Shown piece by piece: positions 1 to 64,000 of a DNA stretch of 64,000 nt. Each line of letters begins with the position of its first letter. Positions within the stretch are counted from its first letter, which is position 1. The notes beneath the pieces are model-generated. The model was not told the DNA's origin. It saw only the letters and a program-made list of their open reading frames with translations, and made no database searches. Position numbers and translations under genes: made by a program. The DNA comes from an uncultured Pelagibacteraceae bacterium (GTDB lineage: Bacteria > Pseudomonadota > Alphaproteobacteria > Pelagibacterales > Pelagibacteraceae). The stretch spans positions 1 to 64,000 of the forward strand of contig CABYSP010000001.1 of the NCBI GenBank assembly GCA_902521675.1. The letters are read 5' to 3'.

Positions 1-912
1 GATGGAAAAAAAGTTCATGTTGCAGGTATTATGCAGCATATCGAGGAAGCTGGAATTCATTCAGGAGATTCAGCATGTAGCCTTCCCCCTGTATCTATAA
101 AACCATACCTTCTTAAAGAAATTGAAAATCAAACAAAAAAATTAGCAATAGCATTAAATGTTAAAGGTTTCATGAACATACAGTTTGCAATTAAAAAAGA
201 TGAAATTTATGTGATTGAAGTTAATCCAAGAGCCAGTCGAACAGTTCCTTTTGTATCAAAAGCAAAAGGTTTGCCTCTAGCTAAAATTGCATCAAGAGTA
301 ATGGCTGGTGAAAAATTATCTAAGTTTAATTTAAAGGATAAATCCAAAGGTATGTATGCAGTTAAAGAGGCAGTATTCCCATTTAATAAATTTCCAAATA
401 GTGACTTATTGTTAGGACCAGAGATGAAATCAACTGGAGAAGTAATGGGATTTGATAAAAATTTTGGAATGGCTTTTGCCAAAAGTCAAATAGCAGCAGC
501 CAACTCATTACCAAAAGAAGGATTGGCTTTCATATCTCTAAAAGACTCACATAAAGATGAAGGATTGGATTTAGCAAAAGATCTTTTAAAACTAAAATTT
601 ACATTATGTGCAACTAAAGGAACTGCTGAATATATTCGAAAACATGGAATGAAATGTAAAATTATAAATAAAGTTAGTAGTGGAACTCCTCATATAGTAG
701 ATGTTTTAGACTCAAAAAAAATTGCACTAGTAATAAACACTGGGGGTGGAAATAGTGAACACCGACTAAGTGATGCTATAGCTTTAAGAAGAGCAACATT
801 AAAGAATAAAGTCCCATACTGTACTAATATGTCTACTGCTCAAGCCTGTTTGGAAGCGATCAGATCATTAAAAACTAAAAAATTAGAGGTAACTTCACTG
901 CAAGATATTTAG
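1..912 (+). CDS. carB: Carbamoyl-phosphate synthase large subunit, C-terminal part (5' end cut by window)
   Basis: The reading frame is open from base 1, so this is the last 303 residues of a protein normally about 1,070 aa long. CarB makes carbamoyl phosphate from bicarbonate, ATP and the ammonia delivered by CarA, feeding arginine and pyrimidine synthesis. The visible part starts inside the second ATP-grasp half (HIEEAGIHSGDSAC, then EVNPRASRTVPFVSKA, which supplies ATP/Mg ligands) and ends with the MGS-like allosteric domain (TKGTAEYIRKHG, then INTGGG and RRATL near the end). The coding end is intact. It converges on the next gene with only a 6-bp gap, so a shared terminator region must lie inside coding sequence. 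Family assignment is very secure; the missing N-terminal two thirds cannot be judged. Confidence 0.97.
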   Translation, partial: DGKKVHVAGIMQHIEEAGIHSGDSACSLPPVSIKPYLLKEIENQTKKLAIALNVKGFMNIQFAIKKDEIYVIEVNPRASRTVPFVSKAKGLPLAKIASRVMAGEKLSKFNLKDKSKGMYAVKEAVFPFNKFPNSDLLLGPEMKSTGEVMGFDKNFGMAFAKSQIAAANSLPKEGLAFISLKDSHKDEGLDLAKDLLKLKFTLCATKGTAEYIRKHGMKCKIINKVSSGTPHIVDVLDSKKIALVINTGGGNSEHRLSDAIALRRATLKNKVPYCTNMSTAQACLEAIRSLKTKKLEVTSLQDI

Positions 913-918
913 TAAATT

Positions 919-2364
919 CTAAACATCAACTATCATTGTATCTTTAGATCCTCCACCTTGTGAACTATTTACAATTGTACTCCCTTTCCTTAATGCAACT
1001 CTTGTTAAACCACCAGATGTTACGTAAATAGATTTTCCACTTAACACAAAAGGTCTTAAATCAACATGTCTTGGCTCTATATTGCTTTCAGTGATAGTAG
1101 GAAGAGTTGATAAAATTTCTAAAGGCTGAGCTATAAACTCTCTTGGTTTACTTTTTATTTTTTGAATCATTTCATCTTTTTCTTTTTTTGATGCTCTAGC
1201 ACCAATTAAAATACCATATCCTCCAGACGCATTAGCCGGTTTTACAACTAATTTTGAAATGTTTTCAATAACATAATCTCTATCTTTTTTCTCATGACAC
1301 AAAAAAGTTTCAACTTGATTTATTTTAGGTTGCTCGCCTAGATAATAAACAATCATTTTATTTACATAAGAGTAAATAGCTTTGTCATCTGCTATACCTG
1401 TTCCAATTCCGTTTACTATTCCTACGTTTCCTTTTTTCCAACACTTAAAAAGTCCAGGAACTCCAATAAGTGATTCTTTGTAGAATACTTTGGGATCTAA
1501 AAAGTTGTCATCCAATCTTCTATATATACAATCTACTTTAAGTTTACCTTTAACAGTTTTCATGTATACAATATCATTTTCCACGAACAAATCTTTACCT
1601 TCAACGAGAGCTATTCCCATTTGTTCAGCTAAAAAAGAATGTTCAAAATAAGCTGAATTATAAATGCCAGGAGTCAGTACTACCATGTGAGGATTTTCAG
1701 TTCTTTTAGGTATGCATTCCTCCATACAGTGGTACAGTTTATTTGCGTATTGATGTATTGAGGAAACTTTATATCTTGTAAATAACTCTGGAAAAACATC
1801 CCTCATAACCATCCGATTTTCAAGCATATAAGATACACCTGATGGAACTCTCAAATTATCTTCCAAAACTAAGTATTCACCATTTATATTTCTAATAAGA
1901 TCAATTCCAGAAATGTTTGACCAAGCTTTATACTTTGGAGAAAAACCATCACATTCTTTTATATAATATGGCGAATTAAAAACTAATTCCTTAGGAACTA
2001 CATTATCTTTAAAAATTTTTTTTTTATTGTAGACATCGTCGATAAATAAATTAAGTGCTTTTACTCTTTGTGCCAACCCTTTTGAAATTTTGTTCCATAC
2101 AGATTTAGGAATTATTCTAGGAATTATATCTAAAGGCCATTTTTTTTCTTCTGCTCTATTGTTAGCTGCATAGACTCTAAAATTTATTCCTCTTGCACTA
2201 ATTGTGCTTTGGCAATTTTTTTCAATTTCTTGTAATTTTTTCTTTCCATTTCTCTCTAAAATACCAGAAATAATTTTAGCATGTTTTCTTATTTTACTAT
2301 CATCAGATATATAACCGTCGTAAGACGACTTTGAGTCATAATTTTTCCAGAATTGAGTAACCAT
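919..2364 (-). CDS. Circularly permuted ATP-grasp protein (COG2308 / DUF404-DUF407 type)
   Basis: A 481-aa cytosolic protein of the circularly permuted ATP-grasp family, predicted to be a peptide or amide ligase. Visible family marks are the stretch around VPSGVSYMLENR, the KPANASGGYGILIG nucleotide-binding segment late in the protein, and the C-terminal DLRPFVLSGK ... GGLTRVALRKGS ... SQGGGSKD motif. Family knowledge: COG2308 proteins usually sit with an alpha-E protein (COG2307), a transglutaminase-like protein and an Anbu proteasome-like peptidase, and are proposed to build and break a short peptide tag or metabolite; the true substrate is unknown. Here only the divergently transcribed Anbu-type gene is next to it (110-bp gap); the other partners are absent from the window. 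Length is normal for the family. Confidence 0.9.
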   Translation of the reverse strand: MVTQFWKNYDSKSSYDGYISDDSKIRKHAKIISGILERNGKKKLQEIEKNCQSTISARGINFRVYAANNRAEEKKWPLDIIPRIIPKSVWNKISKGLAQRVKALNLFIDDVYNKKKIFKDNVVPKELVFNSPYYIKECDGFSPKYKAWSNISGIDLIRNINGEYLVLEDNLRVPSGVSYMLENRMVMRDVFPELFTRYKVSSIHQYANKLYHCMEECIPKRTENPHMVVLTPGIYNSAYFEHSFLAEQMGIALVEGKDLFVENDIVYMKTVKGKLKVDCIYRRLDDNFLDPKVFYKESLIGVPGLFKCWKKGNVGIVNGIGTGIADDKAIYSYVNKMIVYYLGEQPKINQVETFLCHEKKDRDYVIENISKLVVKPANASGGYGILIGARASKKEKDEMIQKIKSKPREFIAQPLEILSTLPTITESNIEPRHVDLRPFVLSGKSIYVTSGGLTRVALRKGSTIVNSSQGGGSKDTMIVDV

Positions 2365-2474
2365 AATATTTAATATTTTAATAAATATACAAAATAGACA
2401 AATGCGAAGAATGAATGACAGTTATGCTAAAAATAGTTTGTAAAAATGTTTATTTTTAAATATCAATTACATCT

Positions 2475-3893
2475 ATGACATATTGTATAGGTATTAAAAC
2501 TAATGAAGGTCTTGTTTTTGCGTCAGACTCAAGAACGAATGCAGGTCTAGATAATGTAAATATATATTCAAAAATGATGACCCACGATGTTGGTGACAGA
2601 ACTATTGTAATAGTAACTTCAGGAAATTTAGGGACTTCACAAGCAGTTTATAAATCAATTGAGAAAGATTTAAAAAGCTCAACTGGGATAATGAACTTAA
2701 ACACATGCTCTGATTTCGAACAAATAGCTTCCTATATTGGTTCACTTAATATTGAGCACTCCTCACCTCAAGGAATTAATACAGATAATGTCTTACTTGG
2801 TTCAACATTTATAGTTGGAGGACAAATCAAAGGTCAGCAACACGAATTATATTTAATATATCCTCAAGGAAATTATATAAGACCTGCAGACAGCAAACCT
2901 TATCTTGTAATTGGAGAAGTAAAATATGGTAAGCCAATATTAGATAGAGTAATCAAACCAAACGTATCTATTGGGGACGCATCACGTTGCGCATTAATTT
3001 CGATGGACTCAACCTTAAAAAGCGATTTAACAGTAGGCCCACCAATAGATTTTGCTGTACACAAAAAAGATGCTGAAAGATTAATTGAAATTAGCCATAA
3101 ACTTGGAATATCAGTTACCGATTTCAAAAAAATTGTTAGTAGAATTCAAAAGGGTGAAAAAGAATCAAGAATAGCTAAAAAAGAAATGGTAGAAGCGAAC
3201 TTAAGACTGGTTATATCTATTGCAAAAAAATATACAAATAGAGGTTTACAATTTTTAGACTTAATTCAGGAAGGCAATATAGGTTTAATGAAGGCTGTAG
3301 ACAAATTTGAATATAGGAGAGGATATAAATTTTCTACTTATGCAACTTGGTGGATAAGGCAAGCAATTACTCGATCAATTGCTGACCAGGCTAGAACAAT
3401 TCGTATACCTGTTCACATGATTGAAACAATCAATAAAATTGTTAGAACTCAAAGATTAATATTAAGTGAATTTGGAAGAGAAGCAACTCCAGAGGAATTA
3501 GCAAAAAAACTAAGAATGCCATTAGATAAAGTTAGAAAAGTTTTAAAAATATCAAAAGAACCTGTGTCACTTGAAAAACCAGTTGGAGATGAAGAAGATA
3601 GTAGTCTAGGAGACTTTATTGAAGACACAAAAGCATTAGCACCATTAGAACAGGCTATTAAGTCTAATTTAGGTGAAGCAACGACTAAAATTTTATCCAC
3701 CTTAACCCCTAGAGAAGAAAGAGTATTACGTATGAGGTTTGGTGTGGGAATGAACACTGATCATACTTTAGAAGAGGTTGGTTTACAGTTTTCTGTAACA
3801 AGAGAGAGAATAAGACAAATTGAGGCTAAAGCCTTGAGAAAATTAAAGCATCCAAGTAGATCTAAACAATTAAAAAGTTTTTTAGAGAGTTAA
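2475..3893 (+). CDS. In-frame fusion: Anbu-type proteasome-like peptidase + RpoD sigma-70 regions 2-4
   Basis: A 472-aa reading frame made of two unrelated proteins. Residues 1 to about 200 match the Anbu/COG3484 peptidase: MTYCIGIK start (Thr2 would be the Ntn nucleophile), [50 protein letters not shown]; about 40-50 residues of a usual Anbu C-terminus are missing. From about residue 201 (base 3075) the sequence is alphaproteobacterial Rpo[20 protein letters not shown], the region 2.3-2.4 segment [17 protein letters not shown], region 3 ([13 protein letters not shown]), region 4.1 ([14 protein letters not shown]) and the 4.2 helix-turn-helix ([31 protein letters not shown], quoted in parts). 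Regions 1.1, 1.2 and the non-conserved insert are absent. The frame is continuous through the joint. It could be a true fusion, a deletion junction, or a chimera; sequence alone cannot decide. Confidence 0.85.
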
Positions 3894-3921
3894 ATTTTTT
3901 TTTATTATAAAAGATTTAAAA

Positions 3922-3996
3922 GGGCCGTTAGCTCAATAGTAGAGTACTGCATTGACATTGCAGGGGTAGTTGGAGCGTAACCAACACGGCCCACCA
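3922..3996 (+). tRNA. tRNA-Val(GAC)-like gene with aberrant D and T loops
   Basis: A 75-nt cloverleaf with a perfect 7-bp acceptor (GGGCCGT / ACGGCCC) and encoded ACCA end. The anticodon arm is CTGCA-TTGACAT-TGCAG, giving anticodon GAC (3954-3956, valine). The T stem is a perfect GTTGG/CCAAC, but the T loop reads AGCGTAA instead of the near-universal TTCRANY form; only C56 is kept. The D loop is AATAGTA, 7 nt, with a single G in place of the usual GG, and the D stem closes with a G-T pair. All stems are preserved while both tertiary-contact loops are altered. It may be a working but divergent tRNA, a decaying copy, or a sequence error. It follows the sigma-factor gene by 28 bp. Confidence 0.7.
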
Positions 3997-4055
3997 TCAG
4001 GATTTTAACTGGAATTTAAATTTATAAAATTTTATAAAACAGATTAAAATCAAAT

Positions 4056-4451
4056 ATGTCTAAAAAATTAAAATCTAGAATCTTTTTTTTAATAATAATT
4101 TTATTATTTATCTCAACTTTATATGGTTTTTTTCATAATACTTATAATCTTATAAAGCAAGATTACTCAACTAGAATGATTTCAATATACGGAGATTGTT
4201 CAAAGGAAGGATATGGATTTACAAAATATATAAATGATAAGTATACATCAGATTTTAATTACACAGTAATAAATGGCGAATCAAACACGTATGCTGTTAC
4301 TCAATACTTCTTTTATAAAAAACAAAATATTTTTAGTGATAAATTTAAAATTTTAATAAATTATGATGATAAGCTCTTAAAAAATTTTAAAAATTTTCAA
4401 ATTTTAGAAAAAAAAAATAATTGTTATTTCATAAAATTATTAAATGATTGA
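4056..4451 (+). CDS. Hypothetical protein with one N-terminal membrane segment
   Basis: A 131-aa protein that I do not recognise. Residues about 8-28 are a single hydrophobic helix (IFFLIIILLFISTLYGFF) preceded by lysines and arginine, so the remaining about 100 residues should lie outside the inner membrane. That part is rich in Tyr, Phe, Asn and Lys and has two cysteines (one near DCSKEG, one near NNCYF). The stop overlaps the start of the downstream membrane glycosyltransferase-like gene by 8 bp, a spacing typical of translational coupling, so the two probably work together. Base composition is even more AT-rich than the flanking core genes. A periplasmic accessory subunit of the glycosyltransferase is an inference from context only. 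Confidence 0.6.
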   Translation: MSKKLKSRIFFLIIILLFISTLYGFFHNTYNLIKQDYSTRMISIYGDCSKEGYGFTKYINDKYTSDFNYTVINGESNTYAVTQYFFYKKQNIFSDKFKILINYDDKLLKNFKNFQILEKKNNCYFIKLLND

Positions 4452-5754
4452 AATTATATCTATATACTCTCAACTAATAATTTTTTTAATTATTTTTCAA
4501 TTTCCACTTAATAAATTAATTTTAAAAAAGATAGGATACATTGAAAACAATTACTTTAACGTACTTATTTATAATATTTTAATACAATCTTTTTTTTATT
4601 TAATAATTTCGTTTATTTCTTTGAATTTTAAGATTTATTTTTATTTACAAATTTTTATTGGATTAATTTTTTTATTTTTTAATTTTTTGAATTTATATAA
4701 ATATGAAAAAAAATTAATTTTTGATAATATTTCAATGATCTTAATTTTTATATTATTAAATTTAATTTTATTTACTTATGTTGCCTTAAATTTAAAACTT
4801 GAATGGGATGCACTTGCTCATTGGTTACAAAAAGCTCAAGTTTTTTTTCAGAATGGAAATTATGAAGATATAAAGAATGTATCATTTTCATATTATCCTC
4901 ATTTTGGAACTTTTTTATGGGGTTTCTTTTGGAAGAGTAGCTTTTTGCAACTGGAGTACTTAGGACGATTAATTTTACCTTTTTTTTATTTATCTGGAAT
5001 TTTTTTCTGTGTTTCTAATTTATTAAAAAAAGAAAATTATTTAATTAAATTAATTATTTTATTATTAATTTTGACCTTAAGTTTGGATTACTATTTATTT
5101 GGTGGTTATCAAGATTATTATTTATTTTTTGAGCTACTCATTTTTTCAAAAATTTTTTATGACTATCAAAAAAATAAACACTCTAATTTTTATTTTATTT
5201 TATTACTATTAAATTCAGTTTTAATACTTTGGACAAAACAGGAAGGATTTTTTTATAACATAATCCTTTCAGTAGTTTTTTTTAAGTTTTGTAATAAAAA
5301 TTACAAAATAAGATTTGTTTTTTTATTTTTTGTTGTTATTTCAATATTTATTCAAATTTACTTGAAAAATATTTTTATAGGTTCTTTTGAATTCAATGAA
5401 AAAATTTTTCATCAAGAACTTTTTGATTATTTAAATATTACACATTTCTTTCATACTTTTATTCTTATCTCTAAACATGTAATTATCTCTATGTTTAGAT
5501 ATCCAATTTGGATTTTAGTATTTCTGATTTTATTTTTTTCCAAATTGATTAATAGAGATAAATATTTACCTAATTACTCACTATTTTATATGGCTATATT
5601 TTTTATGTTTGTGTATGCCATATACTTCCAAACTAGAATGGATTTAGAATTTTTATTACCAATCACAATTGATAGAATTTTATTACAAGGATCAGGTTTT
5701 ATTATTTATCCAATATTGCTATATTTTGAGCAATTCATTAATAAAAAAATTTAA
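4444..5754 (+). CDS. Polytopic membrane protein, GT-C-like glycosyltransferase candidate
   Basis: A 436-aa protein with about ten or more hydrophobic helices, consisting mostly of Phe, Ile, Leu, Tyr and Asn. After the fourth predicted helix comes LKLEWDALAHWLQKAQVFF, then a YPHFGTFLWGFFWK segment; an acidic residue in the first large outer loop followed by an aromatic/His-rich loop is the usual layout of GT-C glycosyltransferases that use polyprenyl-phosphate sugars. No pump or channel motif is visible. It is overlapped by the small membrane-anchored protein upstream and followed 85 bp later by a tRNA gene. Both genes lie between two tRNA genes, a common place for exchangeable surface-glycan functions. 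The GT-C call rests on layout and one motif, so it is moderate; O-antigen ligase or flippase-like alternatives are not excluded. Confidence 0.55.
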   Translation: MIEIISIYSQLIIFLIIFQFPLNKLILKKIGYIENNYFNVLIYNILIQSFFYLIISFISLNFKIYFYLQIFIGLIFLFFNFLNLYKYEKKLIFDNISMILIFILLNLILFTYVALNLKLEWDALAHWLQKAQVFFQNGNYEDIKNVSFSYYPHFGTFLWGFFWKSSFLQLEYLGRLILPFFYLSGIFFCVSNLLKKENYLIKLIILLLILTLSLDYYLFGGYQDYYLFFELLIFSKIFYDYQKNKHSNFYFILLLLNSVLILWTKQEGFFYNIILSVVFFKFCNKNYKIRFVFLFFVVISIFIQIYLKNIFIGSFEFNEKIFHQELFDYLNITHFFHTFILISKHVIISMFRYPIWILVFLILFFSKLINRDKYLPNYSLFYMAIFFMFVYAIYFQTRMDLEFLLPITIDRILLQGSGFIIYPILLYFEQFINKKI

Positions 5755-5839
5755 AATAATTTAATAGATTAATTTTATATTTATTAACTTTCTCTGCTTG
5801 AATGAATCTTAAAAACAAAGTAGAAACTTTATTTTAATA

Positions 5840-5916
5840 GGGCCTGTAGCTCAGTTGGTTAGAGCAGTACACTCATAATGTATTGGTCCCAGGTTCGAGT
5901 CCTGGCGGGCCCACCA
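5840..5916 (+). tRNA. tRNA with CAU anticodon, probably tRNA-Ile2
   Basis: A canonical 77-nt tRNA with encoded CCA: acceptor GGGCCTG/CGGGCCC, D arm GCTC-AGTTGGTTA-GAGC, anticodon loop CTCATAA, T arm CCAGG-TTCGAGT-CCTGG. The CAU anticodon fits elongator tRNA-Met or the lysidine-modified tRNA-Ile2. The GGGCC acceptor and the CTCATAA...TTGGTC layout resemble alphaproteobacterial tRNA-Ile2, which I favour. The 3' 45 nt plus 6 bp of downstream sequence are repeated at 7704-7754, marking it as an integration site. Confidence 0.93.
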
Positions 5917-5922
5917 AATTAA
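5872..5922 (+). repeat. Left 51-bp direct repeat (attL-like), inside the CAU tRNA
   Basis: Identical over 51 bp to 7704-7754. It begins at the first base of the anticodon loop (CTCATAA) and ends with CCACCAAATTAA just beyond the tRNA. The base before the repeat differs at the two copies (A versus T) and so does the base after it (G versus T), so the limits are sharp. Confidence 0.92.
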
Positions 5923-5939
5923 GTAAAATCAACGTTTAG

Positions 5940-6164
5940 AAATTTAAGTTTCTCAAAATTTTAGCAAAAAACCCTCTAAAAATATTTTCATTGTATACCA
6001 AATTGAGTCCAAACGTTTCTAGCAATGTACTGGTCTATTCACTTAAGTTTTGTTACAATTTTATTAAATGTTATAGAGGTGTTGATTTAAAAAAGTATAA
6101 AGATAAAATCAGACGTTATACTAACGACTTTCCACATTTAAATGAAAATGGAGAGGTTATTTAA
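5940..6164 (+). pseudogene. Possible 5'-truncated reading frame ending at the island's first gene
   Basis: An open frame of 74 codons without any ATG runs from a TAG at 5937-5939 to a TAA at 6162-6164. The TAA overlaps the ATG of the hydrolase gene as TAATG, the same coupling used between the two following genes. The last about 35 codons (ending HLNENGEVI) look protein-like, whereas the first part overlaps the 24-bp repeat. Only TTG codons (for example 5991) could start it. It may be the tail of a gene lost when the island was trimmed, or a chance frame. Confidence 0.25.
5985..6008 (+). repeat. Inner 24-bp direct repeat, left copy
   Basis: A 24-bp sequence containing the core ATTGTATACCAAATTGAGT, identical to 7616-7639 in the same orientation. 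It lies 62 bp inside the left tRNA repeat; the other copy lies 64 bp inside the right one. It includes the palindrome GTATAC and an ACCAAATTGAGT segment that differs by one base from the sequence just after the tRNA (ACCAAATTAAGT, 5913-5924). Confidence 0.85.
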
Positions 6165-7003
6165 TGAAAAAACTTTTAGGGATCGTGGTTCTAGGTTTGC
6201 TGTTGAGTGGAAACTCTAACGCTTGTGAAAAAGAGGATTTCATAAAATATATATCAGCAGGTAAAAACAAATGTATAGCAATTTTAAATTTAGGAAAGAT
6301 TGAAAAGGGTAAAAAAAACTTAATAGTATTTCTTCATGGTGATGGTAGTCCTAATTCTCCAAGACCAGGAATACCCAAAAAAAGTCAAATTAGATTTGCA
6401 AAAGAATTAATAAACGAGAATAACAATATTTTTCTTTTTGCAAGACCTGGTTACTTTATTAGAGAAAGAGGTAGTAGTGAAGAGGATAGATATTCATCAG
6501 GACCTCGTAACGCTATAAAGAGTACAGTAGTAAATTATGATTGGAAAAATTTTCAAATACTAGCACCTGCATTACAAAATCTTAAAAAATATTATAAACC
6601 AAAAAAACTAATTTTAATTGGTCATTCTGGAGGAGCTTATCAGGGAGGTACTATTCATGGAAAAGTACCCGGATTAGTTGATATAAATATTTTGATCTCT
6701 TGCCCGTGTGACTGGGAAATTAGAAAAAAACTAAGCAACGGTAAAAAATGGGAAACCAAATCTCAATTGAAAGAATTAAAAAAAAACTCACCAAGTTTCA
6801 ATTATAAAGATATAGATTTAAAATCTCTTAATATATTAATTGTTGGAAAAGATGATAAAAATACAGCTCCAGGAGTTTCAAAATATTATTATGATTTACT
6901 TAAAAAGAAAAAACTACAAGTTAAGCTGCATATTATTGATGGAGGTCATGGATTAAGGTCTATGCCAACAATTGGATCTATAATTAAAGAATATATAAAC
7001 TAA
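6164..7003 (+). CDS. Secreted alpha/beta-hydrolase (esterase/lipase-like)
   Basis: A 279-aa exported serine hydrolase. Residues 1-20 are a clear signal peptide (MKKLLGIVVLGLLL then SGNSNA, cleavage before Cys21). The fold marks are in order: FLHGDGS (residues 57-62, oxyanion hole), GHSGG with nucleophile Ser155, VGKDDKN around Asp230/231 as the acid, and DGGHG with His262. Four cysteines near CPC and the N-terminus could form disulfides. It is the first intact gene of the tRNA-anchored island and overlaps the next gene as TAATG, so the two are probably co-translated. The substrate is unknown; an ester on a glycan or lipid at the cell surface is an inference. The signal peptide DNA is almost the same as that of the next, otherwise unrelated, gene. 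Confidence 0.8.
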   Translation: MKKLLGIVVLGLLLSGNSNACEKEDFIKYISAGKNKCIAILNLGKIEKGKKNLIVFLHGDGSPNSPRPGIPKKSQIRFAKELINENNNIFLFARPGYFIRERGSSEEDRYSSGPRNAIKSTVVNYDWKNFQILAPALQNLKKYYKPKKLILIGHSGGAYQGGTIHGKVPGLVDINILISCPCDWEIRKKLSNGKKWETKSQLKELKKNSPSFNYKDIDLKSLNILIVGKDDKNTAPGVSKYYYDLLKKKKLQVKLHIIDGGHGLRSMPTIGSIIKEYIN

Positions 7004-7584
7004 TGAAAAAATTTTTAGGGATCGTAGTTCTGGGTTTGTTGTGGATTATTCCAGTATCAGCTGGTGAAAGATTTATTCCTTTAGAGCTTTTTACTGGCGG
7101 TGAAATAAGAAAAGATACAGAAATTAAATTTACAAGTGCTAATTTGGTATTTGGAGAAAAGAAAAGAAAAAAAATTTTTGGACCTGAGGATTGGAAAAAT
7201 CCTCAAACTGGAAAAACAATAAAGGTTTATAAAAGAACAAGAAAAGGTCAAAGCGGATTAAAAACACAGTTATTTACAGTCACTAATGATGGACAGTGTA
7301 TAGGGAGAGTTTGGGATAGTAGACGCGGAGGAAGAATAATAGAAAATGGATGTAAATTTCCTTTAGGGATCTGGAAAGAAGGCGAGACTAGATCATTTAA
7401 AGGTTCTTCTGGTGGCAAGCCAAGAAAAATAGAATTGACTATTTTAAAATTAGGAAAGAAACAGAAAGATAAAATAAAATTTAATTGGAAACTTTATGAT
7501 GGAAGTGGAAAATTAATGGATGACAATGATTATACATTTTCCCCTGGAAAAGCTATGATTAAGCTGAATGATAAAAAATTATAA
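7003..7584 (+). CDS. Secreted hypothetical protein, beta-rich
   Basis: A 193-aa protein with a signal peptide (MKKFLGIVVLGLLW, cleavage after PVSA near residue 20). I do not recognise the mature part. It is basic and Gly/Lys-rich, with short predicted beta strands (KIKFNWKLYDGSGK, TFSPGKAMIKL) and two cysteines (DGQC, NGC) that could pair. There are no visible catalytic motifs. It starts inside the stop codon of the hydrolase (TAATG), so it probably belongs to the same two-gene secretion unit in the island. Its first 40 bases match those of the hydrolase gene at 36 positions, although the two mature proteins share no evident similarity. A binding partner or inhibitor of the hydrolase is possible but speculative. 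Confidence 0.7.
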   Translation: MKKFLGIVVLGLLWIIPVSAGERFIPLELFTGGEIRKDTEIKFTSANLVFGEKKRKKIFGPEDWKNPQTGKTIKVYKRTRKGQSGLKTQLFTVTNDGQCIGRVWDSRRGGRIIENGCKFPLGIWKEGETRSFKGSSGGKPRKIELTILKLGKKQKDKIKFNWKLYDGSGKLMDDNDYTFSPGKAMIKLNDKKL

Positions 7585-7615
7585 AAAAGTACATTAAAAT
7601 TCAGCTAATTTAATT

Positions 7616-7639
7616 TTTTCATTGTATACCAAATTGAGT
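7616..7639 (+). repeat. Inner 24-bp direct repeat, right copy
   Basis: Identical to 5985-6008 and in the same orientation. It falls in the 173-bp gap between the last island gene and mlaC, which otherwise holds only the right tRNA repeat. Confidence 0.85.
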
Positions 7640-7703
7640 ACAAGAAGATTTCGAAATTAAATAAATTAATTATAGTAATGCTAATTTAAATTCCTTTAGG
7701 ACT

Positions 7704-7754
7704 CTCATAATGTATTGGTCCCAGGTTCGAGTCCTGGCGGGCCCACCAAATTAA
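7704..7754 (+). repeat. Right 51-bp direct repeat (attR-like), tRNA 3' fragment
   Basis: An exact copy of the 3' part of the CAU tRNA, from the anticodon loop to six bases beyond CCA. The 5' half of the tRNA is absent, so this copy cannot give a tRNA. It lies immediately before the stop codon of the minus-strand mlaC gene. Confidence 0.92.
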
Positions 7755-7757
7755 TAA

Positions 7758-8351
7758 TTATTTTTTTAAAAAATTAGACAAACTTTTAATTAAAGCTTCA
7801 ATATCTTCATCATTTGAACTTATGATTGATGAAAACTCCTCTTTTTGAGTTCTTGCCAAACTTAATCCCTCTATAATTAAGTCTCTAATAAGTAAATTTT
7901 TTGGATCATTTGTGTAAACTCTCCAATCTATGTTTACCTCAGGTCTTTTATCTGTTCCAATTAGCTTGCTTGAAACTATAGTATATTTATCATTAATTTT
8001 TTTTTTTGAGTAAACATCGATTTCTGGATTTGCGTATTCCGCAAGCCTACTCGAAAAGCTTTTTAAAAAGTAATCTTTAAAAACTTTTTTATATCTTAAA
8101 AGTTGATCGTCAGTTATTGTTTTTCTATATTTACCTAAAGAATATAAACTAATTCCATCAATATCTACTGTTTCAATTGCAATATTTTTTAATTGTTGAA
8201 TTCTTTCATCTTTTGTAAAATTACCACTTAATGTTTGTGTAGCTCTGTTTACAGTTGATTGTATAAACACATCTGCTTCAATTGCTAATGAATAGTTTGG
8301 TTTTAATATAAAAAAAATTGATACAATTAATAAAATTATATTCTTTTTCAT
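7758..8351 (-). CDS. mlaC: MlaC-type periplasmic phospholipid carrier
   Basis: A 197-aa protein with an N-terminal signal peptide (hydrophobic run to about residue 23, YSLAIEA). The mature part fits the MlaC/Ttg2D family: DVDGISLYSLGKYRKT, then KKVFKDYFLKSFSSRLAEY, and a NTF2-like remainder with VNIDWRVY and DLIIEGLSLARTQKEEF near the C-terminus. MlaC carries phospholipids between the outer-membrane MlaA complex and the inner-membrane MlaFEDB ABC transporter, keeping the outer leaflet free of phospholipid. It follows mlaA on the same strand with a 14-bp gap. The transporter genes mlaFED are not in the window. The gene end abuts the right border of the tRNA island. Confidence 0.92.
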   Translation of the reverse strand: MKKNIILLIVSIFFILKPNYSLAIEADVFIQSTVNRATQTLSGNFTKDERIQQLKNIAIETVDIDGISLYSLGKYRKTITDDQLLRYKKVFKDYFLKSFSSRLAEYANPEIDVYSKKKINDKYTIVSSKLIGTDKRPEVNIDWRVYTNDPKNLLIRDLIIEGLSLARTQKEEFSSIISSNDEDIEALIKSLSNFLKK

Positions 8352-8365
8352 TTATTTAGGATTTT

Positions 8366-9157
8366 TTATTTTGTATCTATTTCTTCCCAATCACCATCAT
8401 CATTGTAGATAATTTGAATATTTCCTCTTTTTATATTTTTTATTTTCATCTTTCTGTCTTGTAAATATAAGCTTTTCACAGACGCATAAAAGTCCATTGA
8501 ATTTTTTTCTAAATTATCTAATGAGTCGATGTTATTTGCTCTAAATTCAACACCGGTTAAAATTTTAGATGCTGTATAAATACTTTCACTTAAGTATTCA
8601 TTATTACCGTTGACTGATGCATTATACCAAGGATCTCCTCCCATTACGTTAACAAATGACCCAGCAGTATCCCTAATTGTTGATGGACCCAAAATAGGAA
8701 GTACAATATAGCATCCAGGACCCACACCCCATTTACCTAAAGTTTGTCCATAGTCTTCTTTTTCATATTTTGGAAAACCCAAGTCTTCTGCCACATCAAC
8801 TATACCCAATATACCCACTGTGCTATTGATAACTAGTCTGCCAGTATTTATTACTGCTACTTTAAAATCTCCTTGAAGAACATTATTCGGAATAGTGATT
8901 AAATTAGATAAATTATCAAGAACATTTCCAGTACCATTCTTTATCGGTGTTGGCAAATTTCTATAACCTTTTGCAATTGGTTTTAAAATAGCTTTATCTA
9001 ACCCCTGATTAAAAGAAAAGGTAGCTCTATTTAGAGGTTCAAAACAATCTTTGGTTGGCTTTGAACTTTTTGACAATTCTAATTCACCATCTGAGTCAGC
9101 AATAGCATTGGTCGATAGTAAAATTCCAATAATGATTAATTTAAAAATCTTTAACAT
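8366..9157 (-). CDS. mlaA: MlaA/VacJ-type outer-membrane phospholipid protein
   Basis: A 263-aa protein taken from the ATG at 9157; the open frame can extend two codons to a TTG at 9163, which is less likely. A signal peptide (FKLIIIGILLSTNAIA) is followed by the family pattern DCFEPLNRATFSFNQGLDKAILKPIAKGYR (given in parts), VLQGDFKVAVINTGRL, YGQTLGKWGVGPG and ILGPSTIRDTAG. MlaA extracts phospholipids from the outer leaflet and hands them to MlaC. Classical VacJ is a lipoprotein, but no cysteine follows the signal peptide; the first is in DCFEP, so lipid anchoring looks absent. Probable operon mlaA-mlaC. Confidence 0.93.
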   Translation of the reverse strand: MLKIFKLIIIGILLSTNAIADSDGELELSKSSKPTKDCFEPLNRATFSFNQGLDKAILKPIAKGYRNLPTPIKNGTGNVLDNLSNLITIPNNVLQGDFKVAVINTGRLVINSTVGILGIVDVAEDLGFPKYEKEDYGQTLGKWGVGPGCYIVLPILGPSTIRDTAGSFVNVMGGDPWYNASVNGNNEYLSESIYTASKILTGVEFRANNIDSLDNLEKNSMDFYASVKSLYLQDRKMKIKNIKRGNIQIIYNDDGDWEEIDTK

Positions 9158-9266
9158 AAACAATTATTATATAATGTATATGTATTTAAAGTAAATCGAG
9201 ATTTAGTGCTAAAAATGACTTAATTATGGCCTTAAATAATATAATGGACTAAATTAATAATAAAAA

Positions 9267-10010
9267 ATGAGTTTTAAACAAACTTTAAAATATTCTCCTA
9301 ATTTTGATTTAAAAAAAAGAGGTAAAAGTCAAATTAAGTTTTTAGTTTTTCATTATACTGGCATGAAAAGTGATACTGGAGCTTTAAATAAATTAACAAA
9401 TCTTAAATCTAAAGTGAGCAGCCATTACTTTATAAATAAAAATGGAGAAATAATTGTTTTGGTACCAGATTTATATGTTGCATGGCATGCAGGAAAATCC
9501 TATTGGAAAAATTATAATTCTTTAAATAAACATTCAATTGGTATCGAGGTTAGTAATCCAGGACATCAATATAACTATAAAATATTTTCAAAAAAACAGA
9601 TTAGATCTATTATTAAATTATCAAAATATTTGATAAAAAAATATAAAATAAATAATAAAAATATACTGGGTCACTCTGATATTGCACCTTTTAGAAAAAA
9701 AGATCCTGGAGAAAAATTTCCTTGGAAAATATTAGCAAAAAATAAAATTGGTGTATGGTACTCTTTACCAAACTTAATTTTAAAAAAAAATAGATTAAAA
9801 AAAACTGATTACAAAACTAATAACAATTTTATTAAAAATTTAATAAAAATTGGATATACTTTTAAAAATTCAAAAATTTTAAAAAAAAACCAAATTATAA
9901 AATTATTGACAAAATCATTTCAAAGAAGATACAGACAAAACCTTGTAAATGGCAAAATTGATAAAGAATGTGTTCTTATAAGTGAAAACTTGCTAAAAAA
10001 ACTTAAATAA
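9267..10010 (+). CDS. N-acetylmuramoyl-L-alanine amidase, amidase_2/AmpD family
   Basis: A 247-aa zinc amidase that cuts the bond between MurNAc and the peptide stem of peptidoglycan or its fragments. The zinc and substrate motifs are visible: FLVFHYTGM (first His), SSHYFINKNGEI, HAGKSYW, NKHSIGIEV, and ILGHSDIAPFRKKDPGEKFPW, whose last His and Asp-Pro-Gly complete the site. The final about 60 residues are Lys-rich and resemble the short peptidoglycan-binding tail of AmiD-type enzymes (FQRRYRQ). No signal peptide is evident, which favours a cytosolic recycling role like AmpD, but the tail favours AmiD; this is unresolved. It precedes rnpB, whose 5' end starts about 35 bp later. Confidence 0.9.
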   Translation: MSFKQTLKYSPNFDLKKRGKSQIKFLVFHYTGMKSDTGALNKLTNLKSKVSSHYFINKNGEIIVLVPDLYVAWHAGKSYWKNYNSLNKHSIGIEVSNPGHQYNYKIFSKKQIRSIIKLSKYLIKKYKINNKNILGHSDIAPFRKKDPGEKFPWKILAKNKIGVWYSLPNLILKKNRLKKTDYKTNNNFIKNLIKIGYTFKNSKILKKNQIIKLLTKSFQRRYRQNLVNGKIDKECVLISENLLKKLK

Positions 10011-10045
10011 ATTCACTTGAACTTTTATAGTTTAAGAATAAATTG

Positions 10046-10410
10046 GAATTGCCAGATAAATGACTTATCGCTTTAATTAATTTTAAAGAGGAAAGTCCGG
10101 GCTCTACAAGGACACAGTGCCAGGTAATACCTGGCGGGGGAAACCCTAGGGATAGTGCCACAGAAAATAAACCGCCATAACATGGCAAGGGTGAAAAGGT
10201 GTGGTAAGAGCACACCGGTTCTATTGGTAACAATGAACGCTGGAAAACCCCACTGGGAGCAAGACTAAGTAGAGATGACATTGTTGAAAAACTAAAAGCC
10301 GTCCTTGGCTAGTCATCAGGGTTAGTTGCTTGAGCTTAAGAGCGATCTTAAGCCTAGACAAATGATAAGATTAAATGACAGAACCCGGCTTATAGTTTAT
10401 CTGGCACTCA
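10046..10410 (+). ncRNA. rnpB: RNase P RNA (bacterial type A)
   Basis: The catalytic RNA of RNase P, which matures tRNA 5' ends. The universal core is clear: GAGGAAAGTCCGGGC near 10086, the P3-P4 region with ACAGTGCCAGGTAATACCT, GGTAAGAGCACACCGG around 10202, and the closing ACAGAACCCGGCTTAT near 10378-10393. The terminal helix P1 pairs TGCCAGATAAA (10050-10060) with TTTATCTGGCA (10396-10406), which sets both ends to within a few bases. About 365 nt, normal length. No U-rich terminator hairpin is obvious after it. Confidence 0.95.
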
Positions 10411-10536
10411 ATATTAATCATTAAAAATAAGTTTCTAAAATTATCAATGATAAGTTTCTTAATTTGTTCTCATTTCTGTACTTTAGAGTCTATTTTCTTT
10501 TCTGATAAAAGAATAATAGCACTAAAATTTTAGGTA
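10411..10536. other. Non-coding gap between rnpB and the mraZ promoter
   Basis: About 125 bp with no open frame, tRNA or convincing hairpin. It probably carries 3' processing signals of rnpB and upstream elements of the mraZ promoter, but nothing specific is seen. Confidence 0.4.
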
Positions 10537-10565
10537 TTGACGTCTAGTAACAAAACCCATAATAT
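10537..10565 (+). promoter_or_regulatory. Sigma-70-type promoter of the dcw operon
   Basis: TTGACG (10537-10542), a 17-bp spacer and TAATAT (10560-10565) form a good -35/-10 pair; transcription would begin near 10572, about 38 bp before mraZ. The -10 overlaps the first two MraZ boxes. Confidence 0.75.
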
Positions 10566-10590
10566 CCCATAAATTCCCAATTATATGGGA
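10556..10590 (-). promoter_or_regulatory. Phased MraZ boxes (autoregulatory operator)
   Basis: Four pentamers at exact 10-bp phase: CCCAT (10556), CCCAT (10566), CCCAA (10576) and TGGGA (10586). Read on the minus strand the first three are ATGGG/TTGGG direct repeats separated by 5 bp. MraZ is known to bind TGGGN repeats with 5-bp spacers upstream of its own gene. Overlap with the -10 and start site suggests repression. Confidence 0.75.
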
Positions 10591-10609
10591 ATAAAGGATT
10601 TTATGTTTT

Positions 10610-11068
10610 ATGTTTTTATCAACATACGAAAACAAATTAGACAAAAAAGGGAGAGTATCTGTGCCTGCTAGTTTTAGGTCACACTTATCAAATCTAGGCT
10701 ACAATGGTGTTATTTGTTATCCCTCTTTTAATAATTCTTCAATAGAAGCATGCTCTCAAGACAGAATTGAAAAAATTTCTTCGGCAATAGATTCTTTAAA
10801 TCCTTTTGAGGAAAAAAGGGATTATTTTGCTACATCTATTTTAGCTGAAAGTAATAATTTACAATTTGATAGTGAAGGCAGAATATTACTTCCATCTAAA
10901 TTATTAAAACATGCTAAAATTAAAAACAGCATGTTGTTTGTTGGCCAAGGTCAAACCTTTCAAATATGGGAACCAACAGCATTTGAAAAATTTAAGGTCA
11001 CAGCAAGAAAAAAAGCGAATATTAATCGAGCTAATCTTAAATGGGAGCTTCAACAAAACAAACAATAG
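10610..11068 (+). CDS. mraZ: Transcriptional regulator MraZ
   Basis: A 152-aa DNA-binding protein with two AbrB/SpoVT-like half domains: MFLSTYENKLDKKGRVSVPASFR at the start (family pattern KGRVxxPxxFR) and a second copy near residues 80-100, FDSEGRILLPSKLL. MraZ forms a ring and controls the division and cell-wall operon it heads. Length and motifs are typical. The start at 10610 is preferred over an out-of-frame ATG at 10603 and is preceded by AAAGGA (10593-10598). It lies directly behind phased TGGG boxes, so self-regulation is likely. The stop is 10 bp ahead of ftsZ, with AGGGGA (11067-11072) as the next ribosome-binding site. Confidence 0.95.
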   Translation: MFLSTYENKLDKKGRVSVPASFRSHLSNLGYNGVICYPSFNNSSIEACSQDRIEKISSAIDSLNPFEEKRDYFATSILAESNNLQFDSEGRILLPSKLLKHAKIKNSMLFVGQGQTFQIWEPTAFEKFKVTARKKANINRANLKWELQQNKQ

Positions 11069-11078
11069 GGGATAAAAG

Positions 11079-12563
11079 ATGACAATTAACTTTAAAGCAC
11101 CAGAGATAAAAGAACTTCAGCCACGATTACTAGTTTTAGGTGTTGGTGGTGCTGGTGGAAATGCAATAAACGAAATGATAGAAAACAATCTTCAGGGAGT
11201 AGAGTTTATTGCAGTAAATACTGATGCTCAAGATTTGAAGCTTAGTAAAGCAAAAACAAGAATTCAAATAGGTTTAAATTTAACAAAAGGCCTAGGAGCT
11301 GGTGCAAAACTTGATATTGGTCAAGCAGCTGCCGATGAGTCTTTAAATGAAATTGTAAACACACTTCAAGGTGCAAACATGGTTTTTATTGCAGCTGGTA
11401 TGGGTGGTGGAACAGGAACTGGTGCTGCTCACGTCATTGCGAGAGCTGCTAAAGAGTTAAATATATTAACTGTAGGTGTTGTTACTCTTCCATTTTTATA
11501 TGAAGGTCCCTCTAGAATGAGAAGAGCACAACAAGGTTTGGAAGAGTTAAGAAAACATGTTGATACTATAATTGTTATTCCAAATCAAAATCTTTTTAAA
11601 ATTGCAAACGAACAGACAACTTTTGAAGAGTCATTTAATCTTTCAAACAATGTTTTGATGCACGGTGTACAAAGTATAACAGATTTAATGGTCAGACCTG
11701 GTTTAATCAATTTAGATTTTGCTGATGTTGAAACAGTTATGGCGGCGATGGGTAAAGCTATGATGGGAACTGGTGAAGCTGAGGGCGAAGGTAGGGCTCT
11801 AAAAGCTGCTGAAATGGCAATCAGTAATCCATTAATAGATGATTATACTTTAAAAGGTGCAAAAGGTTTATTAGTAAATATTACTGGTGGTAAAGATCTT
11901 AAACTTTTTGAAGTTGATGAGGCTGTAAATAAAGTTAGGGCAGAGGTAGACCCAGAGGCAGAATTAATTATTGGAGCTATTACCGACACAGAATTAGACG
12001 GCAAAATGAGAGTTTCAATTGTTGCAACCTCATTAGATGGTCAGCAACCCGAGTCAAAATCTGTTGTAAACATGGTTCATCGAATTCAAAATCGCAACCC
12101 TGGTTACTCTGATTTTTCAAATATGGGATCCTCTCAATCCTTCAATTTTTCAAACACATCAGCCTCAAACCCAATTACACATGGTGCTAATGCTTTAAAA
12201 CTTGAAAATGAGATTATTCAAGAACAACAAACTGAAAGTTCTCATAATCAAATGTTGAATGAGGAAGTTGCTCAAAATACTAGTGTTGAAAGTCAAAGTA
12301 TAGTTGAGGACAATTCAGTTAATGAAATAGAAAAATCTTTTGCACAAGAAGCTATGGAAACTAATCATGAAGAAACTTTAGAAAGTAACTTTAATGAGGA
12401 AGCTTCTAATGATCTCAAAGAATTTGGAGTTGATTCTGATGCACCAGATTTATTTAGTTCAGAAACTGAAAGCTCAAGTTCAGATGAACTTTTATCTTCT
12501 GACCAAGTGGAAGAAGAGGATGATCTTGAGATACCAGCATTCTTGAGAAGACAAAAAAATTAA
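11079..12563 (+). CDS. ftsZ: Cell division GTPase FtsZ
   Basis: A 494-aa tubulin-like GTPase that forms the division ring. GTP-binding motifs are intact: [13 protein letters not shown] near residue 20-32, NTDAQ, and the tubulin signature GGGTGTGA at residues 109-116; the T7 synergy region is present. The globular domain ends around residue 330, followed by an acidic Ser/Glu/Asn-rich linker of about 140 residues and the conserved C-terminal peptide [12 protein letters not shown] that binds FtsA and other tethers. The odd point is position: it directly follows mraZ and precedes rsmH, whereas ftsZ usually follows ftsA at the far end of the cluster. Here it would share the MraZ-controlled promoter. 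Confidence 0.97.
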
Positions 12564-12581
12564 TGGTCTTCCAAGAAATAA

Positions 12582-13592
12582 ATGGACGCCACCATAGTAC
12601 CGAAAATGCAAAAGCATTATCCGGTACTGCTAAAAGAAATTATTAGCGTTATTTCCCCTCAACATGGTGGCACATTTATTGATTGCACCTTTGGTCAAGG
12701 TGGCTATACCAAAAAAATTTTAGATTTTAAAAATACAAATGTGATAGCTCTAGATAGAGATATAGAGAGTGCAAAAATTGCTAATCAGTTAAAAGAAAAT
12801 TTTGAAAACAGGTTTATTTTTAAAAATATTAAATTTAGTCAATTAAATAATTTAAAACTCAAAAAAGAAAACATACGAGGAATAATTTTTGATCTTGGTT
12901 ATTCTTATACTCAAATTAAAGACCCACAAAAAGGATTATCTTTTGATGCTGATGGTAAATTAAATATGCAATTGGGTTTAAATAACTATTCTGCAGAAGA
13001 TGTAATTAATAAACTTGATGAAAAAAAATTAGAAAAGATTTTTAAATTTTTTGGAGATGAAAAGGAAGCAAAATATATTGCACAAAATATCACAAAAGAG
13101 AGATCAAAAAATAAAATTGATACCAAATCTTTAGTACAAATTATTGATAAGTCAAAAAAAAGAAAAAATTTTAAAGTTCATAATGCTACCAAGGTATTTC
13201 AGGCTCTAAGAATATTTGTAAATAAAGAAATAAGTGAGCTGATTTTTGGACTTATTAATGCTGCCAAAGTTTTAAAAAAAGGTGGAGTTTTAGGTGTAGT
13301 TACTTTTCATTCGTTAGAGGATAAGATAGTAAAATATTTTTTTAAAAGTCTTTCAGAAAATAAAAGTATTTCAAGATATAGTCCCGTTTTAAAACAAGCA
13401 GATACACTATTTAATTTAATACAAAAAAAACCAATAACCCCCTCGGATGAAGAAATAAGTCTAAATCCACCATCAAGATCTGCTAAATTTAGATATGTAA
13501 TAAAAAAAACCGATTTTTACGATTTTGATACAGATATAGAGGATCAATTTAGAAATTATATTGAAGTTGAAAATTATGGAGACAAACTGTGA
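12582..13592 (+). CDS. rsmH: 16S rRNA (cytosine1402-N4)-methyltransferase RsmH (MraW)
   Basis: A 336-aa SAM-dependent enzyme that methylates N4 of C1402 in the 16S decoding centre. Visible are [10 protein letters not shown], the SAM site [15 protein letters not shown], the family signature [28 protein letters not shown] and [16 protein letters not shown], and [10 protein letters not shown] close to the end. Length is normal. The start ATG at 12582 lies 18 bp after ftsZ; a second ATG eight codons in (12606) is an alternative. The stop TGA overlaps the GTG start of ftsL by 3 bases, suggesting coupled translation. Confidence 0.96.
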
Positions 13593-13894
13593 AAAAGCTT
13601 TTTTTAGCTTTTGTGATTTTTTTTTTAGTTTTATCAACTGCTATAATTAAAAATACTACTAAACAGATTGAGGATGAAATATTTATAGTAAAAGAAAATA
13701 CAAGAATTTTAAAGTCTGAATTTGAAAATGTATCCTTGGAGTATGATTATTTAAGTTCCTCAGAAAGGTTACTTGAATATCAGACTAATTATTTTGAGGA
13801 TGAATTAATTCAAAAAAATTTAAATGATATAAAAATCTATTATATTTCAAAAGATACTAATAAAATTCAAAATTTTAAAATTATTAAAGAGTAA
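13589..13894 (+). CDS. ftsL: Cell division protein FtsL
   Basis: A 101-aa small bitopic protein: a short cytoplasmic start (KK), one membrane helix ([17 protein letters not shown], residues about 3-20), then a periplasmic coiled-coil-prone stretch ([21 protein letters not shown] in parts). FtsL forms a complex with FtsQ and FtsB that activates FtsWI. Primary sequence is poorly conserved, so the call relies on size, topology and place between rsmH and ftsI. The start codon is GTG, overlapping the rsmH stop; the TAA overlaps the ftsI ATG (TAATG). Some FtsL proteins of this type also take over FtsB functions; no ftsB is seen here. Confidence 0.85.
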
Positions 13895-15585
13895 TGGCTG
13901 ATAATAAATCGAAATTAACTATAGAGGACTATAAAAGTGACTTTACATTTAAGAAAAAAGAAAATGGATTAAATATTCAATTTAATCGTGTAGCTTTTAT
14001 TTTTTTTGTTTTTTTTATTATATATTTAATTTACACAATACACCTAGTTCACTTAGGTTCACGAAAGAATAAATTAGAAAAAACAAATAATCTTCTTGGA
14101 TCTAAAAATCAGCTTTATCGAGCAGATATCATAGATATTAATGGCAATTATTTAGCTAAGACCGTAAAATCTATTGATATAGGATTAAAAACTTCAGATA
14201 TAATCAATGAAAAAAAATTACTTCTTAGTTTAAATATTATTTTTCCTGATAAAAATTTTGATGAAATTAAAAAAAAAATAAAAAATAAGAAATTTTTTTA
14301 TTTAGAGAAGAAAATCTCAGAAGAAAATTATGAAAAAATAATGAAATTAGGGGATAAATCTTTAGTTCCAGAAGAAAGAGTTCTAAGAATGTATCCACAA
14401 AAAAATCTTTTTAGTCACGTTTTAGGTCAGATAGACGATGACAATAACGGTATATCTGGATTAGAAAAATCGTTAAATGATGAACTCAGAAAATCAAAAG
14501 AGTCAATTAAACTTACCTTAGATAAAGATATTCAATTTTTAATTAGAAAAGAATTAGTTAAATATCAGAAAATTTTTAAAAGCAAAGGTAGTGCGGCCAT
14601 TTTAATGGATGTTAATAATGGCAATATTTTATCGTTAGTTTCTTTGCCAGATTTTAATCCAAATGAAAGACAAAATATAACTGATGTAAATTATATTAAT
14701 AGGGTAACTAAAGGAACATATGAACTTGGGTCTGTGTTTAAAGCATTTACTTTTGCTAGCGCCCTAAATGAAAAGGTCATTAAACCAGAGACTGAATTTT
14801 TAGATTTACCCAAATCAATTAAATGTGACAAATATAGAATAGGTGAGTACGACAATGAAATACCATCAGATTTAACTGCAGAGCAAATTTTAGTAAGATC
14901 TGGAAATATAGGATCTGTCAAAATTGCTCAAAAAATTGGCCCAGAAAAATTTAAATTATTTTTAGAAAAGGTTGGTATATTAAGTAATATTGATTTTGAT
15001 ATTGAAGAAGTTGCTCCTCAAAAAAATTATGATTTTGGAAAATGCAGATTGGCTACAGCTTCTTTTGGACATGGAATAGCAACTACAATTCTTCAATTAG
15101 CAAAAGGTTATTCCGTTTTATCAAATGGTGGGTATGAAATTAAGCCAACATTAATTTATAAAGAAAATAATTTTAATAAAAAAAATAAAAGAATATTAAA
15201 AAGAGGCATTTCAGAACAAGTTGTTAGTGCTTTGAGAAAAATTGTAAATACTGAGGAAGGGACAGCTAAATTTGCAGATGTTCAAAATTATGAAATTGGT
15301 GGAAAAACAGGAACTGCTGAGCAACCTGAGGAAGGAGCGTATTCTGAGGCAAAAATAAATACTTTTGCTTCCATTTTTCCCACTTCAAATCCAAAATTTG
15401 TTTTTGTTGTAATGCTAGATACTCCAAAAAAATCTAAAGATTATTATTATAAGTATAGACACCGAAAAGGAGGGTGGAAGGGTACACTTTATAATACCGC
15501 TGGCTGGACCTCAGTAGAGGTAGCCGGAAAAGTCATAGATAAAATCGGGCCTATTTTAGCCACAAAATATATAGAGGTTAATTAA
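13894..15585 (+). CDS. ftsI: Septal peptidoglycan transpeptidase FtsI (PBP3)
   Basis: A 563-aa class B penicillin-binding protein. One N-terminal membrane helix (residues about 31-50, VAFIFFVFFIIYLIY) follows a cytoplasmic tail of about 30 residues. The pedestal domain contains YRADIIDINGNYLAK and RMYPQKNLFSHVLGQ. The transpeptidase motifs are all present: SVFK with catalytic Ser280, SGN near residue 336, and KTGT at 471. It cross-links peptidoglycan at the septum together with FtsW. It is translationally coupled to ftsL and lies 2 bp before the murE-murF gene. Length is at the short end of the family, as expected in a streamlined genome. Confidence 0.96.
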   Translation: MADNKSKLTIEDYKSDFTFKKKENGLNIQFNRVAFIFFVFFIIYLIYTIHLVHLGSRKNKLEKTNNLLGSKNQLYRADIIDINGNYLAKTVKSIDIGLKTSDIINEKKLLLSLNIIFPDKNFDEIKKKIKNKKFFYLEKKISEENYEKIMKLGDKSLVPEERVLRMYPQKNLFSHVLGQIDDDNNGISGLEKSLNDELRKSKESIKLTLDKDIQFLIRKELVKYQKIFKSKGSAAILMDVNNGNILSLVSLPDFNPNERQNITDVNYINRVTKGTYELGSVFKAFTFASALNEKVIKPETEFLDLPKSIKCDKYRIGEYDNEIPSDLTAEQILVRSGNIGSVKIAQKIGPEKFKLFLEKVGILSNIDFDIEEVAPQKNYDFGKCRLATASFGHGIATTILQLAKGYSVLSNGGYEIKPTLIYKENNFNKKNKRILKRGISEQVVSALRKIVNTEEGTAKFADVQNYEIGGKTGTAEQPEEGAYSEAKINTFASIFPTSNPKFVFVVMLDTPKKSKDYYYKYRHRKGGWKGTLYNTAGWTSVEVAGKVIDKIGPILATKYIEVN

Positions 15586-15587
15586 TC

Positions 15588-18431
15588 ATGCTTCTAGGAA
15601 ATTATTTTTATAATATAAATAAAAATTATAAAAATTTTTCTTTCTCAGGAATTTCTTTTAATACAAATAGTATTAAAAAAAATAATATTTTTTTTGCAAT
15701 CAAAGGAAATAGTATTGATGGTAATAAATTTATAACTGAAGCAATTAAAAAAGGATCAAAAATTATTGTAACCGAAAGAAAAACAAATCCATTTAAAAAT
15801 GGAATTTTGTATATTCATACAAATAATGTAAGAAAATTATTAGCTGAAACTGCTTTTAAAATTTATAATAAAAAACCAAAAAATTTAATTGCAGTTACTG
15901 GTACAAATGGAAAATCATCAGTTGCAGATTTTTATTATCAAATATTAAGATCAAATAATAAAAAAGTTGCTTCGATTGGTACATTAGGTGTTAAATCAAA
16001 AAGTATTAATTTAAATTTATCTAATACCACTATAGATCCAATTAAATTGGCTAAAATATTAAGCAAGTTGAAAAATCAAAAAATAGAAAATGTAATTTTG
16101 GAAGCCTCAAGCCATGGGTTAAAGCAAAATAGATTAGATGGTTTAAAGTTTAATTCAGGTATATTTACTAATCTATCCCAGGATCATCTTGATTATCATA
16201 AAAATTTAAAAAACTATTTAAATGCAAAACTTTACTTATTTGAAAACCTAATCTCAAAAAGAGGAAATGTAATTATAGATAAATTAATACCTGAGTTTAA
16301 AAACATAAAAAAAATTGTAATTAATAAGAAATTAAAATTGCATACACTTAATGATCAGAAAAACAATCTAGAGCTTTTATCTCATAATTTTAAAGGAGAA
16401 GGTCAATTTCTTAGAATTAAATTAAATAGCTCAATAAGGGATATAAATTTAAATTTAATTGGAAAAATACAATTAAAAAATGTCTTAATGGCAATAATTG
16501 CTGCAAAATGTAGCGGTGTTAGTTTAAATAAAATTTTAAATATAATTGCAAAATTAAAACCAGTTGAGGGAAGGTTTGAAAAAATTGGTAAAATTAAAAA
16601 TCGATCAAAAGTAATTCTTGATTATGCTCATACGCCTGATGCTCTAAAAACGTGTCTTTTAAATCTTAGAGAGCAATTTCCTAATAAAACAATCACAGTT
16701 CTATTCGGTTGTGGGGGAAATAGGGATCAAAATAAAAGATCAAAAATGGGTAAAATAGCCAGTGATTTTGCAGACAGTATCATCCTTACAAATGACAATC
16801 CTAGATTTGAGAAACCTCAAAAAATAATAAGAGATATAAAAAAGGGAATAAAAAAAAAGAGAATTATTGAAATATCTAATAGAGCAATAGCAATAAAACA
16901 AGCCATTTATAATTTGAATTCAGGTGATATTTTGTTAGTTGCCGGGAAAGGCCATGAGAAGACCCAAGATATTGGAAATAAGAAAATTTTCTTTTCAGAT
17001 AGAAAGGTAATTCTGAAAGCTATAAAGCATAAAAATAATAGTTTATCAGATAATTTTAAATTAAATTTGGTCAAAGAAGCAGCTAAAATTAAAAAATTGC
17101 CTGCTTCCATCTCTTTAAAATCAGCAAGGATTAATTCTAAAGAAGTTAATAAAAACGATATTTTTTTTGCTATTAGAGGAAAAAAAAAAGATGGTAATAA
17201 ATATGTTGCACAATCATTCAAGAGAAAAGCATCGTTTGCTGTAGTAAACAAAATCCAAAATAACTTAAATAAAAGTCGTCAGATTAAAGTAAAAAATACT
17301 TTAAATTTCCTAACAGATATTTCAAAAATTTTTAGAAAAAGTATTGATACAAATATTATAGCTATTACAGGTAGTTGTGGCAAAACTACACTTAAAGAAT
17401 TGCTGGGCAATGTATTAAGTAAAATTTCTAAAGTAAGTATTTCTCCAAAATCTTATAACAATAAATTTGGAGTTCCTTTGAGTCTTTTTAATTTAAAACA
17501 AAATGATGAATTTGGAATTTTAGAAGTTGGAATGGATAAAAAAGGTGAAATTGATTATTTGTCTAAAATTATAAAACCAGATGTTGGTGTGATAACAAAT
17601 ATAAATTATGCACATGCTAGAAATTTCAAAAATATTAAACAGATTGCTTTGGCAAAATCTGAAATTATTAAAAATATAAAACCTTATGGTTATATTGCAT
17701 TGAATGCAGACGATAACTTTTTTCAACTGCATAAAAAAATTGCCAAAGAAAATAAAATTAATGTAGTTTCTTTTGGAATTAAAAATCAGAAATCAGACAT
17801 TAAATTAATTAATATAAAGACTTTTGGAAAAAAATTTAAAATTAATATTAGATTAAATAATAAAAAAAAGCATTTCACATTATCTAACGATTTTCAAAAC
17901 AATATATACAATACACTTTCTGCTTTAGCGGTGATTAGTATTTATAAAAATATATTTAAACTTAATGAAAATATCTTTCTCAATTTTAAAATTCCAGGGG
18001 GAAGGGGAGACCATTCTGTAGTAAAAATTGATAATAAAAAAATTAATTTAATAGATCAGAGTTATAATTCTAACCCCTTATCATTAAAATCAGCAATAAA
18101 AAATTTTGATAAAATAGATGCGAAAAAATCAAAAAAATATTTAATAATTGGTGATATGTTAGAGCTTGGTAGTCATTCTAAAAAACTCCATCAATCTATT
18201 GTTCCAATAATTAATCAAACCAAGATAGACAAGGTATTTGTTAGAGGAAAATTAGCTTCAATAATATTTGAAAATATCTCAAAAGAAAAAAAGGGTAGGA
18301 TTTTGTCGAATAAATCACAAATTATTGAGTTGATTAGAAAAGATTTAAATAATAATGATTATTTAATGATTAAAGCCTCACTTGCGACAGGATTCAATGA
18401 CATAGTAAATAATCTGAAAGGATTGCATTAA
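15588..18431 (+). CDS. murE-murF: MurE-MurF fusion: two consecutive Mur ligases in one protein
   Basis: A 947-aa bifunctional enzyme. Residues 1 to about 480 are MurE, adding meso-diaminopimelate to UDP-MurNAc-Ala-Glu: P-loop TGTNGKSS around 104-111, EASSHGL, and DNPR at 403-406, the motif that selects diaminopimelate rather than lysine. From about residue 490 the second half is MurF, adding D-Ala-D-Ala: P-loop TGSCGKTT at 594-601, LEVGMDKKGEI, and QSYNSNPLS. The two steps are consecutive in the pathway and the two genes are normally adjacent, so the fusion removes one stop/start and may allow channelling. It overlaps the mraY start by one base. The frame is continuous with no sign of error. 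Confidence 0.95.
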   Translation: MLLGNYFYNINKNYKNFSFSGISFNTNSIKKNNIFFAIKGNSIDGNKFITEAIKKGSKIIVTERKTNPFKNGILYIHTNNVRKLLAETAFKIYNKKPKNLIAVTGTNGKSSVADFYYQILRSNNKKVASIGTLGVKSKSINLNLSNTTIDPIKLAKILSKLKNQKIENVILEASSHGLKQNRLDGLKFNSGIFTNLSQDHLDYHKNLKNYLNAKLYLFENLISKRGNVIIDKLIPEFKNIKKIVINKKLKLHTLNDQKNNLELLSHNFKGEGQFLRIKLNSSIRDINLNLIGKIQLKNVLMAIIAAKCSGVSLNKILNIIAKLKPVEGRFEKIGKIKNRSKVILDYAHTPDALKTCLLNLREQFPNKTITVLFGCGGNRDQNKRSKMGKIASDFADSIILTNDNPRFEKPQKIIRDIKKGIKKKRIIEISNRAIAIKQAIYNLNSGDILLVAGKGHEKTQDIGNKKIFFSDRKVILKAIKHKNNSLSDNFKLNLVKEAAKIKKLPASISLKSARINSKEVNKNDIFFAIRGKKKDGNKYVAQSFKRKASFAVVNKIQNNLNKSRQIKVKNTLNFLTDISKIFRKSIDTNIIAITGSCGKTTLKELLGNVLSKISKVSISPKSYNNKFGVPLSLFNLKQNDEFGILEVGMDKKGEIDYLSKIIKPDVGVITNINYAHARNFKNIKQIALAKSEIIKNIKPYGYIALNADDNFFQLHKKIAKENKINVVSFGIKNQKSDIKLINIKTFGKKFKINIRLNNKKKHFTLSNDFQNNIYNTLSALAVISIYKNIFKLNENIFLNFKIPGGRGDHSVVKIDNKKINLIDQSYNSNPLSLKSAIKNFDKIDAKKSKKYLIIGDMLELGSHSKKLHQSIVPIINQTKIDKVFVRGKLASIIFENISKEKKGRILSNKSQIIELIRKDLNNNDYLMIKASLATGFNDIVNNLKGLH

Positions 18432-19516
18432 TGCTTTATCAATTTTTATTGAATTTTGTTGATACTTTTAGTTTTTTAAATGTATTTAAATATTTAACTT
18501 TTAGAACAGGTTTATCTTTTTTCACCTCATTGGTTATTGTGCTACTTATTGGAGGTCCTTTTATTCAATTTTTTTCAAAACAAAAAATTTTAAATCCAAT
18601 CAGGGACGATGGACCGGAAGACCATATAGTTAAAAAAATTGGTACACCAACAATGGGAGGTTTGATAATTTTACTCGGCCTGTTGGTATCAGTAATATTT
18701 TGGGCAGATTTAACAAATATTAACATTTTATTTTGTGTCTACATAGCAATTACTTTTGGTTTGTTGGGGGCATATGATGACTTTAAGAAGATTAAATTTA
18801 GCAACTCATCAGGAATTTCTTCAAAGTTTAAAATAACTTCACAAATAATATTAGCAATTATTGGTGTAACTTTGTTTGTTTATTTGAACGACTATCAAGA
18901 TTTAAATAATTTATATTTTCCATTCTTTAAAAATTTAATCATAAACCTTGGATGGTTTTTTGTACCATTTGCAATATTAGTAATTATTGGTTCGTCTAAT
19001 GCTGTTAATCTTACGGATGGATTAGATGGTCTAGCAACAGTGCCTGTAATATTAGTTGCAGCATGTTTTGCTTTTATAAGTTATGTTACTGGAAATATCG
19101 TATTTTCAAATTATTTACAGATACCCTACATAGAAGGAACTGGTGAAGTATCAATTTTTTGTGGAGCAATTATTGGCTCTTGTTTAGGTTTCTTATGGTT
19201 TAATGCTCCACCTGCTAAAATTTTTATGGGAGATACAGGCTCATTATCTCTTGGAGGATCTTTAGGTGCAGTAGGAATTATTACAAAGCATGAAATTGTT
19301 TTAGCTATTACTGGTGGACTTTTTGTATTAGAGGCAGTTTCAGTGATGGTTCAGGTGATTTCGTTTAAACTTACTGGAAAAAGAATTTTTAGAATGGCAC
19401 CTATTCATCATCATTTTGAGAAAAAAGGATGGCCAGAGTCTACAGTTGTAATAAGATTTTGGATTATCTCTATCATTCTAGCAATGATCGGTTTAGCTAC
19501 CTTAAAATTAAGATAA
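18431..19516 (+). CDS. mraY: Phospho-N-acetylmuramoyl-pentapeptide transferase MraY
   Basis: A 361-aa integral membrane enzyme that moves phospho-MurNAc-pentapeptide onto undecaprenyl phosphate, giving lipid I. About ten hydrophobic helices are visible. Family motifs: GTPTMGGL near the N-terminus, GAYDDFKKI (Asp-Asp pair), NAVNLTDGLDGLA (the active-site Asp), FMGDTGSLSLGG, and the HHHFEKKGWPES loop near the C-terminus. Normal length. The start overlaps the murE-murF stop by one base and its TAA overlaps the murD start as TAATG, so the genes are tightly coupled. Confidence 0.97.
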   Translation: MLYQFLLNFVDTFSFLNVFKYLTFRTGLSFFTSLVIVLLIGGPFIQFFSKQKILNPIRDDGPEDHIVKKIGTPTMGGLIILLGLLVSVIFWADLTNINILFCVYIAITFGLLGAYDDFKKIKFSNSSGISSKFKITSQIILAIIGVTLFVYLNDYQDLNNLYFPFFKNLIINLGWFFVPFAILVIIGSSNAVNLTDGLDGLATVPVILVAACFAFISYVTGNIVFSNYLQIPYIEGTGEVSIFCGAIIGSCLGFLWFNAPPAKIFMGDTGSLSLGGSLGAVGIITKHEIVLAITGGLFVLEAVSVMVQVISFKLTGKRIFRMAPIHHHFEKKGWPESTVVIRFWIISIILAMIGLATLKLR

Positions 19517-20814
19517 TGAAAATATTTGATAATATTTTTTTAAGAAAAAAAATATTAATTTATGGGTTGGGAAAGAGTGGCATTTCATCTTATAAGTTTT
19601 TAAAAAACAAGTCTGATGTATATTTGTTTGATGACAATCAAAAAATTAAATTAAAATTTAAAAAAAAAGTAATTAAACTAGAGCAAATTCAAAAAATAAA
19701 TTTTGATAGAATTATTATTAGTCCCGGAATTGATATCTCAAATTGTAAATTATCAAAATTTTTAAAGAAAAATTTAAAAAAAATTTATACCGACCTTGAT
19801 GTTTTGTTTTCATTTTATAACAATGAAAGTATTACGATTACTGGAACTAACGGTAAATCTACAACTGCTAAAATTTTACATGATATTTTAATTGATCAAA
19901 ATAGAGACTCAAGACTTATTGGGAATATTGGAAATCCAGCATTATCAGAAAAAAATATTACAAAAAAAACAATTTTTGTAATAGAGGCTTCTTCTTATCA
20001 GCTAGATTACAGTAGCATATTTAGATCAAAATATGCAGTAATTTTAAACATAACTGCAGACCACATTGAGAGACATAAAAGTTTAAAAAATTATGTAAAT
20101 GCAAAATTTAAATTATTAAAATCACAAATAAGAGGATCTTTTGCATATGTAAAAAAAGAGGATGAACTAATAACTAAAAAATTAAATAAAAATAAATATA
20201 GTTCAAAAATCTATAGAGTACAGACTTCAAGTATAGACAATAAGTTAAATAAAATTACTAATAAATATTTTTTATCTGATGGTAATAAAGAAAATTTATC
20301 ATTTATATTAAAAATTGCCCCAAGATTAAAACTTAATTACAAAAAATTAATTAAAACCATTAATAAATTTAAAGGTCTAAATTTTAGACAACAAATTATA
20401 TTTGATAAAAAAAAACTCACAATAATTAACGACTCTAAATCTACAAGCTTTGCTTCCTCGGAAAATATATTAAAAAATTTAAATGATACATATTGGATCT
20501 TAGGAGGAATTCCTAAAAAAGGAGATAAATTTAAACTATCAAAAATAAAGTGTAAAAATATCAAAGCTTATATTTTTGGATCACATCATAGAAAATTTAT
20601 AAAAATTTTAAAAAATAGATTAAAAATTAAAAATTTTAAAAATTTACAAGAAACTCTTAAAGTTATTTTTTCAGAAATTAATATTCAACAATCTAAAAAA
20701 AATATTATTTTTTTCAGTCCAGCTGGAGCTTCATTCGATAGTTTCAAAAATTTTGAAGATAGAGGTTATTACTTTAATCAAATAATTAAAAAGTATATAA
20801 ATGCAAAGCGATAG
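19516..20814 (+). CDS. murD: UDP-N-acetylmuramoylalanine-D-glutamate ligase MurD
   Basis: A 432-aa cytosolic Mur ligase that adds D-glutamate to UDP-MurNAc-L-Ala. The N-terminal nucleotide-sugar domain starts ILIYGLGKSGISSYK; the central ATPase has TGTNGKSTTAK and EASSYQLDY; the C-terminal domain has NDSKSTSFASSENIL, WILGGIPKKGD and FSPAGASFDSFKNFEDRG. The open frame extends 29 codons upstream inside mraY, but the ATG at 19516, which overlaps the mraY stop as TAATG, gives the normal N-terminus. The last 14 bp overlap ftsW. Strong A/T bias makes the protein unusually Lys- and Asn-rich, like its neighbours. Confidence 0.95.
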   Translation: MKIFDNIFLRKKILIYGLGKSGISSYKFLKNKSDVYLFDDNQKIKLKFKKKVIKLEQIQKINFDRIIISPGIDISNCKLSKFLKKNLKKIYTDLDVLFSFYNNESITITGTNGKSTTAKILHDILIDQNRDSRLIGNIGNPALSEKNITKKTIFVIEASSYQLDYSSIFRSKYAVILNITADHIERHKSLKNYVNAKFKLLKSQIRGSFAYVKKEDELITKKLNKNKYSSKIYRVQTSSIDNKLNKITNKYFLSDGNKENLSFILKIAPRLKLNYKKLIKTINKFKGLNFRQQIIFDKKKLTIINDSKSTSFASSENILKNLNDTYWILGGIPKKGDKFKLSKIKCKNIKAYIFGSHHRKFIKILKNRLKIKNFKNLQETLKVIFSEINIQQSKKNIIFFSPAGASFDSFKNFEDRGYYFNQIIKKYINAKR

Positions 20815-21925
20815 TATTGTTTACAAATTTTATTATCAATGGTGGAAAAACATAGATAAATCTATTTTTTTACTAATAAGTTTATTATTTGTTATTGGAT
20901 TATTTTTTTCTTTAGTTTCAACTTCCCTAATAGCCTCTGACAGGTTAGATACCAACAGTTATTTCTTCTTTTTTAAACATTTGATTTATGTGTTGATTGG
21001 AATATTTCTTATTTTTATATTTTCCTCTTTAAATTCAGATCAATTATATAAATACTCTATTTTTCTTTTTTTTATTTCACTTATTTCTTTATTTTTGGTG
21101 CCATTCATTGGCTTTGAAGTTAAAGGATCTAAAAGATGGATAGACTTATTTTTCTTACCAAGATTTCAGCCTATAGAAGTTTTAAAACCATTTTTGATAA
21201 TAATTTTAGCAACTATTTTTTGTGATATTAGATCAAATATTTTATTTAAGTATTTGTTATCTATTATTTTGATATCTGTTATTTCTTTACTTTTGATAGC
21301 TCAGCCAGATATTGGCCAAACTTTATTAGTAGTATTTTGTTGGGCAGCTCTAATCTTCACATCAGGAATTAATATATATATTCTTATAGCAATATTTATT
21401 GCTGGTGCATCTTTGCTTACTTATCTTATTATTTTTGTTCCTAAGTTTGATTATATCCAGGGACGTATTTTTTCATTTTTTAATAGAGAAACAGGTACTC
21501 ATAATTTTCAATCTGATAAAGCAATAGAGTCAATTACAAGTGGAGGTTTTTTTGGAAAAGGCATAGGTGAAGGAGTTCTTAAAAATAGAGTTCCTGAAGC
21601 TCATACTGACTACATTATTTCAGTAATTTCCGAGGAGTTTGGTGTTGTTGCCATAATGTTAATATTATTATTGTTTTTAATTTTAATTTATATGGTTTTT
21701 AAAAAAATAAGTTTTGAGACAAATGATAAAGCTAAACTTATTTTAATCGGATCTATTAGTTTAATATTAATGCAAGCCACGATTCATATTGGAGTTAATA
21801 TAAGATTATTTCCAACAACTGGAATGACATTACCTTTTTTAAGTTATGGTGGTTCATCAATAATAAGTACATCAATATTAGCTGGTATAATTTTAAATTT
21901 AACAAAAAGAAAAATAACTAAATAA
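20801..21925 (+). CDS. ftsW: Septal peptidoglycan glycosyltransferase FtsW
   Basis: A 374-aa SEDS-family polymerase with about ten transmembrane helices; it polymerises lipid II at the septum with FtsI. Motifs: GSKRWIDLFFLPRFQPIEVLKP (given in part; the region around KRW..L is diagnostic), AQPDIGQTLLV with the catalytic Asp, HTDYIISVISEEFG in the large outer loop, and FPTTGMTLPFLSYGGSS near the C-terminus. Length is typical. The start overlaps murD by 14 bp; it ends one base before murG. Confidence 0.96.
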   Translation: MQSDSIVYKFYYQWWKNIDKSIFLLISLLFVIGLFFSLVSTSLIASDRLDTNSYFFFFKHLIYVLIGIFLIFIFSSLNSDQLYKYSIFLFFISLISLFLVPFIGFEVKGSKRWIDLFFLPRFQPIEVLKPFLIIILATIFCDIRSNILFKYLLSIILISVISLLLIAQPDIGQTLLVVFCWAALIFTSGINIYILIAIFIAGASLLTYLIIFVPKFDYIQGRIFSFFNRETGTHNFQSDKAIESITSGGFFGKGIGEGVLKNRVPEAHTDYIISVISEEFGVVAIMLILLLFLILIYMVFKKISFETNDKAKLILIGSISLILMQATIHIGVNIRLFPTTGMTLPFLSYGGSSIISTSILAGIILNLTKRKITK

Positions 21926-22990
21926 ATGAAAAAAAAAGTTTTAATTTCCACAGGTGGATCGGGAGGTCATGTGATACCAGCAATTACAATTTATAATCAT
22001 TTGAAAAATACTCATGAAACCTTGATTTCTACTGATAACAGAGGTCTTAAATATTTAGACAAGAACTATAAAGCATTTGTAATAAACACTCCAAAATTAA
22101 ATAATTATTTTTTAATTCCTTTTTCATTTTTAAAAATTTTTTTTCTAACTATTAAATCTTTTTTTCTTTTAAAAAAAAACAATATTTCGATTTTAATTTC
22201 CACAGGAGGCTATATGTCTTTACCACTATGTTTAGCAGCAAAAATATTAGGCATTAATATTTTTTTAATTGAACCAAATATAGTTCTTGGAAGAGCAAAT
22301 AAATTTTTTTTAAATTTTTCAAAAAAATTAATATGTTATTCAAAGAACTTAATAAATTTACCATCTGAAATTAATCACAAATTAACTACTATTAAACCTT
22401 TGATACGAAAAGAATATTATGAAACCAGCACTTATCAAAAACATGATAATTTATTTACAATTATAATCATGGGAGGTAGTCAGGGTGCAAAAATCTTTGA
22501 TGAGCTTTTAAATAAATCTTTTGTCAGTATAGCAAAACAAGTATCTATAAAAATTATTCATCAAACAAGTGAGAAAAATTTAAATTTTTTAAAAGATTTT
22601 TATTTTAAAAATAATATTGAAAGTAGAGTTTTCAGTTTTGATCACAATCTTAATGAGGTTTTAAAAAAAGGAGATTTATGCATAACTAGAGCAGGTGCCT
22701 CAAGTTTAGCCGAACTATCTTTTTTAAATATTCCATTTATAGCAATTCCACTTCCGTCATCAAAAGATAATCATCAGTATGAAAACGCAAAATATTATGA
22801 GGAACAGGATTGTTGTTGGATAATTGATCAAAAAAATTTTGATGACCAAAAATTTGAGAAATTTTTATTAGAATTGACAAATAAAAGTCAGGATTACATG
22901 ACAAAAAAAAATAATTTACAGAAATTAAATTATCAAAATACATGGAATAATGTTAATCAAAAAATATTAAAAATTATTAATGAAAATTAA
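21926..22990 (+). CDS. murG: Lipid II synthase MurG
   Basis: A 354-aa membrane-associated GT28 transferase that adds GlcNAc from UDP-GlcNAc to lipid I. The N-terminal G-loop STGGSGGHVIPA and second loop STGGYMSLP, plus the C-terminal nucleotide site IMGGSQGAKIFDE, TRAGASSLAELSF and PLPSSKDNHQYENA are all present. It has no membrane helix beyond the hydrophobic patch near residues 60-85. Its end overlaps murC by 11 bp. Normal length for the family. Confidence 0.96.
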   Translation: MKKKVLISTGGSGGHVIPAITIYNHLKNTHETLISTDNRGLKYLDKNYKAFVINTPKLNNYFLIPFSFLKIFFLTIKSFFLLKKNNISILISTGGYMSLPLCLAAKILGINIFLIEPNIVLGRANKFFLNFSKKLICYSKNLINLPSEINHKLTTIKPLIRKEYYETSTYQKHDNLFTIIIMGGSQGAKIFDELLNKSFVSIAKQVSIKIIHQTSEKNLNFLKDFYFKNNIESRVFSFDHNLNEVLKKGDLCITRAGASSLAELSFLNIPFIAIPLPSSKDNHQYENAKYYEEQDCCWIIDQKNFDDQKFEKFLLELTNKSQDYMTKKNNLQKLNYQNTWNNVNQKILKIINEN

Positions 22991-24377
22991 ATTAGCAAAA
23001 ACAGAACTTATACATTTTGTAGGAATAGGTGGAATAGGTATGAGTGGTTTAGCACTTATAATGAAAGCTAAAGGTTTTAAAGTTCAAGGCAGCGATATTG
23101 CAAATAATAAAAATATTGAAAGATTAAGAAAAGAAAAAATAAAAGTTTTCATCGGACAGAAGCGACAAAATATTGAAAAGGGTACTATCCTAGTTGTATC
23201 TTCTGCTATTAAAAAAAATAATCTAGAGCTTCTTGCAGCTAAAAAAAAACAATTACCTATATATAAAAGAGGAGAAATGTTAGCTAATATTGTCTCTTTA
23301 ACAAAAAATATTGTAGTTGTTGGTTCGCACGGTAAAACTACAACAACATCATTGATAGCCTCTATATTTCAAGAGACAAAAATTGATCCCACAATCATCA
23401 ATGGTGGAGTAATAAATTCGATTAATAATTCCGCAAAGCTTGGAAAAAGTGAATGGTCTATATTAGAAGCAGACGAGTCTGATGGAAGTTTTGTTTTCAT
23501 ACCCCCAACATATTCAATTATCACTAACATAGATCGAGAGCATATGGATTATTATCGCACTATGGATAAATTAAATAAATATTTTGAAAATTTTGTTAAT
23601 AAAGTCCCCTCATTTGGAAAATCATTTATTTGTTTAGATGACAAAAATAACAAAAATTTAATTAAAAATATCAAAAATAAAAACTTCTATACATATGGCT
23701 TGGATATTAAATCAAATTTTTGTATTAAAAATATAAAACAATTAAAAGAGTACTCTGAGTTTGACTTAAATATAAAGTTACCCAATAAAAAAAAACAATT
23801 GATTAAAAAATTTAAAATTCCTTTATTAGGAATTCATAATATTAAAAATTCCGTAGCTGCAGCAGCATTAGCATTAACAGTGGGCCTGCCAATAACTAAT
23901 ATAAAAAAAGGACTTAAAAATTTTAAAGGAGTTCAAAGAAGATTTAATAAAATTCTCAATTTTAATAACGTAGATTTTTATGATGATTATGCCCACCATC
24001 CTACAGAAATCAAAGAAGTACTGGATGGTGTAAAAAAGGTTTATAAAGATTATGAAAAGATATGTATTTTTCAACCACATAGAATATCAAGACTAAAAGA
24101 TTTAAAAAAAGAATTTACTTTTGCTTTTAAAAATGCAGATAAATTAATTTTGTTTCCAATTTATACGGCTGGAGAAAAATTAAAGCTTGGATTTAGTTAT
24201 ATAAATTTTGCTAGAGAGATTATTAAAAACTCAAAAGTACAGTTATTTTTAATAAATGATAAATTTCAATTAGCAAAATTTATTAAAGCAAACATATATG
24301 GAAAAAAAATAGTTATAGGAATGGGCGCAGGAACTATTTCAAGTTGGATGCGTGAATTACCCAAATTGTTATCATGA
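22980..24377 (+). CDS. murC: UDP-N-acetylmuramate-L-alanine ligase MurC
   Basis: A 465-aa Mur ligase that attaches L-alanine to UDP-MurNAc. Motifs: HFVGIGGIGMSGLALIM at the N-terminus, the P-loop VGSHGKTTTTSLIA, LEADESDGSF, TNIDREHMDYY, and the C-terminal DDYAHHPTEIKEVL and FQPHRISRLKDL. Normal length. It overlaps murG by 11 bp at its start and murB by 4 bp at its end (ATGA), the usual coupling in this operon. Confidence 0.96.
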   Translation: MKIKLAKTELIHFVGIGGIGMSGLALIMKAKGFKVQGSDIANNKNIERLRKEKIKVFIGQKRQNIEKGTILVVSSAIKKNNLELLAAKKKQLPIYKRGEMLANIVSLTKNIVVVGSHGKTTTTSLIASIFQETKIDPTIINGGVINSINNSAKLGKSEWSILEADESDGSFVFIPPTYSIITNIDREHMDYYRTMDKLNKYFENFVNKVPSFGKSFICLDDKNNKNLIKNIKNKNFYTYGLDIKSNFCIKNIKQLKEYSEFDLNIKLPNKKKQLIKKFKIPLLGIHNIKNSVAAAALALTVGLPITNIKKGLKNFKGVQRRFNKILNFNNVDFYDDYAHHPTEIKEVLDGVKKVYKDYEKICIFQPHRISRLKDLKKEFTFAFKNADKLILFPIYTAGEKLKLGFSYINFAREIIKNSKVQLFLINDKFQLAKFIKANIYGKKIVIGMGAGTISSWMRELPKLLS

Positions 24378-25279
24378 AAAGTGATTTAAAAGACTTAATT
24401 CCAGAATTTAATAATAATTTAAAATTAGATTATGATTTAAAAAAAAAAAATTGGTTTAACATAGGAGGTAAAACTAAAGCTTTCTATAAGGCGTGTGATT
24501 TAAAAGAATTAATTAAGTTTCTTAAAAAAATTCAAGATAAAGAAAAAATATTCATATTAGGAGCAGGTTCGAATACACTTATATCTGACGACAAATTTGA
24601 TGGAGTAGTAATAAAACTTACTAAAAATTTTAATAATATTTCTTTACATTCTGAAGAAATCATAGTCGCTGGTAGTGCCGTTACAGATAAATCGTTATCT
24701 GAATTTGCAATGGAAAATAATTTGGGTGGTTTTGAGTTTCTCTCCTGCATACCTGGCACAATAGGTGGTGGTATTAAAATGAATGCAGGTTGTTTCCAAA
24801 GGGAGTTCAAAGATATTCTTATTTCTATTCAGGCAGTAAATAAATCAGGTCAAGTAATTACTATACCTGCAAAAGATATTGATTTTAAATATAGAGACAG
24901 TGGATTATCAGAAGATCTTATTTTTTTAAGTGCATCATTTAAGGGTTTTAAGAAAGAAAAGAGTATAATAGAGAATGAAATGAGATTACTTAAAGAAAAA
25001 AAAGAACAAACTCAACCAACAAAAATTAGAACTAGTGGTAGCACATTTAAAAATCCCATAGATCAATCTAATAAAAAAGTTTGGCAATTAATCAAAGAGT
25101 CTGTGCCGTTAGAAAAATCATTTGGAGATGCATCAATTTCTCAAAAACACTGTAATTTTTTTGTAAATAAAGGTAATGCTAAGTTTGAAGATATGAAAAA
25201 ATTAATAAATTTTGTATCTGATAGTGTCTTTAAAAAGACAGGCGTTAAATTAGAAACAGAAATAAAAATTTTAGAATAA
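24374..25279 (+). CDS. murB: UDP-N-acetylenolpyruvoylglucosamine reductase MurB
   Basis: A 301-aa FAD enzyme that reduces UDP-GlcNAc-enolpyruvate to UDP-MurNAc with NADPH. Motifs in order: NWFNIGGKTKAF, ILGAGSNTLISD (FAD phosphate loop), LSCIPGTIGGGIKMNAGCF, KYRDSGL, and SGSTFKNP, whose Ser is the proton donor; DASISQKHCNFFVN near the end. The short form without the extra loop is consistent with type II-like alphaproteobacterial MurB. ATGA overlap with murC; one base separates it from ddl. Confidence 0.95.
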   Translation: MKSDLKDLIPEFNNNLKLDYDLKKKNWFNIGGKTKAFYKACDLKELIKFLKKIQDKEKIFILGAGSNTLISDDKFDGVVIKLTKNFNNISLHSEEIIVAGSAVTDKSLSEFAMENNLGGFEFLSCIPGTIGGGIKMNAGCFQREFKDILISIQAVNKSGQVITIPAKDIDFKYRDSGLSEDLIFLSASFKGFKKEKSIIENEMRLLKEKKEQTQPTKIRTSGSTFKNPIDQSNKKVWQLIKESVPLEKSFGDASISQKHCNFFVNKGNAKFEDMKKLINFVSDSVFKKTGVKLETEIKILE

Positions 25280-25280
25280 A

Positions 25281-26195
25281 TTGAAAAAAAAAGTGCTTAT
25301 ACTATCAGGTGGAATTTCTAAAGAGAGATTAATTAGTCTTGATACAGGAAATCAAGTTTTTAAAGAATTAAAAAAAAATGGTTATAGAGTTAAAATTTCT
25401 GAACCAGATAATTATTTAGAAAAAAATATAAAAATATTTAAGCCTAATGTGATTTTTAATGCTTTACACGGTCAATTTGGAGAGGATGGATATATTCAAA
25501 CTATATTAGATAAGTTTAAAATTCCATATACTCATTCAGGAGCAATAGCTTCTTCCATAGCTATGGATAAGGAAATTTCAAAAAAACTATTTATTAAAAA
25601 TAAAATTAAAACCCCGAAATTTTTTACATATTCTTATGATATTACAAAATCTCATTTAATAAAAAAAATTAACAAAGAGTTAAGATTTCCAGTTGTAATA
25701 AAACCTTTGAATGAAGGTTCGAGTGTAAATGTCTACATAAGTAATAAAAAGACTTTAGATAAAATTCTTTACAAGCTTAAAGTTTATAAAAAAGTATTAA
25801 TTGAGCAATTTATTGGAGGAAGAGAAATACAAGTTGCGATCATGGGTGATAAAAAATTAGGAGCAATTGAGCTCAAACCAAAAAGAAAATTTTATGATTA
25901 CCAAGCAAAGTATGACACAAAATCTAAAACTCAACATATTATCCCTGTAGATTTGTCCAAATCTAATTTTAAAAAGATAATTGATATAGCTTATAAAGCT
26001 CATAAAATTATTGGCTGTAGAGGAGTAACCAGGTCAGATTTTAAATTTTTCAATGGAAATTTTTATTTACTAGAACTTAACACACAGCCAGGAATGACTA
26101 AATTATCATTAGTACCAGAAATAGCATTGTTCAGAGGTATAAGCTTTTTAAAATTAATAGAATGGATGTTGAAAGATGCATCAAAGAAAAAGTAA
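25281..26195 (+). CDS. ddl: D-alanine-D-alanine ligase
   Basis: A 304-aa ATP-grasp ligase that makes the D-Ala-D-Ala dipeptide used by MurF. N-terminal LSGGISKERLISLDTG, LHGQFGEDGYIQ, VIKPLNEGSSVNV (ATP site), IEQFIGGREIQVA, GCRGVTRSDF and LELNTQPGMTKLSLVPE are all typical. The start is a TTG at 25281, directly after the murB stop; it gives the expected KKKVLILSGG N-terminus and no ATG alternative fits. The 3' end overlaps ftsQ by 20 bp. The N-terminal motif has Ile-Ser where many Ddl enzymes have Val-Ser, a mild change. Confidence 0.95.
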   Translation: MKKKVLILSGGISKERLISLDTGNQVFKELKKNGYRVKISEPDNYLEKNIKIFKPNVIFNALHGQFGEDGYIQTILDKFKIPYTHSGAIASSIAMDKEISKKLFIKNKIKTPKFFTYSYDITKSHLIKKINKELRFPVVIKPLNEGSSVNVYISNKKTLDKILYKLKVYKKVLIEQFIGGREIQVAIMGDKKLGAIELKPKRKFYDYQAKYDTKSKTQHIIPVDLSKSNFKKIIDIAYKAHKIIGCRGVTRSDFKFFNGNFYLLELNTQPGMTKLSLVPEIALFRGISFLKLIEWMLKDASKKK

Positions 26196-26847
26196 AAAAA
26201 TTCTATTTTATTTTTTTTTATTAATAATTGTTTCATCAATTGGCAACAACACAATCAATAATTATAAATTTAAAAAAATTGAAAATATTAATATTTTTGG
26301 ATTAGATCAAAAAAACAATGAAATTCTTTCGAATAAGTTAAAAAATTTGAGTTTAGGAAATATTTTTTTTATTAATAAAAAAAAAATTGAAAAATTGATT
26401 AATTCGAACTCTTTAATTGAGAGCTATGTCATATTTAAAGAATATCCATCTACATTAAATATAAAAATTGATAAAACAAATTTTTTTGCAAAAATAAATA
26501 ATAATGGGAATATTTATCTTGTTGGATCAAATGGCAAATTAACACCGATTGAATCTGGTTACAATGAATTACCCTATATTTTTGGCAAACCAAAAGTTGA
26601 AGAACTTTTAAAACTTAAAAAAATTATAGATGGTTCTAAATTTTCATATAATAAATTAAAAAATATATATTTTTTTTCATCAAAAAGATGGGACTTAAAG
26701 TTTGATGATAATATTTTATTAAAACTACCAAATAATTTAACTCAAGAAACTTTAGATAATTTGTACGAGTTTTTAGAAAATTATAATGGAGAAAATTTTA
26801 ATATTGTTGATGCAAGATTAAAAAATAAGATTGTTTTAGATGAATAA
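26176..26847 (+). CDS. ftsQ: Cell division protein FtsQ
   Basis: A 223-aa bitopic membrane protein. After a short basic tail there is one membrane helix (ILFYFFLLIIVSSIG, residues about 9-24), then a POTRA-like domain beginning FKKIENINIFGLDQKNNEIL and a beta domain with STLNIKIDKTNFFAKI, YLVGSNGKLTPIE, and RRWDLKFD-like SKRWDLKFDDNILLKLP. FtsQ links early and late division proteins through FtsBL. It is shorter than typical FtsQ (about 270-300 aa). It overlaps ddl by 20 bp and the FtsA-like gene by 8 bp. Sequence conservation is low, but position and domain order make the call good. Confidence 0.9.
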   Translation: MHQRKSKKILFYFFLLIIVSSIGNNTINNYKFKKIENINIFGLDQKNNEILSNKLKNLSLGNIFFINKKKIEKLINSNSLIESYVIFKEYPSTLNIKIDKTNFFAKINNNGNIYLVGSNGKLTPIESGYNELPYIFGKPKVEELLKLKKIIDGSKFSYNKLKNIYFFSSKRWDLKFDDNILLKLPNNLTQETLDNLYEFLENYNGENFNIVDARLKNKIVLDE

Positions 26848-27541
26848 AGAGAATGAATTACAATATTATTTAAGTGTTTCCCCAAATAAATATGGAATAT
26901 ATTTGTTCGATACAAAAAATTTAATAAATTTATATAAAGAGGAGATTATCTTAAATAATGACACCAACTATCAAAATTATGATGAATTAAAAAAATTTCT
27001 TGATGACAATATATTTAAAATTGAAAAATTAAGCGGAAAATTTATAGAAAATATATTTCTTATACTTGAGGATAAAAAAATTTTTAATCTAGAAATTGGA
27101 ATTAAAAAAAAAAATTACAATGTTTCAGTGACAAAAGAATATCTAGAAAATTCACTTATTGAAGCTAAAGATTTATTTAGAGAAAGTTATCACAACCAAG
27201 AAATTATTCACATGATAATAAATAAATATTTTATGAATGGTGAGACTTATTCATTATTTGAGGAAAATATAAAAACTGATCATTTTGGTTTAGAAATTAA
27301 TTTTAAATCAATTTCAAGAAATGCTATTTATGATTTAAATAAAATTTTAGAAAAGTACCAAATTAAAATAATAAAATATTTAGATGGAAGTTATGTTAAA
27401 TCTAATTTCTCAAAGGATATAGAGTTAGCTAAGATGTCTCACAAAATTTTGAGTGGTTATAACCAAAATGAAGTTATTTTTGTTCCAAAAACTAATAAAA
27501 AATTAGCTTTTTTTGAAAAATTTTTTCAACTATTTAGCTAA
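26840..27541 (+). CDS. Short FtsA-like protein lacking the ATPase subdomains
   Basis: A 233-aa protein in the ftsA position. Residues about 10-80 align by eye with the FtsA 1A start (beta strands, then YDELKKFLDDNIFKIEKLSG and IENIFLILEDKKI, comparable to the helix and strand ahead of 1C in E. coli FtsA). Residues about 95-185 resemble the 1C/SHS2 domain: VTKEYLENSLIEAKDL, EIIHMIINKYFMNGE, a FGLEINFKSIS strand and LNKILEKYQIKIIKYL. No phosphate-1/phosphate-2 or adenosine motifs and no 2A/2B subdomains follow. The last residues (KLAFFEKFFQLFS) form an amphipathic helix like the FtsA membrane-targeting tail. Usual FtsA is about 410-430 aa. I infer an ATPase-free membrane tether or interaction module for FtsZ; homology is seen by eye only. 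Confidence 0.6.
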   Translation: MNKENELQYYLSVSPNKYGIYLFDTKNLINLYKEEIILNNDTNYQNYDELKKFLDDNIFKIEKLSGKFIENIFLILEDKKIFNLEIGIKKKNYNVSVTKEYLENSLIEAKDLFRESYHNQEIIHMIINKYFMNGETYSLFEENIKTDHFGLEINFKSISRNAIYDLNKILEKYQIKIIKYLDGSYVKSNFSKDIELAKMSHKILSGYNQNEVIFVPKTNKKLAFFEKFFQLFS

Positions 27542-27604
27542 TTTTGTTTTTTCCGGTAACATTTGTTGTTTTTCAATAATTAAAAATTCAAATTATAAAT
27601 ACAC

Positions 27605-28525
27605 ATGTCTTATTTAACTCAAAAAACAATCAAAAATAATGTTAGCTTTAGCGGGATTGCTCTTCATAGCGGACTAAGTGTAAATGTTTGTATTAAGCCT
27701 GCTGAACCTAATTTTGGAATTGTATTTAAAAGAGTTGACTTGAAAGAAAATAACATAGTTTATCCAAATTTTATGAATGTAAGTAATACATTCTTGAACA
27801 CAACAGTTGAAAATGAATTTGGAGTAAAAGTTTCAACAATAGAACATTTAATGGGAGCATTATTTGGTTTAGGAATTGATAATGCTTTAATTGAAATTGA
27901 CAATGAAGAAGTGCCAATTTTAGATGGATCAGCAAAAATATTTATTGAAAAAATATTATCTTTAGGAATTAAAGTAAGTGGCTCACCTATTAAAATAATT
28001 AAAATTAATAAAGAAGTCACTTTTTCTGATGGAGAAAGATTCATATCAATTAAACCTTCAACTTTAAATTTAGAAATAGATTTTCAATTAAAATATAAAA
28101 ATAAAGTTATTGGAGACCAAAAAAATAAAGTAAAAGTTTATGAAGACGATTTATCAGATGTTTATAATTCTAGAACATTTTGTTTATTTGAAGATATAGA
28201 AGAAATCAAAAAAAAAGGTTTAGCTAAAGGTGGTAGTTTAGAAAATGCAGTGGTTGTGAAAAATAATGAAATATTAAACCCAGAAGGATTGAGAAATAAA
28301 AAAGAATTTGTAAATCATAAAATTTTGGATTGCATAGGTGATTTATACACCAGCGGTTACAGAATTGTAGCAAGTATAACTTGTTCTCAGGGTGGTCATT
28401 ATCTTACAAATAAACTATTGAGAAAATTATTTCAAAACAAAGATAACTTTTCAATTATCGAGATAAAAGAAAAAAATCTACCGCACACTTTAATCAATAG
28501 AAACCTTCTTAGATCGATTGCATAA
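27605..28525 (+). CDS. lpxC: UDP-3-O-acyl-N-acetylglucosamine deacetylase LpxC
   Basis: A 306-aa zinc deacetylase, the committed step of lipid A synthesis. Zinc and catalytic motifs: GIALHSG near the start, STIEHLMGALFGLGIDNA (first zinc His), VPILDGSA, SRTFCLFEDIE, and NHKILDCIGDLYTSG, providing the second His and the Asp. The C-terminal GGHYLTNKLLRKL carries the catalytic His. Length is normal. It lies 63 bp after the FtsA-like gene, the largest gap in this part of the operon, so it may also have its own promoter. Its presence shows the organism makes lipid A. Confidence 0.96.
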   Translation: MSYLTQKTIKNNVSFSGIALHSGLSVNVCIKPAEPNFGIVFKRVDLKENNIVYPNFMNVSNTFLNTTVENEFGVKVSTIEHLMGALFGLGIDNALIEIDNEEVPILDGSAKIFIEKILSLGIKVSGSPIKIIKINKEVTFSDGERFISIKPSTLNLEIDFQLKYKNKVIGDQKNKVKVYEDDLSDVYNSRTFCLFEDIEEIKKKGLAKGGSLENAVVVKNNEILNPEGLRNKKEFVNHKILDCIGDLYTSGYRIVASITCSQGGHYLTNKLLRKLFQNKDNFSIIEIKEKNLPHTLINRNLLRSIA

Positions 28526-28574
28526 TTAATAAAGATAACTTTAAAATTATCATTTAAATAAGTATAAATTAAGA

Positions 28575-29417
28575 ATGTATTTAAAAAATTTTCTTATTTT
28601 ATTTTTAATTATTATTTTCAGTTCTTGTAATAAGAGCAATATTAAAAAGTCTGTTATAAATGAAAAAAGTTTAAATACACAAGTTCTTGAGGCTTATAAA
28701 GAAGGCATGGAATCTCTAAAGCAAGGAGATGTTTTGTTTGCTGCAAAAAAATTTAATGAGGTTGAAATTTTGTATCCCCAATCCCAATGGGCACCCAAAT
28801 CATCTATTATGGCAGCATATGCATATTATTCAGAGGATTATTATGATGATGCAATTTCAGAATTAGAGAGATTGATAAGAGTTTATCCAAAATTTAAACA
28901 TTTAGATTATGCTTACTATTTATTAGGTATTTCGCATTATGAGCAAATTGTAGATGAAAAAAAAGATCTACAATCTCTTGTTAATGCAAAAAAAAATTTT
29001 GATTATATAATAAAAAATTATCCTACGTCTGAATACGCTCTTGATGCAGGTTTTAAAAATGATCTTATCGATGACATTTTAGCAGCTAAGCAAATGTATA
29101 TTGGCAGATATTATTTTGAAAGAAAAAAATGGATTGCAGCAATAAATAGATTTAGAGTTGTAGTGGATGAATATGACACAACAATTTATACAGAGGAGGC
29201 ATTACATAGATTGGTTGAAATTCATTATATCTTAGGATTACCAGATGAGGCAGAAAAATATGCCAATTTGCTAGGGTATAATTATAAATCTTCAAAATGG
29301 TATGAAAAATCATATTTCATATTTAATAAAAAATATGAAAAAAATATCGAGCGAATTAAAAAAGAAAAAGATAAAAATAATTCAATATTAAATAAAATAA
29401 AATCTCTATTTGATTGA
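28575..29417 (+). CDS. bamD: Outer-membrane assembly lipoprotein BamD
   Basis: A 280-aa lipoprotein: signal peptide with lipobox FSSC (Cys at residue 19), then tetratricopeptide-like helical repeats (AYKEGMESLKQGDVLFAAKKF, YPQSQWAPKSSIMAAYAYY in parts, YPKFKHLDYAYYLLGISHY, WIAAINRFRVVVDEY). BamD is the essential partner of BamA in inserting beta-barrel proteins. Length and repeat spacing are typical (COG4105). In many relatives the order is lpxC-bamD-recN-ligA; recN is absent here and the stop is immediately followed by the ligA start. Confidence 0.94.
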   Translation: MYLKNFLILFLIIIFSSCNKSNIKKSVINEKSLNTQVLEAYKEGMESLKQGDVLFAAKKFNEVEILYPQSQWAPKSSIMAAYAYYSEDYYDDAISELERLIRVYPKFKHLDYAYYLLGISHYEQIVDEKKDLQSLVNAKKNFDYIIKNYPTSEYALDAGFKNDLIDDILAAKQMYIGRYYFERKKWIAAINRFRVVVDEYDTTIYTEEALHRLVEIHYILGLPDEAEKYANLLGYNYKSSKWYEKSYFIFNKKYEKNIERIKKEKDKNNSILNKIKSLFD

Positions 29418-29418
29418 G

Positions 29419-31446
29419 ATGAATAAAAAAATTAAAACTCAATACGAAAAAAAAATTAATCTTATTAATAAATATAATGAATTTTATTATAATAAAAGTA
29501 ACTCTTTAGTTTCAGATAAAGAGTATGACGATTTAAAAAAAGAAATTTTAAATTTAGAGAGAAAATATAAAATTTTAATAAATAAAAATTCAATATCAAA
29601 TTTAGTAGGGCACAAACCTTCAAAAAATTTTAAAAAAATAAGTCATAAAGCTCCCATGCTTTCATTGTCTAATGCTTATGATGAGCAAGATTTAATTAAT
29701 TTTGAAAAAAAAATTATAAATTTTTTATCAGCAGATAAAAATTTTAAAATTAACTACAGTGCTGAACCAAAAATAGATGGTATTTCTGCTTCATTAACTT
29801 ATATAAACGGAAATTTTACCACAGGTTTATCAAGAGGCGATGGTAAAGAAGGGGAAGACATAACAGCTAATCTAGCTACTATCATAGATATTCCAAAACA
29901 AATTTTATCCTCAGATTTTCCAAAGGAAATCGATGTACGTGGTGAAGTATATATACAAAACAGTGACTTTAAAAATTTAAAAAATAATTTTGCAAATCCC
30001 AGAAATGCTGCTTCTGGTTCTTTAAGACAAAAAAATCCACTAGATACAAAAAAAATACCATTGAAATTTATAGCTTACACATTTGGTTTCCAAAAAGGGT
30101 TAAAAATAAATACCCAGACCGAGTATTTAAAAAAACTAAATGAATGGGGTTTTAAAACCAACCCTTTAAATAAATCTATTTCTGGAATTAAAAATTTAAT
30201 AAAAAATTATTTATCAATTGAGAATCAAAGAGCAAATTTAGATTTTGATATAGATGGAATAGTTTACAAGATAAATGATTTTGATTTACAAAAAAGGTTG
30301 GGAAATGTTGCAAATGCTCCTAGATGGGCCATCGCTCATAAATTTTCATCAAATAAAGCTATATCTCAAATTATAGATATCGATATTCAAATTGGTAGAA
30401 CAGGTGCACTGACTCCTGTTGCAAAAATAAAACCTATAAATATTGGAGGTGTAGTAGTATCAAATGCAACTTTGCATAATGAAGATGAAATAGAGAGAAA
30501 AGATATAAGAGTTGGAGACTCAGTAACTGTTGAAAGAGCTGGAGATGTTATTCCCCATATACTTTCAGTTGATCTTAATAAAAGATCAAAAAAAAGTATA
30601 AAATTTAATTTTCCAAAAAAATGTCCATCATGTGGTTCACAAACCATAAAAGAATTTAATAAATTAACTAAAAAAATAGATGCAGTTAGAAGATGTTCTA
30701 GTGAAGGTTATTTATGTGATAAAATTTCAATTGAAAAGTTAAAACATTTTGTCTCAAAAGAAGCTTTTAACATTGATGGACTAGGAAAAAAAATAATTGA
30801 ATTGTTTTGGAAACTAAATTTAATCAAATATCCATATGATATATTTAAATTAGATTATAGTAAAATTGAAAAGCTTGAAGGTTGGGGCAAAACATCAATA
30901 GAAAATTTAAAATATTCTATTAACCAGAAAAAAAATATCTCTTTGGAGAGATTTATATATGCCTTAGGAATCAGGCATATAGGATTGGAAAATGCAAAAT
31001 TATTATCTAGACACTTTATATCTTTTGTTGGATTACAAAATTTTTACAAAACCAAAAATTATAATGAATTATTAAGTATTGATGGAATTGGTGAAACTCA
31101 AGTAAATTCAATTAAAAGATTTTTTGTAAATGATACTAATGTTAAAGTTTTAAATGAATTAGGAAAAGTTTTAATAATAAAAAACGTCTCCATAAAGCAG
31201 AAGAGTGGATTTTTAAGCAATAAATCTTTTTTAGTGACAGGTAAATTAAATGGAATTAGCAGAGCTGAAGTAAAATCATTGATTGAGGAAAACTCAGGGA
31301 CCACTCTGAGTAGTGTGTCGAATAAATTAAATTATTTAATTATCGGAGATAAACCAACCAAAAGAAAAATAGAGACTGCAAAAGAACTTAAAATCAAAAT
31401 TATTAATCAGGATGAATTTTTACATATGCTAAATAAAAGTACTTAA
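29419..31446 (+). CDS. ligA: NAD-dependent DNA ligase LigA
   Basis: A 675-aa ligase that seals nicks in replication and repair using NAD. Domains in order: Ia (YNEFYYNKSNSLVSDKEYDDLKKE in parts), adenylation domain with the nucleotide lysine in AEPKIDG (Lys118), SRGDGKEGEDIT, RNAASGSLRQ, OB fold (IQIGRTGALTPVAK), a four-cysteine zinc finger (CPSC ... CSSEGYLC), helix-hairpin-helix repeats (LEGWGKTSIENL, IDGIGETQVNSI) and a C-terminal BRCT domain. The ATG at 29419 is preferred to a TTG at 29410 that would overlap bamD. The gene overlaps the convergent pepP-like gene by 18 bp. Confidence 0.96.
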   Translation: MNKKIKTQYEKKINLINKYNEFYYNKSNSLVSDKEYDDLKKEILNLERKYKILINKNSISNLVGHKPSKNFKKISHKAPMLSLSNAYDEQDLINFEKKIINFLSADKNFKINYSAEPKIDGISASLTYINGNFTTGLSRGDGKEGEDITANLATIIDIPKQILSSDFPKEIDVRGEVYIQNSDFKNLKNNFANPRNAASGSLRQKNPLDTKKIPLKFIAYTFGFQKGLKINTQTEYLKKLNEWGFKTNPLNKSISGIKNLIKNYLSIENQRANLDFDIDGIVYKINDFDLQKRLGNVANAPRWAIAHKFSSNKAISQIIDIDIQIGRTGALTPVAKIKPINIGGVVVSNATLHNEDEIERKDIRVGDSVTVERAGDVIPHILSVDLNKRSKKSIKFNFPKKCPSCGSQTIKEFNKLTKKIDAVRRCSSEGYLCDKISIEKLKHFVSKEAFNIDGLGKKIIELFWKLNLIKYPYDIFKLDYSKIEKLEGWGKTSIENLKYSINQKKNISLERFIYALGIRHIGLENAKLLSRHFISFVGLQNFYKTKNYNELLSIDGIGETQVNSIKRFFVNDTNVKVLNELGKVLIIKNVSIKQKSGFLSNKSFLVTGKLNGISRAEVKSLIEENSGTTLSSVSNKLNYLIIGDKPTKRKIETAKELKIKIINQDEFLHMLNKST

Positions 31447-33123
31447 CCACTTTCTTTCATTTTTACTTAAGTATTGAGAAATTTTTGAATAAACATGTAA
31501 ATGATATTTAAAAAGATAATTTTTTTCAGTTTCAGTTAATAAATTAAAATTAATTAAATCCTTCTCAATAGGCACCATTGTCAGATTTTCAAAAAACAAA
31601 TTTTTTTTTCTTTTATTAACATAAACTAGATTTTCGATACGTATCCCATATTTATTCTTTTTGTAGTATCCAGGCTCATTACTTAAAATCATACCTTGTT
31701 TAATCTTGACTTTGTTTATTTTGGAAATTGATTGTGGACCCTCATGAACATTTAGAAAAAAACCAACCCCATGTCCAGTGCCATGCGCATAGTCTAAATT
31801 GCTTTCTTTTAAAAATTTTCTTGCTCTTTTATCAATTTTTTTACCTGTATCATGTTTATTGATATCAGTCATAGCAACAGCAATATGACCTTTTAATACT
31901 TTAGTAAAAACATTTTTAATATTTTGTTTTTGATTTGAAAAACAAATTGTTCTAGTAACATCAGTTGTTCCATACTTATATTGACCTCCTGAGTCACAGA
32001 GAAAAATATCATTATTGTTTATTGTTCTGCAATTTTCTTTTTTTGCACGGTAATGTACGATAGCACCATTTTTCCCTGAGCCTGCAATGGTGTCAAAACT
32101 AGGATAAAGAAAGTTTTTATTTAATTTTCTAAATTTTTCTAATTTTTTTGCAGCCTCAACCTCTGTAATTTTTTTTCTATTAATATTTTTTATCCAATAC
32201 AAAAATTTTGTTAATGCTATGCCATCTAAGATATGGGCATTAATCATATTTTTAATTTCAATTTTATTTTTGATTGCTTTTAAAAGATATGTTGGGTCTT
32301 TTTTGTTAATAATTTTAAATTTTAATTTAATTAAATTTTCATAAAATATTGAGCAAGATTTATCATCTATTATAAAATTTTTACCTTTAAGTTTTAATAT
32401 TTTTTTTGGCAAATCATTTGTTTCTAAAAACTCATCTTTCTTGATAATTTTATTATTTAATAACCGCTTACACTTTTTTAGATTACTTATTAGTAGTATT
32501 TTTTTTGATTTACTTATTATCAACCTTGAATTGGGAACAGGACTATTTGGGCTATCACTACCACGAATATTTAAAATCCAGGCAACATTTTCTGGCGCAC
32601 TTACAAAAATATAATCAGATTTATTTTTTTTTAAATATCTAGTTATTTTATTTAATTTAGAATTAACACTTTCACCAACAATATTTTTATCTAGATAAAA
32701 AAATGGAATGTGATTGTTTTTTTTTTGCTTTTTGATCTCATCGATTAAATTCTTTTCAATGCATTTTATTTTATTGTATTTTAAGAAATAGTTTTTGATT
32801 TGAGTGTTTGTGAATAATTTTGGATCTATACCAAGAGTAAGATTTTTAAATAAATTACAGTTTATTAATCTTTCAAATCCATAAATTTTAAAATTTTTTC
32901 CACTCTCAATTTTACTTTGAATAGTATACCTTCCGTCAATAAATAAATAATTTTTATTTTTAAGAATAATAGCCAACCCAGCTGATCCACTAAAATTTGA
33001 AATAACTTCTAACCTATTTAATTTTGAATATTCTGTAAAAAAATTATCGTTTTTTGGAATTACATAACCATCAATTTTATACTTACTAAATTTACTACGT
33101 AGAATTTTTATAAAATTTTTCAT
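31429..33123 (-). CDS. Xaa-Pro aminopeptidase (M24B, PepP-like)
   Basis: A 564-aa cytosolic metallopeptidase that removes N-terminal residues ahead of proline. Two creatinase-like N-terminal domains come first (KIDGYVIPKNDNFFTEYS, then a lysine-rich second copy), then the pita-bread catalytic domain: SFDTIAGSGKNGAIVHY, LCDSGGQYKYGTTDVTRT (metal Asp residues), AHGTGHGVGFFLNVHEGP (metal His), NEPGYYKKNKYGIRIENL (metal Glu) and a C-terminal cap. The three-domain layout and length match eukaryote-type aminopeptidase P found in many alphaproteobacteria. It overlaps uvrD by 4 bp (same strand) and ligA by 18 bp (convergent). Confidence 0.93.
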   Translation of the reverse strand: MKNFIKILRSKFSKYKIDGYVIPKNDNFFTEYSKLNRLEVISNFSGSAGLAIILKNKNYLFIDGRYTIQSKIESGKNFKIYGFERLINCNLFKNLTLGIDPKLFTNTQIKNYFLKYNKIKCIEKNLIDEIKKQKKNNHIPFFYLDKNIVGESVNSKLNKITRYLKKNKSDYIFVSAPENVAWILNIRGSDSPNSPVPNSRLIISKSKKILLISNLKKCKRLLNNKIIKKDEFLETNDLPKKILKLKGKNFIIDDKSCSIFYENLIKLKFKIINKKDPTYLLKAIKNKIEIKNMINAHILDGIALTKFLYWIKNINRKKITEVEAAKKLEKFRKLNKNFLYPSFDTIAGSGKNGAIVHYRAKKENCRTINNNDIFLCDSGGQYKYGTTDVTRTICFSNQKQNIKNVFTKVLKGHIAVAMTDINKHDTGKKIDKRARKFLKESNLDYAHGTGHGVGFFLNVHEGPQSISKINKVKIKQGMILSNEPGYYKKNKYGIRIENLVYVNKRKKNLFFENLTMVPIEKDLINFNLLTETEKNYLFKYHLHVYSKISQYLSKNERKWLSTFI

Positions 33124-35156
33124 TTAATTCTTTTCTGATATCTTATCCACCCAGGACTTCTTGCGCCTTCTTCAATTTCAAAATCTTGATTAAATTCAAA
33201 ATCATCATTATTGTTTATTTCTTCATCAAAAAATGAATTTTTTTCCAAATGTTTCTCGGGTAATTCATCTATAAATCTTGATGCCATACTATCTATCCAG
33301 TCACCTTGATAAAATCTGTTCATTGAAAAAGATATTATAGCTTTTTTCTTTGCTCTAGTAACACCCACATAAGCTAAGCGTCTTTCTTCTTCAAGGCCAC
33401 TCTGACCTTTTTCCTCGATAGACTTTTGGTGAGGAAATAAGCCCTCTTCCCAACCAGGTAGAAAAACAACATCAAATTCCAATCCTTTTGCAGCGTGCAT
33501 TGTCATCATATTAATCTTTTCACCATCCCATTCTTGATCTACTGAAGTTGCTAGTGAAACATGTTCTAAAAAACTTTCTAAATTATCAAATTCTTTCATA
33601 GCACTTAATAACTCTTTTATATTTTCTAATCTATTTTCGTTATCAATATCTTTTTTACTTTTCAACATTGCTGAATATCCAGATTCATCTAAGACAATTT
33701 GTAATAATTTTACATGATTTGACTTTTTTAATATAAGTTCATTTCTCCACTTAGAAAGAGAATTTATAAATAGGTTTAAACCTATTTTAGCTTTTGGTTT
33801 TATTAAATTTTGTTCTAGCATTTTAATTGATGCTCTTTCTAGATTTAAGTTATTTTCTTTTGCGTATTCATGAATAATTTTTAAAGTACTATCTCCAATA
33901 GATCTTTTTGGATTATTAACAATTCTTTCAAAAGCAAGATCATCTTTTTCTTGATAAATCAATCTTAGATAAGCTACACAGTCTTTAACTTCAGCTCTTT
34001 CATAAAATTTTGTACCCCCTAATATTCTGTAAGGCATACCAATTTTAAGAAATCTTTCTTCAAATTCACGGGTTTGAAAAATAGCTCTTACAAGGATAGC
34101 AATATTGTTATAAGAAAATTTTTTGTTGATATTTTTTTCTATTTCATCTGAAATTCCAACCGCTTCATCTTTCCCATTTTTAAAGCAATTTAGTTTAACC
34201 AAATCACCTTCATCCATAGTAGTTATTAATGTTTTTCCAACTCTATTTTGATTATTAGAAATAAGATTTGAGGCTACAGATAAGATATTTTGAGAAGATC
34301 TATAATTTTGCTCCAATCTTATTACTTTTGTATTTTTATAAACTTGATCAAATTCTAAAAAATTTTTTATCTCTGCACCCCTCCAACTATAAATTGATTG
34401 GTCGTCATCTCCAACACAACAAATATTTTTGTTTTTTTCTGATAATAGATTAAGCCATTTGCTTTGAATTAAATTTGTATCTTGATATTCATCGACAAGG
34501 ATATATTTAAAATTTTTTGAATAAATTTCTCTAATATCTAAATTAAATTCTAAGATTTTTACAGCATGCAATATAAGATCACCAAAGTCACAAGAGTTTA
34601 AGTCAGTTAACTTTTGTTGGTAAATTTTATACAGTGGAAGAATTGTTTTTTCATAAAGATCTTTTTTATTTATTACTACTTCATTTGGATAAAATCCTTT
34701 ATTTTTCCAACGATCGATTATTGCCAATATAAACCTTGGAGACAATTGTTTGATGTCAATATTTTCAGCCTTACAAATATTTTTAATAAGTCTGATCTGA
34801 TCATCTGTGTCTACTATAGTAAAATTGGAATTAAGACTTGCTGCTGAAGCATGTTTTCGCAATAATTTCGCACAAATAGAATGAAATGTTCCTAGCCATG
34901 AAAGTCCGACTGCATTGGAGCCAAGTATTTTGCTAACTCTGTTTTGCATCTCTTTAGCAGCCTTATTTGTAAATGTTACTGCTAAGATTTGATTTGGAAA
35001 TGCCTTTTTTTCTTTAATAATGTTAGCAATTCTAGAAGTTAAAACTTTTGTTTTTCCAGATCCAGCTCCAGCCACAATCAAAAGTGGGCCATCTAGATGG
35101 AGAACTGCTTCTTTTTGAGCATCATTTAAATTTTCCAAATAATCTTTGTTTATCAT
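33120..35156 (-). CDS. uvrD: ATP-dependent DNA helicase UvrD/PcrA
   Basis: A 678-aa superfamily 1 3'-5' helicase used in mismatch and excision repair and at stalled forks. Motifs: LNDAQKEAV (Q-motif), AGAGSGKTKVLTSRI (Walker A), TFTNKAAKEMQ, WLGTFHSICAKLLR, LVDEYQDTNLIQ (motif II, DEYQ), GDDDQSIYSWRGA (III), RLEQNYRSS (IV), MTMHAAKGLEFDVVFLPG (V) and EERRLAYVGVTRAKK (VI). It is about 40 residues shorter than E. coli UvrD, mainly at the C-terminus. No SOS-like GTTC-N7-GTTC box is seen in the 34 bp between its start and the divergent asmA-like gene. Confidence 0.95.
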   Translation of the reverse strand: MINKDYLENLNDAQKEAVLHLDGPLLIVAGAGSGKTKVLTSRIANIIKEKKAFPNQILAVTFTNKAAKEMQNRVSKILGSNAVGLSWLGTFHSICAKLLRKHASAASLNSNFTIVDTDDQIRLIKNICKAENIDIKQLSPRFILAIIDRWKNKGFYPNEVVINKKDLYEKTILPLYKIYQQKLTDLNSCDFGDLILHAVKILEFNLDIREIYSKNFKYILVDEYQDTNLIQSKWLNLLSEKNKNICCVGDDDQSIYSWRGAEIKNFLEFDQVYKNTKVIRLEQNYRSSQNILSVASNLISNNQNRVGKTLITTMDEGDLVKLNCFKNGKDEAVGISDEIEKNINKKFSYNNIAILVRAIFQTREFEERFLKIGMPYRILGGTKFYERAEVKDCVAYLRLIYQEKDDLAFERIVNNPKRSIGDSTLKIIHEYAKENNLNLERASIKMLEQNLIKPKAKIGLNLFINSLSKWRNELILKKSNHVKLLQIVLDESGYSAMLKSKKDIDNENRLENIKELLSAMKEFDNLESFLEHVSLATSVDQEWDGEKINMMTMHAAKGLEFDVVFLPGWEEGLFPHQKSIEEKGQSGLEEERRLAYVGVTRAKKKAIISFSMNRFYQGDWIDSMASRFIDELPEKHLEKNSFFDEEINNNDDFEFNQDFEIEEGARSPGWIRYQKRIK

Positions 35157-35190
35157 TTAAAATTTTCCTTTATAAGATTTCTTTATTGTT

Positions 35191-36681
35191 ATGAGCAAAA
35201 CAAATTTTTTTGTAAAATATTTTAAAAACATTAATAATTTTATTAATAATCTTTTAGAAAAAAATTTAAACAAGTTAAATTTTAAGAATCTAAGCTTTTT
35301 ATTTAAAAATAATAAAATAATTTTAACTTTTGTCGCACTTTTTGTTATTTTTATTTCTTATTTATTAACACCCACTTTTTATAATCAAAATGATATTTCA
35401 AAAAAGCTGAAAAATGAGCTTCAAACGAAATTTGGTTTAAATTTTAAATTTTCTAAAAATATAAAATATAATTTTTTCCCCAAACCTCATTTTATAATCA
35501 CAGACTCTAAAATTCTTAATAAAGAACAGGAAATTTCTAAAATTAGTAAATTAAAAATTTTTATTTCATTTGATGATCTTTTTTCTTTAAAAAATACCGA
35601 AGTAAGAGATTTAATTTTAGAAAATGCTAATTTTTATTTAAATACAAAAAATTATAATTTTTTTAAAGAGATATTAAATAGAAGTTTCCTAGATGGAGAT
35701 ATAATAATTAATAATAGCAATATTTTTTTTAAATATTTAGAGGATGAAGTTTTATTTATAATCAAAATTTTTAAAATGAAATATTATTTTGACACAAAAG
35801 AATTAAAAAATATTTTCTATTCAGAAAATGAAATATTCAATATCCCTTTTTCAGTGAAGTCTTTTTTTAGTGAAGATAAGAATAAGAATTTATCTACAAT
35901 TAATTTTAATTTAATGAAACTAAATATTGAGAATGAATTGATTTTTGGGAATGATATAAAAGTTGGTAAATCAAAATTATATTTAAATAAAATAAAAAGA
36001 TTAGTAGATTATAAAATTGAAAAAAATTCGTTTGAATTTCACATATTTGACAAAATTGATCAACCCGATGTTACCTATAAAGGCAAATTTAATTTTAAAC
36101 CTTTTTTTTCAAATATAGAGGGTAGCTTAGATGAGATAAATTTAAATAACTTATTTAGTTCTAATGCTATTATTGCTCAACTTTTAAAAACTGAAATATT
36201 TAACAATAAAAATATTGATTTTAAATTAAGTATAAATGCAGATAAAGTTTATAACAATACTAACTTTAAAAATATTAATTTAAATTCAAAAATTCAAGAG
36301 GGATTAATTGATACAGATAATACAAAATTTGAATGGAGGGATTTTGCAAATTTTGAATTATTTGAAAGCTTAATTTTTGTTAAAGATGGCGAGTTAGTTT
36401 TGGATGGAAAATTAAAAATAAATGTGCAAGATCATAATGAGATATATAAATTTCTTTTAACACCTAAAAATTACAGAAATAAAATTGATCAAATAGATTT
36501 AAATTTTACTTATAATTTTGATCAAAAAATAGCTGCATTAAGAGACATTAAAATTGATGACAAAATTAATCAAAATATTAATAAAATTTTAAGTAATATA
36601 ATTATAAAAAAAGATGATTTGCAAAACAAAATTTATTTTAAAAACTTATTAAATGAAGCAATTAAAAGTTATGCTGGATAA
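35191..36681 (+). CDS. AsmA-family-like membrane-anchored protein
   Basis: A 496-aa protein with one membrane helix (residues about 46-65, IILTFVALFVIFISYLL) and a long periplasmic part. The N-terminal motif just after the helix (ISKKLKNELQTKFGLNFKFSKNIKYNFFPKPHFIITD in parts; strand-turn pattern of a phospholipid-transport/AsmA chorein-like start) and KLKIFISFDDLF, VRDLILENANFYL fit the AsmA superfamily, thought to help move lipids across the periplasm or support outer-membrane assembly. The rest is beta-rich and very Asn/Lys-rich. It is shorter than classical AsmA (about 600+ aa). It is divergent from uvrD and overlaps the convergent fumC by 13 bp. Confidence 0.75.
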   Translation: MSKTNFFVKYFKNINNFINNLLEKNLNKLNFKNLSFLFKNNKIILTFVALFVIFISYLLTPTFYNQNDISKKLKNELQTKFGLNFKFSKNIKYNFFPKPHFIITDSKILNKEQEISKISKLKIFISFDDLFSLKNTEVRDLILENANFYLNTKNYNFFKEILNRSFLDGDIIINNSNIFFKYLEDEVLFIIKIFKMKYYFDTKELKNIFYSENEIFNIPFSVKSFFSEDKNKNLSTINFNLMKLNIENELIFGNDIKVGKSKLYLNKIKRLVDYKIEKNSFEFHIFDKIDQPDVTYKGKFNFKPFFSNIEGSLDEINLNNLFSSNAIIAQLLKTEIFNNKNIDFKLSINADKVYNNTNFKNINLNSKIQEGLIDTDNTKFEWRDFANFELFESLIFVKDGELVLDGKLKINVQDHNEIYKFLLTPKNYRNKIDQIDLNFTYNFDQKIAALRDIKIDDKINQNINKILSNIIIKKDDLQNKIYFKNLLNEAIKSYAG

Positions 36682-38057
36682 ATCATTTTTTTAGGATCAA
36701 CAATTTTATTATAATCTTTTTCGTTTATTAATCCTGTTTTTAAAGTTTCAAATTTTAAAGTAGTGTTATTTTTAAGTGCATTTTTTGCTATCCTTGCGGC
36801 ATTATCGTAACCAATGTGTGGAGCTAATGCAGTTACTAGCATAAGTGAATTATCTAGATGTTCTTGAATTTTCTTTTTATTAGCTTTTATACCTTTGATG
36901 CAATATAGAGCAAAATTTTTTGTGCTGTCAGCAATCAAGTCAATTGATTGCAAGATGTTGTGAGCTATTAAAGGTTTAAAAACATTTAGCTCAAAATGAC
37001 CATGAGATCCTGCCATAGTTATACCATTATGGTTGCCAATAACTTTTACACAAACCATTGTTACAGCCTCACATTGTGTTGGATTAACTTTCCCTGGCAT
37101 TATAGATGAGCCTGGCTCATTTTCAGGTAAGATTAATTCTCCGTATCCAGCTCTTGGGCCAGAACCTAAGAAACGAATATCATTAGATATTTTCATTAAA
37201 GCTACCGCACAGGTATTGAGAGCGCCAGAAAAATTAACAATTGCATCATGAGCAGCAAGTTCTGCAAATTTATTTGGAGCTGGTTTAAATTTGATTTTAG
37301 TAAATTTAGCAATTTCTTTTATAATTTTTTTATCAAAATTTTTCTTAGAATTTATTCCTGTACCAACAGCAGTACCACCTTGAGCAAGAAACAATATTTC
37401 TTTTAGTGCATATTCTATTCTTTCAATACTTTTTTTAACTTGAAAATGATATCCTGAAAACTCTTGTCCGAGAGATAGTGGAGTAGCATCTTGCAAATGA
37501 GTTCTTCCAATTTTTACTATATTTTTAAATTCATTAGATTTTTTTTTTAGTTCCTTTTCTAAAATTTTTAAGCTTGGTAGCATTTTAGAAATAGTTTCTT
37601 TAGCAACAGAGATGTGCATTGCAGTTGGAAAAACATCATTTGTTGATTGCGATTTGTTTACATGGTCGTTTGGATGAACTGGCTTTTTTGTACCTTTTTT
37701 TCCACCTAAAATTTCTATTGCCCTATTTGCAATGACTTCATTTACGTTCATATTTGTTTGTGTCCCAGAACCAGTTTGCCAGACTTTTAAAGGAAAGTTT
37801 TCATCTAACTTACCCTTGATTACTTCATCTGATGCTTTGATTATTGCTTTAGAAATTTTACCATCAATTAATTTATCTTTAGCATGAACAATTGCAGCGG
37901 ATCTTTTGATAATCGCTATTGATTTAATAATTGAGATATTAACTAAAATTTTTCCAATATTAAAAAATTTATTGGATCTCTGAGTAGATGCGCCCCAATA
38001 TTTATCATTTGGGACATTTATACTTCCAATACTGTCAAATTCTTTTCTTAATTTCAT
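36669..38057 (-). CDS. fumC: Fumarate hydratase class II
   Basis: A 462-aa TCA-cycle enzyme interconverting fumarate and malate without an iron-sulfur cluster. Motifs: DKYWGASTQRS near the start, GSGTQTNMNVNEV, HPNDHVNKSQSTNDVFPTAMH (given in part), GRTHLQDATPLSLGQE, and the superfamily signature GSSIMPGKVNPTQCEA, which carries the mobile-loop serine. Normal length. It runs opposite to the asmA-like gene with a 13-bp overlap; its start faces the MazG-like gene with a 67-bp divergent gap that must hold both promoters. Confidence 0.96.
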   Translation of the reverse strand: MKLRKEFDSIGSINVPNDKYWGASTQRSNKFFNIGKILVNISIIKSIAIIKRSAAIVHAKDKLIDGKISKAIIKASDEVIKGKLDENFPLKVWQTGSGTQTNMNVNEVIANRAIEILGGKKGTKKPVHPNDHVNKSQSTNDVFPTAMHISVAKETISKMLPSLKILEKELKKKSNEFKNIVKIGRTHLQDATPLSLGQEFSGYHFQVKKSIERIEYALKEILFLAQGGTAVGTGINSKKNFDKKIIKEIAKFTKIKFKPAPNKFAELAAHDAIVNFSGALNTCAVALMKISNDIRFLGSGPRAGYGELILPENEPGSSIMPGKVNPTQCEAVTMVCVKVIGNHNGITMAGSHGHFELNVFKPLIAHNILQSIDLIADSTKNFALYCIKGIKANKKKIQEHLDNSLMLVTALAPHIGYDNAARIAKNALKNNTTLKFETLKTGLINEKDYNKIVDPKKMIYPA

Positions 38058-38124
38058 TGATTAATTTTTAAGTAACAAATAATTATTAACATACAATAAT
38101 TTTTTAAAAACATACAGGAGCATT

Positions 38125-38496
38125 ATGTCGAATTTTAGTAAAGTTGGTACTTTCATGAAAACTTTTGGTCAGGAGGTTAAAACTAAACCTTCATTTAGCA
38201 CTGATAAAATAAATAAATTAAGGTTAGACCTAATTAAAGAGGAATTAGAAGAGCTTACAGAAGCTATGAATAATAAGGATTTATTGGAAGTGGCTGATGC
38301 GTTAACAGATATATTATATGTTACTTATGGAGCAGGGCACGCCTTTGGAATTGATTTGGATAAGTGTTTTGATGAAGTCCAAAATTCAAATATGAGCAAG
38401 TTAGACGAAAATGGTAAACCTATTTACAATGACTCTGGAAAAGTCATGAAAGGCCCTAACTATTTTAAGCCAGATTTGTCAAAGTTTGTGAATTAA
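38125..38496 (+). CDS. MazG-like all-alpha NTP pyrophosphohydrolase
   Basis: A 123-aa protein of the MazG/phosphoribosyl-ATP pyrophosphohydrolase-like group. The helical metal motif is clear: LIKEELEELTEAM (ExxEE-type) followed about 20 residues later by VADALTDILYVTYGAGHAFG (DxxxD). Such enzymes cleave nucleoside triphosphates to monophosphate and pyrophosphate, often as house-cleaning or dUTP removal; the actual substrate here is unknown. The C-terminal part (NSNMSKLDENGKPI) is typical of the stand-alone phage/bacterial subgroup. RBS CAGGAG lies 9 bp upstream. It overlaps nadC (convergent) by 4 bp. Confidence 0.85.
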   Translation: MSNFSKVGTFMKTFGQEVKTKPSFSTDKINKLRLDLIKEELEELTEAMNNKDLLEVADALTDILYVTYGAGHAFGIDLDKCFDEVQNSNMSKLDENGKPIYNDSGKVMKGPNYFKPDLSKFVN

Positions 38497-39326
38497 ATTT
38501 CTAACTTAAAGTCAATTGCAGCAGCGCTGTGTGTAATACTGCCAACAGAAATTCTATTAATTCCAGTAGAAGCAATTCTTTTTACAGTTTTTAAAGTAAC
38601 ATTGCCTGATGCTTCAGTCTCATAATGATTTTTAGCAATTTTAACACCATCTCTTAAATTTTTAATACTCATATTATCAAGCAGAACAGTATTAAATTTT
38701 AGACCTAATATTGATTTAAGTTGTTTTATTGTATCAACCTCAACTGTAATTTTTTTTCCTTTTTTATTTTTTATTGCCTTTAAGACCAAAGTTTTTAAAT
38801 CTGAACTAGCTATGTGGTTATCTTTAATCAGATATTCATCACTTAAATTAAATCTATGATTTGTGCCACCACCTAATTTTACAGCATATTTTTGGACAAC
38901 TCTTAAATTAGGAATTGTTTTTCTTGTACAACAAATTTTAGTTTTTTTTCCTACTAATTTAACAAACTCATTTGTTTTAGTTGCTATTCCAGAAATATGA
39001 GACAAAAAATTTAAAGCTACTCTTTCAGCTATTAGAATATTTTTTACATTACCTTTAATTAAAGCTACTAAATTTCCTTTTTTAACTCTAGAACCATCTT
39101 TTTTCTTAATAATGAATTTTATTTTATTATCAATTAATGCAAAAGTTTGTTTAGCAAATAACAATCCTCCAACAATTGCACTTTGATTTGCAATTAATTT
39201 AACCGTTACAATTTTATCATCTTTAATTAAACTTGAAGTGATATCTCCTGAAGGATAAAGATCTTCGTTTAATGCTAGCTTTACAGTACTTTTGATAAAT
39301 TCTTTGCTTAGTTTTATTTTTGACAC
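38493..39326 (-). CDS. nadC: Nicotinate-nucleotide pyrophosphorylase (quinolinate phosphoribosyltransferase)
   Basis: A 277-aa enzyme converting quinolinate and PRPP to nicotinate mononucleotide in de novo NAD synthesis. Motifs: LNEDLYPSGDITS, ERVALNFLSHISGIAT, CCTRKTIPNLRVVQKYAV (substrate-binding Arg/Lys), GGGTNHRFNLSDEYLIKDNHI, VEVDTIKQL, LLDNMS and SGNVTLKTV / GINRISVGSITHSA near the C-terminus. The start is a GTG at 39326, 4 bp after the nadA stop; it yields the expected N-terminal helix. nadA-nadC form an operon. nadB is not nearby, so iminoaspartate must come from a gene elsewhere. Confidence 0.95.
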   Translation of the reverse strand: MSKIKLSKEFIKSTVKLALNEDLYPSGDITSSLIKDDKIVTVKLIANQSAIVGGLLFAKQTFALIDNKIKFIIKKKDGSRVKKGNLVALIKGNVKNILIAERVALNFLSHISGIATKTNEFVKLVGKKTKICCTRKTIPNLRVVQKYAVKLGGGTNHRFNLSDEYLIKDNHIASSDLKTLVLKAIKNKKGKKITVEVDTIKQLKSILGLKFNTVLLDNMSIKNLRDGVKIAKNHYETEASGNVTLKTVKRIASTGINRISVGSITHSAAAIDFKLEI

Positions 39327-39330
39327 TTAA

Positions 39331-40320
39331 TTATCTGCCAATTGCTGCCATTCTCTCCACAGATATTCTGGCTTTCTCAATTGTTTCTTTGTCCATAATT
39401 ATTTCACCAGTTTCGTTTTCTAAACAATCTAATATCTTTGGAAGTGTAATTTTTTTCATGTGAGGACACATATTACATGGTTTAACAAAGTCTACATTTG
39501 GATTTTCTATCTGGATATTGTCACTCATTGAGCACTCAGTAACCATCATCACTTTTTTTGGTTGATTATCTTTTACATATTTTATCATTCCCGATGTCGA
39601 TCCTGCAAAATCACTTGCTTCAATTACATCAGGAGGACATTCTGGGTGTGCAATAATTTTAATTCCTGGATTATTTTTTCTTATATCCTCTATTTCTTTT
39701 TTATTAAATTGATCATGAACAATGCAAATTCCTTTCCATGAAATAATTTCAACATCAGTTTGAGAAGCAACATATTTAGCTAAATAATCATCAGGTAAAA
39801 ATATTACTCTTTTTACTCCAAGCGATTTAACTATTTTAACTGCGTTCGCAGATGTACAACAAACATCTGTTTCAGCTTTAACCTCTGCAGATGTGTTAAC
39901 ATAGGACACAACAGGAACGCCTGGGTATTTTTCTTTTAATAGCCTAACATCTTTACCTGTAATAGACGATGATAAAGAACAGCCAGCATCCATATCAGGA
40001 AGAATGACTTTTTTATTAGGACTCATTAATTTTGCAGTTTCTGCCATGAAATGTACCCCAGCCATTAAAATTATATCAGCTGAAGTTTTTGAGGCTTCAA
40101 TTGCTAATGCAAGAGAGTCCGCAGAAAAATCTGCAACACCATGATAAATTTCTGGGGTTTGATAATTGTGGGCTAGAATTACAGCATTCTTTTCTTTTTT
40201 TAATTTGTTAATTTTGTGAATGTATGGAGCATGCACAGACCATTCAATTTCAGGCATAACCTTAGAAATTTTTTGATAAATAGGATCTGTTGCTTTACGC
40301 ACTTCTTGTGTAAATTCCAT
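39331..40320 (-). CDS. nadA: Quinolinate synthase
   Basis: A 329-aa [4Fe-4S] enzyme that condenses iminoaspartate with dihydroxyacetone phosphate to quinolinate. The three repeated domains show AVILAHNYQTPEIYHGVADFSADSLALA (in part), MAETAKLMSPNK, MDAGCSL, VCCTSANAV, HPECPPDVI, TECSMSDNIQ and PCNMCPHMK; the three cluster cysteines are the ones in AGCSL, TECS and CNMC-type motifs. The ATG at 40320 is chosen; the frame extends to a TTG at 40335. It is followed by nadC with a 4-bp gap and stands 55 bp from a divergent tRNA-Leu. Confidence 0.95.
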   Translation of the reverse strand: MEFTQEVRKATDPIYQKISKVMPEIEWSVHAPYIHKINKLKKEKNAVILAHNYQTPEIYHGVADFSADSLALAIEASKTSADIILMAGVHFMAETAKLMSPNKKVILPDMDAGCSLSSSITGKDVRLLKEKYPGVPVVSYVNTSAEVKAETDVCCTSANAVKIVKSLGVKRVIFLPDDYLAKYVASQTDVEIISWKGICIVHDQFNKKEIEDIRKNNPGIKIIAHPECPPDVIEASDFAGSTSGMIKYVKDNQPKKVMMVTECSMSDNIQIENPNVDFVKPCNMCPHMKKITLPKILDCLENETGEIIMDKETIEKARISVERMAAIGR

Positions 40321-40375
40321 GGGGATTTTTACCAATTTGAATCATGATTGTCATTCATTTATTATGAGACATATC

Positions 40376-40461
40376 GCGGTCGTGCTGAAATTGGTAGACA
40401 GGCACGGTTGAGGGCCGTGTGGACCTAGTCCATGAGAGTTCGAGTCTCTCCGACCGCACCA
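40376..40461 (+). tRNA. tRNA-Leu(GAG)
   Basis: An 86-nt class II tRNA with encoded ACCA. The acceptor is GCGGTCG/CGACCGC, the D arm has the TTGGTA loop, the anticodon arm is CACGG-TTGAGGG-CCGTG (anticodon GAG at 40410-40412), a long variable arm follows, and the T arm is GAGAG-TTCGAGT-CTCTC. All conserved loop positions are present, in contrast with the valine tRNA at 3922. Confidence 0.96.
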
Positions 40462-40487
40462 AAGTGAATTTTATATAGGAGTTTTTG

Positions 40488-40649
40488 ATGGATAAATTAC
40501 TTTCAGTAATATTTATGGTAGGAGTTTTGCTTTTAGTTCTTCCAAGTTTTTTACAATCAAATTCTAAATTAAAGCAATTTCTTAAAAATCTCAGTATTTG
40601 GATTATTATAGTTTTAATAATTTTAATGGTTGTTTATTTATTTAAATAA
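40488..40649 (+). CDS. Small two-helix membrane protein (53 aa)
   Basis: A 53-codon frame (ATG at 40488, TAA at 40647) with an upstream TAGGAG (40476-40481) at good spacing. The product has two hydrophobic helices (LLSVIFMVGVLLLVLPSFL and IWIIIVLIILMVVYLF) joined by a basic Ser/Lys/Gln loop, and ends in FK. It lies directly after tRNA-Leu and 5 bp before the convergent ygfZ stop. I do not recognise a family. The ribosome-binding site, hydrophobic pattern and tight packing support a real gene; function is unknown. Confidence 0.55.
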   Translation: MDKLLSVIFMVGVLLLVLPSFLQSNSKLKQFLKNLSIWIIIVLIILMVVYLFK

Positions 40650-40654
40650 GAAAA

Positions 40655-41545
40655 TTAGTTTTTTATCCAATCAGGTTTATTGATATTTATTGAAGCTTCT
40701 TTTGTTTTAAAATTTGCTTTTTCATCAAAGTTTTCATTTAAGTATTTAATTAAAGCAAAAGGGTAGTCGCTATCAATTAACACCTTTCCTACTTCAATTT
40801 CATTATTATAGATACTTTCACCTTCGTGCAGTTTTCCATTAATTACATTTATTGGAAACAATCTTTTTGAAAGCTTGTTCTTTAATTTAATTCGTGCTGT
40901 ATTTTCTTGACCAACATAACAGCCTTTTTTGAAATCAATTCCATTTAATTCTTCAAAATTGCATTCAATACCAAATAATTTTTCTTTCAATTTATTTAAA
41001 TCTTTTGGAACTATTCCAAGTTCATGACTTAAGGAATAATATTCTTTAAGATCAGCGTCATGAAGATCTAGTTTTTTTAAAGATAAATAAAGTTTTTCTA
41101 AATTAATAATTAATCTAGCACCCAAATTCTTATTTCTCGGATCTAAAAAAATTGGATCTTCTCTATATTTAATTGTGCATCCAGGTATATCTTTTGCTGT
41201 ATCAAAGGTTAAAAATTTTTCATTAGAAAATGCTGCTACAACAAATTCATTACTTAAATTTAGAATTTCAACTTTTGATCTTAATTTATATAGGGATAAT
41301 TGTGTGAATAACTCCTCTGCCTGGGGTTTTTCACAATCTAAAAGATATCCAGACTTATGTTTTACAATTATAAATTCATATAAAAATTTACCTTGTGGTG
41401 TAAGCAATGAACTAAAACAACTATTTACATCACTTACTTTGTTTATATCGTTACTAATAAGATTTTGAAGAAACTCTTTCGCATCTTCTCCGTTAATATA
41501 AAGAATTGCTCTGTCATCTAAAATGTAAACGTTTTTGATATTCAT
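40655..41545 (-). CDS. ygfZ: YgfZ/GcvT-like folate-binding protein (Fe-S cluster assembly factor)
   Basis: A 296-aa folate-binding protein of the COG0354 family, related to the T-protein of glycine cleavage. The diagnostic motif GCYVGQENTARIK is present near residue 210-222, preceded by GIDFK. N-terminal INGEDAKEFLQNLISNDI and TPQGKFLYEFIIV match the family. YgfZ helps repair or assemble certain [4Fe-4S] enzymes such as MiaB with tetrahydrofolate. Slightly shorter C-terminus than E. coli YgfZ. Divergent from pyrC with a 43-bp gap. Confidence 0.92.
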   Translation of the reverse strand: MNIKNVYILDDRAILYINGEDAKEFLQNLISNDINKVSDVNSCFSSLLTPQGKFLYEFIIVKHKSGYLLDCEKPQAEELFTQLSLYKLRSKVEILNLSNEFVVAAFSNEKFLTFDTAKDIPGCTIKYREDPIFLDPRNKNLGARLIINLEKLYLSLKKLDLHDADLKEYYSLSHELGIVPKDLNKLKEKLFGIECNFEELNGIDFKKGCYVGQENTARIKLKNKLSKRLFPINVINGKLHEGESIYNNEIEVGKVLIDSDYPFALIKYLNENFDEKANFKTKEASININKPDWIKN

Positions 41546-41588
41546 AATTGATTAATTATAGAATGTAATATAATAACAATTTCTCAAA

Positions 41589-42896
41589 ATGTTAGATCTT
41601 ATAATTAAAAATGGACAATGTTACATCGATGGTGAGTTAAAAGATGTAGATGTTGCTATAAAAGATGGAAAAATCCAGCAGATTGGACAAATTTCAGAGG
41701 AAGCAAAAGAGACAATTAATGCAGAAGGCCACACAGTATTACCTGGTTGCATAGATACCCAAACACATTTTAGAGAACCAGGATCAACAGATACTGAGGA
41801 TCTTCATTCAGGAAGTAGAGCAGCGATAGCAGGAGGTATTACAAGTGTGTTTGAAATGCCAAACACCAATCCCCCAACTTCAAACATGAAAGAATTTCAA
41901 AGAAAATTAGATCTCGCAAAAAATAGAATGTATTGCAACTATGCTTTTTATTTTGGAGCAACAGCTAACAATGCGGATGATTTAGCAAGTCTAGACGGCT
42001 TGGAAGGGTGCTGTGGAATTAAGCTTTTTGCAGGTTCTTCGACTGGTAATTTATTAGTTGCTGAAGAAGACGATATAGATAAGGTTTTTCAAAATGCTTC
42101 AAAAGTCGTAGCAGTCCATTCTGAAGATGAAGCAATTTTAAAAAATAATAAGAAATTGATTAAAGAAGGTGATGTTCATACCCATCCCGTATGGAGAAGT
42201 GTAGAATGTGCAATAGCATCTACTAGAAGAATTGTTCGAATTGCAGAAAAGCACAATAAAAAAGCTCATGTACTTCATATTACAACAAAAGAAGAAATTG
42301 ATTTTCTATCTCAACACAAAGGAAACATTACATTTGAGATTACTCCCCAGCATTTAACTCTCTATGCTCCAGACTGTTATGACAAGCTTGGGACTTATGC
42401 TCAGATGAACCCACCATTAAGAGATAAATCTCATTATGATAGATTGTGGTATGGGGTAAGAAATAATTTCAATGATACTATTGGATCTGATCATGCACCT
42501 CACTTAAAAGAAAATAAAGATAAGGTATATCCAAATACTCCTTCAGGAATGCCAGGAGTTCAAACTTTAATGCCTGTGATGCTAAATCACATAAATGATG
42601 GAAAATTATCACTTAATCAATTAATGAATTTTGTTTGTGAAAATCCAGTGAAAATCTTTGGAATAAAAAACAAAGGATTTATTAAAGTAGGTTTTGATGC
42701 AGACTTTACTATTGTAGATATGAATAAAACAATTGAAATTAAGAATGAAAATATTGAGAGTAAATGCAAATGGTCACCTTTTAATGGATTTAAATTCAAG
42801 GGAACACCAACACACACAATTATTGCAGGTAAAATTAAAATGCAGGATGGAAAAATTTTAGGAGATCCTGATGGAACACCTTTGCAGTTTAGCTAA
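41589..42896 (+). CDS. pyrC: Dihydroorotase, alphaproteobacterial type I-like
   Basis: A 435-aa amidohydrolase closing carbamoyl aspartate to dihydroorotate in pyrimidine synthesis. Metal site: IDTQTHFREPGSTDTE (a standard DHO reads DxHxHFREPG; here the first His is Gln), the carboxylated-lysine motif GIKLFAGSS, VVAVHSEDE, HVLHITTKEE, and GSDHAPH with the catalytic Asp. EMPNTNPPT binds substrate. The His-to-Gln change also occurs, as far as I recall, in alphaproteobacterial homologues, so it may define a group with an altered metal centre. Allantoinase or hydantoinase is the alternative. Its stop overlaps the convergent SMR gene by 8 bp. Confidence 0.88.
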   Translation: MLDLIIKNGQCYIDGELKDVDVAIKDGKIQQIGQISEEAKETINAEGHTVLPGCIDTQTHFREPGSTDTEDLHSGSRAAIAGGITSVFEMPNTNPPTSNMKEFQRKLDLAKNRMYCNYAFYFGATANNADDLASLDGLEGCCGIKLFAGSSTGNLLVAEEDDIDKVFQNASKVVAVHSEDEAILKNNKKLIKEGDVHTHPVWRSVECAIASTRRIVRIAEKHNKKAHVLHITTKEEIDFLSQHKGNITFEITPQHLTLYAPDCYDKLGTYAQMNPPLRDKSHYDRLWYGVRNNFNDTIGSDHAPHLKENKDKVYPNTPSGMPGVQTLMPVMLNHINDGKLSLNQLMNFVCENPVKIFGIKNKGFIKVGFDADFTIVDMNKTIEIKNENIESKCKWSPFNGFKFKGTPTHTIIAGKIKMQDGKILGDPDGTPLQFS

Positions 42897-43221
42897 GCTT
42901 TCCAGTAAAACTATTTACTAAAATTACACCAATAACAATTAAAAATAATCCTAATATTGCTTGCCATGCTAAAGTTTGTTTAAAAAAAATATAACCAAGA
43001 ATTGCTATTGTAAAAATTCCAAGACCACTCCATGTTGCGTACACTATTGCTATAGGAAGTTTATTAACTACAAAAGTTAACAGATAAAAAGCTGTGAGAT
43101 AAAAAGCAGATAGAGCAAGTGTTGGTATAAGTTTTGTAAAGTTTTGAGAAACAGGGAGCAGCATTGTTCCAGCAACCTCACAAAAAATCGCAGCGATTAA
43201 AAAAATATAAGTTTTAACCAT
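42889..43221 (-). CDS. Small multidrug resistance (SMR/EmrE-type) transporter
   Basis: A 110-aa inner-membrane protein with four helices. The key glutamate is in IFCEVAGTMLLP (Glu near residue 15), with AIVYATWSGLGIF in helix 3 and a typical GVILVN helix 4. SMR proteins are dual-topology dimers that exchange cationic compounds, guanidinium or polyamines for protons. The AxxxAxWxGxG pattern favours the EmrE/QacE branch over SugE, but the substrate cannot be read from sequence. It overlaps the upstream prpE-like gene by 8 bp. Confidence 0.92.
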   Translation of the reverse strand: MVKTYIFLIAAIFCEVAGTMLLPVSQNFTKLIPTLALSAFYLTAFYLLTFVVNKLPIAIVYATWSGLGIFTIAILGYIFFKQTLAWQAILGLFLIVIGVILVNSFTGKLS

Positions 43222-45115
43222 TGTTCAGGATTTTGTGATTAATTAAATCTTCTTTTATTTCTGTTAGAATTGCTGGATCATCAATTGTAGGTGGCACCTT
43301 ATAATCTATACCATCAGCAATTTTTCTAATTGTTCCTCTTAAAATTTTTCCTGATCTTGTTTTTGGTAATCTTTTAATAACAATTACCATTTTAAATGCA
43401 GCAACGGGTCCAATTTTGTCCCTTACCATTTGCACACATTCTTTAGATATGGTGTCGTTATCTTTATCAACACCAGATTTTAAAACTACTAAACCAATTG
43501 GTAATTGGCCTTTTAACTTGTCTGCAATTCCAAGTACCGCACACTCAGCAACAGATTGATGTTCTGACAAAACCTCTTCAATAGCCCCGGTTGATAATCT
43601 ATGACCTGCTACATTTATAATATCGTCTGTTCTAGACATGATCCAAATATAACCATCGTCATCAATGTGACCTGCATCATATGTTTGGTAATAGCCCTCA
43701 TAATTAGACATATAATTTTCCTTGTATCTTTGATCTGCATTCCATAAAGTTGGGAATGTTCCTGGAGGTAAAGGAAGCTTTACTACAATGTCTCCCATTT
43801 CATTAGGTTTTGCTAAAGATTGATCTGGTTTGATGATTTTGACATCATATCCAGGTACAGCTTTGCAGGCTGAACCATATTTTGTTTCCATCATTTCAAT
43901 ACCAGTGCAATTTGAGCTAATTGCCCAACTAGTCTCTGTTTGCCACCAATGATCTATGACAGGAACTTTAAGTAAATTCTCAGCCCACTTTATAGTATCT
44001 GGATCAGCTCTCTCTCCAGCAAGGAACAGGCTTTCAAAACTGCTTAGATCATATTTTGAGAAAAATTTTCCCTCAGGATCCTCTTTCTTTATAGCTCTAA
44101 AAGCGGTTGGAGCTGTAAAAAGAGATTTTACTTTATAATCTGAGATTATTTTCCAAAAAGCTCCTGCATCTGGAGTTCCTACTGGTTTACCTTCAAATAA
44201 AATTGTTGTGCATCCCTTAAATAAAGGAGCGTAGACAATATAAGAGTGTCCAACAATCCAACCAATATCACTTGCAGACCACCAAATATCATCTGAATCT
44301 ATATTGTAGATATTTTTCATAGTCCATTTAAGAGCAACAATGTGACCCCCGATGTCTCTTACAATACCTTTCGGGGTTCCTGTAGTACCTGATGTATATA
44401 AAATGTATGCAAACTCATTTGAGTTCATTTCAATACAGTCAGCATCTTTAGCATTTGAAACTACTTCCTCCCAGCTGATTTCATTTGGTGTATTTAATTT
44501 AACCTCATGACCAGGTCTTTGAAACAAAATCATCTTTTCAACTTTGTGATTGGCTAATTTAATTGCCTCATCAACAAGAGGCTTGTATTCAACTGTTCTT
44601 CCTGGCTCAAAACCACATGAAGCTGTCACTAATAACTTTGCTTTACTATCATCTATTCTGCTAGCAAGCTCATTTGAGGCAAATCCACCAAATACAACAG
44701 AGTGAATTGCACCAATTCTTGCACAGGCAAGCATAGCAACTACTGCTTCAGGGATCATTGGCATGTAAATAATCACTCTATCACCTTTTTTAGCGCCTTG
44801 AGCTTTCAATGCCCCTGCAAATTTAGAGACCTTCGATCTTAATTCCTCATAAGTGAACTGACTTTTGTTACCAGTGATCGGACTATCATAGATTAATGCT
44901 GTTTTTTGTCCTCTTCCTTGATCAATATGAATGTCTAAAGCGTTATAGCATGTGTTTGTAACCCCATCCTCGAACCATTTATAGAAAGGCGGGTTAGATT
45001 TATTTAAAATTTTTGATGGTTTTTTAAACCAAAAGATATCTTGAGAGGCTTGTTGCCAAAATTTTTCAGGATTATTTATAGAATTTTCATAAATTTCATT
45101 AAATATAGAAGACAT
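43214..45115 (-). CDS. prpE: Propionyl-CoA synthetase-like acyl-CoA ligase
   Basis: A 633-aa AMP-forming acyl-CoA synthetase. Signature motifs: YILYTSGTTGTPKGIVRD (ATP/AMP loop), SASDIGWIVGHSYIVYAPL, WWQTETSWAI, DDIINVAGHRLSTGAIEE, and the C-terminal lysine in LPKTRSGKILRGTIRKIADG, a regulatory acetylation site in the family. N-terminal CYNALDIHIDQGRGQKTALIYDSP (in part) is characteristic of PrpE rather than acetyl-CoA synthetase. It activates propionate, or acetate/acrylate, in the cytosol; in marine alphaproteobacteria the latter is linked to DMSP use. It starts 210 bp from the proteorhodopsin gene, on the opposite strand. Confidence 0.92.
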   Translation of the reverse strand: MSSIFNEIYENSINNPEKFWQQASQDIFWFKKPSKILNKSNPPFYKWFEDGVTNTCYNALDIHIDQGRGQKTALIYDSPITGNKSQFTYEELRSKVSKFAGALKAQGAKKGDRVIIYMPMIPEAVVAMLACARIGAIHSVVFGGFASNELASRIDDSKAKLLVTASCGFEPGRTVEYKPLVDEAIKLANHKVEKMILFQRPGHEVKLNTPNEISWEEVVSNAKDADCIEMNSNEFAYILYTSGTTGTPKGIVRDIGGHIVALKWTMKNIYNIDSDDIWWSASDIGWIVGHSYIVYAPLFKGCTTILFEGKPVGTPDAGAFWKIISDYKVKSLFTAPTAFRAIKKEDPEGKFFSKYDLSSFESLFLAGERADPDTIKWAENLLKVPVIDHWWQTETSWAISSNCTGIEMMETKYGSACKAVPGYDVKIIKPDQSLAKPNEMGDIVVKLPLPPGTFPTLWNADQRYKENYMSNYEGYYQTYDAGHIDDDGYIWIMSRTDDIINVAGHRLSTGAIEEVLSEHQSVAECAVLGIADKLKGQLPIGLVVLKSGVDKDNDTISKECVQMVRDKIGPVAAFKMVIVIKRLPKTRSGKILRGTIRKIADGIDYKVPPTIDDPAILTEIKEDLINHKILNNG

Positions 45116-45235
45116 AAAAATTTGATTCGAATTCCTTATTTTTTTTGATTTTTAACTTATAAATTGTATTTAATTTTAAAAATTAAGTAAAATCAATGCT
45201 TATTAGTGAAAATTAAGTCTTCATAAAACTAATTT

Positions 45236-45259
45236 AATTTGCTATTTAACCAGCAAATT
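45236..45259. promoter_or_regulatory. Perfect inverted repeat upstream of proteorhodopsin
   Basis: AATTTGCT (45236-45243), 8-nt loop, AGCAAATT (45252-45259). It lies just upstream of the putative proteorhodopsin promoter and has no T-run, so it looks more like an operator than a terminator for either flanking gene. The rest of the 45116-45325 gap has no open frame. Confidence 0.4.
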
Positions 45260-45262
45260 GGC

Positions 45263-45292
45263 TTAGGGCAACTTAAGTCTAGTTTATATAAA
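45263..45292 (+). promoter_or_regulatory. Candidate proteorhodopsin promoter
   Basis: A good -10, TATAAA (45287-45292), is preceded by a weak -35, TTAGGG (45263-45268), with an 18-bp spacer. A purine-rich ribosome-binding site (GAAGAGGGAG, 45310-45319) stands 6 bp ahead of the ATG. Confidence 0.35.
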
Positions 45293-45325
45293 CTAAAATA
45301 AAAACTAACGAAGAGGGAGTTTTTT

Positions 45326-46099
45326 ATGAAAAAACTTAAACTGTTTGCTTTAGCAGCTATGGCTCTGATTGGATTTTCAGGTATAGCTATTGCAGCAGAC
45401 GCAACGATGTTGATGCAAGATGACTTCGTAGGAATTTCATTCTGGGTTATCTCTATGGGAATGTTAGCAGCTACTGCTTTCTTTTTCATGGAAGCAGGCA
45501 ATGTCGCATCAGGCTGGAGAACATCAGTTATTGTTGCTGGTCTAGTAACTGGTATTGCATTCATACACTACATGTACATGAGAGAAGTATGGGTTGCTAC
45601 TGGAGACTCACCAACTGTTTACAGATACATTGACTGGTTAATCACTGTGCCATTACAGATGGTAGAATTCTATTTAATTCTAGCAGCTATTGGTAAAGCA
45701 AACTCTGGAATGTTCTGGAGATTGTTAATTGGTTCATTAGTAATGCTAATCGGTGGATACTTAGGTGAAGCAGGATATATTAATGCTACACTAGGTTTCA
45801 TCATCGGAATGGCAGGTTGGGTATACATTCTTTATGAAGTATTCTCAGGTGAAGCTGGTAAAGCTGCACAGAAGAGCGGTAACAAAGCTCTTGTAACTGC
45901 ATTCGGAGCAATGAGAATGATCGTTACAGTAGGTTGGGCAATTTACCCATTAGGTTATGTATTTGGTTACTTAACTGGTGGAGTGGACGCTGACTCACTT
46001 AACGTCGTTTATAACTTAGCTGACTTCATTAACAAAATTGCATTTGGTCTAGTAATCTGGGCTGCTGCAACTAGTTCGAGCGGAAAAAGAGCTAAGTAA
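45326..46099 (+). CDS. Proteorhodopsin, blue-tuned (light-driven proton pump)
   Basis: A 257-aa seven-helix retinal protein. A signal peptide (ends near AIAADA) is followed by the helices. With a constant +6 offset to the reference green proteorhodopsin, all key positions are found: His81 (75), acceptor Asp103 (97) in YRYIDWLITVP, Gln111 (105), donor Glu114 (108), and the retinal Schiff-base Lys237 (231) in FINKIAFG. Gln at 105 marks the blue-absorbing form typical of open, clear ocean water. It pumps protons outward, adding to membrane energy. Codon use is more even and the G+C higher than in neighbours, as expected for a highly expressed gene. A strong terminator follows at once. Confidence 0.98.
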   Translation: MKKLKLFALAAMALIGFSGIAIAADATMLMQDDFVGISFWVISMGMLAATAFFFMEAGNVASGWRTSVIVAGLVTGIAFIHYMYMREVWVATGDSPTVYRYIDWLITVPLQMVEFYLILAAIGKANSGMFWRLLIGSLVMLIGGYLGEAGYINATLGFIIGMAGWVYILYEVFSGEAGKAAQKSGNKALVTAFGAMRMIVTVGWAIYPLGYVFGYLTGGVDADSLNVVYNLADFINKIAFGLVIWAAATSSSGKRAK

Positions 46100-46120
46100 T
46101 TTAGCTAAAATTTAAATTAA

Positions 46121-46155
46121 GGGCAGGTACAATTTTGTACTTGCCCTTTTTTTTT
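46121..46155 (+). terminator. Rho-independent terminator after proteorhodopsin
   Basis: A 10-bp stem GGGCAGGTAC / GTACTTGCCC (one G-T pair) with a 6-nt loop AATTTT, followed by nine T residues (46147-46155). By far the clearest terminator in the window; it should separate proteorhodopsin from the desaturase gene. Confidence 0.93.
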
Positions 46156-46202
46156 ACCTTTATTAAAATTATGTATAATAATTATACATATTTTTTTTAT
46201 CT

Positions 46203-47204
46203 ATGGATGTTAAATTAGAAAAATGGCACAAGTGCCAAGTTGATAAAGAAGTTCTTAAAGAGCTTTCAAAAAAATCAGATATAAAAGGACTTCAACATGT
46301 TTCGGTTTTTTTTGGACTATTATTAATAACGGGAATTCTTGCATATCAAACATGGGGTACATGGTGGTCAGTATTTTGGTTTTTAGTTTATGGAAACATT
46401 TATTCTTTCTCCAATCCATTATGGCATGAGACAGGTCACAAAACTGCTTTTCAAACTAAATTTTTAAACGAATTTTTTTATTACATCTCTTCTTACATGG
46501 CCAACTTTGAACCAACTAGATGGAGATACACACACTTCGTTCATCATGGAAATACTTATTCAACAGAAAATCCTTTTGATCACGAAATTGAATATGGAAA
46601 TGATTTAAAAGAAACACCAAAAAGATTAATTATAAATATAATTCCATTTTTAGATTTAATTTTCTTTAAAAAACATATTTCATTTGAAATTATTCAACAT
46701 GCTTTAGGAATTAAATCCAAAGTTATGCAAGATAGCATCCCAGAAAATGCACAAGCAAAAGCAATTTTTATTTCAAGAATTTATGTAGTTATTTGGTTAT
46801 TAATTATTTTATGGTCTATACTGGTTTCATCTTGGATGCCTTTATTATATTTTGTATTACCACAATTTTATGGAAAAACTTTACATAAACTTGTTGCATT
46901 TACTCAGCATGCTGGTTTAGCTAGAAATATAAAAGACCATAGAGTTACATCACGTGAAATGTATTTAAATCCAATACTAAGTTTTTTATATTGGAAAATG
47001 GAATATCATCTAACTCATCATATGTTCCCAACCGTTCCCTCATATAATCTTGATAAGTTGCATCATCATATAAAAGATCAATTACCAAAGCCAAATGATG
47101 GATTAATTGACGCTTATAAAGAAATTATTCCAGCACTTATAAAACAAAAAAAAGATATAAGCTATTTTATAAAAAAAGAGCTACCTGAACCTCAAAATAT
47201 TTAA
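46203..47204 (+). CDS. Membrane fatty-acid desaturase-like di-iron oxygenase
   Basis: A 333-aa integral membrane protein with the three histidine boxes of the desaturase/hydroxylase superfamily: HETGHKT (after helix 2), HFVHHGNT, and EYHLTHHMFP near the C-terminus. Hydrophobic helices occur around residues 35-75 and 195-225. These enzymes use O2 and electrons from ferredoxin to insert a double bond or hydroxyl group. The downstream ferredoxin and FAD reductase genes could supply those electrons, so the four genes probably form one functional unit. The exact substrate (acyl lipid, alkane or sterol-like) is not readable. The start ATG lies 47 bp after the proteorhodopsin terminator. Confidence 0.85.
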   Translation: MDVKLEKWHKCQVDKEVLKELSKKSDIKGLQHVSVFFGLLLITGILAYQTWGTWWSVFWFLVYGNIYSFSNPLWHETGHKTAFQTKFLNEFFYYISSYMANFEPTRWRYTHFVHHGNTYSTENPFDHEIEYGNDLKETPKRLIINIIPFLDLIFFKKHISFEIIQHALGIKSKVMQDSIPENAQAKAIFISRIYVVIWLLIILWSILVSSWMPLLYFVLPQFYGKTLHKLVAFTQHAGLARNIKDHRVTSREMYLNPILSFLYWKMEYHLTHHMFPTVPSYNLDKLHHHIKDQLPKPNDGLIDAYKEIIPALIKQKKDISYFIKKELPEPQNI

Positions 47205-47264
47205 AATATACTAAGTATGATTTTACTTATTTGTCCAATTTAGATAAGAAACTATATATAACTC

Positions 47265-47585
47265 ATGGCAAAAATTACTTATCACACGCACAATAACAAA
47301 ATTCATACAATTGATGTTCAAAATGGATTAACTGTAATGGAAGGCGCAATACAAAATGATATTCCTGGAATTGATGCAGATTGTGGAGGAGGAATGGCAT
47401 GTGCAACATGCCACGTTTATGTCAAAGAAGAATGGTTAGATAAGCTTCCAGCAAAAGAGGATGGAGAGGAAGATATGCTTGATATGGCTTTTGAACCAAA
47501 AATTAATAGTAGATTGAGTTGTCAGTTGATTATTTCAGATGAGTTGGATGGTTTAGAAGTTGATATTCCATCAAAGCAAGGTTAA
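47265..47585 (+). CDS. [2Fe-2S] ferredoxin, adrenodoxin type
   Basis: A 106-aa soluble electron carrier. The cluster motif is C-x5-C-x2-C ... [18 protein letters not shown], with the last Cys in SRLSCQLI about 35 residues later. It matches the adrenodoxin/FdxB-like branch (ISC or P450-type) in length and in the acidic EEDMLDMA helix that docks partner enzymes. It stands between a di-iron desaturase and a ferredoxin reductase and ends one base before the latter, so it very likely links NAD(P)H to the desaturase. Confidence 0.92.
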
Positions 47586-48602
47586 ATGAATAAAACAGAT
47601 GTATTAATTATTGGGGCAGGACCAACAGGTTTATTTTGTGCTCATCAACTTGGAATTATAGGGTTAAGTTGTGAGATAGTGGATAACCTTGATAAAGCTG
47701 GAGGTCAATGTATAGAGCTTTATCCTGATAAACCAATTTATGATATCCCAGCAGTACCTGAATGTACAGGTGAAGAATTGACTAATAGTCTTTTAAAGCA
47801 AATTAAACCTTTCAATATTAAATTTCATTTGAATGAAAGAGTAGAAGAATTAAATAAAAATCAAAACAGATGGCATGTTAAAACCTCTGCAGGAATAGAA
47901 TTTGATGTTGCAGCAATAGTTATTGCTGGTGGTGTTGGTTCTTTTGTGCCAAGGAAGTTTTCAGTTAAGGAGTGTGAAAAATTCGAAGGCAATTCTTTAT
48001 TTTATTCAATTAAAGATAAATCAATATTTAAAGACAAAACTATTTCAATTTTTGGGGGAGGAGACTCAGCCTTAGATTGGGCTATTGAATTATCAAATGA
48101 GTCTAAAGTAAATTTAATTCATAGAAGAGATGGTTTTAGCGGAGTAGAAGCAAGTGTTCAAAAAGTAAAAGAGCTTAATGAAAAAGGAAAATTAAATTTA
48201 TATACAAAGTATCAAATGGACACAGTTTTAGGAGACAAAAAAATTGAGTCAGTAAAAATAAAACACGATGAAGGAGAAATTCAAGAAATTAAATCTGATT
48301 ACGTATTAGGTTTTTTTGGTTTAATTATGCAACTTGGTCCTATTTTAGATTGGGGATTAAATATAAATAAAAAAACTGTTGAGGTTAATACAGAAAATTT
48401 TGAAACCAATGTACAAGGAATATTTGCTATAGGTGATATTTGTTCTTATCCTGGAAAATTAAAATTAATTCTTTCAGGTTTTCATGAAGGCGCGTTAGCT
48501 GCAAGAGGTTGCTTTAAATATGCAAAACCAGACGAGAAATTAAGATTTGAATTCACAACAACTTCCAAAGCTGCACAAGAAAGACTTGGAATTAAAAAAT
48601 GA
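47586..48602 (+). CDS. Ferredoxin-NADP reductase, thioredoxin-reductase-like type
   Basis: A 338-aa FAD protein. FAD site IIGAGPTGLFCAHQLG; GGQCIELYPDKPIYDIPAVP is the hallmark of the YumC/TrxR-like ferredoxin-NADP reductases; NADP site FGGGDSALDWAIEL and RRDGFSG; second FAD motif IFAIGDICSYPGKLKLI. The CxxC redox pair of true thioredoxin reductases is absent, so reduction of ferredoxin rather than thioredoxin is expected, although SAR11 homologues are often labelled thioredoxin reductase. It follows the ferredoxin gene directly and overlaps the GST gene by 4 bp. Confidence 0.92.
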   Translation: MNKTDVLIIGAGPTGLFCAHQLGIIGLSCEIVDNLDKAGGQCIELYPDKPIYDIPAVPECTGEELTNSLLKQIKPFNIKFHLNERVEELNKNQNRWHVKTSAGIEFDVAAIVIAGGVGSFVPRKFSVKECEKFEGNSLFYSIKDKSIFKDKTISIFGGGDSALDWAIELSNESKVNLIHRRDGFSGVEASVQKVKELNEKGKLNLYTKYQMDTVLGDKKIESVKIKHDEGEIQEIKSDYVLGFFGLIMQLGPILDWGLNINKKTVEVNTENFETNVQGIFAIGDICSYPGKLKLILSGFHEGALAARGCFKYAKPDEKLRFEFTTTSKAAQERLGIKK

Positions 48603-49225
48603 TAGAACTTTTTTCTGCTAATACTCCTAATGGGTGGAAAATAAGCATCATGCTTGAAGAAATTGGTTATGAGTACAAAGTTACTAAAGTTGATTTAGGT
48701 AAAGATGAACAATTCAAGCCAGAATTTATAAAGCTAAGCCCTTTTGGAAAAATTCCAGTGATCATTGATCATGATAGCAGCAAGAGTATTTTCGAGTCAG
48801 GTGCTATATTAATGTACTTGGCAGATAAAAGTGGAAAATTTTATAATGAAAAAGATAGACTGATTATTAATCAATGGTTGATGGCACAAATGGGTACTGT
48901 AGGCCCTATGATTGGTCAACATCATCAGTTTCATCATTATAATCCTGGTAAAAGTGAGTTTGGTGAGGAACGATATTTTAAAATTGCCAAAAGAATTTAT
49001 GGAGAACTAGATGCAAGATTAAAGGAGTCTAAATTTCTTGCAGGTCCTGATTATACAATTGCAGATATTGCAACTTGGCCTTGGTTGGCGAGACACGAAT
49101 GGCATGACATTGGTTTAAAAAATTATAAAAACTTATCCAGTTGGTATATGGAAATAGCAGGCAGAGAAGCAGTAGTTAAAGGTTATAGTTTTATGGATAA
49201 AGATGCTAAAATTCCTAAATTATAA
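48599..49225 (+). CDS. Glutathione S-transferase family protein (YfcG/YghU-like)
   Basis: A 208-aa soluble protein with the GST fold. The N-terminal thioredoxin-like part (MIELFSANTPNGWKISIMLEE) has the TPNG...K motif of Nu-class YfcG proteins, which act as glutathione-dependent disulfide reductases; PFGKIPVIID and ESGAILMYLAD form the glutathione site, and the alpha-helical C-terminal half has YTIADIATWPW. It overlaps the reductase gene as ATGA and may be part of the same redox operon. Exact substrate unknown. Confidence 0.9.
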   Translation: MIELFSANTPNGWKISIMLEEIGYEYKVTKVDLGKDEQFKPEFIKLSPFGKIPVIIDHDSSKSIFESGAILMYLADKSGKFYNEKDRLIINQWLMAQMGTVGPMIGQHHQFHHYNPGKSEFGEERYFKIAKRIYGELDARLKESKFLAGPDYTIADIATWPWLARHEWHDIGLKNYKNLSSWYMEIAGREAVVKGYSFMDKDAKIPKL

Positions 49226-49229
49226 AAAT

Positions 49230-49325
49230 TTATCCAAATAGTCTGTAAAGTGTGCTTAGAATTCCATAACCTGAAAATTCAATAGCTACAATCACAACAA
49301 TTATTAAAATTAATTTTTTATTCAT
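49230..49325 (-). CDS. Tiny membrane protein, 31 aa
   Basis: A 31-codon frame with ATG at 49325-49323 and TAA at 49232-49230. The product begins MNKKLILIIVVIVAIEF and ends GILSTLYRLFG: one membrane helix with positive ends. Its ATG overlaps the stop of the preceding 38-codon frame (ATGA), a coupling pattern seen throughout this genome. It lies between the GST gene (5-bp gap, convergent) and dksA. No family recognised; moderate belief because of its size. Confidence 0.45.
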   Translation of the reverse strand: MNKKLILIIVVIVAIEFSGYGILSTLYRLFG

Positions 49326-49438
49326 TTTAGAAATAAATATAACAACAACACAATCCAGAAGAAAGGGTAGTAAAAATAAATATATTTCTTAGCGAAAAGA
49401 AATGATATTGAGTTTTTTTTAGACGATTTTTTTCTCAC
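49322..49438 (-). CDS. Tiny membrane protein, 38 aa, GTG start
   Basis: A 38-codon frame starting with GTG at 49438, three bases after the dksA stop, ending with TGA at 49324-49322. The product has a basic start (VRKKSSKKN), then an aromatic membrane helix (YIYFYYPFFWIVLLLYLFL) and a terminal lysine. It bridges dksA and the 31-aa frame exactly, with ATGA overlap to the latter. Order and overlaps suggest dksA and two small membrane proteins on one transcript. No family recognised. Confidence 0.4.
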   Translation of the reverse strand: MRKKSSKKNSISFLFAKKYIYFYYPFFWIVLLLYLFLK

Positions 49439-49440
49439 AC

Positions 49441-49956
49441 TTAATCATCCGCATGAACTTTTTCTTCTTTTTCATGTTTTTCTTGTGCTGCAATTGTGTA
49501 CTTGGCAACAGGTCTTGCCATTAACCTTTTTAATCCAATTGGTTCTGCTGTATCCAAACAATAACCATAAGTATCTTCTCTAATTCTTCTCAAAGCTTTA
49601 TCAATTTCTGAAATTAATTTAATTTGTCTGTTTATTGCTTTCATTTCTACATTGCTGTCAATATAGGAGTTTGCCTGATCTACGATATCAGCAGAAATAT
49701 TATTGTCATCCATACCACCATTATAAAGAGCTTCGTTATTCGCTATAATTAATTCTTTTTTCCATTCAGTTAGTCTCATTCTGAAATATACTTTATGTTT
49801 TTCACACATATATTTTTCAGTGTCTTTTGGAACGTAAGTTTTTGAAATTTTTACAGGACTTTTAGAAACAACCTTAGCTAAAGTTGGTTTTGGTTTATTC
49901 GCAACTTTGGTTTTTGGTTTTGATACTTTTTTCTTTGCTTTAGCAGTCTTTGGCAT
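49441..49956 (-). CDS. dksA: DksA-type RNA polymerase-binding regulator with degenerate zinc site
   Basis: A 171-aa protein. Residues 1-45 are a Lys/Pro/Ala-rich basic tail, then the coiled coil (RMRLTEWKKELIIANNEA, ADIVDQANSY, IDKALRRI) and the C-terminal DksA/TraR segment YGYCLDTAEPIGLKRLMARP. A canonical zinc finger needs four Cys; only one is kept here, as in several alphaproteobacterial DksA proteins. DksA binds the RNA polymerase secondary channel and, with ppGpp, adjusts rRNA and amino-acid promoters. The basic tail is unusual and might bind nucleic acid. A 78-bp divergent gap separates it from the glycosyltransferase gene. Confidence 0.9.
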   Translation of the reverse strand: MPKTAKAKKKVSKPKTKVANKPKPTLAKVVSKSPVKISKTYVPKDTEKYMCEKHKVYFRMRLTEWKKELIIANNEALYNGGMDDNNISADIVDQANSYIDSNVEMKAINRQIKLISEIDKALRRIREDTYGYCLDTAEPIGLKRLMARPVAKYTIAAQEKHEKEEKVHADD

Positions 49957-50034
49957 AGCTTAACTTTAATCGCTCGCAGTATATTCAGCAAATTAAGGGT
50001 GTCAAGCAAGCTTAATTGATATAAATATTTATAA

Positions 50035-51357
50035 ATGACCATTAATAACAAAAATATTGATAATGTTTTTTATATTTTTGTTACAGCCCATCTAATTTTT
50101 TGGACACTGATTCCATCAATTACAAATCATAATTTACCTCTGGATACAATCGAAGCTTTAGCTTGGGGGAGTAATTTAGATTGGGGATTTAATAAACATC
50201 CTCCGATGAGTGCTTTTTTTCCTGAAGTTTTATATCAAATTTTTGGTTCTCAAGATTGGGTTTATTATTTATTAAGTCAAATTTTTATAATTATATCTTT
50301 TTATTATGTTTTTAAATTTTCAAATGAGATATTTAACAACAAGATTTTAGGTTTAATTTCTGTATTTCTAATTGAAACAATTTATTTTTATAACTTCACC
50401 ACACCAGAATTTAACGTAAATGTATGTCAATTACCTTTCTGGTCTTTAACAGTTTATTATTCCTGGAAAATATATAATAGCAAAGAAATAAAGTTTTTAG
50501 ATTGTTTTTTAGTAGGTCTTTTTGCAGCTTTTGGTTTTTTATCAAAATATTTATTTATTTATCTATTAGTTTCTATTGATCTTTTATTTGTATATTTAAT
50601 ATTCTTCAAAAAGGAGAGAAAATTTGATTTTAAATATCTTATTACTCTTGAAGTCTTTTTAGTAGCTTTAGTCCCACATTTAATTTGGTTAAATAACAAT
50701 GAATTCATTACTATTACATATGGATTAGCTAGAACCGGTCTAGAACAATCTAGTTTTTTAGATCATTTTAAATTTCCAATAATCTTTTTGTTAAAACAAG
50801 TCGGTATTTTAATTCCTTTTTTAATATTAACATGGTCATTAGTTAAAAAAATTAAATTGAATTTAAATTTTAAAGAAAAAAAATTACTATTTTTACTAGC
50901 AATAAATATTTTGCCCATTGTTTTAATATTTTTAACATCATTAATTACTGGATCAAAAATAAGAACTATGTGGATGACGCCTTTTTATTTGTTTTTTGGT
51001 ACCTTGACTGTTTATTTGTTTCAAGCACAAATAAATATTAAGAAAGTTAAACCTTTCATGCTTGGATTTATATTCTTTTTCTTTTTATCACCAGGACTTT
51101 ACGCTTATGTTTCAATTTCAAATGAAAATAAAAGAACTGATTATATGGGTAAAGAAATTGCAATAAAAACTCAATATGCTTGGGATCAACAATTTGACAC
51201 AAAAATAAATGTAGTTTTGGGCGATGAATGGACTGCTGGAAATCTTTCATATCATCTAAAATCAAGACCAGTTTGGGAGGGTTTTGTTGAGAGAGAAAAG
51301 CTTGATCAATTGAAAGATTATATGTGTCTTGATAGTGTTTGTGTGGGTTCAAGATAG
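50035..51357 (+). CDS. GT39/ArnT-like membrane glycosyltransferase
   Basis: A 440-aa protein with about ten to twelve membrane helices. Between helices 1 and 2 it has LPLDTIEALAWGSNLDWGFNKHPPMSAFF: the catalytic acidic residues and the HPP motif of the PMT_2/ArnT/RgtB-type GT-C fold (residues quoted span the motif). These enzymes move a sugar from a polyprenyl phosphate donor to a glycan or lipid on the outer side of the inner membrane. The C-terminal 100 residues form a periplasmic domain. It ends at the base before the GT2 gene, the likely source of its lipid-linked donor. First gene of the glycan cluster. Confidence 0.8.
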   Translation: MTINNKNIDNVFYIFVTAHLIFWTLIPSITNHNLPLDTIEALAWGSNLDWGFNKHPPMSAFFPEVLYQIFGSQDWVYYLLSQIFIIISFYYVFKFSNEIFNNKILGLISVFLIETIYFYNFTTPEFNVNVCQLPFWSLTVYYSWKIYNSKEIKFLDCFLVGLFAAFGFLSKYLFIYLLVSIDLLFVYLIFFKKERKFDFKYLITLEVFLVALVPHLIWLNNNEFITITYGLARTGLEQSSFLDHFKFPIIFLLKQVGILIPFLILTWSLVKKIKLNLNFKEKKLLFLLAINILPIVLIFLTSLITGSKIRTMWMTPFYLFFGTLTVYLFQAQINIKKVKPFMLGFIFFFFLSPGLYAYVSISNENKRTDYMGKEIAIKTQYAWDQQFDTKINVVLGDEWTAGNLSYHLKSRPVWEGFVEREKLDQLKDYMCLDSVCVGSR

Positions 51358-52227
51358 ATGAAATACGTAATTTTAATTCCAATTTATAATGACAGAGAAT
51401 CCCTAAAGTCACTGGTAGAAAATATTAATTCTGAAATAAAAGATTTAAATCATGAGATATCTTTAGTAATTATAAATGATGCATCATCCCAACAGATAAT
51501 TGATACTTATGCAAATATAGAAAGCATTAGCTCTTTTGAAATAATAAATATGAAAGAAAATAGAGGTCATGCAAGATGCATTGCCTCTGGCTTAAAATAT
51601 ATCTTTGAAAAAAAAGATTTTGATTTTGTAATTCCAATGGATGGTGACGGTGAAGATAGACCTGAAGAAATTAAAAATTTCATTCAACTTTCAGAGCAAT
51701 CAGGTGAAAAGTCAATTACTGGTGAAAGAGTAAAGAGATCTGAGGGTTTATTTTTTCAAGTATGTTATCAATTTCACAAATTCTTAACTTTAGCATTTAC
51801 GGGACAATCAATTAAATTTGGCAACTTTACTTGTTTATCAAAATCAACTGTAAAAAAAATGTTGGAAGAAAAGGCTACCTGGAATAGTTTTTCTGGATCA
51901 TTAAAAAAAGTTGAAAAGGATTTAATCAGCACACCTTCTATTAGAGGTAAAAGATATTTCGGTCCATCTCAAATGAGTTTTTTTAACTTATTAAAACATT
52001 CACTTTCAATTATAAGTGTTTTTAGAAAAACAGTTTTAATTAGATCAGCTTTATTTATTATTTTTTATATATTACTGATCAAAAGCTATGCTTCAGTAAT
52101 TACTTCACTACCATTAGTATTGTTACTAATAATGATTTATTCAATTTCTAGCTTAGCTTTAAGAGAAAATATTGAAGAATTTAATAATTCCTTAACAAAT
52201 ATTCACGATATTGATAAAATAAAATGA
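51358..52227 (+). CDS. GT2 glycosyltransferase, polyprenyl-phosphate sugar synthase-like
   Basis: A 289-aa enzyme with a GT-A domain: YVILIPIYNDRESL, VIINDASS, NRGHARCIASGLKY and the metal motif PMDGDGEDRPEEI (residues about 93-105), in line with the DPM1/ArnC/GtrB group. Two membrane helices lie near the C-terminus (ALFIIFYILLI and SLPLVLLLIMIYSI). It would load a sugar onto polyprenyl phosphate for the adjoining GT39 enzyme. Start directly abuts the stop of the GT39 gene. The sugar is not readable. Confidence 0.85.
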   Translation: MKYVILIPIYNDRESLKSLVENINSEIKDLNHEISLVIINDASSQQIIDTYANIESISSFEIINMKENRGHARCIASGLKYIFEKKDFDFVIPMDGDGEDRPEEIKNFIQLSEQSGEKSITGERVKRSEGLFFQVCYQFHKFLTLAFTGQSIKFGNFTCLSKSTVKKMLEEKATWNSFSGSLKKVEKDLISTPSIRGKRYFGPSQMSFFNLLKHSLSIISVFRKTVLIRSALFIIFYILLIKSYASVITSLPLVLLLIMIYSISSLALRENIEEFNNSLTNIHDIDKIK

Positions 52228-52237
52228 TTTAAGCTTT

Positions 52238-53116
52238 ATGAAAAAAATTTTAGGTATTCTCTTTCTTAGCTTGTTGTTAGGTGGAAGTAGTTTTGCAGGT
52301 GTAGAAGAAGTCCTTAAAGAAATCAAAAAAAATAAAGATTTAGTAATGGGCTTTAAAAATGTCAAATTTCTCGACACTTCAAGAAAGAATATTTGGGAAA
52401 TTAATAATGCAGATATTCTTAAAAGTGAAAAAGAAACTAGAAAGCATGTATTAAAAATTGTTAACAAGGCTGACAATTATCCTGTGAGACTAGGAGATCA
52501 ATCATTAAGATTTGAGGTAAGACATGGTGATGGTTGGGGTTGGGATAAAGAAAATGATAGAGAAAGAGTAGAACTTAAAATTTGTTGTATAAATAAAAAA
52601 ATAAATTGGACCGCATGGTCTATATATTTGCCAAAAGATTATAATGTAGTTTTTCCAATTAGAACCATGTTGGGTCAATTTCATAATGATGGTGACAACC
52701 CACCAGCTTTTACTTTTGAAAATCAAGGAGTTCTTATTCCAGGAAGTTATTGGTTAGAGGTTGATAGGTATGTTGGGGGAAATAATAACAATCCCAAACT
52801 ACTAATTGATCAGAAAGATATGTTGGGTAAATGGACAGATATGTTGGTAAATGCAAAGTGGACAAATAATAAAGATGGTTTTTTTAAAGTTTGGGTAAAT
52901 GGTAAACTAAAAGCTCAGCACATAGGTATGACACAAGAAAAAATGGATGATATGCTTTTTCACATAGGTATTTACAGATCTTTTCTTTCAAGAACATCTG
53001 GACCAGATCCAACTCAAATAGCTTACTATGATGAAATACGACATGCTAAGTCATGCAAAAAACTTAAACTTAAAGATTTAGGATATTCTTGTAAAGAAAT
53101 TGAAAGTCAGAATTAA
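52238..53116 (+). CDS. Secreted polysaccharide-lyase-like protein (heparin-lyase-fold family), paralogue 1
   Basis: A 292-aa exported protein: signal peptide (MKKILGILFLSLLLGG, cleavage after SSFA). The mature part fits the concanavalin-like polysaccharide lyase family (PF14099 type): SLRFEVRHGDGWGW, DRERVEL, INWTAWSIYLPKDYN, LGKWTDMLVNAKWT and DGFFKVWVNGKLKAQH, with a Cys pair near the end. Members cut or bind acidic glycans; catalytic residues are not certain here. Two further paralogues lie at 54125 and 60317. Its place right after two glycosyltransferases suggests it trims or releases the glycan they make; degradation of an external glycan is the alternative. Confidence 0.75.
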   Translation: MKKILGILFLSLLLGGSSFAGVEEVLKEIKKNKDLVMGFKNVKFLDTSRKNIWEINNADILKSEKETRKHVLKIVNKADNYPVRLGDQSLRFEVRHGDGWGWDKENDRERVELKICCINKKINWTAWSIYLPKDYNVVFPIRTMLGQFHNDGDNPPAFTFENQGVLIPGSYWLEVDRYVGGNNNNPKLLIDQKDMLGKWTDMLVNAKWTNNKDGFFKVWVNGKLKAQHIGMTQEKMDDMLFHIGIYRSFLSRTSGPDPTQIAYYDEIRHAKSCKKLKLKDLGYSCKEIESQN

Positions 53117-54124
53117 ATGAAAAAAATATTAATAATTTTATTTTCACTTCTATTTTCCTCCAATTTTGCAAATTCAGATTCTAGATTTGGTGAGTTAACT
53201 GAAATGCGTGACGAAAAAATGCGAGGTAAAGATGGTCAATGGGTAAGACCTCATCCAGGACCTTTTATTTGGAACCATATTGAAAAAGAAAAAGGAAAGT
53301 TTAGTTGGGAAGAAACAGATAAACATGTTGTTTATGCTCAAGAACATAATCAAACAATTTTAGCTACTATCTGGCCTCATGCAAATTGGGAGCAAAAATC
53401 ATGTAAAAGAAAAAAAGCAAAAAGTCCCTTTGGAAAAAAGTTTACTAAGTATTTAAGTAAACCTTGCTCAATGGATGACTATAAAACTTTCCTATTAATG
53501 TTGGTTGATCGTTATGACGGAGATGGTTCAAATGACATGCCAGGATTAACTAAACCTATAAAATATTGGGATATTATGAACGAACCAGAGTTTAAAATGT
53601 TCTTTAAAGGAAGTGAGGAAGACTTTATTGAAATATTTAATTTTTCTTCCAAAGTAATTAAAGAAAAACAACCAGATGCAGTTATTGTTATGGCTGGCGC
53701 TGCAGGGATGTTTCCAGAAAATAAAAAATATTGGAAATCCGTTTTGCCAAAAATTAGAGACCATTTTGATATTGCAAATATTCATCATATTAGTGGTCCA
53801 GATGGACAATGTGATAAAGAGCTTTGGGTAGATGAGTTTGCAGAATTATTAAAAAGTGTAAATGTAAATAAACCAATATGGTTAACCGAAGCAATGACAT
53901 GTGGTCCTCCAGTAAAAGCTTGGGTAAATGCATTTTTAAATGGAGCTGAACTAATTATTGATGTTGGTGTGAATGCTCCGGGAAAAAAAATGAGCAAAAA
54001 GGGTAGAAAAAAATTAAGTGAGTTTATCGCTGATTACGATGGTTTTACATCAATTAAAAGTATTTCAAAAAAAAAGGTAGAGTTTTCTTATAGCGATGGA
54101 ACTAAAAAAATTTTAGAATTTTAG
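53117..54124 (+). CDS. Secreted clan GH-A glycoside hydrolase (GH39/GH10-like)
   Basis: A 335-aa exported TIM-barrel enzyme. Signal peptide to about residue 20 (LLFSSNFANS). Active-site strands: FIWNHIEKEKGKFSWEETDK (in part), TIWPHANW, KYWDIMNEPEF with acid/base Glu156, ANIHHISGP, and IWLTEAMTCG with nucleophile Glu258. NEP plus a second Glu about 100 residues later is the clan GH-A layout (GH5, GH10, GH39). The family cannot be set more closely by eye. It starts on the base after the paralogue-1 stop and ends directly before paralogue 2, so the three secreted proteins form one unit. Confidence 0.78.
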   Translation: MKKILIILFSLLFSSNFANSDSRFGELTEMRDEKMRGKDGQWVRPHPGPFIWNHIEKEKGKFSWEETDKHVVYAQEHNQTILATIWPHANWEQKSCKRKKAKSPFGKKFTKYLSKPCSMDDYKTFLLMLVDRYDGDGSNDMPGLTKPIKYWDIMNEPEFKMFFKGSEEDFIEIFNFSSKVIKEKQPDAVIVMAGAAGMFPENKKYWKSVLPKIRDHFDIANIHHISGPDGQCDKELWVDEFAELLKSVNVNKPIWLTEAMTCGPPVKAWVNAFLNGAELIIDVGVNAPGKKMSKKGRKKLSEFIADYDGFTSIKSISKKKVEFSYSDGTKKILEF

Positions 54125-55147
54125 ATGAAAAATAAAATTATGAAAAAAATTTTCTTAATATTATTAATATTTTTATTAGTTCCTTCAATTTCGTATGCAA
54201 ATAAATGGCATATAAAAATGAAAAAGCAAGAGAAGAAAGATTTTGCTCATTATGTACTTAAAGCACAGTCAGATAATAAGATGGTATTTAACCTTAGAAA
54301 TATCAAAAATTCAAACATCTATAAATTTTTTGATAAGTTTGAGGATCGTATGGGGGTTACTGAAAAAGGAGTTGAGTTTAATTTAAAATATTCTTTTGAA
54401 GGTCATAAACAAGATTGGTCTAGGTGGGGAAAACCTGGCCATGCACAAAGATTCCAGATAATGGAACCTTATAAGGAAACTACCAAAAAAAATAAAACAA
54501 AATGGTACAGGGTAGGTTATTTTTTCCCTGCAGACGTAAAGATTGAAAAGCATACAATATCTTTATTTGATTTTAAAAAATTATATGGCAAAGGTGAAAA
54601 AACTCACGATGCAGCACTCAATATAATTAATAATAGATTTAATTGGGTATTTAATTCACCAAATTACACCTCACATAAAAATGAGACAGGAGAGGAATAT
54701 TTATACTTCGATACTTATTTTGTTAATCTTGATGATTATTTTTCACCATTAAAAGGTAAATGGGTAAATGTTTTAGTAAACGCAAAGTGGGCAGAAGATG
54801 GATTTTTACATTTGTGGATAGATGGAAAACTCAGATCAAGCTATTATGGTGATACTTTGGGTGGTGCTTCAAGTGTTAGATTTAAATTTGGACCTTATAG
54901 ACACCATATGAATCAAGCAACTGATGCCGGTGTTGAAATACCTGATGTAAAAATTAAATATTCTAATGTTGGTAAAGCCGATAATTGTGACGATTTATGG
55001 AGTGGCTGTTCAGAAATTGTAAGTCAATTAAATGGAGAAACCCAGCTTAATGGAGTAAGGATGATTGCATTTTGTAAAACAGCTCCTCAATCAGATGGAT
55101 CATCTTGTAAGAATTTGGGTTATCCTAACAACCCTAAGCCTTTTTAA
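54125..55147 (+). CDS. Secreted polysaccharide-lyase-like protein, paralogue 2
   Basis: A 340-aa exported protein with signal peptide (MKKIFLILLIFLLVPS, cleavage after SYA). The start is the ATG right after the previous stop; an ATG five codons in (54140) gives a more regular signal peptide. Core motifs are shared with paralogues at 52238 and 60317: WSRWGKPGHAQRFQI, KWYRVGYFFPADVK, GKWVNVLVNAKWAEDGFLHLWIDGKL (in part) and RFKFGPYRH. It differs by having no DRERxEL motif and a longer Cys-containing tail (DLWSGCSE, CKTAPQSDGSSC). The missing acidic motif may mean a different substrate or binding only. Confidence 0.72.
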   Translation: MKNKIMKKIFLILLIFLLVPSISYANKWHIKMKKQEKKDFAHYVLKAQSDNKMVFNLRNIKNSNIYKFFDKFEDRMGVTEKGVEFNLKYSFEGHKQDWSRWGKPGHAQRFQIMEPYKETTKKNKTKWYRVGYFFPADVKIEKHTISLFDFKKLYGKGEKTHDAALNIINNRFNWVFNSPNYTSHKNETGEEYLYFDTYFVNLDDYFSPLKGKWVNVLVNAKWAEDGFLHLWIDGKLRSSYYGDTLGGASSVRFKFGPYRHHMNQATDAGVEIPDVKIKYSNVGKADNCDDLWSGCSEIVSQLNGETQLNGVRMIAFCKTAPQSDGSSCKNLGYPNNPKPF

Positions 55148-55148
55148 T

Positions 55149-55370
55149 TTAGCAACAGCTACAGCTTTTCTTGCTAGCTTTTGGTTGATCGTCAGCTTTT
55201 GCAGCTTCTAATTCTTTTTGTTCGTCTTCAATAGCTTTTTGTTGCTTTGAAATTTTATCCTCAAAGTATTCATAAAGAGATGCAAAACCTAATTTAGAGG
55301 CTCTTTTTTCCTCATAATTCCTTCGTCCTTTAAGGTTTTCAATTATTTTTACTATTTCTTGATTTTGCAT
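55149..55370 (-). CDS. Small soluble protein with C-terminal CSCC motif
   Basis: A 73-aa protein I do not recognise by name. It starts MQNQEIVKIIENLKGRRNY, continues with KLGFASLYEYFEDK and a strongly charged helix (KQQKAIEDEQKELEAAKADD) likely to form a coiled coil, and ends KKSCSCC. Three Cys in the last four residues suggest metal binding, redox change or a lipid/thiol modification site. It is divergent from ureD (86-bp gap) and convergent with paralogue 2 (1-bp gap). A link with urease nickel handling is possible from place alone and is not supported by any motif. Confidence 0.65.
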   Translation of the reverse strand: MQNQEIVKIIENLKGRRNYEEKRASKLGFASLYEYFEDKISKQQKAIEDEQKELEAAKADDQPKASKKSCSCC

Positions 55371-55456
55371 GTTTCTTTTTTATTAAAAAAAGCAAATAAT
55401 TCAAGCTCTAAAAATTGGCAAACAGTAAATAGGTTTTTTTGTGCTAGGATAATGTC

Positions 55457-56266
55457 ATGAATATAAGTCAAAAAAAACTGGAAAAATCTAGGGGTAGATT
55501 AGAAATAAAAATAAAAAATCAAAATTTACAAAAACTTTATCAACAAGGATCTTCAAAAGCTTTGATGCCAGATTTTCATGAAAATTTAAAACAATTGATG
55601 CTTATCAATACCGCTGGTGGAATTACTTCCGGGGATGAATACGACTACAAATTTGAAATCGATAGTTCGAAACTTTGTATTTCAACTCAGGCGGCAGAAA
55701 AAATTTATAGTGGTTTTGGTAATCCAGCTAATTTAGAAATTAACTTAAATTTATTAAACAATTCTAGTCTGTTTTGGTTACCTAAAGAATTAATTTTATT
55801 TAATAATTGTAATTTAAAAAGAAAAATTAATTTTAATTTATCAAAAGACTCAAATTTACTTCTTTGTGAAAATATTATTTTTGGACGAACCTCTATGAAG
55901 GAGGAGTTTGAAAAGGGATATTTTTCAGATTTTTGGAATATTAATATTGATAAAAAGTTAATTCATACAGAAGCTATAAATACAGGTTTATTTGAGAAAA
56001 AATATTTGAATAGTTTTTCGACATTAAATAAAAATTCTGCAGTTGCGACAATTATTATTGTAGGAAATAAGTTTTTGAATAATGTTAATAATCTATCTGA
56101 AAATTTAATAAACAATGAAAATACAACTTCAAATTATTCTAATTGGGATAATAAATTGATCGTAAGACTTTTATCTAAAGATAGTTATAATCTTAAATTT
56201 GCAATTGATAAAATTTTGTCTTATTTTTTTGAAGGTTCAAAGATACCAAAAGTATGGAATATATAA
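55457..56266 (+). CDS. ureD: Urease accessory protein UreD
   Basis: A 269-aa chaperone that binds apo-urease together with UreF and UreG during nickel insertion. Motifs: MLINTAGGITSGDEYDYKF near residue 50, STQAAEKIYSG, LNNSSLFWLPKELILFNNCNLKR (in part), and GRTSMKEEF. First gene of the cluster; AGGA (55446-55449) precedes its ATG. Length is normal. It ends on the base before ureA. Confidence 0.95.
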   Translation: MNISQKKLEKSRGRLEIKIKNQNLQKLYQQGSSKALMPDFHENLKQLMLINTAGGITSGDEYDYKFEIDSSKLCISTQAAEKIYSGFGNPANLEINLNLLNNSSLFWLPKELILFNNCNLKRKINFNLSKDSNLLLCENIIFGRTSMKEEFEKGYFSDFWNINIDKKLIHTEAINTGLFEKKYLNSFSTLNKNSAVATIIIVGNKFLNNVNNLSENLINNENTTSNYSNWDNKLIVRLLSKDSYNLKFAIDKILSYFFEGSKIPKVWNI

Positions 56267-56569
56267 ATGAAACTTACTCCTAGAGAAAAAGATAAACTTT
56301 TAATTAGTCTTGCAGCAATTGTTGCTAAAAATAGATTGTCGAAGGGTATAAAATTAAATTATCCAGAAGCTATAGCTTTAATAACAGATTTTGTAGTAGA
56401 GGGAGCTAGAGAAGGAAAAAGTGTTGCAGAACTAATGGAGGCAGGAGCTCATGTAATTAAAAAAAAAGATTGTATGGACGGCATTCCAGATATGGTGAAG
56501 GAAGTTCAAGTAGAAGCTACTTTTCCTGATGGAACTAAATTAGTAACAGTGCACAAACCAATTAGATGA
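56267..56569 (+). CDS. ureA: Urease gamma subunit
   Basis: A 100-aa structural subunit of urease, which hydrolyses urea to ammonia and carbamate. Begins [68 protein letters not shown] (in part) are all diagnostic. Separate gamma and beta genes are the usual bacterial form. It abuts ureD and lies 7 bp before ureB. Confidence 0.97.
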
Positions 56570-56576
56570 TAATATT

Positions 56577-56882
56577 ATGAAGCCAGGTGAGGTAATTACA
56601 AAAAACGAGGAAATAGACTTAAATAAAGACTCCAAAGTTACTAGTATAAAAATTTCTAATTCTGGAGATAGACCTGTGCAAGTTGGAAGTCATTATCATT
56701 TTTTTGAAACTAACGAGCATTTAGTGTTTGATCGAAAATTAGCATATGGAAAAAGATTAAATATCCCCTCAGGAACTGCTGTCAGATTTGAACCAGGTCA
56801 ATCTAAAGATGTTGAGCTAATAGAAATAAATGGATTAAAAAAAATATATGGTTTCAATAAGAAAGTTATGGGTGATTTATAA
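56577..56882 (+). CDS. ureB: Urease beta subunit
   Basis: A 101-aa structural subunit: [60 protein letters not shown] (in part) and GFNKKVMG are typical. Assembles with UreA and UreC into the (abc)3 enzyme. Its stop overlaps the ureC start by one base (TAATG). Confidence 0.97.
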
Positions 56883-58588
56883 TGGCTAAAATTTCTAGAG
56901 CAGCTTATGCAGATATGTATGGGCCCACAACAGGAGATAAAGTAAGGCTTGCAGATACTGAACTATTTATTGAGGTTGAAAACGATCTAACCACTTATGG
57001 TGAAGAAGTAAAATTTGGTGGTGGAAAAGTAATAAGAGATGGGATGGGCCAATCTCAAATCAGTAGAGAAAAAGGAGCTGCTGATACAGTTATTACCAAT
57101 GCTTTAATAGTTGATGTAAATGGTATTTATAAAGCTGATGTAGGTTTAAAAGATGGAAAAATATTTGAAATTGGTAAAGCTGGTAATCCAGATACTCAAT
57201 CTAAAGTAAATATTATTATTGGTCCAGGAACAGAGATAATTGCTGGTGAAGGAAAAATTTTAACCGCAGGAGGTTTTGACAGTCATATTCATTATATATG
57301 CCCTCAACAAATTGACGATGCTCTACACTCAGGTGTTACAACTATGCTTGGAGGAGGTACTGGACCAGCCCATGGAACACTTGCAACAACGTGTACACCC
57401 GGACCATGGCACATACAAAGAATGATTCAATGTGCTGATGGTTTTTCTATGAATTTAGCTTTTGCTGGCAAAGGAAATTCTTCATTACCAGAAGGTCTTG
57501 AAGAACAAATTTTAGCAGGAGCTTCAGCTTTAAAATTACATGAGGATTGGGGAACCACCCCTGGAGCAATTGATAATTGTTTAAATATTGCTGACAAAAA
57601 CGATGTACAAGTAATGATTCACACAGACACTTTAAATGAAAGTGGGTTTGTAGAAAATACTATCAAAGCAATTAATAAAAGAACTATTCATGCTTTTCAT
57701 ACAGAAGGTGCCGGTGGTGGACATGCACCAGATATAATTAAAGTTTGTGGAGAAGAGTATGTTATTCCTTCCTCAACAAATCCAACCAGACCATATACAG
57801 TTAATACAATAGAAGAACATTTAGATATGCTAATGGTGTGTCACCATCTCGATAAATCTATTCCAGAGGATGTTGCATTTGCTGAAAGTAGAATAAGAAG
57901 AGAAACAATAGCAGCAGAAGATATTCTTCATGACATGGGAGCCTTTTCAATTATTGCTTCAGATAGTCAGGCAATGGGTAGAGTTGGAGAAGTTATAATT
58001 AGAACTTGGCAAACTGCACACAAAATGAAAGTTCAAAGAGGTAGTTTACCTGAGGAAAAAGGAGACAATGATAACTTTAGAGTTAAAAGATATTTAGCAA
58101 AATATACAATTAATCCTGCAATTGCTCATGGGATTTCAAAACATATTGGTAGTATTGAAAAAAATAAACGTGCAGATTTAGTTTTATGGGACCCAGCATT
58201 TTTTGGTGCCAAACCAGAGATGATATTAATAGGCGGAAGTATAGCTTGTGCTCAAATGGGAGACCCGAATGCATCAATTCCAACCCCTCAACCAGTATAC
58301 ACTAGACCAATGTTTTCATCATTTGGAACTTCTTTAGAAAAATCTTCAGTAATTTTTACAAGCAAATTAGCTATTGAAAAGAATTCATTAAAAGATGCAA
58401 ATATTAGAAAAGATTTATTACCTGTAGAAAACACAAGGGCCATTTCTAAAAAAGATATGATTTTAAATAATAAGTGTCCGAAAATTGAGGTTAATCCTGA
58501 AACTTACGAGGTAAAAGCTGATGGTGAAATAATTACCTGTGAACCTGCTAAAGAACTTCCTTTGGCACAAAGATATTTTATGTTTTAG
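56882..58588 (+). CDS. ureC: Urease alpha subunit (catalytic)
   Basis: A 568-aa nickel enzyme. All active-site elements are present: HIHYICP (first two Ni ligands), the carbamylated Lys218 in [34 protein letters not shown] (further Ni His), the mobile-flap cysteine in MVCHHLD, and [15 protein letters not shown] with the ligand Asp. Length matches functional bacterial UreC, so the enzyme should be active if nickel is supplied. Urea would serve as a nitrogen source. No urea or nickel transporter is in the window. Confidence 0.98.
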
Positions 58589-58591
58589 CTT

Positions 58592-59035
58592 ATGGATAAT
58601 TGTTTTTTAATAGTTAATAAAATTGCCAAAAATAAAGCAAAAGATCACATATCTTTATCTTATGATGAGAGATTTTTAAGAAGAAAAAAACTTGTTTCAG
58701 ATAATGGTTTTGAATTTTTAGTGAATTTACCAGAGACAAAATCTCTGTCAGAAAATCAAGCGTTTCGACTTCAAAGTGGAAATTTGATTTTAATAAAAAA
58801 CAAAAAAGAAAGTTTATTAGAAATAAAAGGAAAAAATTTAATGCAATTAATTTGGCATATTGGAAATAGGCATATGCCATGTCAAATTGAAAAAGATAGA
58901 ATTTTTATACAGCATGATGAAGTAATAAAAAAAATGATATTAAAACTGGGTGGAAAGGTTAAGAAAGTTTTAAAAACATTTAAACCTGAGGGAGGAGCAT
59001 ATGGAATTGGTAGAACCCATAGCCATAAACACTAA
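58592..59035 (+). CDS. ureE: Urease accessory protein UreE (nickel metallochaperone)
   Basis: A 147-aa protein that delivers nickel to the UreDFG-urease complex. Motifs: DERFLRRKKLVSDNGFEFLVNLPE (in part), LIWHIGNRHMPCQIE (the metal-binding His of the dimer) and GGAYGIGRTHSHKH. The His-rich tail found in some UreE proteins is reduced to HSHKH. It lies 3 bp after ureC; ureF starts 19 bp downstream of its stop. Confidence 0.94.
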   Translation: MDNCFLIVNKIAKNKAKDHISLSYDERFLRRKKLVSDNGFEFLVNLPETKSLSENQAFRLQSGNLILIKNKKESLLEIKGKNLMQLIWHIGNRHMPCQIEKDRIFIQHDEVIKKMILKLGGKVKKVLKTFKPEGGAYGIGRTHSHKH

Positions 59036-59054
59036 AATAAAAAATAAAAAAGAT

Positions 59055-59681
59055 ATGAAAGAATCGTTACAAATTCTTCAAACTTGGTTTTCACCATCAT
59101 TTCCTGTTGGAAGTTTTTCATATTCTCATGGTTTAGAGGCAATGATTAATGATAATTTTATTAAGTCAAAAGAGGATATTCTGGATTATTTAAAATGTAT
59201 CTTAAAATATGGAACAGGTAAAAATGATATAATTTTAATGAAACATACTTATCAAGGAGAAGAGTTAAATGAACTGGCCTTATCTCTTTGTCCATCTAAA
59301 GAAAGAAAAATTGAGTCTGTTGAAATGGGTAATGCTTTTAGAAAAGTGTTAGCTGATAGTTGGGATTTTAATATTAGAGAAAACACTGCTTATCCAATCG
59401 CAGTTGCTAGAGCAGCTAAACATTTTGATATACCGCTAAACTTAACAATAGTATCTTATCTACAATCCTTTGTATCAAATCTAATAAATGTTTGCATTAA
59501 ACATATACCAATTGGGCAAAAAATTGGACAGGACTGTATAATTAAAACTTACGAATTAATAAGAGAAATAGAAAAAGAAAGTCAAAATTTAAATTTAGAA
59601 GACTTAGGTGGAATTTGTTTTAATAGTGATATCTACAGTATCAAGCATGAAAATTTGAAAACGCGAATTTATAAGACATGA
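59055..59681 (+). CDS. ureF: Urease accessory protein UreF
   Basis: A 208-aa protein of the urease activation complex, acting as a checkpoint between UreD and UreG. Motifs: [54 protein letters not shown], and [17 protein letters not shown]-like [22 protein letters not shown] (in part). The frame runs upstream to an ATG at 59001 inside ureE, but the ATG at 59055 puts the N-terminus where the family begins. Its end overlaps ureG by 4 bp (ATGA). Confidence 0.93.
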
Positions 59682-60289
59682 AAAATATAAATGGACCATT
59701 AAAAGTTGGAATAGGTGGACCCGTTGGTGCAGGGAAGACAAGCTTAACAGCTGAATTGTGTAAATTTTTATCAAAGAAAATTTCTATGGCTGTAATATCA
59801 AACGATATTTACACAAAAGAGGATGCAGAATTTTTAATGAAAGTCCAAGCTTTACCTCTTGAGAGAATTAAAGGAGTTGAAACAGGAGGATGTCCACATA
59901 CAGCAATACGTGAAGATGCTTCAATTAATATGCTTGCTGTAGAAAATATGAAAAAAAAATTTCCTGATCTTGATTTGATTTTAATCGAGTCTGGTGGAGA
60001 CAATTTAGCAGCAACTTTTAGTCCTGAATTAGTTGATCTATCTATTTATGTTATTGACGTTGGTATGGGTGGAGATATCCCTAGAAAAGGTGGCCCTGCC
60101 ATTCAAAAATCAGACTTGTTAATTATTAACAAGACAGATTTAGCTCCTCATGTAGAAGTTAATCTGGAAACCATGACAGAAGACGTAAAAAAGGCCCGAA
60201 ATGGCTTACCCTATGTTTTTTGTCAGATGAAAAAGCAAATTGGTGTTGAAGATGTTGCAAAATTTTTATATTCATCAGGTGGTCTATAA
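59678..60289 (+). CDS. ureG: Urease accessory GTPase UreG
   Basis: A 203-aa SIMIBI-class GTPase that powers nickel transfer. Motifs: [17 protein letters not shown] (P-loop), [30 protein letters not shown] with the nickel-binding Cys-Pro-His, [17 protein letters not shown], and [10 protein letters not shown] (NKxD). Complete and typical in length. Last gene of the cluster, 27 bp before the third lyase-like paralogue, with which it could be co-transcribed. Confidence 0.97.
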
Positions 60290-60316
60290 CAAATTTATAT
60301 ATAACAAAGTGTTTTT

Positions 60317-61228
60317 ATGAAAAAAATATTCTTATTAATACTTGGATTATTACTTTGTACTAATTCTTTTGCTAAAACTAAATTTTCTGAAGTAAAAAAA
60401 GCTTTAAAAGAGGATGGATACGGAAAAGCTATTCCAGAAAAATTTCATCACTTGAATTCACCTAAAGCCATTAATCCAGTATCTGTAAGTGATTTTTCAA
60501 TAATTGGAGATAAGTCAATTAGATTTGAGTCAAATGATGGTGAATGTTGGAAAGAACCTAAATGGAATGATTGTACAAATGATCGAGAGAGAACAGAATT
60601 ATATTATAAGAAAAAACCTTGGAAAAAAGAACGATGGTATAGATTTTATATTCATCTACCTGAAGATTATAATTCAATTGCACCTGCAAAAATGTCTCTA
60701 ATACAATGGAAAAGGCATAAGCCTTCAAAAGTTTTAGTAATGTTTCAGCATATGCATGGCGGATTAACTTTTAATAGAAATGGAGATTCGTTTAAGGACT
60801 CTTATGTTGTTTTAAAACGTAACGAAGAATTACTTGGAAATTGGACAGAGATTATTTTTAGTACAAATTGGCATCCTGATCCTGAAAAAGGTTTCATGAA
60901 AGTTTGGATAGATGGAAAACTAAAAGTAGATTTTAAAGGTGTATCAAATACTAAAAAAGGAAAAGAATTGAGTTTAAGATATGGATTATACTCTTCATCA
61001 ATGTCTAGATATAAAAGAGTTTTTGAAACGGAAACTATGCCGCAAAGAGTTATTTTTTTTGATGGAGTCAAAGAAGAAAAAAGTTGTGAAAAATTAATTG
61101 ATGAAACTAATTGTCAAAGTTTGAAATCTCAAACAATTAATGAATATGAATTTTTTATGTATGGAAAATACGATAAAAAATTGTACCCAAATTCAATAAT
61201 GAAGTTTTCGAGTAACTTTTTAAAATAG
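60317..61228 (+). CDS. Secreted polysaccharide-lyase-like protein, paralogue 3
   Basis: A 303-aa exported protein; signal peptide MKKIFLLILGLLLCTNSFA with cleavage near residue 19. Shared motifs with paralogue 1: SIRFESNDGECW, NDRERTELYYKK, RWYRFYIHLPEDYN, LGNWTEIIFSTNWHPD, GFMKVWIDGKLKVDF and RYGLYSSS. It is closer to paralogue 1 (DRERxEL kept) than to paralogue 2. It lies on the far side of the urease genes from the rest of the glycan cluster, which suggests that the urease block was inserted into, or grew within, this cluster. Substrate unknown. Confidence 0.75.
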   Translation: MKKIFLLILGLLLCTNSFAKTKFSEVKKALKEDGYGKAIPEKFHHLNSPKAINPVSVSDFSIIGDKSIRFESNDGECWKEPKWNDCTNDRERTELYYKKKPWKKERWYRFYIHLPEDYNSIAPAKMSLIQWKRHKPSKVLVMFQHMHGGLTFNRNGDSFKDSYVVLKRNEELLGNWTEIIFSTNWHPDPEKGFMKVWIDGKLKVDFKGVSNTKKGKELSLRYGLYSSSMSRYKRVFETETMPQRVIFFDGVKEEKSCEKLIDETNCQSLKSQTINEYEFFMYGKYDKKLYPNSIMKFSSNFLK

Positions 61229-61240
61229 TATTTAAAAAAG

Positions 61241-62518
61241 CTAAGCTCTAATCGTTGGTAAACAATAAAAATCAGCGGTATCAATTTTAGAAGAATACTG
61301 CCTTCTCATGTTCCATTTTTTATGAACCCCGGCACTTGCAACACTTAAAGTAGATCTTCCATATCGGTGATTAGTATTATCAATTGATCGCATTAAACTA
61401 TTTATTTTTTCATCTTTTTCAGAAGTAAATAAATTTGTTTTATCACTAGCATTCGATAATCCTGTCAGCATTACACCTGCTTTTTGATAACGATAACCAT
61501 TTTTAAAAATACTTTCCAATATTGAAACTGCTGTTTTAACTGTTTCAATACTGTTGTTTGTTGCAATAGGAAAATCAACTGTCTTTGCATTTGAATAATA
61601 ACCAAAGTTTCTTTGGAAAGGGCTAGTTCTAACAAACACTGTGATTGCTTTTGCAACCAAAGATTCTGATCTAATTTTTTCAGAGGCATTTAGACAATAA
61701 TTTGCAACTGCTTCTTTTAATTCTTGGAACGTTTCAATTCTTTTTCCAAATGATCTTGAAACTACACAGCTCTTTCTTTTAGTAGTAGTTGTCTCTAAAC
61801 CTATACAAGAAACTCCTCTGAGTTCCATTGCAGTTCTTGAACTTAGAACATTAGAAGACTTTTTGATCCAGGTATTAGATTTATTTTTTAATTGTTTAGC
61901 ATTGTAAATTCCATGCTTTTGATAAAACTTAGTTAATTGTCTTCCAACACCCCAGACATCATTAATTTCAACTTTTTCTAAAACAGGATCTAAATTTTCT
62001 ATTCCAATTAAGCTTGTAACTCCTGATTGTTTTTTCTTTGCAATATGATTTGCAACTTTACTTAAAGTTTTTGTGTTTGCTATTCCAATACTGGTTGGAA
62101 TACCAGTCCACTGTAGGACTGTCTCTCTAATTTCTTTTCCAACTTTTTCTACTTCACTATCAGGAAAGTTTGATAAATCTAAGAACGCTTCATCAATAGA
62201 ATAAACTTCTATTTCTGAATTAAATCTTTTAAGGGTTCGCATCACTCTTCTAGATAAATCTCCATATAAAGAATAATTAGATGAGAAAACTTCAACTTTA
62301 TTTTTAAGAATAATATCTTTTGCTTTAAAGTAAGGTTCTCCCATTTTAATACCTAAAGCTTTTGCTTCATTCGATCTTGAGATGATACAGCCATCATTAT
62401 TAGATAAAACGACAACAGGTTTTCTTCTTATTTTTGGATTAAATAATCTTTCACATGAGACATAAAAAGAATTACAATCAATTAATGCTATTTTTTTAGT
62501 ACGTTGAATGGATGACAT
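61241..62518 (-). CDS. umuC: Y-family translesion DNA polymerase UmuC (Pol V catalytic subunit)
   Basis: A 425-aa error-prone polymerase that copies damaged DNA with UmuD'. Motifs: [19 protein letters not shown] (first catalytic Asp and steric gate), [23 protein letters not shown] (in part), [10 protein letters not shown] (second acidic pair), [15 protein letters not shown]-type [15 protein letters not shown], and the little-finger domain. The ATG at 62518 is preferred over a TTG at 62527. It overlaps umuD by 23 bp on the same strand and is convergent with paralogue 3 (12-bp gap). Slightly longer C-terminus than DinB, as expected for UmuC. Confidence 0.95.
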
Positions 62519-62891
62519 AAGTAACAACCCCCCAAATAAAAATATCTTGTTCTTCGTTAATTAAAATTCTGTCAGAAAATTCTTTAGATCCAGAAGTTAA
62601 AAATTTTTTATCTCTTTCTTGAACCAAAGTTTTAACTACAAGTTCATCATGAACATTAGCAATCACAGTTGAAAAGTTTTTTGGTTTTAAACTTTTATCC
62701 ACCACCAATAAGTCACCATCATTAATTCCAACATCGACCATGGATTTACCTTGAACTCTGATGATGAAAGTTGCTGGAACATTTCTTATTAAATGCATGT
62801 TCAGATCAATATCCTCTTCGATATAATCAGTAGCAGGGGAAGGAAAGCCAGCGCCTGCTTTATGTAGATAATAAGGGATTGTTAGTTTCAT
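62496..62891 (-). CDS. umuD: UmuD-type self-cleaving regulator of Pol V (S24 peptidase)
   Basis: A 131-aa LexA-like protein that cleaves itself to UmuD' on contact with RecA filaments. The cleavage site is Ala-Gly in [12 protein letters not shown]; catalytic Ser is in [19 protein letters not shown] and the Lys in [10 protein letters not shown] take the ATG at 62891 because a TTGAGT-N17-TATAAA promoter and an SOS box lie directly upstream of it and overlap the ten extra codons of the alternative start at 62921. Against this, the longer form would place the cleavage site at residues 24-25, exactly as in E. coli UmuD. The start is therefore open. Confidence 0.88.
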
Positions 62892-62906
62892 GTTCTTGTT
62901 TTGTTC
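62892..62906 (-). promoter_or_regulatory. Alphaproteobacterial SOS (LexA) box upstream of umuDC
   Basis: GTTC (62892-62895), 7 bp, GTTC (62903-62906): exactly the GTTC-N7-GTTC direct repeat known as the LexA box in alphaproteobacteria. It stands directly ahead of the umuD ATG at 62891 and around the predicted start of transcription, where bound LexA would block the gene. Confidence 0.75.
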
Positions 62907-62909
62907 TAA

Positions 62910-62938
62910 TTTATAGACCATTTATACAATACACTCAA
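62910..62938 (-). promoter_or_regulatory. Candidate umuDC promoter
   Basis: On the minus strand, TTGAGT (62938-62933), 17-bp spacer, TATAAA (62915-62910); start expected near 62903, inside the SOS box. A weaker second option is TTGATT-N17-TACAAC about 23 bp further upstream. Confidence 0.55.
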
Positions 62939-62962
62939 GAGGTTGTATTTTGAGTCCGTAAT

Positions 62963-62983
62963 TGAATCAAAAGTGAATCAAAA
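62963..62983. repeat. Tandem 11-bp repeat in the umuD-cupin gap
   Basis: TGAATCAAAAG (62963-62973) followed directly by TGAATCAAAA (62974-62983). One helical turn of spacing, in the divergent gap 62892-63075 that also holds the AATAC-N12-GTATT palindrome (62928-62949). It may be a binding site for an unknown regulator. Confidence 0.35.
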
Positions 62984-63075
62984 CGTGAACATCGAAACTA
63001 CATTTTGTGTGCTTGTGGATAACTCCAACCAAGGATAGTTTAAAATTCTAATTTAATTATAAAAGGAGAAAAATA

Positions 63076-63426
63076 ATGAGTTCAATTGAAGTCAAAACTT
63101 TTGACAATCCAGACGAAAGTAACACGAATTTTAAAAATGCCAAAATAGATATTGTGAAAGTAGGAGATCAAAGAGTTATGAGATTAGTTTTACAACCAGG
63201 TTGGAAATGGTCACAAGACATTAAGCCAACAGTTGGCACAGATAGCTGCAAAGCAAAACATCTTGGCGTAATTGTTTCAGGGGCAGTTTGCGCAAAACAT
63301 GATGATGGAACTGAATTAACTTATAAAGCTGGTGATGCATATTCAATTGAACCAGGTCATGATGGTTGGGTAGTAGGCGATAAACCTGCGGTAGTTTATG
63401 AGTTTCATGGAAAATGGGGAGAATAG
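63076..63426 (+). CDS. Small cupin-domain protein
   Basis: A 116-aa single-domain beta-barrel protein. The cupin pattern is recognisable: GWKWSQDIKP, then KHLGVIVSGAVCAKHDDG and AGDAYSIEPGHDGWVVGDKP, ending VYEFHGKWGE. Metal-binding His residues are partly kept (KAKHLG, PGHDG). Such proteins are dioxygenases, isomerases or simple binding proteins; no specific activity can be assigned. A strong ribosome-binding site (AAAGGAGAA, 63062-63070) precedes the ATG. It is followed 16 bp later by a VOC-family gene and then by a GFA gene on the same strand, a likely operon of small metal-dependent enzymes. Confidence 0.82.
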   Translation: MSSIEVKTFDNPDESNTNFKNAKIDIVKVGDQRVMRLVLQPGWKWSQDIKPTVGTDSCKAKHLGVIVSGAVCAKHDDGTELTYKAGDAYSIEPGHDGWVVGDKPAVVYEFHGKWGE

Positions 63427-63442
63427 TAAAAAAATATAAATC

Positions 63443-63826
63443 ATGAATATTTTAGATTTTGTAATGGTGGGGTCTAATGACTATGAAAAGTCTAGTGAGT
63501 TTTATGATGTTATACTTGAACCATTAAAATTAAAAAAAACTTTAAAGACTGAAAAATATATTGGTTATTCTCATTTAGGTGAACCAGAAAAAATAATTTT
63601 TTATATTACAAACCCAGTAAATGGTAAACCAGCAACTTTTGGCAATGGAACACAAATTACTTTATTAGCAGACTCTAAAGAAGCGGTTGAAAAATTTTAT
63701 GAAATTGCAATTTCTAAGGGTGCAGTTGATGAAGGAGGCCCAGGGGTCAGAAAAGATGGAAATTATTACGCTTATATTCGTGACTTAGATGGAAATAAGA
63801 TTGCAGCTAAAAGTGTTTTAAAATAA
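63443..63826 (+). CDS. VOC (glyoxalase/bleomycin-resistance/dioxygenase) family protein
   Basis: A 127-aa protein with the paired beta-alpha-beta-beta-beta layout: FVMVGSNDYEKSSEFYDVILEPLKLKK (in part) for the first half, IISKGAVDEGGPGVR-like AISKGAVDEGGPGVR and YYAYIRDLDGNKIAAKS for the second. Typical of glyoxalase I-like enzymes, but the metal residues cannot be assigned with confidence. Substrate unknown. It sits between the cupin gene and the GFA gene. Confidence 0.87.
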   Translation: MNILDFVMVGSNDYEKSSEFYDVILEPLKLKKTLKTEKYIGYSHLGEPEKIIFYITNPVNGKPATFGNGTQITLLADSKEAVEKFYEIAISKGAVDEGGPGVRKDGNYYAYIRDLDGNKIAAKSVLK

Positions 63827-63838
63827 AAAAGGAGATAT

Positions 63839-64000
63839 ATGAAATTAAATTGTCATTGTGGAGCTGTAGAAGCAGAAATTAATGCTACAGTTGATGAATT
63901 AGCAAAAATTGTAAGATGCAACTGTTCTATTTGTAAAAGAAAAAATGCAACAATGGGAATGGTTAAAAACGAAGATTTTAAAGTTACTAAAGGACAAGAT
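63839..64000 (+). CDS. GFA/CENP-V family zinc protein, N-terminal part (cut by window end)
   Basis: The first 54 codons of a gene that runs past the window end. It starts MKLNCHCGAVEAEI and continues VRCNCSICKRKNATMG: the CxCG ... CxCxxC zinc motifs of the glutathione-dependent formaldehyde-activating enzyme (GFA) fold. AAGGAG lies 6 bp ahead of the ATG. Members are usually about 115-150 aa. True GFA activity is not implied; many family members are of unknown function. Confidence 0.88.
   Translation, partial: MKLNCHCGAVEAEINATVDELAKIVRCNCSICKRKNATMGMVKNEDFKVTKGQD

Follow-up and report, generated by a model that had tools for sequence, protein, structure and literature searches.

The purpose of ATP binding and polymerisation by FtsA is an open question that is usually probed with mutants. 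FtsA assembles into a double filament in which sub-domain IC makes the lateral contacts and sub-domains IIA and IIB make the longitudinal contacts, and FtsN binds the cleft between IA and IC; PilM of the type IV pilus likewise uses an IA-IC cleft, to bind the tail of a bitopic protein (excerpt of PMC7613929). FtsN also interacts with the free 1C domain (excerpt of PMC9426451). 1C serves homodimerisation, and in E. coli and T. maritima FtsA interacts with FtsZ via the S12-S13 motifs of sub-domain 2B (excerpt of PMC4281207).

We describe here a short form of FtsA, found in many marine bacteria of the SAR11 type, that shares with FtsA (TIGR01174; 1e4f, 4a2a, 7q6d, 7q6f and 7q6i) an IC/SHS2 domain set between two IA segments, a C-terminal amphipathic tail and a gene slot directly after ftsQ. 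It differs from FtsA in having no IIA, no IIB and no conserved phosphate-1 Asp and Gly, and therefore has neither the known site for the FtsZ peptide, nor a full ATP pocket, nor the known longitudinal contact. Because both the complete actin-like core (IIA plus IIB) and the nucleotide motifs are missing, we class it as a variant of FtsA and not as a member in the strict sense. Short FtsA is real, conserved and unusual, and it is a new variant of FtsA; in the titles and opening lines of abstracts of the open literature, a scope mostly outside subscription journals and preprints, we found no report of an FtsA without lobe II in SAR11, which is weak evidence of novelty. In many species, evolution has stripped FtsA of one whole lobe, and with it the known FtsZ site, the larger part of the ATP site and the longitudinal contacts; relatives within the genus retain this lobe. 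Since the two forms occupy the same gene slot in the same genus, they make natural short/long FtsA pairs for comparison.

Gene context and distribution of short ftsA

The window (the whole 64,000-nucleotide stretch of DNA that was analysed) belongs to a genome of 1.08 Mb in 41 contigs that is 80.7% complete. Between ftsQ and lpxC, both confirmed by Pfam, it carries an open reading frame for a protein of 233 amino acids, just as a sequence-only reading of the window had described for the ftsA slot (Table 1). The start of this gene overlaps the end of ftsQ by 8 bases, and 63 bases separate it from lpxC. The order ddl, ftsQ, short ftsA, lpxC was observed in the window and in those single-cell and metagenome loci that are long enough to show order; most of the relatives' loci (at least 80) come from assemblies of these two kinds. 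A scan for promoters and terminators around short ftsA gave no signal exceeding that of shuffles. At positions 15588-18431 of the window, a frame of 947 amino acids with two Mur ligase middle-domain stretches and two C-terminal-domain stretches looks like a fused MurE-MurF. PF14450 had no match in the window's genome, and most congeners have a frame of 343-360 amino acids that we read as MreB; given the incompleteness of the window's genome, the missing match may be an assembly gap.

Table 1. Positions in the window of short ftsA, the parts of its product and the neighbouring or functionally related genes
Feature	Coordinates	Strand	Basis
ftsZ, 494 aa, between mraZ and mraW; C-terminal peptide (13 residues) kept	11079..12563	+	
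ftsQ (POTRA_1 and FtsQ_DivIB_C), upstream neighbour	26176..26847	+	Pfam
short ftsA (lobe-I-only FtsA), 233 aa	26840..27541	+	ORF, predicted fold, profile and family comparison
IA first segment, residues about 7-80: three strands followed by a helix and a strand	26858..27079	+	model and alignment
IC / SHS2 domain, residues about 81-158	27080..27313	+	Pfam in relatives, PDB profile match, model
IA second segment, residues about 159-190, includes conserved Tyr185	27314..27409	+	model, hhalign, alignment
Junction at missing lobe II, then last IA-type helix (196-204), conserved GxNxxEV	27410..27475	+	alignment and model
Linker and amphipathic membrane-targeting tail (..AFFEKFFQLFS)	27476..27538	+	alignment and model
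lpxC, downstream neighbour	27605..28525	+	Pfam

With the window protein as query, 43 of 101 relatives were matched. All 43 are among the 61 genomes that, counting the window's own, represent its genus; the remaining 40 gave no match. By open frame, the matches comprise 23 intact short forms (231-237 aa) and 14 full-length FtsA proteins (377-398 aa), the latter occupying the same slot in congeners; five more are either truncated where the contig ends or broken, so that their form is not always tellable, and one is a 303-aa frame with a stop (G020). Identity of the short forms to the window protein goes down to 24%. Across 116 loci, the FtsA frame is short in 64 (including one that is broken, L237), long in 31 and long with a frameshift in one; in 18 the contig ends within it, and in two it was not found.

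Of 397 genomes of the order that were searched with a profile of the short form, 332 had matches, and these include long forms. In the best-scoring 150 places, a selection that favours short forms and includes none from genera g5-g12 of the family, 149 frames are of at most 248 amino acids and one is long (counted by eye); some of the 149 are cut by contig ends, two have stops inside and most are unbroken. Four single-contig genomes (G102, G103, G107 and G110) gave one match each, with 7 of the 13-18 candidates per genome scored, and in each the match is a short form (233, 242, 233 and 222 aa, respectively) between ftsQ and lpxC. Short FtsA is widespread in the window's genus, and is not one odd gene; neither this spread nor the existence of full-length congeners was noticed in the sequence-only reading.

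Homology, predicted fold and missing lobe

Queried alone, the window protein had no match in Pfam or NCBIfam. These libraries therefore cannot confirm, for a single sequence, the similarity to FtsA that had been noticed by eye; its family, by contrast, does confirm it. We aligned 24 short proteins (one, L026, cut at a contig end); not included were L017, which is cut, L027, which is broken, and L111, a long form that is broken. Nine of the 24 matched Pfam SHS2_FTSA at E<=0.1, with a best value of 1.2e-5, and in the genome search three short orthologues (G040, G034 and G008) scored above the curated cut-off of that model. The top match of the 24-protein profile in the PDB was FtsA (7q6d; E 0.0013, profile positions 92-190), and hhalign aligned it with 17 full-length congener FtsA proteins over residues 5-189 with a probability of 99.9 (E 1.5e-35).

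An AlphaFold2 model of the short protein, built from the 24-row alignment, had a mean pLDDT of 86.8 and a pTM of 0.79; confidence was low at its start, near residues 219-221 and in the tail helix. In a Foldseek search of this model against the PDB, ranks 1-19 were all FtsA (E 1.3e-10 to 5e-7). Comparison by VIA likewise gave FtsA at ranks 1-11 (Z 12.3-14.8), where 194-203 residues were aligned at an rmsd of 3.0-4.5, residues 3-210 of the short model being spread over residues 4-392 of the FtsA chains. The predicted fold is thus that of FtsA lobe I by both programs, and not an unrelated one; with the Pfam matches of the family, the PDB profile and hhalign in agreement, the proposed homology to FtsA, including its IC/SHS2 domain, holds.

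The next ranks in VIA went to the cytoplasmic domain of GspL/EpsL from type II secretion (Z 11.2), which is likewise small and actin-like, with 226-238 residues per listed chain, and aligned over 155 residues, fewer than with FtsA, and then to PilM, which we rejected as the closest relative by structure since its Z of at most 10.8 lies below those of FtsA. GspL/EpsL is part of a secretion system and has other subdomain content, and PilM has a full actin-like core.

Full-length congeners are recognisable as FtsA over most of their length in the PDB profile search (E 9e-17), and all 17 matched TIGR01174 at E<=0.01, the one score given being 75.8 bits, below the curated cut-off of 175.85. The model of a full-length congener (mean pLDDT 80.2) aligned with FtsA in VIA with a Z of 30 over 333 residues. 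These proteins resemble the short form in their slot, in the type of their tail (GFFEKxF in most) and in a lobe I that can be aligned over residues 5-189; unlike it, they keep lobe II with its glycines and an invariant phosphate-1 Asp and Gly.

The short form has about 150 fewer amino acids than the long form, which is the size of lobe II (IIA and IIB). By the domain boundaries of FtsA, the short protein is lobe I (IA and IC) followed by the tail, with lobe II missing as one block; the alignment supports the proposal that the 2A/2B core is gone. The further proposal that the chain goes straight from IC to the tail stands as regards the tail, and does not stand as regards the path to it: the second IA segment and helix 196-204 are retained in between. 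The last aligned residue of 7q6d is 388 for the short and the long model alike. As judged from these first and last aligned residues in the two models, helix 196-204 most likely stands in for the last IA helix, which is at 348-359 in the long model.

We aligned 61 short with 25 long forms from the window's genus and compared their residues, with six outgroup loci left out. None of the nucleotide motifs of FtsA (phosphate 1, phosphate 2 and adenosine) is conserved in the short form. Phosphate-1 Asp and Gly are present in 25 of 25 long forms, and the same positions are not conserved in the 61 short forms, where the commonest residues are Phe (17) and Ser (33); the window protein has Ser at both (residues 12 and 14). 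Phosphate 2 and adenosine sit in lobe II according to the alignment, and hence are missing from short forms. The loss of the nucleotide motifs, which had been read from the window alone, is supported by the 61 short forms. By contrast, Glu62 (60/61), Lys63 (61/61), His124 (59/61) and Tyr185 (61/61) are kept in short forms, and the conserved GxNxxEV corresponds to Gly206, Asn208, Glu211 and Val212 of the window protein. The amphipathic C-terminal tail was also correctly recognised: Phe225, Phe229 and Phe232 are kept in 60-61 of the 61 short forms, and the model has a putative membrane-targeting helix at residues 224-232, with low confidence (block pLDDT 52-60). The mean hydrophobic moment of the tail is 0.56 in short forms and 0.66 in long forms.

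History of the short form

Either a single loss of lobe II was followed by transfer of the short gene, or the lobe was lost repeatedly and independently in several lineages. We built a neighbour-gene tree (ddl, murB, murC and lpxC) of 94 of the 116 loci, those with at least two of ddl, murB and lpxC, and FtsA trees of 92 loci, from which L227 (frameshifted) and L237 (broken) were also left out. In the neighbour-gene tree, short forms are scattered over several clades with long forms between them, some of the branches being weakly supported; this tree needs at least four changes of form, and a single short clade is rejected (p-AU 0.0016, quick tree), as expected from repeated loss. By contrast, a tree of FtsA lobe I, junction and tail places the short forms in one clade (SH-aLRT 99) and needs one change. 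When the junction and tail columns are removed, one short clade is accepted (p 0.72), and so is its rival (p 0.37). Repeated loss also has to accommodate a junction whose length varies by at most two residues among the 24 aligned short forms, and GxNxxEV-like residues that are common to the short forms and one group of long forms. In the FtsA tree, the short clade adjoins the long forms of G025, G030, G057 and G007 (SH-aLRT 77 for the pairing). One loss with gene transfer and repeated loss both remain compatible with the trees, and we put the latter somewhat short of even odds.

The genome G023 has a full-length FtsA (locus L226), and its neighbour genes put it among short-form genomes, the nearest branches being weakly supported. 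The FtsA of L226 groups with the long form of L187, which suggests that ftsA was exchanged in this lineage.

Division partners and proposed function

The ftsZ gene stands at the head of the division cluster (window 10610-13592), about 15 kb upstream of the ftsA slot. A similar distance, about 16 kb, separates the matches to ftsZ and ftsA on a single contig of the outgroup genome G071. Within the window's genus, the FtsZ C-terminal peptide (ten residues) is present in all 28 genomes read, of which 13 are short-form and 11 long-form, the form of the other 4 being unknown. The outgroup family is not part of this count; some of its FtsZ frames end without the peptide, and several of these lie near contig starts. 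SepF (PF04472) was matched in none of 61 genomes, the window's own included, and in 7 of 14 controls, and ZipA in none of the 61; we accordingly rejected both as a replacement anchor. The Caulobacter control was also negative for SepF and for ZipA, indicating that their absence is not special to short-form genomes. ZapA was matched in 25 of 32 genomes (24 over the cut-off) and does not discriminate. SPOR matches were found in eight of the 32, four of them over the cut-off. On reading, the eight proteins look like RlpA-type lipoproteins and a SPOR-type FtsN was not seen among them, so FtsN was set aside as the partner of IC. The FtsX_ECD model had no match in the 32 genomes, but it misses the Caulobacter control as well.

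We favour, with a probability of roughly 55%, a reading of short FtsA as a membrane-bound, nucleotide-free and non-polymerising adaptor whose retained IA-IC cleft serves late division proteins. The C-terminal amphipathic helix would place the protein on the membrane, and the IA-IC cleft and the IC surface would hold either a late division protein or another short FtsA molecule, if they act as in FtsA, where the cleft takes up the cytoplasmic tail of a bitopic protein of the division machinery and IC makes a lateral IC-IC contact. Because IIA and IIB are absent, short FtsA should be unable to build the known longitudinal filament or to enclose ATP. What favours a passive membrane-bound adaptor is that cleft, IC and tail are kept and the rest is lost. 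The family, the missing lobe, the loss of phosphate 1, the retained tail, purifying selection and the spread of the gene were computed; from them we infer membrane binding, partner binding and the absence of polymerisation and ATP binding. Cells of the SAR11 type that carry the short form may divide without a working FtsA filament. Several results count against the adaptor: FtsN, the known partner of IC, was not found among the 32 genomes; the kept FtsZ peptide, with neither SepF nor ZipA, fits a short FtsA that holds FtsZ at least as well; the constraint on the gene is moderate, and its frame is broken in G012, G207 and G405; the tail helix is modelled with low confidence; and the genomes searched for lobe II are mostly incomplete.

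A short FtsA that holds FtsZ would be, as in the sequence-only reading, a passive clip between FtsZ and the membrane, working without polymerisation or ATP control, with the FtsZ peptide docked on a new site of lobe I such as the IA-IC cleft or the face bared by the loss of lobe II. The peptide found in every genome read, 13 short-form genomes among them, is consistent with this arrangement, as are the lack of SepF and ZipA matches and the persistence, under purifying selection, of a gene with a tail in the ftsA slot. However, since different proteins bind the FtsZ C-terminal peptide in other bacteria, its conservation is no pointer to short FtsA. FzlC and FtsEX are other alphaproteobacterial FtsZ partners, and the FtsX model failed on Caulobacter too. 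The absence of SepF and ZipA is equally seen in the Caulobacter control. Furthermore, 2B, the only known docking domain for FtsZ according to the excerpt of PMC4281207, is the part that was lost; the Z-ring anchor of the sequence-only reading is only partly supported, and not in the form in which it was put, and we consider docking of FtsZ on lobe I less likely than the adaptor, of which it is the main rival.

Alternatively, short ftsA could be a remnant on its way out that is retained in the operon by chance. In G012 a frameshift within a homopolymer run breaks its frame, stops interrupt it in G207 and G405, the sequences are highly divergent, and the gene is less constrained than two of its neighbours: median dN/dS was 0.18-0.27 for short ftsA in four short groups (NG86; the pairs are not independent), where lpxC and ddl had values of 0.06-0.11 and ftsQ of 0.18-0.44. 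By contrast, the medians of long ftsA in two groups within the genus, 0.22-0.23, are close to those of the short form, a single outgroup pair giving 0.09; the 23 intact short forms hold their length of 231-237 amino acids across deep divergence; and short frames, most of them unbroken, account for nearly all of the best-scoring places, with the bias towards short forms given above. We conclude that short ftsA is under purifying selection, moderate in that it is less strict than that on lpxC or ddl, and that decay is highly improbable. Broken FtsA frames were seen in L027, L111, L170, G207 and G405, two of them in homopolymer runs, and reflect either sequencing error or real decay.

We also searched for lobe II elsewhere in the genomes, using a profile built from 17 long forms. 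The profile found six of six long-form controls (E<=5.6e-43) and had no match at E<=0.001 in 26 short-form genomes, two chance-level matches lying near 0.04. One of the 26, G012, is a single contig scored as 100% complete; the other 25, to which the window's genome belongs, are for the most part incomplete, as it is. No complete ftsA was therefore found elsewhere in the short-form genomes searched, in agreement with the loss of the 2A/2B core seen in the alignment, and a split FtsA, in which a separate gene supplies lobe II and the machine is rebuilt from two chains, is scarcely credible when the profile misses in every short-form genome, G012 included, and finds every control.

Full-length FtsA proteins of the neighbouring family f2 (L091-L100 and L248-L251; 397 aa) have altered phosphate motifs, IDIR.. 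and IDIQ.. in place of the DFG/DIG of the window's congeners, which suggests that the ATP site of these proteins may be degraded too.
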